36,828 nucleotides of DNA from Anaerolineae bacterium (GTDB taxonomy: Bacteria; Chloroflexota; Anaerolineae; Anaerolineales; Villigracilaceae): positions 1 to 36,828 of the forward strand of contig QEXW01000155.1 of assembly GCA_003130845.1 (NCBI GenBank), read 5' to 3'. Under the pieces are notes generated by a model, which saw nothing but the letters and a program-made list of their open reading frames with translations, was not told the origin of the DNA and searched no databases. Of this stretch, positions 1 through 36,828 are shown in pieces. A program made the position numbers and the translations under genes. How positions within the stretch are numbered: the first letter of the stretch is position 1; each line of letters opens with the position of its first letter.

Positions 1-1835
1 AGCCCTGCCTCTTGGGAGACACCCGACACCACTGCAGGCTGTCCAGCAGCAGGTTCTTCACCCACACCCGCCAACCAATCGGGCAGTTCTTCACGCCGCT
101 CTTCGGGCCGCGTCAGCAATTCTTCTGGCTTGGCGCCCTGGCGCGCCGCCAGCGATTCTAGCCACTTCAGGGCTTCGTCTTGCTCATCCGCACTTGTGCC
201 AGGACCAGACACCGGCGCGGATGCTGGTTGTGCGGCAGCAGAAAAACCTGTTAACCAGTCTGAAGTCGCTTCGGGTTGGGAAGTGGATTCTATTCTTTGA
301 GAAGGCAAGTCATCCAACCAAGTCGGACCAGCGGAAGGAGTAGATAAAGATGCAGATGACACAGGCGATTCTGTGGCAGCAGGCTGTGAAACGCCACTCA
401 GCCAATCAGGCAGCTCATCTCCCGAAGAAGCAGATGGTTCAGAGCCACTTAACCAATCCGGCACATCTTGTGCCGATGAGGTAGTCACAGGTGGATTTAC
501 AGCATCAGCCGACGAAATCGGTGTTTCCAGATTGTTCAACCAATCAGGAACATCCGTAGCAAGGGATGCTTGCGCCTGACCCGGTACATCCTGCGATGGT
601 ACACCTAACCCGGCTAGCCAGTCTAGGTCTTCTTCGGCCGATGGAGTAGAAGAGGCTGCCGGTGCCAAGTCACTCAGCCAATCGGAAGCAGGTTGTGAAA
701 CAATGTCGGGAGAAGAAATTGGTTCAGGGGAAGTGCTGGTACTGAGTGGAGCCCCTAGACCCGCTAGCCAGTCCAAATCCTCAATCGCCGAGGATTCTTC
801 TTGAGGCTGTGATTGGTCCGCAGATGGAGGCGCCATCGCTTTTAACCAATCGGGAATCTCCGCCTGAGCAATCTCAACTGAGGAAGATTGCACTGGGGAT
901 GCCTGGGGTTCTTCAAACTCTACTGGGCCTTCCTGAAACTCACCGGTAGAGGGTCCCCAACCTGCTTGTTTCATCCAATCGGGCAAGTTTTCTGTTGAGG
1001 GCTGAATCGAGGGAGCAGCTACAGGTTGAACCGATTGTTGCCAGGTTGTTCCCTGCCCGAATGCATCGTATTCCAGGCGGTCAATCGAAACGGCGTTATC
1101 GGGGACATTCTCTGATTGAAACAACGAACCGCTAACAAAAGCAGCGTATGGGTCTAGCGCATGAACGCGTTTTTTGTACTGTTCTACATTTCCGGCCAAG
1201 CTCGTGCCTGGGAGAATTTCAACCAGAATACGGTTAGCATCCAGGTGATATGGATATTGCCGCAACAATTCGGTACAAATCTCAGTGGCTTCCACCTTCA
1301 TACCGGCACGGAAGTACGCACGCGCCAGCAGGGTTTTTAGGTCGAGGCGGGTAGGGTCTTCGGTCAGAACAGATTTGATTTCAACAATCGCTTGCTGATA
1401 TTGCCCGCCTTTGGTGTACATCTGCGCCAACGCGCCGCGCGTTAGGCGAATTTTTGGGGGTTCAAGCCCATCACGACGGCCATATAGCCGGCGAAGTTCG
1501 TTTTGCACACCCGCGTTGGATGGATAGACTTCATAGGCCCGCTCCATGTGCCAGATGGCTCGATCTAAGTCTTTTTGTTCGTCATAGATGATGCTCATTG
1601 CCAAATGCGAGACAAAATCATCTGGCACAGCCAACAAAACGCGCAGGAAAATATCAGCAGCCTCGGCAAAGCGACGCGCTTCGAGGTACGCTTTCCCTAA
1701 AAGGCGATATATTTCCAAGTATTTTGGGAAAGTTTTGAGTACATGCTGACAATGGGCTATGGCCTCGTCGTAGTGTCCCTGGTCAATGAGGGCTTCGATG
1801 TCGCGGTTGTAAACACGCAAGGCAACTTTACTCAT
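1..1835 (-). CDS. TPR-repeat protein with C-terminal PDWL motif array (partial, runs off left edge)
   Basis: The minus strand is open from an ATG at 1835 to the window edge (611 codons seen, no stop). A GTGGAG Shine-Dalgarno sits about 8 nt before the ATG. Residues 1 to about 250 are helical repeats in TPR style (for example the stretch starting LIDQGHYDEAIAHCQHVLK), suggesting protein-protein interaction. From about residue 283 to 590 the protein becomes Ser/Pro/Glu-rich and low complexity, punctuated by twelve short W-L type motifs (LPDWMKQ, IPDWLKA, DLDWLAGLG twice, VPDWLNN, VPDWLSG, LPDWLSG and others). One is the longer ALKWLESLAARQGAKPEELL. Similar tails occur in Anaerolineae TPR proteins, from memory of the group. 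The function is not known; a linear-motif docking scaffold is an inference. A terminator separates it from the phosphorylase gene to its right. Confidence 0.85.
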   Translation of the reverse strand, partial: MSKVALRVYNRDIEALIDQGHYDEAIAHCQHVLKTFPKYLEIYRLLGKAYLEARRFAEAADIFLRVLLAVPDDFVSHLAMSIIYDEQKDLDRAIWHMERAYEVYPSNAGVQNELRRLYGRRDGLEPPKIRLTRGALAQMYTKGGQYQQAIVEIKSVLTEDPTRLDLKTLLARAYFRAGMKVEATEICTELLRQYPYHLDANRILVEILPGTSLAGNVEQYKKRVHALDPYAAFVSGSLFQSENVPDNAVSIDRLEYDAFGQGTTWQQSVQPVAAPSIQPSTENLPDWMKQAGWGPSTGEFQEGPVEFEEPQASPVQSSSVEIAQAEIPDWLKAMAPPSADQSQPQEESSAIEDLDWLAGLGAPLSTSTSPEPISSPDIVSQPASDWLSDLAPAASSTPSAEEDLDWLAGLGVPSQDVPGQAQASLATDVPDWLNNLETPISSADAVNPPVTTSSAQDVPDWLSGSEPSASSGDELPDWLSGVSQPAATESPVSSASLSTPSAGPTWLDDLPSQRIESTSQPEATSDWLTGFSAAAQPASAPVSGPGTSADEQDEALKWLESLAARQGAKPEELLTRPEERREELPDWLAGVGEEPAAGQPAVVSGVSQEAG

Positions 1836-1992
1836 GGGATAACTCCACGGGGGGCGCGCTCTGGCGCTGGGCGCAAAGCGGGCAAAAGATAGTTAGACCG
1901 GCACAAGTGGTATGGATAAGTATGCACGAAAGAGTAGCAAAAGGCAAGGTAATTTAAGTTTATTATAGAACAAATGGGGCAATTTATAACAA

Positions 1993-2021
1993 AATGGCGC
2001 GAATTTGTAATTCACGCCATT
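1993..2021 (-). terminator. Hairpin terminator after pdp
   Basis: An inverted repeat has 13-base arms around a 3-base loop. The arms are 1993-2005 and 2009-2021 and pair throughout with one G-T wobble. Read on the minus strand it begins about 6 nt after the phosphorylase stop codon and is followed by TTTTGTTATAAATT. The T-run is interrupted, so it may be imperfect as an intrinsic terminator. Confidence 0.65.
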
Positions 2022-2026
2022 GGTTT

Positions 2027-3322
2027 TCACTCATAAAACAAAGGAAAAGGAGAAACGGACTGCGGGCTAAAGTGATGTGCCATTAATACAGTTTGCCTCG
2101 CTTGTGCCAGCTTTTCAGGGTCATTGGCATGAATGACAAACAAAGGCTCGCCTTTGCTCACGCGGTCGCCGACTTTGTGCAAAATCTCAAAGCCAACGGC
2201 ATGGTCAATCGAGTCTCCTTTTTTGGCGCGGCCTGCTCCCAATGTGACGGCGGCCTCGCCAATCAGGCGGGCATGAATTTGAGAAAGATAACCGGTTTCA
2301 GGAGAGGGAATCGTTTCGATATAACGAGCCTGGGCCATTTTTTCAGGCGAATCGATGTATGAAACATCTCCACCCTGTGCGGCTACCAGTTGCCGAAATT
2401 TTTGCCAGGCAGCCCCATTGGCAATCACAGACTCGGCCATACTGCGTGCCACTTGCAAATCATTGGTACGCCGACCAAGCAGGAGCATGTGTGCTGCCAC
2501 ATGAAGACAATGTTCACGAAAATCTTCTGGTCCGCCACCATGTAAGGTCTGAATGGCTTCGCGCACTTCTAGGACATTTCCAACGGCGCAACCAAGCGGT
2601 TGATTCATGTCAGAAAGCAGAGTTTTCACCTTGCGGCCGGCCAATTCTCCAATCATGGTCATGAGTTCGGCCAGTTCGCGCGCCGAATCCAGTGTTTGCA
2701 TAAAAGCCCCCAACCCTACTTTAACATCTAACAGAATTGCATCGGCACCCGCCGCAATTTTTTTGCTCATAATGGAAGAAGCGATGAGGGGAATAGATGG
2801 CACCGTGCCGGTGACATCGCGCAAGGCATAGAATTTGCCATCGGCGGGAGCCAAATCCGCGCTCTGACCCGTCAAGACGATGCCGAGTTCGCGCAATTGT
2901 TGCTTAAATTGCTCGATAGTAAGGTTGACATTGTAACCAGGAATAGATTCAAGTTTATCGAGCGTGCCACCACTAAAACCCAAGCCACGTCCCGACATTT
3001 TTCCACAAGGCAAGCCACAGGCTGCCACAATTGGCAAGACAACCAGGGTCGTTTTATCGCCTACACCACCGGAGGAATGTTTATCTATAGCAATTTCGAC
3101 CACATCGGATAAATCTAGGACTTCGCCACTCTCGGCCATTGCTAAGGTTAACTCGGTCGTCTCCTGCGGAGTCATGCCATTCAGGAGGACAGCCATAGCA
3201 AAGGCGGCTGCCTGATAATCGGGGATGCTGCCGTTGGTAAAACCTTGCACAAAGAAGCGAATTTCTTCGGCAGTGAGAACTTGTTTATCACGTTTTTTGA
3301 TGATGATGTCCACAGCGCGCAT
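2027..3322 (-). CDS. pdp: Pyrimidine-nucleoside phosphorylase
   Basis: Reversibly phosphorolyses uridine/thymidine-type nucleosides to base plus (deoxy)ribose-1-phosphate in cytosolic pyrimidine salvage. The N-terminus MRAVDIIIKKRD, the phosphate-loop motif KHSSGGVGDKTT and the family signature SGRGLGFSGGTLDKLE are all present, and the length (431 aa) fits the Pdp/DeoA family. The start is set at the ATG at 3322, because an AAAAGGAG Shine-Dalgarno lies 7 nt upstream. The frame can be extended to a TTG at 3346, but that extension would translate the ribosome binding site itself. It is the last gene of the leftward train, 81 nt after the S51-like gene, and is followed by a terminator. Pdp fits better than strict thymidine phosphorylase because the N-terminus resembles the Bacillus enzyme. 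Confidence 0.95.
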   Translation of the reverse strand: MRAVDIIIKKRDKQVLTAEEIRFFVQGFTNGSIPDYQAAAFAMAVLLNGMTPQETTELTLAMAESGEVLDLSDVVEIAIDKHSSGGVGDKTTLVVLPIVAACGLPCGKMSGRGLGFSGGTLDKLESIPGYNVNLTIEQFKQQLRELGIVLTGQSADLAPADGKFYALRDVTGTVPSIPLIASSIMSKKIAAGADAILLDVKVGLGAFMQTLDSARELAELMTMIGELAGRKVKTLLSDMNQPLGCAVGNVLEVREAIQTLHGGGPEDFREHCLHVAAHMLLLGRRTNDLQVARSMAESVIANGAAWQKFRQLVAAQGGDVSYIDSPEKMAQARYIETIPSPETGYLSQIHARLIGEAAVTLGAGRAKKGDSIDHAVGFEILHKVGDRVSKGEPLFVIHANDPEKLAQARQTVLMAHHFSPQSVSPFPLFYE

Positions 3323-3403
3323 AAAAATACTCCTTTTGTCTGACAAATCTTATTTTAAACCAAAAAGGCAGCAATACCTGAATGCGCACCAAGAAAAAAC
3401 TGT

Positions 3404-4450
3404 TCATCCGCGAACCAGTTTTGGCCCTTCGGGCGTATCTTGCACTGTCCAGCCAAGTGCCTGAATACGCCGACGATAATCATCGGCTCGAGACCAATCT
3501 TTGCGGGCGCGAGCAGCCTGACGAGCTTCGAGCAAAGCAGTCACTTCAGGGGGAGGTATTTCTTCGCCTGTGGTAGGATGTGGCGAAATGCTGCTTGCCA
3601 TCTCCCAGATGGCAGGAGAAATCCCCTGTGAAAGCGGATGGGGTATTTCAATCGAGCCAAATTCTTCAAATAAAATCGTAGAACCCGCCGGGTAAATGCG
3701 CGGATTACAGGTGCGTAGCAGCGAAACGGAACTTACCCCCATCACGAAACATTCGCGCTGACGAAAGTCAAAAACAATAGCGGTGTGTTCATCCAAACCA
3801 ACGACGGTGTGATTTTCTGGTAGGTAAGCACACCATACTTCAAAGCGTTCACGCCCGATAAAACAACGGCTGGTGTCTAACTCTTGGCCACCATCTGTAT
3901 TATTCCAGTGTGGAATGAACGAAAGCGCTAGCCCAAAATCATCAAACAGCCCCAACCCAGGAACGGTATGCACATCCTGTCCAACTTTGTAGATTTCGTA
4001 CACAGGCAAGCCGATTTGTCCTGCTGCAATGGTAGCGGCAGACGCAAAGACTAAGGCTGCGCCCATGCGGTGGCGGGCACGCAACAAATCCCAAGCCAAG
4101 CTATCCTTGAGTTGACGGATAGCATAGGTGGGAGAGCCAGGCCCCATGAAGACCAAATTAGCCTGTAAAAGGGGCGCGCAGATTTCAGGGTCATCAGGAC
4201 TAAAGGGGGTGCCGCGCTTACGGGCAGGGACAATCTGTATCTGCGACTTGTAGTTACTCAGGCGAGTTTGCAGAAAGTTGGCAACACGCGCTGCCACTTG
4301 CGCCGAGTTCAGCTCAAATCCGGCTGGGGTTTCGAGGATGGCAATCCGCAACGGTTGTTCTATCTGGCGCGCAAGATGTTCAAAAACACGACCTCCAGCC
4401 AACGAGGTTTCACCAGAACCAAGAAATGCGATGGGACCAAGCGAAGTCAT
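3404..4450 (-). CDS. S51-peptidase/cyanophycinase-like protein fused to a CysRS C-terminal-like domain
   Basis: This 348-residue protein has two parts. Residues 1 to about 290 look like the class I glutamine amidotransferase fold used by peptidase S51 and cyanophycinase: GPIAFLGSGE at the N-terminus, a glycine-rich FMGPGSPTY strand-loop (residues 101-109), a nucleophile-elbow-like FASAA with Ser137, and VVGLDEHTAIV (residues 216-226), which resembles the G-I-D-E-x-T-A segment of that family. Residues about 302-348 (ALLEARQAARARKDWSRAD, then an aromatic and DTPEGPKL) closely resemble the small C-terminal domain of cysteinyl-tRNA synthetase. No synthetase catalytic HIGH or KMSKS region is present, so this is not a CysRS. 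Peptidase activity and substrate are unproven. It lies 37 nt after the selenoprotein gene, probably in the same transcript. Confidence 0.7.
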   Translation of the reverse strand: MTSLGPIAFLGSGETSLAGGRVFEHLARQIEQPLRIAILETPAGFELNSAQVAARVANFLQTRLSNYKSQIQIVPARKRGTPFSPDDPEICAPLLQANLVFMGPGSPTYAIRQLKDSLAWDLLRARHRMGAALVFASAATIAAGQIGLPVYEIYKVGQDVHTVPGLGLFDDFGLALSFIPHWNNTDGGQELDTSRCFIGRERFEVWCAYLPENHTVVGLDEHTAIVFDFRQRECFVMGVSSVSLLRTCNPRIYPAGSTILFEEFGSIEIPHPLSQGISPAIWEMASSISPHPTTGEEIPPPEVTALLEARQAARARKDWSRADDYRRRIQALGWTVQDTPEGPKLVRG

Positions 4451-4487
4451 TGTAGTTTGCTAGCCGTCCGAAGCATCAGAAAAAAAG

Positions 4488-4946
4488 TCAACGAATATTC
4501 AATTCATCCAATAAAGATAAAATCAACTGGTTCTCTGGAATGTCTTTCATAGAATCACCATAATGCTGATAGCGAATTAGGCCAGATTTATCTACCAGGA
4601 GCAACGCCGGGATGCGTCCCAGCTTGAAAATGTTCCATTCCTGTCCATATAAATCAGCAACTTTGTGCCGGGGGTCAGGCAAACCAAGAAAGGGGATGTT
4701 GTTTTCGCTCCAGTAACGGCGATAGGCATTGGGACCATCGGGGCCAATGGCCAGGATTTCCGCGTCACGCGCGGTAAAAGCCGCGTAATCATCGCGTAAG
4801 CGCGCGAGATGAGCACGGCAATACGGTCACATGAAGCCGCGCAAGAAGACCAACACGAGGTGCTTCTTGCCGCGAAAATCGGAGAGCCGAATCAGATTGC
4901 TATGCACATCAGGCAGTTCAAAGTCGGGGGCGAGCATATCGGTCAT
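4488..4946 (-). CDS. AhpC/TSA-type redoxin, probable selenoprotein (in-frame TGA at 4827-4829 read as Sec40)
   Basis: From the ATG at 4946 the frame reads MTDMLAPDFELPDV, then a strand ending in FLRGFM, then TGA, then PYCRAHLARLRDDY. It continues without interruption to a TGA stop at 4488-4490, 152 residues in all if the inner TGA is decoded. The sequence on both sides is plainly one thioredoxin-fold AhpC/TSA protein: the APDFEL start, the active-site region after a hydrophobic strand, a cis-proline-like GRIPALLLVDKSG and a GxxRYQHYG strand. The TGA falls exactly on the first Cys of the family C-P-x-C motif, giving U-P-Y-C. A hairpin starting 7 nt after it resembles a bacterial SECIS. A simple nonsense mutation is the alternative. 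A weak GGATAG sequence precedes the ATG. The gene is 28 nt after the alpha/beta hydrolase. SelA, SelB, SelC and SelD are not in the window. Confidence 0.8.
4780..4819 (-). promoter_or_regulatory. SECIS-like hairpin downstream of the in-frame TGA
   Basis: Reading the minus strand, the TGA (4829-4827) is followed after 7 nt by GCCGTG (4819-4814), which pairs with CGCGGC (4785-4780) including one G-U pair. An asymmetric internal loop follows (C versus TTA). Then TCATC (4812-4808) pairs with GATGA (4793-4789), a two-base bulge intervenes, and GCG (4805-4803) pairs with CGC (4796-4794) below the six-base apical loop CGCTTA. The loop begins 24 nt after the TGA and has a G in its first two bases. 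Both points match what I know of the bacterial SECIS consensus (loop roughly 16-37 nt after UGA). The folding was done by eye. Confidence 0.6.
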
Positions 4947-4974
4947 AAAAATCTATCCGCATCAAGAATACAGT

Positions 4975-5940
4975 TCAGCGTGACAAGACAAATTCACGCA
5001 CGGCTTGCATAAATTCGAGGGGTTTTTCTTCGTGGGGTAAGTGTCCGGCTTGTGGAATGACAACCAAGACAGCGCCGGAAATCTCAGAGGCCAGACGGAT
5101 GGAGTCTTGTGTCGGGACAATCCGGTCATCATCGCCGGTGATAACCAAAACAGGCAAGTTCAATTCCCCCAACCGCTCTGCCAGGCCAAGCGGACGGCTG
5201 GCAACGGTCAACTCCCACAAAGCGCGGTCCCAGTTGTTCGCACGCAGGGGTTTTCGGTAACCTTCTAACACTTCAGAAGTTACGAGTGAGGGGTCGTGAA
5301 AGGCACTACGAATAAAGTCGTTGCCTGTGGTAGCAATCTGACGGGCTAAAAGCGGCCCAAGATGGCGCATTTGGGGCGTGCCAAGCAACGGACGCACCCA
5401 AGCCGGAGAGCCGCCACCGGTGTAGATGGCCGCATCCACCAAAATCAAGCCGCTGACGCGCTGTGGATAGGTGAGCGCCGTATAGACAGAAACGGTGCCA
5501 CCCGCCGAGTTACCGACCAGCCAGGCTTTTTCGATGCCAAGCGTATCCATCAGGTCAATCACAAGGGCGGCCTGGTCTTCCGGGCTGTAGGGATTTTGGC
5601 CTTGCCATTCGCCAGGCATCGGGCGGCTGGTAAGACCAAACGCCGGACGGTCATAAGCAATCACTCGTCCCAATTCGCCAAAAGGCGCCAGCACTTCGCG
5701 CCAAGAAAAAGTGGAGGCGCCAAAGCCATGCAGCAGGATGAAAACCGGTTCGCCCGCGCCGCGCTCCTTATAATGAACTGTCAACTGACCGACCTGAACA
5801 AAGCGACTATCGGCATCAGCCAGTTCACGCTCGCTGACCGTATCGGTCAATGGGGGAACGGGGACAAGAAACGGCCCAAGCAACACCAACGCTATCAAAA
5901 GGACAAAAACGGTCAGGAGAATTTTTTGCCAAAGTTTCAT
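4975..5940 (-). CDS. Membrane-anchored alpha/beta hydrolase
   Basis: An alpha/beta-hydrolase-fold protein of 321 residues from the ATG at 5940. The catalytic features are the oxyanion loop LLHGFGAST, the nucleophile elbow VGNSAGG, the acid in VITGDDDRIV and the histidine in QAGHLPHEE. The N-terminus MKLWQKILLTVFVLLIALVL is a membrane anchor or uncleaved signal, so the enzyme probably faces the outside. An upstream ATG at 6015 would overlap the preceding gene and add an unlikely leader, so the anchor-adjacent ATG is preferred, although no Shine-Dalgarno is visible. The gene begins 20 nt after the neighbouring hydrolase. The substrate cannot be inferred; it could be an esterase, epoxide hydrolase or C-C hydrolase type. 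Confidence 0.85.
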   Translation of the reverse strand: MKLWQKILLTVFVLLIALVLLGPFLVPVPPLTDTVSERELADADSRFVQVGQLTVHYKERGAGEPVFILLHGFGASTFSWREVLAPFGELGRVIAYDRPAFGLTSRPMPGEWQGQNPYSPEDQAALVIDLMDTLGIEKAWLVGNSAGGTVSVYTALTYPQRVSGLILVDAAIYTGGGSPAWVRPLLGTPQMRHLGPLLARQIATTGNDFIRSAFHDPSLVTSEVLEGYRKPLRANNWDRALWELTVASRPLGLAERLGELNLPVLVITGDDDRIVPTQDSIRLASEISGAVLVVIPQAGHLPHEEKPLEFMQAVREFVLSR

Positions 5941-5960
5941 AGACAGTAACGGGTGAGAAG

Positions 5961-6740
5961 TTAAGGGGAAAGGGTTTGCAGGAAAGATGCTGTGACCTGT
6001 GCAGCCTGCTGCCATTGGGCTTCGGGTGAAATAGAAGCGAGGTTATCACCATTCTGCAAGCCATAATCGCCAAATTGGGCATGGTTGCCGCCCTCAATCG
6101 GGACAAAGCGGGCAGCTGAGGGCAAAAGTACGCGCGATTGCTGAATGCGGTCTGGCGAGGCTAGACCATCCAAGGTGCCATAAACAGAGAGAACAGGTAA
6201 TTCGGCAGCCTTAAAGCGCTCATCAGCAGGATAAGAAGCCCAAAAAACGACTGCCCGCACTTCGGGATGGTTTTGGGCAAACAGAGAAGCGGCCACGCCA
6301 CCCAAAGAATGACCACCCGCTGTCCACACATCAACACCTTCGGTTTGTGATAGCAAAGGAGCGCCGGCTTCGATGTCAAAAAAAGCCAAGTTCAGCCGCA
6401 CGCGCAACAAAAAGACAATGATGCCCTCTTCGGCAATTTTCCGCAGAGCAGGAGCGTACGCACGGTAATCTACCCGCCCGCCCGGATAAAAAACGAAGGC
6501 GGTGATGGTGTGCGGTTGACCGGTGCGATTTTCTTCGGCAATTTTGGCTTCACAAATGGCGGGATAAAATACGATATGGTCTTCACGTTGAAAGACATAC
6601 ACCCGTTCATCGGATTCCAGTGCTGCCAATGCTGTCGGCCCAGGACGGGCGGGAGTTTCGGCCCACATAACAAACCCACCCACCGAAAGCAGGAGAAGGA
6701 ACAGAAGAGAGAGGAGTGAAATTTTAAGAAACCGTTTCAT
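5961..6740 (-). CDS. Exported or membrane-anchored alpha/beta hydrolase (dienelactone-hydrolase-like family)
   Basis: 259 residues. Residues 1-27 form a basic-hydrophobic signal anchor (MKRFLKISLLSLLFLLLLSV). The nucleophile motif is AGGHSLGGVAAS, the acid lies in SVYGTLDGLA and the histidine in IEGGNHAQFGDY. That layout matches the compact alpha/beta hydrolase group that includes chlorophyllase-like and PF12695-type proteins, a family statement from memory. It starts 8 nt after the uracil-DNA glycosylase stop and is followed 20 nt later by another anchored hydrolase, so the two are probably cotranscribed. No Shine-Dalgarno is visible before the ATG, as for several genes of this train. The substrate is unknown. 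Confidence 0.8.
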   Translation of the reverse strand: MKRFLKISLLSLLFLLLLSVGGFVMWAETPARPGPTALAALESDERVYVFQREDHIVFYPAICEAKIAEENRTGQPHTITAFVFYPGGRVDYRAYAPALRKIAEEGIIVFLLRVRLNLAFFDIEAGAPLLSQTEGVDVWTAGGHSLGGVAASLFAQNHPEVRAVVFWASYPADERFKAAELPVLSVYGTLDGLASPDRIQQSRVLLPSAARFVPIEGGNHAQFGDYGLQNGDNLASISPEAQWQQAAQVTASFLQTLSP

Positions 6741-6748
6741 ATCGCAAG

Positions 6749-7444
6749 TTACGAATCAGGCACCGCCTGCAAAAGTGTCTTTACTTTACGCCAAACTTCA
6801 TCAAACATTTCAACCGTTAGCCGCCCCGTGAGGGTATTTTGCTGGCTAGGATGGTAGGAGCATACCAGAGTGGCATGCGGCGCGCAAAATGTTGAGTTGG
6901 GAAGAGAAAAATGTGCGCCATGCGCAAACTTCCAAGCAGAATTTCGGATTGAAAATATCCGCAATATACTGTCAAATGCTATCTTTCCTAGCGCCACAAT
7001 CACTTTCGGTTGCATGAAATGCAGTTCCGCAGCCAGGTACGGCTGGCAATTGATAAGTTCTTGGGGAGTCGGTTTATTATCAGGCGGCGCACACCGTGCA
7101 GCAGCGGTGATATAAAGGTTATGTAGGCTTAATCCATCTTCACGGCTACGGGTATAAGGTTGAGTGGCAAATCCAGCACGATAGAGAGCAGGATACAGAA
7201 AATCCCCCGAAGCATCCCCTGTGAACATTTGCCCGGTACGGTTAGAGCCATGCGCCCCCGGCGCAAGCCCAACAACAAACACCTGTGCCTGCGGGTCACC
7301 AAACCCTGGCACGGGTCTGCCCCAATAGTCCTGGTCACGATAGGCTTTACGCTTTTGGCGCGCAACCTGTTCACGCCATTCCACCAAGCGCGGGCAGCGA
7401 CGGCAGGCAAGCAGCGCAGCGTTTAGAGTGTTCAAATCTTTCAT
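6749..7444 (-). CDS. Family 5 uracil-DNA glycosylase (UdgB type, 4Fe-4S)
   Basis: Removes uracil, and in this family often other deaminated bases, from DNA to start base excision repair. The protein has 231 residues. The motifs are GLAPGAHGSNRTG (residues 59-71, active-site motif 1), FTGD, and HPSQQNTLTGR (from His198, the DNA-intercalation/active-site loop). Four cysteines at positions 14, 17, 118 and 133 fit the iron-sulfur cluster of family 4/5 enzymes. The motif with Ala/Gly and without the family 4 acidic residue, together with PVPGFGDP near residue 45, points to family 5. The start codon overlaps the stop of the glycoside hydrolase gene as ATGA (7441-7444), which indicates translational coupling. 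Confidence 0.92.
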   Translation of the reverse strand: MKDLNTLNAALLACRRCPRLVEWREQVARQKRKAYRDQDYWGRPVPGFGDPQAQVFVVGLAPGAHGSNRTGQMFTGDASGDFLYPALYRAGFATQPYTRSREDGLSLHNLYITAAARCAPPDNKPTPQELINCQPYLAAELHFMQPKVIVALGKIAFDSILRIFSIRNSAWKFAHGAHFSLPNSTFCAPHATLVCSYHPSQQNTLTGRLTVEMFDEVWRKVKTLLQAVPDS

Positions 7445-8703
7445 TTGACCAACTGTCTGGTTTTGCGTTCCAAATATTGCTGGTAGAGCGTGCCTATCTC
7501 CTCGTACAGTCGTTTTTCGTAAAAATCTTCACCGGTTAAGCCATCAAAGCAAGCGTAAGCGGGAATCGGCTGGACGGTTGGTTGGCTAGCAGCAAAACGG
7601 CGGATGACTTCGACATGCGGCTTAAGTGTGCCATCTGGCCGTACCAAGCCAAAATGCCGCTCATGACGCGATTCGCCACACGGAGGCAAATGCCACAGTT
7701 CTTCGGCATAATCAGCAAAGCACCACAACATCGCACCGGTAGCACCCACCGCCTGGACGTTCGGCAACACCTGGCGGATATATTCCGTAAAGTCTTCTTC
7801 GGATGCCATAAACTGGGTGCGGTCCATTCCGTAAGCGGTCCACGCCCAAGTGGCAGAGGGCTGGCCTGGCAGATTGGTTGGGCCACCAAACTCCTCCATC
7901 AGCGCCGGTTTGCCCGCCAAATGAGCAGTCAGGGCGGTCATAAACGGTACGTGGTCTGGGTCAAGTGGGCCACGCACCCATTCGGTGTACATCGGATACG
8001 CATGCATAACGGCCACATCCGTCTCGGCAAATACGTCATGCACACGCAGTCCCGTATCCATCTCCAGGTTTGCGCTGTGCATACCAATCGTAACTGGTTT
8101 ACTCTCATCAATTTCCTTAATGGTTTGGGTCATTTCGCGCACCCAAGCACGGCCCTGTGCAGCGCTGGCAGGCCAGGCAAACAAATCGGGCTCATTCCCC
8201 AAATTCCACATCCAAACCCCTACATGTCCCTTGAGCGCCCCGACCACCGTCTTGAGCAAGAGTCGCTCGGCCTGCAGTGCATCTGGCTCGGTGAACATAT
8301 TACGATAATTTCCCTCTGGCACGACCTTGCCCTGACTGACAACCTGGCGCACAAAGCCAAAATATGGGGATGGAAAGCCCTGCCGCGCTTGCAGCAACCA
8401 ACGAGGCGCCCAATTCGGGCCGCTCATGTGCCCGGTAAAGAAGGTCACATCGAGTCCAAGACCATGCTTAGCAGCCAGGTCGGCCACTTTTACTAGATTC
8501 GCCAACGCATGCTTGTCCACACATTTGGGGTCTGGTTGAAAATCATCCCATAAAAGAAAAATGCGGACAGCATATAAGCCTACATCGCGAATCAAAGCAA
8601 ATTCATCATCCACTTCGGCGGCATCAAAGTCTGACCACCAATACATCGCTTTGCGGCGCGGCCAATAATTCACGCCCAAGATAAAAGGAGTTAGGGTAGA
8701 CAT
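7441..8703 (-). CDS. Clan-A (GH5-like) glycoside hydrolase
   Basis: A (beta/alpha)8 glycosidase-like protein of about 420 residues. Taking the ATG at 8703 (MSTLTPFILGVNYWPRR) as start, the likely acid/base is Glu171 in MWNLGNEPDLF and the nucleophile Glu271 in ALMEEFGG. This is the N-E-P and E-F-G pair typical of clan A families such as GH5. No signal peptide is seen, so it is probably cytosolic and acts on oligosaccharides or glycosides. A frame extension to a TTG at 8748 abuts the queA stop and looks artificial; an in-frame ATG at 8718 is also possible. No start has a clear Shine-Dalgarno. It lies between queA and the uracil-DNA glycosylase with no carbohydrate genes around it. Substrate unknown; mannosidase or glucosidase types are both possible. 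Confidence 0.82.
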   Translation of the reverse strand: MSTLTPFILGVNYWPRRKAMYWWSDFDAAEVDDEFALIRDVGLYAVRIFLLWDDFQPDPKCVDKHALANLVKVADLAAKHGLGLDVTFFTGHMSGPNWAPRWLLQARQGFPSPYFGFVRQVVSQGKVVPEGNYRNMFTEPDALQAERLLLKTVVGALKGHVGVWMWNLGNEPDLFAWPASAAQGRAWVREMTQTIKEIDESKPVTIGMHSANLEMDTGLRVHDVFAETDVAVMHAYPMYTEWVRGPLDPDHVPFMTALTAHLAGKPALMEEFGGPTNLPGQPSATWAWTAYGMDRTQFMASEEDFTEYIRQVLPNVQAVGATGAMLWCFADYAEELWHLPPCGESRHERHFGLVRPDGTLKPHVEVIRRFAASQPTVQPIPAYACFDGLTGEDFYEKRLYEEIGTLYQQYLERKTRQLVK

Positions 8704-8748
8704 GTTCGCAGGTTCCATTTCACGGGGGTAGGATGATTGACAAACCAA

Positions 8749-9759
8749 TTAGAGAATCAACATGGCATCGCCAAACGAAAAAAAACGATAGCCCTGCTGC
8801 TTGGCAACTTCATAAGCGCCTAGCACGGTTTCACGTCCAGCAAAGGCGCTAATCATCATAAGAAGTGTGGATTTGGGCAAGTGAAAATTGGTAATCAGCG
8901 CATTGACTGCACGAAAGTGATAGCCAGGCAATATGTAAAGAGAAGTTGGACCCGAAAAAGGCACAACCGTCCCTTGCTCTGTGCAGGCACTTTCCAGCGT
9001 TCGGACAGAAGTCGTGCCCACGGCAATCACCCGTCCACCAGCCGATTTTGCGCTGTTGATTTGGGCAGCCGTTTCGGGCGTCACTTCACACCATTCGGTA
9101 TGAATTTTATGCTGGCGGGGGTCATCCTCTGTAACAGGAGCAAAGGTATCCAACCCTACATGTAACGTAACTTCGGCAAAGAGAATGCCACGCGCCCGCA
9201 ATTCCTCGATCAAGCGCGGGGTGAAGTGTAACCCAGCAGTTGGAGCGGCAGCTGAACCAGGGATTTTCGCATACACGGTCTGATACCGCTCTGGGTCACT
9301 CAATTTTTCATGGATATAGGGCGGAAGAGGCACTTGTCCGTCACGTTGAAGATGGTACTCCACCGGCTCAGCAAAGCGCACCAAGCGGCGAGCACCTTCC
9401 AGTTCGGTCAGAATTTCCGCTTCTAGGCCATCTTCCAGTCTCAATCGCTTGCCCGCCCTCAACCCCTTACCGCCCACCAGGCATTCCCAAACCCTGTCTT
9501 CTACGCGCCGTAAGAGCAAAACTTCCGCTCGACCACCGCTCTCCTTACGCGCCGGCAAACGTGCCGGAATAACTCGCGTTTGATTGATGACCAACACATC
9601 GCCTGGGTTCAAATACGCACCAATCTCACAAAACGTGCGATGTTCAATATAACCCGTCTGACGGTGCAAGACCATCAAGCGAGAAGCATCACGCGGCTCG
9701 ACAGGGGTTTGGGCAATGTAGGCTTCAGGCAGGTGATAATCAAAATCAGACGTTTTCAT
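8749..9759 (-). CDS. queA: S-adenosylmethionine:tRNA ribosyltransferase-isomerase
   Basis: Transfers and isomerises the ribosyl part of S-adenosylmethionine onto preQ1 in tRNA, making epoxyqueuosine at position 34. The protein (336 aa) is colinear with QueA throughout: MKTSDFDYHLPEAYIAQTP at the start, then SRLMVLHR, GDVLVINQTRVIPARL, PPYIHEKLSDPERYQTVYA, AAPTAGLHFT, LHVGLDTFAPV and TNFHLPKSTLLMM. GGTGA stands 4 nt before the ATG. It is the first gene of the leftward train, so its promoter must lie in the AT-rich gap before moeA. The partner gene tgt is also in this window but 17 kb away on the other strand. Confidence 0.97.
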   Translation of the reverse strand: MKTSDFDYHLPEAYIAQTPVEPRDASRLMVLHRQTGYIEHRTFCEIGAYLNPGDVLVINQTRVIPARLPARKESGGRAEVLLLRRVEDRVWECLVGGKGLRAGKRLRLEDGLEAEILTELEGARRLVRFAEPVEYHLQRDGQVPLPPYIHEKLSDPERYQTVYAKIPGSAAAPTAGLHFTPRLIEELRARGILFAEVTLHVGLDTFAPVTEDDPRQHKIHTEWCEVTPETAAQINSAKSAGGRVIAVGTTSVRTLESACTEQGTVVPFSGPTSLYILPGYHFRAVNALITNFHLPKSTLLMMISAFAGRETVLGAYEVAKQQGYRFFSFGDAMLIL

Positions 9760-10020
9760 ACATTCACCAAAAATTGATTTTACTTGACAAACCGTTTTTT
9801 TGTTTAAGGGCAGCCCAAATGTGATATTTATCGCAGACTTTATTTTGTTTTTGAAAGATATTTCAAATCAAACATATTCAAAATAATCTCGGACTTGTAA
9901 TCACCAGCAAGACACGCTCAAATGGCACATCGTTAGATAAATATAAAAATACTTGCTAATCTCACAGAACCACTCCACAATCGGTTATAATCTCGCCGCT
10001 TTTGAGAAAGGACTGCTACG
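9760..10020. other. Intergenic divergent promoter region between queA and moeA
   Basis: These 261 bp are AT-rich and must hold the promoters for the leftward queA train and the rightward moeA unit. A -10-like TAAAAT occurs on the minus strand at 9782-9777, 17 nt before queA, but I see no good -35 partner for it. A TTGACA on the plus strand at 9784-9789 has no acceptable -10 at the right distance. No ORF, repeat or stable hairpin was recognised. Confidence 0.5.
9986..9991 (+). promoter_or_regulatory. -10 box for moeA
   Basis: A perfect TATAAT lies 29 nt before the moeA ATG, with AAAGGA as ribosome binding site between them. No convincing -35 box is seen at 16-18 nt upstream. Confidence 0.6.
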
Positions 10021-11241
10021 ATGTTAAGCGTCCGCGAAGCGCGTGAGCGTATTCTTGCCCGATTTTCTCCGGTAGAAGCAACGGAATGTCCGCTAGAGCA
10101 AGCGGTAGGTCGCGTGCTAGCCGAAACTATCCGCGCCGACAGCGACCTGCCGGCTTTTGATAATTCTGCCGTAGATGGATTCGCCCTGCGCGCTGCCGAC
10201 ACCGCCACGATACCGGTTCAATTGCCAGTGGTTGGCGATATTCCCGCCGGCAGCCTTGCGGATCTTACACTCCAACCTGGTCATGCCGCACGCATCATGA
10301 CCGGAGCCAAACTTCCGGCCGGCGCCGATGCCGTAGTGATGGTCGAAGACACCGATTTCGGCCAAGTTTCTGCTGGGGCGCCCCTCCCCCTGCACATTCT
10401 CATCCAGAAAACAGTTCAACCAGGCGCGAACATTCGCAAACAAGGCTCAGATATACGCATTGGGGCTGAGATTTTACCGGCTGGCCGGGTTTTGCGTCCG
10501 CAAGACGTAGGCATGTTGGCAATGATGGGCAGGGCGCGCGTACCAGTCTACCGCAAGCCCAAAGTTGCCATCCTTTCCAGCGGCGATGAACTTCTGCCGC
10601 TCGACGCAGTGCAACAGGAGGGTAAAATCCGTGATACGAACACCTACACCCTGGCAGCACTCGCCACCCAAGCCGGTTGCGAAGTCCTACGCCTAGGGAT
10701 TGCCGCTGACCGCCGCGAAGCGATACAAGCACTGCTTGACCAAGCCGTGCAAGCAAACGCCGATGTGATTATCTCTTCCGCCGGTGTCAGTGTAGGTGCT
10801 TTTGATTTTGTTAAGGAAGTGGTTGAGAGTGCAGGCTCGCTAGACTTCTGGAAAGTTAACATGCGACCAGGCAAACCCTTGGCGTTTGGTCTGTATCAAA
10901 ACATCCCATTTTTTGGTCTGCCGGGCAATCCGGTTTCGGCGTTTATTGGCTTTCTGGTGTTTGCAAGACCCGCGCTCTGGCGTTTGAGCGGCATGAGCGT
11001 GACCCAGCCGCCTGCAGTGCGCGTCACTCTATCAGAAGCAATTGAAAACGATGGGCGCGAAAGTTACTTGCGGGCAGTGGTCAGGCACGAAAACGGTCGG
11101 TTAACCGCTCACCTGACCGGTCATCAGGGGTCAGGCAACTTGTTTTCTCTGGTACAGGCAAATGCTTTACTGATTATCCCAAGTGGGGTAAAATCCTGCG
11201 CGCCCGGTACCGAAGTAGAAGCCTGGTTATTGGAGACTTAA
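10021..11241 (+). CDS. moeA: Molybdopterin molybdenumtransferase
   Basis: Inserts molybdate into adenylated molybdopterin in the last step of molybdenum cofactor synthesis. The 406 residues follow the MoeA/gephyrin-E order: the N-terminal domain with SDLPAFDNSAVDGFALRAAD, RIMTGAKLPAGADAVV and KQGSDI; a central MoCF domain from about residue 178 with VAILSSGDEL, RDTNTYTL, ISSAGVSVGAFDFV and RPGKPLAFG (FFGLPGNPVSAF); and a C-terminal beta domain. The ribosome binding site AAAGGA is about 8 nt upstream. VKOR follows after 4 nt, so the two are probably cotranscribed. No other Moco gene or Mo enzyme is visible nearby. Confidence 0.96.
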   Translation: MLSVREARERILARFSPVEATECPLEQAVGRVLAETIRADSDLPAFDNSAVDGFALRAADTATIPVQLPVVGDIPAGSLADLTLQPGHAARIMTGAKLPAGADAVVMVEDTDFGQVSAGAPLPLHILIQKTVQPGANIRKQGSDIRIGAEILPAGRVLRPQDVGMLAMMGRARVPVYRKPKVAILSSGDELLPLDAVQQEGKIRDTNTYTLAALATQAGCEVLRLGIAADRREAIQALLDQAVQANADVIISSAGVSVGAFDFVKEVVESAGSLDFWKVNMRPGKPLAFGLYQNIPFFGLPGNPVSAFIGFLVFARPALWRLSGMSVTQPPAVRVTLSEAIENDGRESYLRAVVRHENGRLTAHLTGHQGSGNLFSLVQANALLIIPSGVKSCAPGTEVEAWLLET

Positions 11242-11245
11242 ATTT

Positions 11246-11677
11246 ATGGATAAAAAATTATACTGGGCCTCAATAGCCCTGGCTACCTTAGGCCTGCTCG
11301 TTTCAATTTACATGACCATTTACAAACTGACAGACAATAACGCCATGTGCCTGGGCAGCGGCGATTGTGCTACCGTAAACAACAGCATCTACTCTGAAAT
11401 TTTCGGCATTCCAGTTGCACTGGTTGGAGTCGGCGGGTATCTCGCCATCTTGATTGTGCTACTGCTTGAAACATACGGCAACCTCAAGTTCTTCAAACAA
11501 AACGGCCTACTGTCTGTCTTTGGTCTGGGCGTAGGTGGATTTGGCTTTACGCTCTACCTGGTATACGTGGAGGCCTTTCTCATCAGGGCATGGTGTCCTT
11601 TCTGCGTCGTATCGCAAATTACCATGACCATTCTCTTCATCCTGACTACCATCCGCCTAATTCGCCAACCAGTATAA
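11246..11677 (+). CDS. Standalone vitamin K epoxide reductase (VKOR) family protein
   Basis: A 143-residue polytopic membrane protein with about four hydrophobic segments. The quinone-side redox pair is C117-P-F-C120, and the loop pair is C35/C41 in MCLGSGDCATVNNS, where the Ser/Asn pattern also fits VKOR. The role inferred from the family is to pass electrons from a periplasm-side thioredoxin-like protein to quinone, that is, disulfide-bond formation. Unlike many bacterial homologues it has no fused thioredoxin domain, and no DsbA-like partner is next door. GGAG precedes the ATG by 10 nt. It lies 4 nt after moeA and 17 nt before a small cysteine-containing protein. Confidence 0.93.
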   Translation: MDKKLYWASIALATLGLLVSIYMTIYKLTDNNAMCLGSGDCATVNNSIYSEIFGIPVALVGVGGYLAILIVLLLETYGNLKFFKQNGLLSVFGLGVGGFGFTLYLVYVEAFLIRAWCPFCVVSQITMTILFILTTIRLIRQPV

Positions 11678-11694
11678 ATTACGAGGAGGAATTC

Positions 11695-11925
11695 ATGCCA
11701 CGTATTCGCTGCCATTACAACGATTGCGTCTTCAACGATGAAGGATACTGTTCTGCCGCTGCTGTAGAGTTTGACCCCGACACCGGATGCGCTACCTACT
11801 CGCCGACCGATGGAGCTGCAACCGACGAGGATCAGTGGGACGAAGAAGAAGAACTGGAAGAATGGGACGACGAAGACCTAGAAGACGATGAATTGTGGGA
11901 AGACGAGGAAGAAGACGAGTTCTAG
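11695..11925 (+). CDS. Small DUF1540-like cysteine protein with acidic tail
   Basis: 76 residues from the ATG at 11695, which follows an excellent GAGGAGG ribosome binding site; a longer in-frame start at 11590 inside VKOR is rejected for that reason. The N-terminal half has four cysteines (6, 11, 19, 32) in a pattern (RCHYNDCVFNDEGYCSA) like the DUF1540 small metal-binding family. The C-terminal half is almost purely acidic: 25 of the last 33 residues are Asp or Glu. Function unknown; metal binding is inferred from the cysteines. It is the last gene of the moeA unit and is followed 21 nt later by a strong terminator. Confidence 0.8.
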   Translation: MPRIRCHYNDCVFNDEGYCSAAAVEFDPDTGCATYSPTDGAATDEDQWDEEEELEEWDDEDLEDDELWEDEEEDEF

Positions 11926-11946
11926 TCTCATCGCTCTGCTCACCGC

Positions 11947-11977
11947 AAAGGACGGAGAACGCCGCTCCGTCCTTTTT
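11947..11977 (+). terminator. Intrinsic terminator of the moeA-VKOR unit
   Basis: A perfect 11-bp stem (11947-11957 with 11965-11975) closes a seven-base loop and ends in a run of five T. The arms read AAAGGACGGAG and its complement. It sits 21 nt after the stop of the small cysteine protein. Confidence 0.92.
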
Positions 11978-11990
11978 GATTCGAGCGTGA

Positions 11991-11996
11991 TATACT
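11991..11996 (+). promoter_or_regulatory. Extended -10 promoter for the hydrolase-NlpC/P60 gene
   Basis: TATACT preceded by TGA gives an extended -10 (TGnTATACT), 13 nt after the previous terminator's T-run and 30 nt before the chosen ATG at 12027. No -35 was recognised, which is usual for extended -10 promoters. Confidence 0.6.
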
Positions 11997-12026
11997 ATCC
12001 GTATTCCCATGGTAGGTGGAAAAACG

Positions 12027-13841
12027 ATGCCCTACACAACCATCAACAACACCGAAATTTTTTACGAAACGTTTGGAACACCCCAAACAAACCAGGCGCC
12101 CATTTTGCTCATTCACGGCTCAACCCAAACCGGACGTTCATGCTGGTACAATGTCGTCACGCGCCTGGAGAAAAATTACTTCGTCATTCTCCCTGACTGC
12201 CGAGGGCATGGAAAATCCGGCAACCCGCACCTGACGTACTCTTTCAAAGAACACGCTGCCGATATGGCCACTTTAGTGCGCGCCCTGGGCTTTGAACGCG
12301 CTCACATCGTAGGACACAGCAACGGTGGCAACATCGCACTCGTTCTGCTCATGGAACACCCCAGCGTGGTGCAAACCTGCGTGATTCAGGCCGGCAACGC
12401 CTGGGTCAGCCCCGATTTGGTGAAAAAAGAACCGGCCATCTTCGACCCGCAGAGAATCGAACAACAGCGACCTGACTGGCTGCGCGAAATGCAGGAACTG
12501 CATAGCGGGCTAGGCTCCGACTATTGGCGAACCTTGGTGCGACTGACAGTAGAAGAAATCATCCGCGAGCCAAACTATCGGCCCGAAGACTTAGCCAAAG
12601 TCACCCGCCCGGTGCTCATCGTGCAAGGCGAACACGATATGGTAAACGCGCCGGCAAAACACGCACAATTTATGGCCCAACACATTCCAGATAGCGAGCT
12701 ATGGATACCCCAGGGCATTGGGCATAACGTTCATGAAGAAGTACTCAACGAGTGGTTGAAACGAGTCACCGATTTCTGGGCACGCCGCGGCAATGCAATC
12801 AGCGATACGCTTTACCGCTACAAGTTGGCGCATTACCGCGATGAACGCGACGGAATCTTCGATGTACGCCTGAATGTAGACGGCACGCTGCACGGAACGG
12901 TATTAACCCAAGCCATGCACACCGAAGCGCGCAACATCGCCGGGCAATTCCAGGCCGATAACATCCACGTATTACTGACTCCAGAAACTCCCTGGGCACT
13001 GGTCAACCGCCCGGTAGAGGACGTTCGACGCGGACCGGGCATCCTGACCGAGCGTGTTAGCCAGTTGTGGCTAGGGGAAGCGGTGCGCATTCTGGAAACC
13101 CAGGACGACTGGACGCGAGTATACGTTGTGCATGATGGTTACACCGGCTGGGTTCACAGCCGCGCCCTGCACGCTTGTTCCGAAGACCAAGTACGTGCAT
13201 ATCAAGCAGCCGGGCGCTATATCGTCTCGGCCGTCTTGGCAGAAGCCCACGACGAACAAGGCAACCTAGTGCAAAAAATCCCCTTTGCCACCCTGCTCAA
13301 CGTCAAAGAAAGCAATGAAACGGAAGCCTGGATTGAGCTGCCCGATGGGCGTCAGTGGCGATTATCTGCTTGCGACCTGACAACCGCAAACCGGCAACCC
13401 AATTGCAGCGCGACAAGCATTGAGCAAACTCTCACCCTGATGCGCCGTTTGGTAGGCGTACCGTATCTGTGGGGCGGACGCACACCCTATGGCTTCGACT
13501 GCTCCGGATTTTCTAGCACCTTCTACGCGTACCTCGGTATCACCATTCCACGCGATGCCGACCAGCAGTACATGAAAGGGGAGCCGGTTGAAGGGCCGCT
13601 CCAACCCGGCGACTTAGTTTTCTTTGGCGAGATAGAAGAAAACCACCTGCCCGGCCCAGATGCGCGCGGCTACGTGCGCAAAGCACGCATTACGCATGTT
13701 GCCATTTCGCTTGGCGGTGACGAATTCATCCATGCCAATGGCACCGACTGGGGCGTCTCTTACAACAGTTTTAATCCACAGAGCAAAATTTATGGCCAGT
13801 GGCTGGCAGAAAACTATCGCGGCGCCAGACGATTCCGCTGA
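12027..13841 (+). CDS. Three-domain fusion: alpha/beta hydrolase, SH3-like, NlpC/P60 peptidase
   Basis: The start is placed at the ATG at 12027 because AGGTGG lies 7 nt upstream; an in-frame ATG at 12009 lacks one. The 604 residues hold: an alpha/beta hydrolase (1-255) with nucleophile Ser98 in GHSNGG, acid Asp204 in VQGEHD and His233 in GIGHNVHEE; bacterial SH3-like segments (about 325-455) with DVRRGPG and DGYTGWVHSRAL; and an NlpC/P60 domain (465-604) with Cys492 in YGFDCSGF, His557 in THVAISL and a further His569. The C-terminal half matches YkfC-type gamma-D-Glu-diamino-acid endopeptidases of murein-peptide recycling. The epimerase downstream supports that role. No signal peptide is present, so it is cytosolic. 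The added hydrolase domain is unusual, and its substrate is unknown. Confidence 0.88.
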   Translation: MPYTTINNTEIFYETFGTPQTNQAPILLIHGSTQTGRSCWYNVVTRLEKNYFVILPDCRGHGKSGNPHLTYSFKEHAADMATLVRALGFERAHIVGHSNGGNIALVLLMEHPSVVQTCVIQAGNAWVSPDLVKKEPAIFDPQRIEQQRPDWLREMQELHSGLGSDYWRTLVRLTVEEIIREPNYRPEDLAKVTRPVLIVQGEHDMVNAPAKHAQFMAQHIPDSELWIPQGIGHNVHEEVLNEWLKRVTDFWARRGNAISDTLYRYKLAHYRDERDGIFDVRLNVDGTLHGTVLTQAMHTEARNIAGQFQADNIHVLLTPETPWALVNRPVEDVRRGPGILTERVSQLWLGEAVRILETQDDWTRVYVVHDGYTGWVHSRALHACSEDQVRAYQAAGRYIVSAVLAEAHDEQGNLVQKIPFATLLNVKESNETEAWIELPDGRQWRLSACDLTTANRQPNCSATSIEQTLTLMRRLVGVPYLWGGRTPYGFDCSGFSSTFYAYLGITIPRDADQQYMKGEPVEGPLQPGDLVFFGEIEENHLPGPDARGYVRKARITHVAISLGGDEFIHANGTDWGVSYNSFNPQSKIYGQWLAENYRGARRFR

Positions 13842-13859
13842 TAACCGCCGGCACATCCT

Positions 13860-14879
13860 ATGGAACTGATTGCTTCCCCCCTCACCCTGGGTCTCAAAAC
13901 CACCTTTCGCGTGGCGCATGGCGCCAGCGATGAGCGGCATAACGTTTTCGTACAAATCAAATACCGCGCTCTGACCGGCTATGGTGAAGCCGCTGCCGTA
14001 CCGTACTACGGTGATACCCAAGAGAGCTTAATCGAGTATCTACATAGCCTGCCGCCCCTCGGAGATGACCCCTACGCATTGGAGGCCATGCTCGCTGCGC
14101 TGCCACCTGGTTCTCACGCCGCACAAGCAGCAGTAGATATGGCCTTGCACGACCTGTGGGGTAAATTGCTCAACCAACCCCTTTACCGGCTGTTTGGCCT
14201 ATCCCCTGCCCCTCTGCCACCGACTTCATTCACCCTAAGCCTAGACCGACCCGAAGCCATGGCCGAAGCCGCCCGGCAGAGCAGGTATCCCATTCTCAAA
14301 ATCAAACTTGGCCCGGATTCTCCAGAGCAAGCCCTAGCCGCCATCCGCACCGCAACAGACGCCCGCCTGCGGGTAGATGCCAACGCCGGTTGGACGCCCC
14401 AACAAGCCCTTGACCTGATTCCACGTTTGGTGCACTACAACCTAGAGTTTATTGAACAACCGCTACCCATCGGAGATATCGAATCCTACCGCTGGCTCAA
14501 GCATGAGTTGGTGCAACGCGGCGTGAAGGTAAAAATCTTTGCCGATGAAAGCGTAAAAACCGCAGCCGATGTAGCACAATATGCTGGAGCACTGGATGGC
14601 GTTGTGATTAAGCTGATGAAAACAGGCGGCATCCGCGAGGCGCTACGGGCTATTCATACGGCGCGCGCCCATGGAATGGAAATTCTGCTCTCTTGCATGG
14701 TCGAAAGCTCCCTTGGAGTCACCGCGGCAGCGCACCTCGCCCCACTCTGTGATTACCTAGACCTGGATGGCCCCCTGTTGATTGCAAATGACCCCTTCAC
14801 AGGCCTCATCTACAACGGTGCAAATCTAAGCCTACCCAGCGCTCCCGGGCTAGGAGTAACGCAGCGAACAATCCTGTAG
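13860..14879 (+). CDS. Enolase-superfamily dipeptide (L-Ala-D/L-Glu type) epimerase
   Basis: 339 residues with the muconate-lactonizing subgroup layout. Catalytic lysine is in LKIKLG (Lys147/Lys149). Metal ligands are Asp173 (RVDANAGW), Glu199 (EFIEQP) and Asp229 (FADESV). The second lysine is Lys251 in GVVIKLMKTGG, and there is a D-L-D motif at residues 301-303 (YLDLDGPLL). That D-x-D motif marks dipeptide epimerases such as YcjG and YkfB, which convert L-Ala-D-Glu from murein to L-Ala-L-Glu. It starts 18 nt after the NlpC/P60 fusion, mirroring the ykfB/ykfC pairing in Bacillus. Substrate specificity beyond Ala-Glu cannot be told from sequence. Confidence 0.9.
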   Translation: MELIASPLTLGLKTTFRVAHGASDERHNVFVQIKYRALTGYGEAAAVPYYGDTQESLIEYLHSLPPLGDDPYALEAMLAALPPGSHAAQAAVDMALHDLWGKLLNQPLYRLFGLSPAPLPPTSFTLSLDRPEAMAEAARQSRYPILKIKLGPDSPEQALAAIRTATDARLRVDANAGWTPQQALDLIPRLVHYNLEFIEQPLPIGDIESYRWLKHELVQRGVKVKIFADESVKTAADVAQYAGALDGVVIKLMKTGGIREALRAIHTARAHGMEILLSCMVESSLGVTAAAHLAPLCDYLDLDGPLLIANDPFTGLIYNGANLSLPSAPGLGVTQRTIL

Positions 14880-14922
14880 CAAAAATCAAGGCAGCAGAGC
14901 AAACATTTACGCACGCATTAGG

Positions 14923-14928
14923 TATAAT
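14923..14928 (+). promoter_or_regulatory. -10 box placing a leaderless start for the zinc-ribbon gene
   Basis: A perfect TATAAT ends 7 nt before the ATG at 14936, so transcription should begin at or next to the start codon. No Shine-Dalgarno is present and no clear -35 is seen. Confidence 0.65.
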
Positions 14929-14935
14929 TCACCCC

Positions 14936-15637
14936 ATGAGCGCTGCCCTTCACCTCTACCGCCTACAACAAATAGACACCCGCCTCGACCAGATAAACGC
15001 ACGCTTGACCAGTATTCAAAATGCGCTAGAAAACGACTCGGACCTAAAAGCGGCCCGGCAAAAACAAGAAGAGATTGCAGCCACACTCAAAGAATGTGAG
15101 CGCGCTTTGCAAGAGGCCGAACGCGAATCCACCACCCAGCGCATCAAATTGGAACAAGCAGAAGCCAGTCTATATAGTGGGAAAATCCACAACCCCAAAG
15201 AACTCACCGATTTACAAAACGATGTCGCTTCTCTCAAGCGCCGCTTAAGCGCCCTGGAAGACCGCCAATTAGAATGCATGTTGGCCTTGGAAGAAGCGCG
15301 CGCAGCGCTGGAACAAGCGCAAAAAGCGTATCTTTCGACCCAAGGACAAGTTATCAGCAAAAACGCTTCGCTCAAAACCGAACAAGAGAGCCTAGAAAAA
15401 GAACGTGAAACACTGCTCGCGCAACGCCAAGCCGTCTTGCCGGCCGTCCAAGCCAATTGGCTGGCTCAATACGATACCTTGCGCCAACAGAAACGTGGCC
15501 TGGCAGTGACTGCCTTACATGACGACGCCTGTGATGCCTGCGGCGCAGCCATCACCCGCGCCCATGCCCAAACAGCGCGACACGCTCAACAACTCGTCAC
15601 TTGCCCCTCGTGCGGTAGGATTTTATTCGCTGGCTGA
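14936..15637 (+). CDS. Coiled-coil protein with C-terminal C4 zinc ribbon (COG1579-like)
   Basis: 233 residues. About residues 1-185 are a long, highly charged heptad coiled coil (LYRLQQIDTRLDQINARL and onward) with the conserved-looking break SGKIHNPKELTDLQND. The C-terminus holds two Cys pairs, CDACG and CPSCGRIL, forming a C4 zinc ribbon. This is the arrangement of the COG1579/CT398-like family, where a nucleic-acid-related or envelope role has been suggested but not settled. It begins a long rightward gene train from an apparently leaderless promoter and is followed after 15 nt by the NACHT/HEAT gene. Confidence 0.88.
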   Translation: MSAALHLYRLQQIDTRLDQINARLTSIQNALENDSDLKAARQKQEEIAATLKECERALQEAERESTTQRIKLEQAEASLYSGKIHNPKELTDLQNDVASLKRRLSALEDRQLECMLALEEARAALEQAQKAYLSTQGQVISKNASLKTEQESLEKERETLLAQRQAVLPAVQANWLAQYDTLRQQKRGLAVTALHDDACDACGAAITRAHAQTARHAQQLVTCPSCGRILFAG

Positions 15638-15652
15638 GGAGGACATCACACC

Positions 15653-18214
15653 ATGCGCAATTTATTTTATTGGCTCAACTGGCCGTCTTTTTGGCTCGGT
15701 GCCATCGTAGCGACCGTCGCCTGGTGGGTTCTGTCGTTACTGCGTCCCACATTTCGGCAATTGATAGAATCGATGCGCGAGCAGCAACGCGAACGTGCAT
15801 TACAAGGCAATGCCGACCAAGAAACAGCCTATCGTAAAATCGTCTTCCGCCAAACACAGGGAGCGCACCTGGCGGCTTCACTCTTCGCATTAGATGAAAT
15901 TGCGATGGAAACCCGTTTGCTGGCGCCGCCTTCGTATGCCGACCCAGGCACGCCTCGACCGCACATTGAAATCAGCGAGCAGGCCATCCCATATTTACCA
16001 GAATACCCCGAGATAGCCTCCATCTACAAAAGCGGCACGCTCACCATCCCCGAAGCCCTTTCCGGCGGGGTAAATTTAATTCTGATTGGTCAGCCCGGCA
16101 CAGGCAAAAGCACCGCGTTGGCGCACCTGGCTTCCCAAATCATCAATCGCCGCCCGGAAGTGGCCTCGCTGCACGAGAAAATCCCGTTTTTTATCCACGC
16201 CGCTGACCTCGGACTACCGCTCAAAGACCCCAAAAAGCCAACCGATTTCCTAAACCCAATTGTGGATAAATTGCTGGAAGTGAGCGGTGCCCTCACCGCC
16301 GGAAAACTTCCCGGCTTTGTCGAATATGCCTTTCAAAGTGGGCGAGCGTTGCTGCTACTGGATGGAGTAGACGAACTCACCCCGAATGGCATACAAGAAG
16401 TGGCAGCCTACCTGCGGGTTATCCTGCGGCAATTCCCACGCGTGCGCATCGTCACAACCGGCACACCCGAATATGTAGATGGCCTGTTGGCGCTCGGTTT
16501 TGTTCCGCTTGCCATCATGCCCTGGACAAAACAGCAACAGCGCGAGTTCCTGCAAGTGTGGACGATGCTCTGGCAAAAATATGTCGCCCCCGAAGCCTGG
16601 GCGCAAGCCTTTCTCTCGCCCATTGACCCTATTCTGCTCAATCGCTGGCTGTTAGATGGCAACGTTGGGTTGACTCCGCTGGAGCTGACCCTGAAAGTAT
16701 GGGCTGCCTACGCTGGCGATGCGCGCGGCGCCCGCCCAGTAGATGCCATTGAAGCCCATCTGCGCCGTTTATTACCACCGCAAGCGCCGATGGAAGCGCT
16801 ATACGCCATTGGTGCGCAAGCGAGCCTAAACGCCTTGCCACTCTTTGAAAGCGGGCGCGCCAAAGAGTGGACCAAGTCGTTCGAACCTGCTGTTCCGGTA
16901 AACCCCGAAGGAGTCACCACCACCCCCGCTGAAGCCCCACCCGCCCCCGAAGCGGCTGGCGCTCCGGCAGGCAAATCTCCCGCCAAAAAGGCCGCTGCGC
17001 CACCCCCGCGCCCGGCCAGCCTGGTGTCACAAATGACCGTTGCCGGCATTTTAGCAGCACACGGCGGCAGTTTGGTACGATTTGCGCACCCGCTCTACCT
17101 TGGCTTTTTGGCCGGCAAAGCGCTTTCTCCAGCCCAAGCCGAGACGGTGCTAAACCAATCCCCTTGGTTTGGTCGCACCACCACCCTGCGGTACCTAGCG
17201 GCCTTCAGCGATGTCAGCAATATAGCCAATGCGTTGCTCACCACCGAAGACCACATCTTGCTACGACCACGTCTGATGGCCGCGCGTTTGTTACGCGATG
17301 CACCCCCCAAAGCCCCTTGGCGCAACACGGTCATCGCTTCGCTCATACAAATTCTGCAAAACGAAGACCACCCCGCCGGTCTACGCGGACAAGTAATCGC
17401 CGCTCTGGCACTGAGCGGCGAACCCAACATCGGAGCGCTCTTCAGACAACTGATGCTCTCCCCCTCTAACGAATTGCGCCGCCTTGCTGCACTCGGTGCA
17501 GGAATGGTGCATGACAGCAAATCGGTAGAAGCTCTCATCCAAGTCCTCAACTCCTCCGCCGGAACAGCACGCCAAGCGGCCTGCCTGGCACTGGTGGAAA
17601 TTGGAACACCCGAAGCGCTAGAAGCCATTGCCACCGCCCTGCTGGGTGGTGACGAGGAGCTACGCATTGCGGCTGCCGAGGCCCTGGCCAACAACCCGGT
17701 GGAAGGCTATGAAACGCTCAAAGACGGCGTAACCAGCCAAGACATTCTTGTCCGCCGCGCCATTGTCTACGGCTTAGCGCGTGTGCGTGAACCATGGGCG
17801 CAAGAATTGCTTGGCCGCATCCCCACCCAAGATGAGCAATGGGTGGTGCGTAACGCCGCCGTAGAGCTATTAGAAGCCCTGCAGCGTCCTAACCCACGCA
17901 TCCCACAGCGCGAGCTACCTCCTGAAAACATGCCCTGGCTGATTGAGTTTGCCGGCAAATATGGCATGGGCGTCATCCCTGGCGAGCCAGCCACAGACCT
18001 GCTCTTGCTGGCACTCAAAGATGATAACCCTGACTATCGCTTGGCAGCGCTCCACTACCTGCGGCGCACACCCACCGAAGGGGTGTTATCTGCCCTCTAT
18101 CCGCATCTATTTGGTGATGACCCTGAAATGCGCGATGGAGTCTTCCGCGTCTTACAAGAGATGGCGATGGGTGGTGTGCGGCTGCCCGCGCCCCAACAAT
18201 TCGGCCTGGGATAA
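15653..18214 (+). CDS. Membrane-anchored NACHT-like NTPase with HEAT repeats
   Basis: 853 residues. A hydrophobic anchor spans about 13-30, followed by a charged juxtamembrane segment. A STAND/NACHT-type NTPase follows, with Walker A GQPGTGKST (146-154) and Walker B RALLLLDGVDEL (231-242), plus an arginine-containing strand RVRIVTTGTPEY like a sensor. A Pro/Ala-rich linker lies at about 425-465. From about 520 to the end come HEAT-type helical repeats such as LRRLAALGAGMVHDSKSVEALIQ (shortened here). No recognisable nuclease, TIR or protease effector is fused. GAGGAGG precedes the ATG by about 9 nt. Relatives include bacterial defence NACHT proteins and signalling scaffolds; the housekeeping-like neighbourhood gives no support for defence. 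Function unknown. Confidence 0.82.
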   Translation: MRNLFYWLNWPSFWLGAIVATVAWWVLSLLRPTFRQLIESMREQQRERALQGNADQETAYRKIVFRQTQGAHLAASLFALDEIAMETRLLAPPSYADPGTPRPHIEISEQAIPYLPEYPEIASIYKSGTLTIPEALSGGVNLILIGQPGTGKSTALAHLASQIINRRPEVASLHEKIPFFIHAADLGLPLKDPKKPTDFLNPIVDKLLEVSGALTAGKLPGFVEYAFQSGRALLLLDGVDELTPNGIQEVAAYLRVILRQFPRVRIVTTGTPEYVDGLLALGFVPLAIMPWTKQQQREFLQVWTMLWQKYVAPEAWAQAFLSPIDPILLNRWLLDGNVGLTPLELTLKVWAAYAGDARGARPVDAIEAHLRRLLPPQAPMEALYAIGAQASLNALPLFESGRAKEWTKSFEPAVPVNPEGVTTTPAEAPPAPEAAGAPAGKSPAKKAAAPPPRPASLVSQMTVAGILAAHGGSLVRFAHPLYLGFLAGKALSPAQAETVLNQSPWFGRTTTLRYLAAFSDVSNIANALLTTEDHILLRPRLMAARLLRDAPPKAPWRNTVIASLIQILQNEDHPAGLRGQVIAALALSGEPNIGALFRQLMLSPSNELRRLAALGAGMVHDSKSVEALIQVLNSSAGTARQAACLALVEIGTPEALEAIATALLGGDEELRIAAAEALANNPVEGYETLKDGVTSQDILVRRAIVYGLARVREPWAQELLGRIPTQDEQWVVRNAAVELLEALQRPNPRIPQRELPPENMPWLIEFAGKYGMGVIPGEPATDLLLLALKDDNPDYRLAALHYLRRTPTEGVLSALYPHLFGDDPEMRDGVFRVLQEMAMGGVRLPAPQQFGLG

Positions 18215-18259
18215 CCTCGATTGTACCGACCATCATCGGCGAGTTTATGGAGGAAGGTC

Positions 18260-19606
18260 ATGCTGATTACCAACGCAACACTCGTCACATGGGAAAAGCC
18301 CAATCGGATTTTGCCCGGTTGGGCAATTTACATCAAAGACGGACAAATTGCCGACCTAGGGCCAGAACCCGACCTGCGCTCACGCTACCCACAAGCAAAC
18401 CTGTACGATGCGCGCGGACAACTAGTCTTGCCCGGCAACATTTGCGCGCATACGCATTATTACGGCGCATTCGCGCGCGGCATGGCCATTCCTGGCGATG
18501 CACCCACACAATTTTCAGAAATTCTGCAAAAACTATGGTGGCCACTCGACCGGTCACTGACCGAAGAAGACATCCGCTATTCAGCGCTGCTGTGCCTGGC
18601 AGATGCCATTCGGCATGGCACAACCACCCTATTTGACCATCACGCCTCGCCAAATGCAATTGTGGGCTCGCTTGACATCATCGCCGAGGCGGTGCAACAG
18701 GCTGGATTGCGATCGTGCTTGTGCTACGAAGTCACGGACCGCGATGGCGCAGAACGGATGAAAGCGGGAATACAGGAAAATGTGCGCTTCATCGAACGCA
18801 CCCGCCGAGAGAACAACCCTCTACTCGCCGCCGTTTTCGGATTGCACGCCTCGCTGACTCTCTCCGAAAAAACCTTGGCCCTGTGTCGGCAGGCTGCCCC
18901 CGACGGAACGGGCTTTCACATCCATCTTTCTGAGAGTGAAGATGACGGCCGGGCTGTACAGGAACGCGCCGGCATGCGTCCTGTCGCCTGGCTGGAAAAA
19001 CACGGTATCCTGGGACCAAACAGCATTGCGGCGCATTGTGTTTACCTGGACGAAGAAGAGCGTGAAATCCTCGCAAATTCCCAAACCTGGGTAACCCATC
19101 AGCCGCGTTCGAACATGAACAATGCTGTGGGTGTTGCCCCTGTCGAAGATTACTTGGCGCGGGGCATCCGAGTCGGACTGGGAAACGATGGATTCTCAAA
19201 CGCAATGTGGGAGGAATGGAAGGCAGCTTATCTGCTCCACAAAATCCATCATCGCGACCCGCGCCGGATGAGTGGCTACACCGTAGTTGAAATGGCAGTC
19301 TATAACAACGCAGCCCAAGCGACACATTTCTTCGGACAGACAATTGGAAAACTCACTGTAGGGGCGGCGGCCGATTTGATATTCGTCGAGTACAACCCAC
19401 CCACCCCGCTCACAGAGGGCAACTTGCCCTGGCACATCCTCTTTGGCTTCCGCGAGACGATGCTCACCAACACTATGGTAAACGGAAAGTTCTTGATGAA
19501 AGACCGTGAGATGCTCACTCTGGATGAAAAAGAAATCGCAGCCAAAGCCCATGCACTCGCAGAACAAACATGGCGCAGATACGAACAAAAGTTTAAAACG
19601 CTGTAA
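18260..19606 (+). CDS. ssnA: SsnA-type aminohydrolase
   Basis: An amidohydrolase-superfamily protein of 448 residues. The start is the ATG at 18260 with GGAGGAAGG just upstream; a frame extension to 18221 is unlikely. Metal ligands are the H-x-H in NICAHTHYYGAF, a histidine in GFHIHLSESEDD, a histidine in AAHCVYLDEEE and Asp in GLGNDGFSNAMWEE. Several segments match E. coli SsnA as I recall it: LWWPLDRSL, FDHHASPNAIVGSL, RSNMNN, YNPPTPL and HILFGF. SsnA is linked in other bacteria to selenium-dependent molybdenum hydroxylase loci, but its substrate is not known and no such hydroxylase is adjacent here. It lies 45 nt after the NACHT gene and 62 nt before npdG. Confidence 0.83.
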   Translation: MLITNATLVTWEKPNRILPGWAIYIKDGQIADLGPEPDLRSRYPQANLYDARGQLVLPGNICAHTHYYGAFARGMAIPGDAPTQFSEILQKLWWPLDRSLTEEDIRYSALLCLADAIRHGTTTLFDHHASPNAIVGSLDIIAEAVQQAGLRSCLCYEVTDRDGAERMKAGIQENVRFIERTRRENNPLLAAVFGLHASLTLSEKTLALCRQAAPDGTGFHIHLSESEDDGRAVQERAGMRPVAWLEKHGILGPNSIAAHCVYLDEEEREILANSQTWVTHQPRSNMNNAVGVAPVEDYLARGIRVGLGNDGFSNAMWEEWKAAYLLHKIHHRDPRRMSGYTVVEMAVYNNAAQATHFFGQTIGKLTVGAAADLIFVEYNPPTPLTEGNLPWHILFGFRETMLTNTMVNGKFLMKDREMLTLDEKEIAAKAHALAEQTWRRYEQKFKTL

Positions 19607-19668
19607 CCCATCGCATATCGCTTTGGCTTCGCAACAAAATTGCCAATTCTCACAACCAAAGGAATACC

Positions 19669-20343
19669 ATGACCGATTCTCTCCTATACACCATCGCCGT
19701 CTTAGGCGGCACCGGCAAAGAAGGCAAAGGACTGGCGTATCGCTGGGCCAAGGCAGGCTATAAAGTCATCATTGGCTCGCGCAACGCTGAAAAAGCACAA
19801 GCAACTGCCGCAGAGTTAAACGAATTACTGGATGGCAAAGCCGCCATCGAAGGGCTAGAGAATCTGACAGCAGCACAAAAGGCCGATATTGCCGTGTTGA
19901 CTGTACCATATTCGGCCCACAAAGACACGCTTTTGGGAATAAAAGACGCACTGCAAGGCAAAATCTTAGTAGATGTCACCGTCCCGCTCGTCCCACCCAA
20001 GGTGACCAAAGTGCAAATGCCACCCGCCGGTTCTGCCGCACAAGAAGCAGTAGAGATTTTGGGCGAGGGCGTACAAGTGGTGGATGCCTTCCAAAACATT
20101 TCGTATGAACACCTGATGCAAGATGGAGACGTTCCCTGTGACGTGCTGGTGACCGGCACAAGCAAAGCCGCCCGCGAGGAAGTACTAAAACTGGTGCAGG
20201 CTGCTGGTCTCATCGGTTGGGACGCCGGCCCGATTGAAAACTCGTCGGTAGTCGAAGGTCTGACTTCGATTTTGATTTATATCAACAAGCAATACAACAC
20301 AAACCATGCAGGCATAAAAATAACAGGTGCCAATGGGCACTAA
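19669..20343 (+). CDS. npdG: F420H2:NADP+ oxidoreductase (NADPH-dependent F420 reductase)
   Basis: Exchanges hydride between NADPH and coenzyme F420, supplying F420H2 to the F420-dependent enzymes downstream. The 224 residues begin with a Rossmann loop, AVLGGTGKEGKGLAYRW, where a family Fno/NpdG protein has the same G-G-T-G-x-x-G. They continue with the NADP-phosphate contact IIGSRNAEKA and the characteristic VDVTVPLVPPKV and AFQNISYEHL segments. AAAGGA sits 6 nt before the ATG. It is the first F420 gene in a run that continues to 24855. Confidence 0.93.
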   Translation: MTDSLLYTIAVLGGTGKEGKGLAYRWAKAGYKVIIGSRNAEKAQATAAELNELLDGKAAIEGLENLTAAQKADIAVLTVPYSAHKDTLLGIKDALQGKILVDVTVPLVPPKVTKVQMPPAGSAAQEAVEILGEGVQVVDAFQNISYEHLMQDGDVPCDVLVTGTSKAAREEVLKLVQAAGLIGWDAGPIENSSVVEGLTSILIYINKQYNTNHAGIKITGANGH

Positions 20344-20411
20344 CATTTTGCTCGCTCTCGGACTACCCGTAGGCTAGTCCTTGGCTGCTCACCCCAATTC
20401 ACAGCAGTGCC

Positions 20412-21176
20412 ATGGCGCTCACACTCACCCCCCTGCCGAATATTCCCCTAGTTCAACCCGGCGACGACCTGGTCAACCTGATTCTGCTTGGTCTGGAGCG
20501 GGCAAGCCTCACCCTAGAAGATGGCGATATTTTGGTGCTGGCGCAAAAAATTGTTAGCAAAGCCGAAACTCGCCTGGTCAACCTGGAGACGGTAACCCCC
20601 AGTCCATCTGCTTTGGAATTGTCCAAACAGACCGGCAAAGACCCACGCCTAGCAGAACTCATCTTGCGCGAAAGCAACGAGATTTTGCGCACCCGTCCTG
20701 GCACGGCCATTGTGGAACATCGCCTGGGATTCGTATGCGCCAACGCCGGCATTGACCACTCAAATGTCGCTCCCTTGCAACAACCAGGAGAGTGGGTTCT
20801 GCTCTTGCCTGAAAACCCCGACCGCTCTGCAGCGATGATACGCACCCGCCTGGAATCAAAGAGTGGTAAACGATTGGGGGTCATGATTATCGATTCTCAC
20901 GGGCGCGCCTGGCGACTGGGCACAGTCGGCGTGGCAATTGGCCTCAGTGGCCTTCCAGGCCTGATTGACGAGCGAGGCTGGCAAGACCTTTTTGGCTACA
21001 CGCTAAATATCACCGTCGTCGGCGTAGCCGATGAACTCGCTGCCGCTGCCAGCCTGATGATGGGACAGGCTGCCGAAGGTACGCCGATTGTACATGTGCG
21101 GGGTTTCCCTTATCCTTTACGAGAGGGGTCACTCCAAGAGATACTGCGCCCCAAAGAGCAAGATATGTTTCGATAA
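20412..21176 (+). CDS. cofE: Coenzyme F420-0:L-glutamate ligase
   Basis: Adds gamma-linked glutamates to F420-0 using GTP. The 254-residue protein follows CofE throughout: LEDGDILVLAQKIVSKAE near the N-terminus, DPRLAELILRES, FVCANAGIDHSN, MIIDSHGRAWRLGTVGVAIG and ADELAAAASLMMGQ. It is the single-domain archaeal/Chloroflexi-like form. The C-terminal FMN domain found in actinobacterial FbiB is missing here but appears as a separate gene (21673-22263). No Shine-Dalgarno is visible before the ATG. A small hairpin lies in the 68-nt gap upstream. Confidence 0.95.
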   Translation: MALTLTPLPNIPLVQPGDDLVNLILLGLERASLTLEDGDILVLAQKIVSKAETRLVNLETVTPSPSALELSKQTGKDPRLAELILRESNEILRTRPGTAIVEHRLGFVCANAGIDHSNVAPLQQPGEWVLLLPENPDRSAAMIRTRLESKSGKRLGVMIIDSHGRAWRLGTVGVAIGLSGLPGLIDERGWQDLFGYTLNITVVGVADELAAAASLMMGQAAEGTPIVHVRGFPYPLREGSLQEILRPKEQDMFR

Positions 21177-21243
21177 ATCTTGCCGAATCAAGCCTACCGG
21201 TTCTCCCTTATCGGTACGATGATGTGAAAACACTGGAGAACAA

Positions 21244-21636
21244 ATGAAAAACATCCCCGAAAAATATCACGACTTATTGAAAGACGAAACGCGCGCCTTT
21301 CTATTCCTGGCGACGATTATGCCGGATGGGTCACCCCAGGTCACGCCCATCTGGTTTAATCATGACGGCGAACACATTTTGATTAATTCGGCCAAAGGAC
21401 GCGTAAAAGACCGAAATATGCGCGCCCGCCCTCAGGTCGCTATGGTGATACAGGACCCCAACAATCCCTATCGGTACCTGCAAATTCGTGGCCGAGTGCT
21501 CGAAATCAGTGAAGAAGGCGGACTACAGCATATCAACACACTGGCGCTGAAATATACCGGTCGCCCTTGGCAAACCAATCCAGGCGAAATTCGGGTGATT
21601 TACAAAATACGCCCAGAGAAAATTGATGCCCATTGA
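21244..21636 (+). CDS. PPOX-class F420-dependent oxidoreductase (FDOR)
   Basis: A 130-residue split-beta-barrel protein of the pyridoxamine-phosphate-oxidase superfamily. It carries FLFLATIMPDGSPQVTPIWF, ILINSAKGRVKDRNMRARP and a strand YRYLQIRGRVLEI, typical of the FDOR group that binds F420 (some members bind FMN or heme instead). GGAG lies 7 nt before the ATG. Its position between cofE and cofD argues for F420 as cofactor. The substrate is unknown; family members reduce quinones, biliverdin or unsaturated compounds. Confidence 0.85.
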   Translation: MKNIPEKYHDLLKDETRAFLFLATIMPDGSPQVTPIWFNHDGEHILINSAKGRVKDRNMRARPQVAMVIQDPNNPYRYLQIRGRVLEISEEGGLQHINTLALKYTGRPWQTNPGEIRVIYKIRPEKIDAH

Positions 21637-21672
21637 AACCTGAGCCGATAAACAGACCTGCAAACAACAACC

Positions 21673-22263
21673 ATGCGCCCCTCTCTGCTCACATTTCTGC
21701 GTTCGCGCCGCTCTATCCGCAAATTTCACAACCAGCGCGTTCCTGAATCTATTTTGCACGAAATTTTGGAAACAGCCACCTACGCCCCCTCAGCGCACGG
21801 GCTTCAACCCTGGCGGTTTGTCCTGGTCGAGAGTCCATCAGCGCGTCAATCGCTGGCGCTCGCCCTAACAAACAAGATGCGAATCGATATGCAGCAAGAA
21901 GGCGCTCGCGAAGAAGAAATTCACGAACGGGTCGCGCGCTCCATTCGCCGGATTGGCGAAGCACCGCACATTATTTTGCTCTGCCAAGATAGCAGCGCGG
22001 TGCGCAGCCAAACTCCTGAAGAACTCACAATGGGCGCACAATCGGTTGCTATGGCAGGCTTACAACTCCTGTTAGCGGCACATGCGCGCGGATTAGGAAC
22101 AAACTGGCTGTGTTGGCCACTGTATGCGCAGGCAGAAACTATCCGTGCGCTCGAGCTACCACCCACTTGGCTGCCACAAGCAATGATTTTTATGGGCTTA
22201 CCCGCTGAAGAGCCAAAACCCAAACAACTCCAAGCGCTTGATGCGCTTATTCTCTCACGCTAA
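21673..22263 (+). CDS. Nitroreductase-family protein, like the C-terminal domain of FbiB (dehydro-F420-0 reductase)
   Basis: 196 residues of the FMN-binding nitroreductase fold: LRSRRSIRKFHNQRVPE at the N-terminus (FMN contacts), ATYAPSAHGLQPWRFV, then AGLQLLLAAHARGLGTNWLCWP and a C-terminal IFMGLPAEEPKP. In actinobacteria the same fold forms the C-terminal half of FbiB, which reduces dehydro-F420-0 made from phosphoenolpyruvate. Finding it as a free gene next to cofE, cofD and cofC suggests the same job, and hence a PEP-derived F420 route. This is an inference. It could instead be an ordinary nitroreductase. No Shine-Dalgarno is visible. Confidence 0.8.
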   Translation: MRPSLLTFLRSRRSIRKFHNQRVPESILHEILETATYAPSAHGLQPWRFVLVESPSARQSLALALTNKMRIDMQQEGAREEEIHERVARSIRRIGEAPHIILLCQDSSAVRSQTPEELTMGAQSVAMAGLQLLLAAHARGLGTNWLCWPLYAQAETIRALELPPTWLPQAMIFMGLPAEEPKPKQLQALDALILSR

Positions 22264-22284
22264 CCTTACCCCGGAATTTGAACT

Positions 22285-23238
22285 GTGACACCTGACACAC
22301 CCTTGAAGCTTGTTGCCCTAGCCGGCGGCGTAGGAGGCGCAAAGTTAGCCGAAGGCCTAGCGCAAATCCTACCTCCCCATGCTCTAACCATCATCGTCAA
22401 TACCGGCGATGATTTTGTTCATTGGGGACTAAACATCTCTCCCGACCTGGATACCGTCTGCTACACGCTAGCCGGACTGGCAAATCCTGTCACCGGCTGG
22501 GGACAAGCCGATGAAACCTGGAATGTGTTCCAACAGATGGAACGACTGGGCGCCCCAACCTGGTTTCGGCTGGGAGATAAAGACTTAGCCACGCACCTAG
22601 AGCGCACCCGCCGGCTGCGAGAAGGAGAACCTCTATCGCACATCACCCATGATTTGTGCATGCGATGGGGAATCCGGCACACCGTTTTACCGATGAGCGA
22701 TGACCCGGTTGCGACCATCGTAGATACGGTAGAATTCGGTGAACTCCCCTTTCAGGAATACTTTGTGCATCAGCGCTGTGAGCCTACTGTGCGCAGATTT
22801 CGCTTTGCAGGGATAGAACAAGCACAGCCAGCACCTGGTGTGCGCGAAGCCATGGCACACGCTGACGCATTGATTGTGTGCCCCTCCAATCCCTGGGTCA
22901 GCATTGACCCCATCCTAAAAATACTGCAGACGGCTGCCATACACCTGCCCAACGTAGTGCTGGCGGTCAGTCCCATCATCGGTGGGCGAGCAGTCAAAGG
23001 TCCGGCAGCCAAGATGTTCAGAGAGCTAGGGATAGAACCCTCTGCCTTGGCTGTGGCCGAGCATTACGGCAAGCGGACTCTCACCGGTTTCGTTTTAGAC
23101 AGCATAGATGCCAACTTAGCGCCTGCGGTTGATGCACTTGGTATCCAAGCCTTCGTTGCTCAAACACTGATGCCAACCTCCAAAGAGCGGCGCAAACTGG
23201 CTCAAGATGTGCTACACTTGGTAGAGAAACTTGTATGA
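22285..23238 (+). CDS. cofD: 2-phospho-L-lactate (or enolpyruvyl) transferase
   Basis: Joins the activated phospholactate or phosphoenolpyruvate moiety to the deazaflavin Fo, giving (dehydro)F420-0. The 317 residues start with the signature LVALAGGVGGAKLAEGL, followed by IIVNTGDDFVHWGLNISPDLDT, a strand with ALIVCPSNPWVSIDPIL and SPIIGGRAVKGPAAKM. The start is a GTG at 22285 with only a weak GGAA upstream; it lies 21 nt after the nitroreductase gene. The stop overlaps the cofC start as ATGA. Confidence 0.96.
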   Translation: MTPDTPLKLVALAGGVGGAKLAEGLAQILPPHALTIIVNTGDDFVHWGLNISPDLDTVCYTLAGLANPVTGWGQADETWNVFQQMERLGAPTWFRLGDKDLATHLERTRRLREGEPLSHITHDLCMRWGIRHTVLPMSDDPVATIVDTVEFGELPFQEYFVHQRCEPTVRRFRFAGIEQAQPAPGVREAMAHADALIVCPSNPWVSIDPILKILQTAAIHLPNVVLAVSPIIGGRAVKGPAAKMFRELGIEPSALAVAEHYGKRTLTGFVLDSIDANLAPAVDALGIQAFVAQTLMPTSKERRKLAQDVLHLVEKLV

Positions 23239-23852
23239 CAATTTGGGCAATCGTTCCCGTCAAACCATTGCGGTTGGGTAAATCGCGGTTGGCCAACGTC
23301 TTGACCGATGACGAACGTGGCATCTTAAACCGCAAATTTCTAGAGCAAACCCTGCAAACCCTGCGCGAAATGCCGGAAATTTCCCAGGTTTTGGTTGTAA
23401 GCCGCGACCCGGCAGCGTTGGCTATTGCCCGTGAGTTTGGAGCGCGCACTGTGCTGGAAGACGGCAACCCCAATCTCAACCTCGCCTTAACCCGTGCTAC
23501 CCTGCTGGCACGCAACTACGCTACGCGCGGCGTGCTTGTCCTCCCGGCTGATTTGCCGCTCTTGACCGCAGAAGATGTGCGCAGCCTACTTGACCGCGCA
23601 CGCCAAACCCCTTGCGTAGTCATCGCACCAGACCGTCATCAAGATGGAACAAATGCACTGTTTATGAATCCAGCAGGATTGATTCCCTACAGTTTTGGAG
23701 CGGGTTCATTCTACCGACACTGTGAAGCCGCTCAAAAAAGCGGCGTCCGCCTAGAAATTGTGCAAAATGCGCACATCGGTCTCGATTTGGACACACCCAA
23801 CGATTTACGCATTCTCAACTCACTCGAAGAATCGGTTGTAGAAAGGAGATAA
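23235..23852 (+). CDS. cofC: 2-phospho-L-lactate/PEP guanylyltransferase
   Basis: Makes the guanylylated three-carbon donor used by CofD. The 205 residues have the nucleotidyltransferase N-terminus [17 protein letters not shown], the strand [32 protein letters not shown], and [13 protein letters not shown] with [10 protein letters not shown] near the end, all typical of CofC. Its ATG lies inside the cofD stop (ATGA, 23235-23238), so the two are translationally coupled. Whether it uses phospholactate or PEP cannot be read from sequence here. Confidence 0.95.
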
Positions 23853-23859
23853 CCCCCCC

Positions 23860-24855
23860 ATGGCTCGCGTTGCACTCTATTTGCAAGATTCGCACGACTT
23901 GCGTGACGGGTTAGACTACGTCCGCTACGCGGAGGAAAAAGGTTTCGAAGCGGTTTGGCAGGCTGAAAGCCGCCTGGTGCGCGATGCGATTGTGCCAATG
24001 GCCGCCTATGCTGCCGTCACTGAAAAGATTAAAGTCGGGTCGGGTGTCATCAACAACTGGACTCGCAATATTGGCTTACTAGCAGCCACTTTTTTGACCC
24101 TGGACGACCTGGCGCCCGGACGCATCATCTGCGGTATCGGCGCATGGTGGGACCCGTTGGCAAAAAATGTCGGCATCGAACGCAAAAAACCCTTGCTGGC
24201 GATGAAAGAAACCGTCCTGGTCATGCGCCGCTTACTCAACATGGAGCGGGTCACCTTTCATGGTGAGTTCGTGCATGTGGACGGCATCGAACTGGATGTT
24301 GTGCATGGGCGCCGTGAACCCCGCAACGTGCCGATTATGATTGGGGCGACCGGTGATATGATGATGGAACTAACCGGCGAAATTGCCGATGGTGTGGTCT
24401 TGAATTATTGCGTTGCTCCAGAATACAATGACCGCGCGTTGGAACTACTAGATAAAGGCGCTAAGCGGGCCGGACGGCGCGTTGAAGATTTAGACCGTCC
24501 GCAGTTAATTGTATGCTCCGTGGATGATGACCATGACAAAGCCATAGATACGACGAAGATGTTGCTTTGCCAATACATTGCTCAGCAGCCACACATTGCA
24601 AAGGCAAGCAAAGTAAGCGATGAAGTGGTACATGAAATCCAGTCCATTTTAGGCTGGCCTGCTACCAAAGAGCAAATCAACCGTGCCAAACACCTGGTTC
24701 CCGATGAACTCGTTCATAAAATTACTGCATCTGGCACGCCGCAAGAAGCACGCGCCAAGGTGCAAGAATATATGAATCGCGGTTGCACTTGCCCCATCTT
24801 ATATGCAGCAGGCGGCAATGTAAAGAAATTGATTGATACGTTTGCGCAAAACTGA
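23860..24855 (+). CDS. LLM-class F420-dependent oxidoreductase (Mer-like)
   Basis: A luciferase-like TIM-barrel protein of 331 residues. Features include [20 protein letters not shown] near the N-terminus, [46 protein letters not shown], and [26 protein letters not shown]. The general pattern resembles methylenetetrahydromethanopterin reductase and related F420 enzymes. A strong GAAAGGAG lies 11 nt before the ATG, better than for the biosynthetic genes upstream, suggesting higher translation. It follows cofC by 7 nt, supporting F420 as cofactor. Substrate unknown. Confidence 0.88.
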
Positions 24856-26263
24856 CCTGTCTCCCCGTCAACTGGCCTGGCAAGCGGCGGGAGTCTTTTC
24901 CGCCGCCTTGCTGACTCTCGGATTGAGCATCCTCCTATACCCCTTCCGCTCCGACTTGCGCATTGCGGTGGTAGCGTTGCTCTACCTGCTGCCGGTTATG
25001 CTAAGCGCAGCATGGTGGGGCTTAACGGCGGGTATCACAGGTGCTATCACAGCTTTTCTCGCGTTTAATTATTTTTTCATCCAACCCTATTACACATTTG
25101 ATGTACATCATACCGGCGACTGGGCCGTGCTGGCCGTTTTTTTGAGCGTGGCAATCATCATCAGTGAATTAATGGGACGTGCACGTCTTAACTTGCAACT
25201 GGCTCAAGCACGCGAAGCGGAAGCCATGCGATTGTTTGAATTAAGCACGCTCTTAGCGCGAGCACGTGATGAACAATCTGTAGCACAAGCTCTCGCAGAA
25301 AAAACAATAGATACGTTGCTGGCCGATCGCATAGAGATTTCGATTGAAACTAGCGCAGAACACATCAAATTTTCGCGCGGGATGCGCTTTAACCGCAAGC
25401 CCGATGTAATTGTCCCTTTGCAGGCCGCGCGCGGCCTGATTGGCGAAATTCGTTTGTGGCGCAATCATCCACCCCTCCAAGCGCCCGAAACCAGAATTTT
25501 GCAAACCTTTGCCGGACAGGGCGTGTTAGCCATCGAACGAATCCGACTGGCCAATGCAGACCAAAAAGCCCAAGTGTTAGAAGAAAGTGACCGCCTGAAA
25601 TCCTCTCTTCTTTCGTCTGTCTCCCATGAACTGCGCACACCACTCTCGGCCATCAAAGCCTCCGTCAGCAGCCTTCGTTCGGGCGAAATTGATTGGAATA
25701 CCGAAGCGCGGACAGAATTGCTAGCAACGGTGGAAGAGGAAATTGACCATCTTAACGTTCTCGTAGGTCATCTTTTAGACATGTCGCGCATTGAGGCCGG
25801 GGTTCTCAAGCCGCAAAAAAAGCCCAATTTACTGGCTGAAATTGTCGAATCCGCACTGTCACACCTTCGCACACAAACCCAGAGACATCATGTGGAAGTC
25901 GATGTTCCAGATGATTTGCCGCTTATTAATGTGGATTTTGTGCAAATGGAACAAGTTTTTACCAACTTACTAACCAACAGCCTAAAATATTCCCCACCCG
26001 GTTCCACTATTCGCATTGTAGCCCGTCAGCAAGACCCTCAGACGATTTTGGTGCGGCTGACCAACCAGAGCCTGCCCGTGCCAGAAAGCGACCTAGAACG
26101 TATTTTTGAAAAATTCTATCGGATTAACCCCTCAGACCAAGTAACCGGCAGCGGGCTAGGATTATCCATTACCAAAGGCATCATTGATGCTCATGGCGGC
26201 AAAATTTGGGCAGAAAATCTGCCCGATGGTTTAGCCTTCAACATTATTCTGCCGCTTTACTGA
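24833..26263 (+). CDS. KdpD-C-terminal-like sensor histidine kinase with degenerate G1 box
   Basis: 476 residues from a TTG at 24833 (TTG at 24842 is equally possible), overlapping the end of the LLM gene by 23 nt. Four close membrane segments (about 18-115) with [11 protein letters not shown] match the DUF4118 module of KdpD. A GAF-like region (about 140-240) follows, then HisKA with His265 in [13 protein letters not shown] and HATPase_c with the N box ([13 protein letters not shown]) and G2 box (GSGLGLSI, 439-446). The usual G1 D-x-G-x-G before [10 protein letters not shown] is replaced by T-N-Q-S-L-P, which may weaken ATP binding. The N-terminal KdpD and USP domains are absent, and no kdpFABC pump is nearby. 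The cognate regulator follows after 30 nt. Confidence 0.88.
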
Positions 26264-26293
26264 GATGGTTTTCTATATACCCAACAAGACACC

Positions 26294-26992
26294 ATGACAC
26301 ATCCTATCCACATTTTAGTCATTGATGACGAGCCACAAATTTTGCGCGCACTCAAAACCATTCTAGCGGCTAAGCAATTTCGCGTTAGCACAGCCACGCG
26401 AGGCGAGGAAGGATTGGCCCTGGCCGCAGCTGAACAGCCTGATTTGATTATCTTAGATATGTCGTTGCCCGATATGGATGGCATTCAAGTGTGTCGAGAG
26501 TTACGAACGTGGACCATGACACCCATTCTTATCCTCTCGGTGCGGGATAGCGAAAAAGACAAAGTAGCCGCCTTAGATGCAGGTGCGGATGACTACCTAA
26601 CCAAACCATTTGGCATTGAAGAACTCTTAGCACGTATCCGCGTGGCACTACGACATAAGAATCAGGCCATGACAGGCAATAAAAGTTCAAAAATCCGTGC
26701 AGGAAAAGTAGAAATTGACCTAACCGGCTTCACCGTGCGCCGTGAAAATACCGAAGTTTCCCTAACAGCAACTGAATTTAAGCTCTTGGCCTATCTGGCA
26801 AGCCATGCCGGACGTGTATTGACTCACCAGATGATTCTCTCCAATGTGTGGGACCCTGCCGAGGCAAACAAAATTGAATATTTGCGTGTTTATATTCGTC
26901 AGTTACGCAAAAAGATAGAAGACGACCCCCAAAATCCTAAAATCTTGCTGACCGAACCGGGGATCGGTTATCGCTTCATCGCTGATGAGTGA
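26294..26992 (+). CDS. OmpR/KdpE-family response regulator
   Basis: 232 residues: a receiver domain with acidic pair Asp11/Asp12, phosphoacceptor Asp55 in LIILDMSLPDMDG and Lys104 in DDYLTKPFG, then a winged-helix DNA-binding domain with LTATEFKLLAYLASHAGRV, YLRVYIRQLRKKIE and GIGYRF. It is close to KdpE in pattern. It is cotranscribed with the kinase and ends the F420-containing gene train; a terminator follows 87 nt later. No Shine-Dalgarno is visible. Target genes are unknown; regulation of the upstream F420/redox genes is possible but unproven. Confidence 0.93.
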   Translation: MTHPIHILVIDDEPQILRALKTILAAKQFRVSTATRGEEGLALAAAEQPDLIILDMSLPDMDGIQVCRELRTWTMTPILILSVRDSEKDKVAALDAGADDYLTKPFGIEELLARIRVALRHKNQAMTGNKSSKIRAGKVEIDLTGFTVRRENTEVSLTATEFKLLAYLASHAGRVLTHQMILSNVWDPAEANKIEYLRVYIRQLRKKIEDDPQNPKILLTEPGIGYRFIADE

Positions 26993-27079
26993 AGATGATT
27001 TCGCCGAATGATTGGAACGGATTGACGAATACATTTGTGCAATCAGATAGCTCGATTTGCTGAAAAAACGCTCCACGTA

Positions 27080-27112
27080 AAAACGCGGAGGAGACCAAAA
27101 TCTCCGCGTTTT
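27080..27112 (+). terminator. Intrinsic terminator ending the F420/two-component gene train
   Basis: A perfect 11-bp stem (27080-27090 pairing with 27102-27112), arms AAAACGCGGAG and its complement, has an 11-base loop and ends in TTTT. It lies between the response-regulator gene and tgt, only 17 nt before the tgt start codon. Confidence 0.9.
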
Positions 27113-27116
27113 CGTT

Positions 27117-27122
27117 TACAAT
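27117..27122 (+). promoter_or_regulatory. -10 box for a leaderless tgt transcript
   Basis: TACAAT ends 7 nt before the tgt ATG at 27130, the same spacing as for the zinc-ribbon gene. No Shine-Dalgarno precedes the ATG. The -35 region would fall inside the terminator hairpin. Confidence 0.5.
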
Positions 27123-27129
27123 CGTCCCC

Positions 27130-28269
27130 ATGTTTGAATTCGACATCACCGCTTCTGATGGACGCGCCCGCACGGGCGTCTTCCCCACTCCGCACGGGGA
27201 ACTGCACACCCCGGTTTTTGCCCCGGTTGGCACGCAAGCCACCGTCAAGACGCTGACCCCCGAACATCTCAAAGAGATGCGCGCTTCGCTGGTGCTTTCT
27301 AACACCTATCACTTGTACCTACGACCCGGCGATGAGCTCGTCCGCGAGATGGGCGGATTGCACGAGTTCATGCAATGGCCCAAGCCCATGTTGACCGATT
27401 CGGGCGGGTTTCAGGTCTTTTCGCTCTCCGATACGCGCAAAGTAGATGAGGACGGCGTGACGTTCAAGAGTCACATTGACGGTTCAACGCACCGCTTCAC
27501 CCCCGAACGCTCTATCCAGATACAAAACAACCTGGGGGCCGATATTATCATGGCCTTCGATGAGTGCGCCGACCCCAACAACCCTGCTTACATCAAAAAA
27601 GCGATGGAACGTACCCACCGCTGGGCTGAACGCTCGCTAAAAGCGCATTCCCGCGCCGACCAAGCCCTGTTCGGCATTGTGCAGGGCGGCGTGGACCCGG
27701 ATTTGCGCGCGCAATCGGCGGAGTTCATCTCGTCTCTGCCCTTCCCTGGCATTGCCATTGGCGGGCTTTCGGTGGGAGAAACCAAAGAAGAAATGCTGCG
27801 CACACTGGATGTGGTCACGCCGCTGCTGCCGGAGAATAAACCGCGTTACCTGATGGGGGTCGGCACGCCTGAAGACCTAATCAACGGCGTGCTGCGCGGG
27901 GTGGATATTTTCGATTGCGTCTTGCCAACCCGCCTGGCGCGCCACCATGCGGCGTTTTCGCCTGAAGGTCGCCTGAACCTGATGAACGCCGCCTATGCCC
28001 GTGATAAGCGCCCGATTGATGAGACTTGCGACTGCTACACCTGCCGCACCTTCACGCGCGGCTATCTCCGCCACCTGATTGTGGCCAAAGAACTGCTGGC
28101 CGGGACGCTAATTTCCATCCATAACCTGAGAGCGCTCATCCGCTTGATGGAGCAAATCCGCGCATACATTGCCGAAGGAACGTTCACGCAGCGCGCGCCG
28201 GAACTGTTGCGCGTGTGGCATGGCAACGCACAGCGGAAACCAACGCATGTTTCAGGAGCAACCGCATGA
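27130..28269 (+). CDS. tgt: tRNA-guanine transglycosylase
   Basis: Exchanges guanine-34 for preQ1 in GUN-anticodon tRNAs, the step before QueA. The 379 residues carry SDGRARTG and [12 protein letters not shown] early, [12 protein letters not shown] (general base Asp), [33 protein letters not shown] (nucleophile Asp) and the zinc site [17 protein letters not shown] with a further His in SIHNLRAL. Length matches bacterial Tgt. Its stop overlaps the ATG of the next gene. The plus strand becomes G-richer from about here rightwards. Confidence 0.97.
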
Positions 28270-28808
28270 ATCCGGAGAATTTCCTTACGCTACTCTGGCA
28301 AGCCGGGCTGCTTGCGTGCTGTGGCGCAGCCATCTTGTCGGTAATCGTTTTGAGCATTTGGGGGCTGTTCGATGCCGCCAGCCTGACGCAAAGAGAAGGC
28401 GCGCTCAAGCGCGGAGTCAAAATCAGCAGCCAGCCGCTCCTGCCCGAACAAGCCGACTTCCTGCGCAGTCTGACGGAGGACATCCTCGATCCGGTGGCGC
28501 CGTCGTGGCAAACGCCCAGTTTTATTCGCAAGCAAGCCAGCGAAGTATTGATTTACGTGAGCGACAGCCGAATCGGACGCTTTCGCCGCCTGGCGTATGT
28601 CGGTTATGTCAATCTAAACGCGCCCCGCCCGGTGCTGGAATTTCGCTCCTCTCTGCCCTATCACCTGCTGTTGCTCATCCTGCTCGTGTTCGTTTTTCCA
28701 CTCGTTATCGCCGGTTTTATGATTAATTTTTCAGCAGAAAAACAAGCAATCGAAGCCTTTCTGCGCGAACAAGTGACTTCACGCCCAACCACTGCCCAAC
28801 CATCATGA
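28266..28808 (+). CDS. Uncharacterised two-TM membrane protein
   Basis: 180 residues from the ATG at 28266, which overlaps the tgt stop as ATGA; a longer frame start within tgt is rejected. There is an N-terminal hydrophobic segment (about 8-32), a soluble central region of about 100 residues, and a second hydrophobic segment ([18 protein letters not shown], about 135-155), then a polar tail. The topology suggests an extracytoplasmic central domain. I recognise no family. Its stop overlaps the uppP start (ATGA), so tgt, this gene and uppP are translationally coupled; a role in envelope function is only guilt by association. Confidence 0.8.
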
Positions 28809-29665
28809 ACCTTTTCCATGCCCTGCTGCTCGGTTTCATTCAGGGGTTGACCGAGTTCATCCCGGTTTCCTCTACTGCCCACCTGTTGATTGGGCAAACC
28901 CTGCTCGGCCTGCCCGCCGATAACGCCATGTTCTCCTTCCTGGTTATTGTGCAGTTGGGAACGCTGGTGTCGTTGTTTGTGTTCTACGGGAAGGACCTGC
29001 TCAAAATTGTTCAGGCGGTGCTTGCATTTTTACTTTTCCTCGTCAGACCGCGCGTCCCTTCGACTTCGCTTAGAGCAAGCCTGACAGCGGATACCCTGCT
29101 TGGTCTGTATATCCTGCTGGCTACCATCCCCGCGCTGCTGGCGGGCTACCTGCTGAAGGACGCGGTGGAGGCCCTGTTTCGACAGCCCATGCTCCAGGCG
29201 GCCACCCGCCTGTTTGCAGCGGCGATTCTGTTGACGCTGGCGGAAACGCTCTCCCGCAAGAATCGCAAACTCGAAGCGATGACCTGGCTGGACGCGCTCA
29301 TCATCGGAGTTTTTCAGGTTCTGGCGGTCTTTCCGGGGGCGTCGCGCAGCGGCACAACCATCAGCGGAGGCATGTTCCGGGGGTTCGACCGGCCCTCGGC
29401 GGCGCGCTTCGCGTTCCTGATGTCGGTGCCGGTGATGTTGGCAGCAGGAGCCTTTGAAATGTTGGATGTCTTGCAAATGCCGAACCTGACGGATTTCCTG
29501 CTCCCGCTGGCGGTTGGGTTCGTTAGCGCAGCAGTTGTCGGCTGGCTCGCCATCCGCTGGCTGATTGGCTATCTCAGCCAACGTTCGCTGTATGTGTTCG
29601 CTGTGTACTGCACGGTTGTCGGTATCATCTCCCTGCTGGCGCACTGGCTGGGGAGGATGGGCTGA
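28805..29665 (+). CDS. uppP: Undecaprenyl-diphosphatase (BacA type)
   Basis: Dephosphorylates undecaprenyl diphosphate to recycle the lipid carrier for peptidoglycan synthesis, in the membrane. The 286 residues are polytopic with both family motifs: GLTEFIPVSSTAHLLIG near the N-terminus and FPGASRSGTTISGGM in the second half. The loop segment RPRVPSTSLRASLTAD (about residues 80-95) seems to be an insertion encoded by a dispersed-repeat-like sequence at 29055-29080. No terminator is visible after it. Confidence 0.96.
   Translation: MNLFHALLLGFIQGLTEFIPVSSTAHLLIGQTLLGLPADNAMFSFLVIVQLGTLVSLFVFYGKDLLKIVQAVLAFLLFLVRPRVPSTSLRASLTADTLLGLYILLATIPALLAGYLLKDAVEALFRQPMLQAATRLFAAAILLTLAETLSRKNRKLEAMTWLDALIIGVFQVLAVFPGASRSGTTISGGMFRGFDRPSAARFAFLMSVPVMLAAGAFEMLDVLQMPNLTDFLLPLAVGFVSAAVVGWLAIRWLIGYLSQRSLYVFAVYCTVVGIISLLAHWLGRMG
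29055..29080. repeat. Dispersed-repeat-like segment inside uppP
   Basis: The segment CCCTTCGACTTCGCTTAGAG and its flanks resemble a short repeat common between genes in many environmental bacterial genomes (CCCTTCGACTTCGCTC type, from memory). Here it is in frame and encodes V-P-S-T-S-L-R-A-S-L in a loop of UppP. No second copy was found in the window. Confidence 0.4.
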
Positions 29666-29693
29666 AGCCTGCCCGATACCGCTGGCCCCAAAA

Positions 29694-29722
29694 CCTTAAC
29701 GCAAAGGCGCCAAGGCGCAAAG
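29694..29722. repeat. GCAAAGGCGC-type short intergenic repeat
   Basis: The uppP-lipoprotein gap holds two near copies of GCAAAGGCGC / CCAAGGCGCAAAG back to back after CCTTAAC. This is a periodic CGCAAAG pattern of a kind often dispersed in bacterial intergenic regions. It has no T-run, so it is not a clear terminator. Confidence 0.45.
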
Positions 29723-29758
29723 ATTTGTGAAAAAAGTTTTCAGTGCCGGTTTCATGTT

Positions 29759-30409
29759 ATGAAACACGCCCTGTTCGCAGCGATTCTGTTCCTGACGGCG
29801 TGCACGCCGATGAAGTCGGAGATACCGCAGGAAGCCGCGCCCCCGCCCGTCGTCAGCGTGTATGCCAGCCCGACGGCAGAACCCTGGCTGGAGGCTGTTT
29901 ACGCCTGTGCTGCAGAAATCTCCGTTGTCATCCGCTTATCCGTTTCCCAATCCGCTGCCGACATCCGTTTACGCCTGGGCGAGCCGCCCAACCTAACCAC
30001 GCCCGCTTACCAGATTGGCGCGGAGGACGTTCTGGTGGTCACTCACCCGCAAAATCCGCTGGCGGACCTGACGATGGAGGACGTGCGGCGGCTGTTCGCC
30101 GAAGGCGGGGAAAATGTTGAGGTGTGGGTGTACGCTTCCGGCGGGGAGGTTCAGGAACTCTTCGAGCGCGAGGTGATGCACGGGACGCGAATCCACGCTT
30201 TGGCACGGCTGGCGCTCCATCCAGAACAAATGCTAGAATCTCTGGAAAGAGATAGCCGCGCGGTGGGGTTGCTGCCGCGCCGTTGGCTGCGCGCTCCGCT
30301 GCGGGAGGCGTTCGCACTGCGCGATGTGCCGGTGCTGGCAATCACGCCCGGCGAGCCACAGGGCGCGGTCAAGGAATTGATTGCCTGTCTGCAGCAACGA
30401 AAGGAGTGA
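29759..30409 (+). CDS. PstS-like (PBP domain) lipoprotein, short
   Basis: 216 residues. The lipobox LFLTAC (Cys15) after a short basic-hydrophobic signal indicates a lipoprotein. The segment [34 protein letters not shown], followed by V-W-V-Y, is the pattern of PstS-type phosphate-binding proteins (family N-P-x-x-x-L-T-x-x-x-L-x-x-I-F-x-G). The protein is shorter than full PstS, and no Pst transporter gene is adjacent, so phosphate binding is uncertain. Residues about 58-67 ([10 protein letters not shown]) are encoded by a repeat related to the one inside the downstream synthetase gene. No clear Shine-Dalgarno is seen before the ATG at 29759. It ends 2 nt before the synthetase start. Confidence 0.78.
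29929..29959 (-). repeat. 31-bp repeat within the lipoprotein gene, inverted copy of the synthetase repeat
   Basis: By eye this segment matches the reverse complement of the repeat unit at 32141-32335 at 27 of 31 positions, sharing the core CATCCGCTTATCCG. It lies in frame inside the lipoprotein gene, in the opposite orientation to the copies in the acyl-CoA synthetase gene. Confidence 0.65.
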
Positions 30410-30411
30410 GT

Positions 30412-32547
30412 ATGGGTGATTCTTTCGATTTCGGCGGGCCGGTGGTTTGGCGGCCCACGCAACAACACATTGAGCAGGCGCACCTGACGGCGTTCATGCG
30501 CCAGAACGGGATGGCGGATTTTGACGAATTGATGCGCCGCTCAACCGAGGATGTGGCCTGGTTTACGGATGCGGTGCTGAAGTATCTGGATATTCAGTTC
30601 TATGAGCCGTACCAGCAGGTGTTGGATTTAAGCGAGGGGCTTCCGTTTCCGCGCTGGTGCGTGGGCGGCAAGATGAACATCGTCCACAATTGCGTGGAGA
30701 AGTACCAGTCAACAGGAATCAGTAATCAGTGCGCAGTGCTGTGGGAGGGGGAAGAAGGGGCGACCCGCAGGCTGACATATCGCGATTTGTACGAAGAGGT
30801 GAACCGCTGCGCAAACGCCTTGCGCTCACTGGGGTTGGGCAAAGGGGATGTGATTGGGTTGTTTCTGCCGATGACGCCCGAAATCGTGGTGGCGTTGCTG
30901 GCGATTGCCAAAATCGGTGCAATTATCCTGCCGCTCTTTAGCGGATACGGCGCGGGGGCGATTGTCTCAAGGATGAATGATGCCGGGGCGAAGGCGCTCT
31001 TCACGTCAGATGGCGCGTATCGGCGGGGGAAAGCGGTTGCGATGAAGCCGGTTGCCGATGAAGCGGCGGCGCACATTCCCACGCTAAAGCACATCCTGGT
31101 CACGCGGCGCACGGGGCAGGCCGTTTCAATGATGCCGGGGCGTGACCATTGGTGGGATGACCTGATGGCACAGCAGTCAACGGAGTCGGAAACGGAGCGC
31201 ATGGACGCCGAAGACGTGCTGATGCTTATCTATACTTCCGGTACGACCGGTAAGCCGAAGGGTGCGGTGCATACGCATTGCGGTTTTCCGGTGAAGGCGG
31301 CGCAGGATATGGCTTTTGGGATGGATACCCACGCCGGGGATGTTTTTTACTGGATGACCGATATGGGCTGGATGATGGGCCCCTGGCTGGTGTTCGGCAC
31401 GCTCTTATTGGGCGGAACAGCCTTTCTGTACGATGGCGCGCCCGATTTCCCAGCCCCTGACCGCTTGTGGCAATTGGTGGAACGACACAAAATCAATCAG
31501 TTGGGGGTTTCGCCTACGCTCATTCGTTCGCTTGTGCCGCATGGAGACCTGTTCGCGCGATACGACTTGTCTTCGCTGAAGTGTTTTGCTTCCAGCGGGG
31601 AACCCTGGAATCCCGCGCCGTGGATGTGGCTGTTTGAGCGGGTCGGGAAGGGGCAAGTTCCAATTGTCAATTATTCCGGCGGGACGGAAATCAGCGGGGG
31701 GATTGTTTCAGGTAATCCGCTCCTGCCGCTTAAGCCGTGCGCGTTTTCCGGTCCCTGCCCGGGCATGGCAGCCGATGTGTTCGATGAGCAGGGACAGCCC
31801 GTGCGCAATGCGGTGGGGGAGTTGGTGATTAAAGCGCCTTGGATCGGTATGACGCGCGGGTTTTGGAATGACCGGCAGCGCTATTTGGAAACGTATTGGA
31901 GCCGCTGGGAGAATGTTTGGATGCACGGCGATTTTGCTGCCATTGACGAAGATGGGTTGTGGTACATCTTGGGCCGCTCCGATGATACGATTAAGGTGGC
32001 CGGGAAGCGGTTGGGGCCGGCGGAAGTCGAGTCTATTCTGGTGAAGCATCCGCAGGTGGTGGAGGCGGCGGCGATTGGCGTGCCGCATGAGGTGAAGGGT
32101 AGTGAATTGGTTTTGTTTGTGGTGCTGAAAGCGGAAGCAACGGATGAGGAAGCGGATAAGCGGATGGTGGTAGCGGAAGCAGCGGATGAGGAAGCGGATA
32201 AGCGGATGGTGGCAACGGATGAGGAAGCGGATAAGCGGATGGTGGCAACGGATGGGGCAACGGATGAGGAAGCGGATAAGCGGATGGTGGCAACGGATGG
32301 GGCAACGGATGAGGAAGCGGATAAGCGGATGGAGCGGATTCGGGGGGAGTTGCGCAAGATGGTCATCGAGGAGATGGGTAAGGCGCTGGCGCCAAAGGCA
32401 ATTTTGTTTGTGCGGGATTTGCCCAAGACGCGCAATGCGAAGGTGATGCGGCGTATGATTCGGGCGGCGTATCTCGGTCAGGAGCCAGGCGATGTGTCGT
32501 CGTTGGTGAACCCAGAAGCGGTGGATGAAATTCGCAAGGCAAGGTAA
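30412..32547 (+). CDS. Acetyl/acyl-CoA synthetase-like AMP-forming ligase with internal tandem repeat
   Basis: 711 residues from the ATG at 30412, which has AAAGGAG 6 nt upstream; an upstream in-frame start lies inside the lipoprotein gene. The protein is ANL-superfamily: [16 protein letters not shown] (from residue 274), [11 protein letters not shown], the [25 protein letters not shown] hinge region (shortened) and, near the end, [13 protein letters not shown] with the catalytic lysine about residue 677. The N-terminal cap resembles acetyl-CoA synthetase (Acs) more than fatty-acyl ligases. In the mobile C-terminal domain, residues about 577-641 are five copies of a [10 protein letters not shown] motif encoded by tandem DNA repeats, not normal for the family. 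Substrate is not certain: acetate, propionate or another short acid. Confidence 0.9.
30717..30738. repeat. CAGTAATCAGT-type segment inside the synthetase gene
   Basis: The stretch AATCAGTAATCAGTG is a short direct repeat encoding the G-I-S-N-Q-C part of the synthetase, at a place where relatives usually have a variable loop before A-L-I-W-E-G. It looks like a third kind of simple repeat inserted in coding sequence. Confidence 0.4.
32141..32335 (+). repeat. In-frame tandem repeat within the acyl-CoA synthetase gene (5 copies)
   Basis: A 30-bp unit beginning CGGATGAGGAAGCGGATAAG starts at 32141, 32183, 32216, 32261 and 32306. The first four copies look identical over 30 bp; the fifth diverges at its end. 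Spacings of 42, 33, 45 and 45 bp are all multiples of three, so the frame is kept. The last two intervals are identical 45-bp units. Confidence 0.93.
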
Positions 32548-32603
32548 TTGGTGATTGATAATTCGGGTAAAATCAGGCAAATCTTTTCATCAACGAGGTC
32601 TCT

Positions 32604-33278
32604 TTGAAACTCAAAGCAGTTATTTTCGATTTGGACGGTCTCCTGATTGATTCGGAGCCGTTTTGGTACGAGGGAGAAAAAATTTATTTTGGGAAGGTCG
32701 GTCTGGATTTGAGCGATGAGGATTGCTTGCTGACGACTGGGATGCGAATTGACCGGGTGGCGCAGTTCTGGTATGAACGCCAGCCCTGGCTAATTCCGCC
32801 CACGCCTGAGGATGTGGCGATGCAAATCAACGATTACGTTATTCAATCCATCCGCGAGCGAGCGGAATTGTTGCCGGGCGCAGGCGAAGCGGTGAAATTG
32901 GCCTATACGATGGGGTTGAAGGTGGGGTTGGCGTCTTCTTCGCACTTGAATCTCATTGAGGCGGCGTTGGAGACGTTTGGACTGCGGGAGTATTTTCAGG
33001 CGGTGTCGTCTTCGGAGCAGAGCGGGTATAGTAAGCCGCACCCCGGGGTGTATCTGAACGCCGCCGCGATGCTGGGCGAGCCGCCCGAAGCGTGCCTGGC
33101 AATCGAGGATTCGGTCAACGGGTTGATTGCAGCCAAGGCGGCGCAGATGAAGTGCCTGGTGGTGCCGGGTCATGGCCTGCAAGAGGACCCGCGTTTCGTG
33201 TTGGCTGATTTCCGCTTGGAGTCGCTGGAGCAATTTACTGCAGAGTTTTTGGAATCGTTGTTAGGAGAACGCCGATGA
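32604..33278 (+). CDS. HAD-superfamily phosphatase (HxpB/YniC-like)
   Basis: 224 residues beginning at a TTG (32604) with GAGG about 6 nt upstream. HAD motif I is FDLDGLLIDSEP (nucleophile and acid Asp), motif II is GLASSS, motif III Lys is in GYSKPHPGVYLNAAAMLG, and motif IV is AIEDSVNG. The alpha-helical cap and the D-S-E-P ending of motif I fit the beta-phosphoglucomutase/2-deoxyglucose-6-phosphatase subgroup, so a sugar phosphate is the likely substrate. The stop overlaps the next gene as ATGA. The 56-nt gap upstream contains a GGTAATTGGTGATTGATAAT stretch, another repeat-like sequence. Confidence 0.88.
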   Translation: MKLKAVIFDLDGLLIDSEPFWYEGEKIYFGKVGLDLSDEDCLLTTGMRIDRVAQFWYERQPWLIPPTPEDVAMQINDYVIQSIRERAELLPGAGEAVKLAYTMGLKVGLASSSHLNLIEAALETFGLREYFQAVSSSEQSGYSKPHPGVYLNAAAMLGEPPEACLAIEDSVNGLIAAKAAQMKCLVVPGHGLQEDPRFVLADFRLESLEQFTAEFLESLLGERR

Positions 33279-33523
33279 ACCCGCAAACGATGGTGGATGT
33301 GGTGGTCTTTGCGTTGGCTGCGCTGTTGGGAATGTGGTTGGCGCGCCGTATCCGCTCCCCGCGCAACCGCTGGTTAAAAATGGGATTGTTGGTCCTTCTG
33401 GTGCTTGCCCCCGCGCTCGGCGCGGATATCCGTTTGGTAGATTTGCTGGCAACGGTGTATCTCAACGTCGTCCTGCAAGGGTTGGTCTTTGGCCTGGTTG
33501 CCGGATGGTGGGCGAGAAAGTAG
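33275..33523 (+). CDS. Small hydrophobic membrane protein
   Basis: 82 residues, with hydrophobic stretches about 7-24, 35-50 and 58-78 separated by the basic segment ARRIRSPRNRWLK. It starts within the HAD gene stop (ATGA, 33275-33278), which supports real translation. I recognise no family. The third hydrophobic stretch ends in WWARK at the C-terminus. Function unknown. Confidence 0.7.
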   Translation: MNPQTMVDVVVFALAALLGMWLARRIRSPRNRWLKMGLLVLLVLAPALGADIRLVDLLATVYLNVVLQGLVFGLVAGWWARK

Positions 33524-33538
33524 AAAGCGAGGCAAACA

Positions 33539-33778
33539 ATGCCCAATCAACGTTTTGAATATCGTCTGTGTCAGGTTCAATTCAACCGGGTGACATTTGT
33601 CAACGGAGAATGGGCGGGAACTTTGCCGCCCAATCACGAAAAAGCGCTGGAAACTTGCCGCTGGATTTGGGACTACCTAAATAAAGCAGGCGCGGAAGGC
33701 TGGCAGATGAGCGGCGCGCTGATGATGAGTGAAGATAACAACGCCCAAATCTTATATCTGATGCGGGCGCTCAGTTAG
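33539..33778 (+). CDS. DUF4177-like small protein
   Basis: 79 residues: RFEYRLCQVQFNRVTFVNGEW, a central WDYLNKAGAEGWQMSGALMM and a closing strand ILYLMRALS. The beta-strand, then helix with an N-x-A-G-x-E-G-W pattern, then strand resembles the DUF4177 family (short, cytosolic, function unknown). It lies 15 nt after the small membrane protein. Its last 8 bases overlap the end of the convergent amidase gene. Confidence 0.7.
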   Translation: MPNQRFEYRLCQVQFNRVTFVNGEWAGTLPPNHEKALETCRWIWDYLNKAGAEGWQMSGALMMSEDNNAQILYLMRALS

Positions 33779-35102
33779 CAGCAATGGCCCGCTCGTAAGC
33801 CCTGCCCGCCCGCAAGACTCCGCTTTCGTCCCAGGCTTTGCCCACGATTTGAAGGCCAACCGGTAGGCCGTCCACTGTTCCGCAGGGGACGGTCAGCGCC
33901 GGTAAGCCGGTCAGGTTGAAGGGCGCGGTGAAGCGCGTCAGTTTGGGGGCATAGGCGGCAGAGTTGAGTCCCTCGATGGGCGCGGCGACGGCGGCGGTGG
34001 TGGGAAGTAACAGAAAATTGTATTGCTCAAAAAATAATTCAAAATAGCGTTTCATTTCGGTTTGTACGCGGCGCGCTAGGATGTATTCGGTAGATGTGAC
34101 CGCGCGGCCTCGTTCTAACCGTTCGCGCACGTCCGCGCCGAACCAATCGGGGTGTTCCGCGAGCCGCTCGCGGTGGAAGGCTGCCGCGTCAGCGATGACC
34201 ATTGTGCTGTTGGCTTGCGCTGCTTCGCGCAGGCGCGGGATTTCGACTTCGACGACTTCATGCCCCAGGGAACGGAATACTTCGGCGGCCTGCCGCACTG
34301 CTGCCAGCACGCCGGGGTCGGCTTCTTCAATGTATTCACCAACCGCCAGGGCGATTCTGGAGGTCGGCAGGGCATCCAAATCACGCAAGATACCATACCC
34401 CGCTGCAACAGAATGGGGGTCGCGGGGATCGTAACCGGCGATCACTTGGTACAAGATGGCCGCGTCTTCGACCGTTTTGGCGATGGGGCCAACGTGGTCG
34501 AGATTCCAGGAGAGCGGTAGGACGCCGCGCAGGCTGACTCGCCCAAAGGTGGGTTTGAAGCCAACTACGCCGCACAACGCCGAGGGGATGCGAATCGAGC
34601 CGCCAGTGTCCGTTCCGAGCGCGCCAAGCACCATGCCGGCTGCCACAGCCGCCGCGCTGCCACTGGATGAGCCGCCGGTGATGCGGCTGGGGTCATGCGG
34701 ATTGCGTACCGGCCCGGTGTGCGGGTTGATGCCGGTGATGCCGAGCGCAATTTCGTGGGTGTTGGTTTTCCCGATGAGAAGCGCGCCCGCTTTTTTGAGT
34801 TTTTCTACCACGAAGGCGTCTTTTTGGGCTGGTTCGCGGCCAAAAAACTTGGGCGACCCGGCTGCGGTGGGAAAGCCGGCCACATCCAGCATGTCTTTGA
34901 TGGCAATCGGCAGGTTGGCCAGAGGCGCATTGGATGTCTGGAGATAAAAAGAACGCGCGTCGAATACCTGGCTGAAAGCATTTAGGGCGGGATTCTTGGT
35001 TTCGATGGCGGCAAAACAGGCTACGGCCAGACTTTCGGGGGTGAGTTCTCCGCTCTGGAGCAGAGTACGCGCACGAGAGAGGCTGAGTTCCGTGGGTTGC
35101 AT
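33771..35102 (-). CDS. Amidase-signature family protein (GatA-like)
   Basis: 443 residues. The Ser-cisSer-Lys triad is visible: Lys69 in LPIAIKDMLDVAGF, the GGSSSGSAAAVAAG loop with the cis-serine, and Ser169 in GTDTGGSIRIPS. The N-terminus LSLSRARTLLQSGELTPESL is GatA-like. The start is taken at the ATG at 35102. An in-frame ATG at 35162 lies upstream of the putative -10 box and is therefore unlikely to be translated. No gatB or gatC is adjacent, so it may be a stand-alone amidase instead of a glutamyl-tRNA amidotransferase subunit. It is convergent with the DUF4177-like gene, and its coding end overlaps that gene by 8 bp. Confidence 0.9.
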   Translation of the reverse strand: MQPTELSLSRARTLLQSGELTPESLAVACFAAIETKNPALNAFSQVFDARSFYLQTSNAPLANLPIAIKDMLDVAGFPTAAGSPKFFGREPAQKDAFVVEKLKKAGALLIGKTNTHEIALGITGINPHTGPVRNPHDPSRITGGSSSGSAAAVAAGMVLGALGTDTGGSIRIPSALCGVVGFKPTFGRVSLRGVLPLSWNLDHVGPIAKTVEDAAILYQVIAGYDPRDPHSVAAGYGILRDLDALPTSRIALAVGEYIEEADPGVLAAVRQAAEVFRSLGHEVVEVEIPRLREAAQANSTMVIADAAAFHRERLAEHPDWFGADVRERLERGRAVTSTEYILARRVQTEMKRYFELFFEQYNFLLLPTTAAVAAPIEGLNSAAYAPKLTRFTAPFNLTGLPALTVPCGTVDGLPVGLQIVGKAWDESGVLRAGRAYERAIAAN

Positions 35103-35136
35103 ACAACAACTCTTTCGAAGGAAAAATGGCTTGGGG

Positions 35137-35142
35137 ATTATA
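35137..35142 (-). promoter_or_regulatory. Extended -10 promoter for the amidase gene
   Basis: On the minus strand TGGTATAAT is an extended -10 consensus ending 34 nt before the amidase ATG at 35102. It lies inside the longer possible reading frame and so favours the shorter start. Confidence 0.65.
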
Positions 35143-35171
35143 CCATTCGGGTTTGCTGGCATAAACCCCTA

Positions 35172-35199
35172 TTGACAATTTCGAAAAGCACTTTATAAT
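35172..35199 (+). promoter_or_regulatory. Consensus sigma-70-type promoter for the membrane protein/regulator pair
   Basis: TTGACA (35172-35177) and TATAAT (35194-35199) are both perfect and separated by 16 nt. A GGAG ribosome binding site and the ATG at 35240 follow. The -10 lies within a repeated ACTTTATAATATA motif, so binding of a repressor there would block transcription. Confidence 0.88.
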
Positions 35200-35223
35200 A
35201 TATATAACTTTATAATATAAAGT
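35190..35223. promoter_or_regulatory. Palindromic operator overlapping and following the -10 box
   Basis: ACTTTATAATATA occurs at 35190-35202 and again at 35207-35219, a 17-bp period. The second copy continues into the perfect 17-base palindrome ACTTTATAATATAAAGT (35207-35223). The placement over the -10 and start region suggests autoregulation by the winged-helix protein encoded 0.6 kb downstream; this is an inference. Confidence 0.65.
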
Positions 35224-35239
35224 AAAAAAGGAGCAAATT

Positions 35240-35851
35240 ATGTCTCAATCTATCGAACAAATCCAATACCTGACTCAAAATTACTCTCGTTTGCAAGGTC
35301 TGCGGGCAATTCCTGTAGGAATTTTTGTTTTGCTGGCAGGCATCTGGGCCAATTTTGCTGCTGGCAATCTTGGCATGCCATTCGTCTTGCTTTTGATTAC
35401 GTGGCTTGGATACGGTCTGATTGACCAGTATTATGCGCGCCAATATGGCAAAGTGACGACCCTTCGCCAGAGGCGAATCCAGGAATTCATCACGGGCATT
35501 CTATTTATGGTGCTGGCCTTGGTCAGTTTTGTGTTTGATAGCGCGCAGGTTCTTGCGATGAGCAGTGTGGGGTTGGTGATTGCGGCAGGTATTCTCGCAG
35601 ATTTCTGGCAGAATATCTCCAAGCCGGCGTACTCGTTCGAAGCGATAATCAGTGCTGCCCTGATTGCCATGCTGAGCCTGTTACCCCTCGCCGGCTGGCA
35701 ATGGTGGCATTGGGTGGGAGTTGGCACATTAACAAACGGCATATTGATTTTGTCTGGTCTGCTGATGATTGGGATGGGTGTCATCGGTCATGGCCGGTTG
35801 ACACACACGCTGAAAGCAGTGGAGAAGGCAAGCCATGAGCAATCCATTTGA
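35240..35851 (+). CDS. Multi-pass membrane protein paired with a winged-helix regulator
   Basis: 203 residues with about six hydrophobic segments (roughly 22-42, 44-60, 88-105, 108-122, 138-156, 160-182) and a polar N-terminus and tail. AAAGGAG lies about 6 nt before the ATG. I recognise no specific family. Its gene overlaps the following regulator gene by 17 nt, an arrangement common for regulator/membrane-protein modules, where the regulator controls the pair. Driven by the consensus promoter at 35172. Confidence 0.82.
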   Translation: MSQSIEQIQYLTQNYSRLQGLRAIPVGIFVLLAGIWANFAAGNLGMPFVLLLITWLGYGLIDQYYARQYGKVTTLRQRRIQEFITGILFMVLALVSFVFDSAQVLAMSSVGLVIAAGILADFWQNISKPAYSFEAIISAALIAMLSLLPLAGWQWWHWVGVGTLTNGILILSGLLMIGMGVIGHGRLTHTLKAVEKASHEQSI

Positions 35852-36170
35852 AGAACTTGCCAATTTGGATAAACTTCTGCACGAACCAGCGCGGTTGTCC
35901 ATTCTGACGGCGTTGGCCGCATGTGAAAGTGCTGACTTCACTTTTTTGCGCCGATTGACCGGGCTAAGCGATGGGAATTTATCAATCCAGATAAGCAAAC
36001 TCGAAGAAGCCGGGCTGATTCATGTGCAAAAACAGTTTGTGGCCAAAAAGCCTAGTACGCATATCAGAATCACAGAAGCAGGCAGAAACGCTATAGAGCG
36101 GTATTGGGCGCAGCTGCAAGAACTCAAAAAGAAGGCGGATAGTTGGCAAAAAACTTCAGAGACGGAATAA
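35835..36170 (+). CDS. Winged-helix transcriptional regulator (HTH_34/MarR-like)
   Basis: 111 residues: LDKLLHEPARLSILTALAAC, then the helix-turn-helix FLRRLTGLSDGNLSIQISKLEEAGLI, and a wing VQKQFVAKKPSTHIRITEAGR. That is the compact winged-helix type (PF13601) with no ligand-binding domain, only a short charged C-terminal helix. The ATG lies within the upstream gene and has GAGAAGG before it. Likely binds the palindrome at 35207-35223 and represses its own operon; ligand or signal unknown. A strong terminator follows 31 nt after the stop. Confidence 0.9.
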   Translation: MSNPFEELANLDKLLHEPARLSILTALAACESADFTFLRRLTGLSDGNLSIQISKLEEAGLIHVQKQFVAKKPSTHIRITEAGRNAIERYWAQLQELKKKADSWQKTSETE

Positions 36171-36201
36171 GGCGGAATCTCGTGTGTCGTCCTGCACGTT
36201 T

Positions 36202-36234
36202 CAGTTCCTGTCAATAAAGTGACAGGAACTGTTT
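36202..36234 (+). terminator. Intrinsic terminator after the regulator gene
   Basis: A perfect 12-bp stem (36202-36213 with 36220-36231), arms CAGTTCCTGTCA and its complement, has a six-base loop ATAAAG and is followed by TTTGT. Confidence 0.88.
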
Positions 36235-36244
36235 GTAAGCAGGA

Positions 36245-36250
36245 TATAAT
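36245..36250 (+). promoter_or_regulatory. -10 box placing a leaderless start for plsC-like gene
   Basis: TATAAT ends 6 nt before the ATG at 36257. No Shine-Dalgarno is present between them. The -35 position would fall inside the terminator stem. Confidence 0.55.
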
Positions 36251-36256
36251 CATCGC

Positions 36257-36828
36257 ATGAATAAATTTTTGCGCTGGCTCACTGCGTATGCGACCAAATT
36301 CGGCTTAGAGGTGCTGTGCCGAATCCACAAAGAGAACTGGGAGAGGCTTCCCTTCCAAGGGCCGTTGATTGCGTATGCCAATCACACCGGCATGGTCGAG
36401 GCGCCGCTCATTTACACCCAACTGATGCCGCGCCGAGCAACGGCGCTGGCGAAAATCGAAACCTGGGACAACTGGTTTCTGGGTTGGATTTTTACGCTGT
36501 GGGAAATTATCCCCATTCGGCGCGGGGAGGCCGATATGGAGGCCTTGCGCGCGGCATTGGAGGCCTTATCGCAAGGGATGATTTTGGGTATCTCTCCCGA
36601 AGGGACGCGTAACCGGACCGGGCAATTGTTGCGCGCGCACGGTGGGGCGGCGCTATTGGCCCTGAAGAGTGGCGCGCCGCTGCTGCCGATTGCCCATTGG
36701 GGCGGGGAGAATTTCCTCGCCAACCTAAAACGCTTCAGGCGGACGGATTTCTACATCCGGGTCGGCAAGCCATTTGTGCTGGATGCAGGCGGGGAACGGG
36801 TGACAAAAGAAGTCCGCCAGCAGATGGC
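36257..36828 (+). CDS. 1-acyl-glycerol-3-phosphate acyltransferase (PlsC family), partial at right edge
   Basis: 190 codons are visible before the window ends, with no stop. The protein begins MNKFLRWLTAYATKFG and shows acyltransferase motif I as ANHTGMVEAP, motif III as GISPEGTRNRTG and a proline-containing motif IV region PLLPIAHWG. It should acylate lysophosphatidic acid or a similar glycerolipid at the membrane. Motif I is H-x4-E instead of the usual H-x4-D; I recall such variants in Chloroflexota relatives, so activity is not excluded. The start codon lies 6 nt after a TATAAT, suggesting leaderless expression. Confidence 0.88.
   Translation, partial: MNKFLRWLTAYATKFGLEVLCRIHKENWERLPFQGPLIAYANHTGMVEAPLIYTQLMPRRATALAKIETWDNWFLGWIFTLWEIIPIRRGEADMEALRAALEALSQGMILGISPEGTRNRTGQLLRAHGGAALLALKSGAPLLPIAHWGGENFLANLKRFRRTDFYIRVGKPFVLDAGGERVTKEVRQQM

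Follow-up and report, generated by a model that had tools for sequence, protein, structure and literature searches.

According to the available excerpt of the 2005 Sargasso Sea study, Prx-like selenoproteins with UXXC replacing TXXU were already then a known family (PMC1088965). Table 1 of a 2026 review describes them as Prx-like thiol:disulfide oxidoreductases of family PF00578, with UxxC or UxxU motifs and WP_010940744.1 as the reference sequence, and it lists separately a UxxC redoxin family, PF08534 (PMC13188914). Both the Prx-like and the UxxC redoxin families are also listed in the accessible part of a 2022 review (PMC9312934). In the portion of the deep-Sep main text available to us, the word redoxin is absent (PMC12013277), and our literature search on selenoprotein redoxins in Chloroflexi found no paper; the lineage-wide presence of a Sec redoxin may be unreported.

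In the 36,828-nucleotide stretch of DNA analysed here (the window), a Sec-containing redoxin gene of 152 residues plus stop is located on the minus strand at positions 4488..4946. Its ORF opens with ATG ACC GAT ATG at position 4946 and closes with a TGA stop at 4490-4488. The sole interruption of the frame is an in-frame TGA at 4829-4827, codon 40, in the context LRGFM-U-PYCRAHL, which we read as selenocysteine based on the sequence and the homologous loci. This codon is the first position of a UxxC motif, whose second residue, Cys43 (4818..4820, minus strand), is invariant in our 30-row alignment. A crude estimate from the stop-triplet frequency gives a chance of approximately 3% that the 112 sense codons 3′ of the TGA would be open; this openness alone is weak evidence, and we do not rely on the estimate. 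It is homology across the TGA, and not openness, that decides that the frame is real. The PF00578 (AhpC-TSA) profile matches residues 6-126 with 88.7 bits (E = 3.8e-25), exceeding the curated cut-off of 26, so that the domain spans the TGA, and 29 relatives with identities of 40-82% align on both sides of it. The claim of the initial annotation that a single TGA breaks an otherwise continuous minus-strand frame is thereby upheld. It had also anticipated that an automatic caller would fragment the gene, and the plain ORF list indeed contains, in this frame, only a 64-aa piece starting at an internal TTG; the redoxin gene is thus truncated by standard ORF listing.

We consider it almost certain that the window frame is a genuine bacterial selenoprotein gene, with SelB-driven insertion of Sec as residue 40 of an oxidoreductase that has a peroxiredoxin fold. 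The frame, the homology, the retained UGA, the decoding machinery, the predicted hairpin and the post-UGA selection can all be read in the DNA itself. The enzyme agrees with the description of the UxxC Prx-like selenoproteins, a family on record since 2005 at the latest; the shared features are the AhpC/TSA domain, UxxC replacing TxxU, a UGA-coded Sec and a downstream bacterial SECIS element. The defining features of that family, i.e., a PF00578 match, a UGA as the opening codon of UxxC and a Cys-containing homologue (L054), were all found, and we see no difference in kind, the comparison being made with the family description and not with the sequence of WP_010940744.1. The label of new selenoprotein given in the initial annotation therefore holds for the gene copy but not for the family, which had been described in the excerpts cited above (PMC1088965, PMC13188914). 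The lineage of the window gene is Anaerolineales-like Chloroflexota, with the TGA kept in nearly all of the close homologues examined.

Three further described families share features with it. The redoxin family PF08534 of the 2026 review table (PMC13188914) resembles the window protein in its UxxC motif and also matches it, but the score is higher with PF00578 (3.8e-25 versus 2.9e-18). PrxU (NF040737) shares the peroxiredoxin fold and an active-site Sec; however, its motif is TxxU and not UxxC, and the window protein scores 22.4 bits, the cut-off being 270. The best NCBIfam match was the SelL-related redox protein (NF040769), with 65.7 bits (3.9e-18), but this match covers only residues 6-101 and does not reach the 120 bits of the curated cut-off.

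The AlphaFold2 model, obtained from the 30-row alignment with C substituted for U, had a pLDDT of 93.6 and an active-site helix beginning at residue 41. The nearest solved structures were BCP and AhpE peroxiredoxins (Z of 22.6-23.8, with 147-151 residues aligned), while ResA appeared lower in the Foldseek list. When the sequence is aligned with 2ywn, Thr is opposite U40, and the cysteine of the TxxC motif is opposite C43. The peroxiredoxin fold, together with this alignment, indicates a peroxiredoxin body carrying a thioredoxin-type UxxC. Consequently, the proposal that U occupies the position of the first catalytic cysteine is correct with respect to a thioredoxin-type CxxC, but not with respect to true peroxiredoxins. 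The same structural data could also accommodate a selenoprotein that is mainly a peroxidase, with C43 as the peroxidatic and U40 as the resolving residue, rather than a U40-led thiol:disulfide oxidoreductase: the closest solved folds are peroxiredoxins, C43 falls on the TxxC cysteine, and R111 is nearly invariant in the 30-row alignment. Peroxiredoxins use a nearby Arg. Nevertheless, UxxC is a thioredoxin-type motif, a shared fold does not show function, and the family has been published as an oxidoreductase in the sources excerpted here (PMC1088965, PMC13188914); we therefore regard the peroxidase as a possible, although somewhat doubtful, reading. In our main reading, SelB carrying Sec-tRNA-Sec (UCA) would bind the mRNA hairpin just 3′ of the UGA, and selenocysteine would be inserted at residue 40. 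The U40 selenolate and the C43 thiol would then form a selenenylsulfide during disulfide or peroxide reduction, and a thioredoxin-like donor would regenerate U40/C43. In this scheme, we infer the Sec insertion itself, the substrate and the electron donor.

A scan of species genomes gave nine loci with identities of 50-81%, six in Anaerolineae-type Chloroflexota and three in records labelled Clostridiales or Tissierellia, with TGA in all nine. The cultured relative Ornatilinea apprima (L023) likewise carries the TGA form. In addition, some match at E 0.001 was present in 150 of 152 genomes from the family to which the window belongs. From the matches listed, 90 loci, own genome included, were taken: 30 as given and 60 hand-picked, almost all of them higher-scoring matches with one TGA. 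Some loci are present in both collections, and 5 of the 99 coding sequences are exact duplicates, leaving 94 distinct genes for the codon, SECIS-model and tree analyses. The codon aligned with residue 40 was TGA in 98 of the 99 homologous loci and TGC in one, L054, at 60% identity. Weaker matches (below approximately 90 bits and with up to approximately 41% identity), many of them without TGA, were left out except for L118 and L119, which have one; therefore, the 98/99 proportion describes close relatives and not all redoxins, and more distant redoxins without TGA exist among the family matches listed. Among the matches listed above 140 bits, each had one TGA, except for one match with none (G054:C52) and another with one TGA and one TAG (G074:C59). 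The distant redoxins L118 and L119 (genomes G045 and G048; 40% identity) contain U-M-Q-C, not U-P-Y-C, and we read them as an additional UxxC paralogue that carries a TGA of its own. The initial annotation had pointed out that relatives of the same species with TGC or TGT and a decaying downstream sequence would speak for a mutation or an error; the close relatives keep TGA, and their downstream sequence is conserved. Compared with eight relatives, the pN/pS of the part 3′ of the TGA was 0.15-0.43, ratios that are indicative only, since synonymous sites are mostly saturated. This part is under purifying selection and is evidently both translated and in use.

The window's genome comprises 3,767,540 bases in 159 contigs. 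Profile searches of this genome identified selB (TIGR00475, 357 bits, positions 2-580, cut-off 242.25), selA (531.8 bits, positions 1-454 of 455, over its cut-off) and a tRNA-Sec with 78.3 bits against a gathering score of 47; ARAGORN calls the same tRNA as tRNA-SeC with anticodon tca (UCA). Within the window itself, an Rfam search gave nothing at gathering scores, and ARAGORN found no tRNA. Only the start of selD was found (L028; model positions 1-60, below the cut-off), with a match at 3415-3597 of contig C30; it lies at the contig end, which would explain why the gene is seen only in part. An in-frame TGA is present in this selD start too (SSCAGUASK), and 3′ of it a hairpin with a GUU loop is predicted. 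The sel genes that the initial annotation had suggested looking for are thus in the genome, and the Sec-decoding trait (selA, selB, selC, selD) is present, with selD in part.

Among 201 sampled Chloroflexota genomes, each 80% complete or more, selB exceeded its curated cut-off in 156, which suggests that Sec decoding is common in the phylum. In the same sample, 23 genomes contained a match at E 1e-30 or better, with exactly one TGA in each match, and selB was over the cut-off in 23 of these 23 versus 156 of 201 overall (hypergeometric p = 0.002, uncorrected for kinship); the 133 other selB genomes are without a close copy. The phylum sample was used because co-occurrence within the window's own family carries little information, as nearly all of its genomes have selB (139 of 152 over the cut-off; selA, 141 of 152). 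The presence of a Sec system also bears on the possibility that UGA is read as some other amino acid, e.g., Trp or Cys, through a general code change or unassisted readthrough. The frame would indeed be open if UGA were sense; however, the redoxin gene's own stop is TGA and the in-frame TGA is confined to one active-site position, which makes this explanation very improbable, and we rejected it given that TGA terminates the same gene and that the genome has a Sec system.

A predicted bacterial SECIS stem-loop was localized at 4780..4819 of the minus strand, with a lower stem of 6 pairs, an upper stem of 8 pairs that includes one bulge. Its apical loop, CGCUUA (4797..4802, minus strand), lies 24 nt past the UGA and has G as its second base. 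In the consulted excerpt of the 2026 review, the bSECIS model comprises a loop of 3-9 nt, an upper stem of 4-16 bp, a spacing of 16-37 nt, a G within the first two loop positions and an MFE of -7.5 or below (PMC13188914). The window hairpin, at -11.4 kcal/mol, satisfies this model; a check for a bacterial SECIS had been suggested in the initial annotation. Among random synonymous recodings of the window gene, 44 of 300 also satisfy the model, 8 of them being as stable. A 50-nt segment beginning with the UGA folded only moderately better than shuffles (z = -1.40; 17 of 200 as stable), and the 54 nt after the UGA folded better, with a z of -2.71 and 2 of 200 shuffles reaching this stability; in alignment A2, which represents the window clade, z ranged from -1.34 to -5.61 over the 12 distinct rows. 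Over the whole set, 80 of the 94 distinct genes satisfied the bSECIS model versus 187 of 1040 random synonymous recodings, for which up to 15 members per motif group were used. By group, the model was passed by 50/53 genes versus 67/300 recodings in Q, 16/17 versus 29/300 in M, 11/17 versus 56/300 in H (the window's motif group) and 3/7 versus 35/140 in the group named other. The three Clostridia rows and L117 fail the strict model. L054, the sole Cys gene, is among the three failures of group Q, and in it the Q hairpin sequence is lost.

The initial annotation had read the in-frame UGA as selenocysteine from the letters alone, and this reading proved right, given the Sec machinery, the TGA in 98 of 99 loci, the post-TGA conservation and the bSECIS-compliant hairpin. 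The locus would instead be a pseudogene or an artefact if a nonsense mutation or a sequencing error had struck a gene that normally encodes Cys. A fresh mutation would show as a single stop, and the close homologue L054 does have TGC, but we rejected this explanation as virtually inconceivable, since it is refuted in practice by a TGA shared across many independent assemblies, selection persists 3′ of that TGA, and both the hairpin and the Sec machinery are present.

Drawn from a single bacterial family, the genes form a large, clean selenoprotein set. Among close homologues, Sec is very rarely swapped for Cys, and where one genome has several paralogues, the set permits a comparison of the position and loop of their SECIS elements. 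The Q hairpin consists of the stem GCGCGC, the loop AGUUG and the stem GCGCGC, and it occupies codons U+4 to U+9. In the M hairpin (stem GGCGC, loop AGUU, stem GCGCC), the loop is located 9 nt, i.e., three codons, further downstream than that of Q. The window clade is without the Q or M hairpin and has a two-part stem, with the loop CGCUUA, GCUU or GCCU in most rows. H- or Q-type copies coexist with M-type copies in some genomes, such as G053 (L052, L107) and G067 (L031, L102). H, Q, M and other are motif groups and not tree clades: in the tree, M and the Clostridia rows split from H and Q, with supports of 94/69 and 95/85 on the two sides, but the H rows L057, L069 and L094 fall on the M side, L043 beside Q, and L023 alone. 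The rows L024, L025 and L026, labelled Clostridiales or Tissierellia, are inside the M-type clade with a support of 98/91, a placement that suggests transfer between phyla or mislabelled bins.

Codon identity was measured among agreeing residues, comparing codons U+3 to U+13 with those elsewhere. It was 0.777 versus 0.471 in group Q (p = 2.8e-4) and 0.795 versus 0.470 in group M (p = 9e-6), while the difference in group H was not significant (0.583 versus 0.499, p = 0.057). The hairpin codons are nearly frozen at synonymous sites in two sister clades, Q and M. The alignments comprise 13 (A2, 12 distinct), 24 (A3), 52 (A5) and 30 (A4) of the loci. A3 compares M with its Clostridia relatives and shows compensatory changes between them: the stem is GGCGC/GCGCC in most rows and GAUGC/GCAUC or GAUGC/GCGUC in the Clostridia rows; 120 of its 120 cells are paired, none of 500 shuffles reach its covariation score, and its two-sided cell count also exceeds all 500. 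The number of A3 pairs with two-sided change is unremarkable, being reached by 58 of the 500 shuffles, and the five two-sided cells all come from the three Clostridia rows, where a single event may account for them. In A2, the two upper-stem registers tested gave no covariation, and the RNAalifold consensus contained one pair with two-sided change. The 6-bp stem of clade Q is 98.4% paired, and its changes are one-sided (GC-GU, CG-UG), so that this clade provides no compensatory evidence.

The distance of the SECIS element from the Sec codon seems to have changed. Whether the predicted SelB-binding hairpin has moved and been rebuilt within this redoxin family, with the AGUU(G) loop displaced by 9 nt in M and its Clostridia relatives and a different, longer hairpin lacking this loop in the window clade, is in our judgement evenly balanced; alternatively, similar hairpins may have arisen independently. 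If the hairpin did move, the residues after Sec would be shaped partly by the location of the RNA element.

The redoxin gene is flanked by a gene for a 348-aa protein (3404-4450) and by one for an alpha/beta hydrolase (4975-6015), all on the same strand and with gaps of less than 40 nt. At its C-terminus, the 348-aa protein matches CysS_C (PF23493, 1.4e-9), the anticodon-binding domain of cysteinyl-tRNA ligase; the remainder gave no match in Pfam. In a survey of the neighbours in 39 of the 99 loci, own locus included and with some genomes represented twice, the gene of the 348-aa protein was kept in 32 loci and the hydrolase gene in 22.
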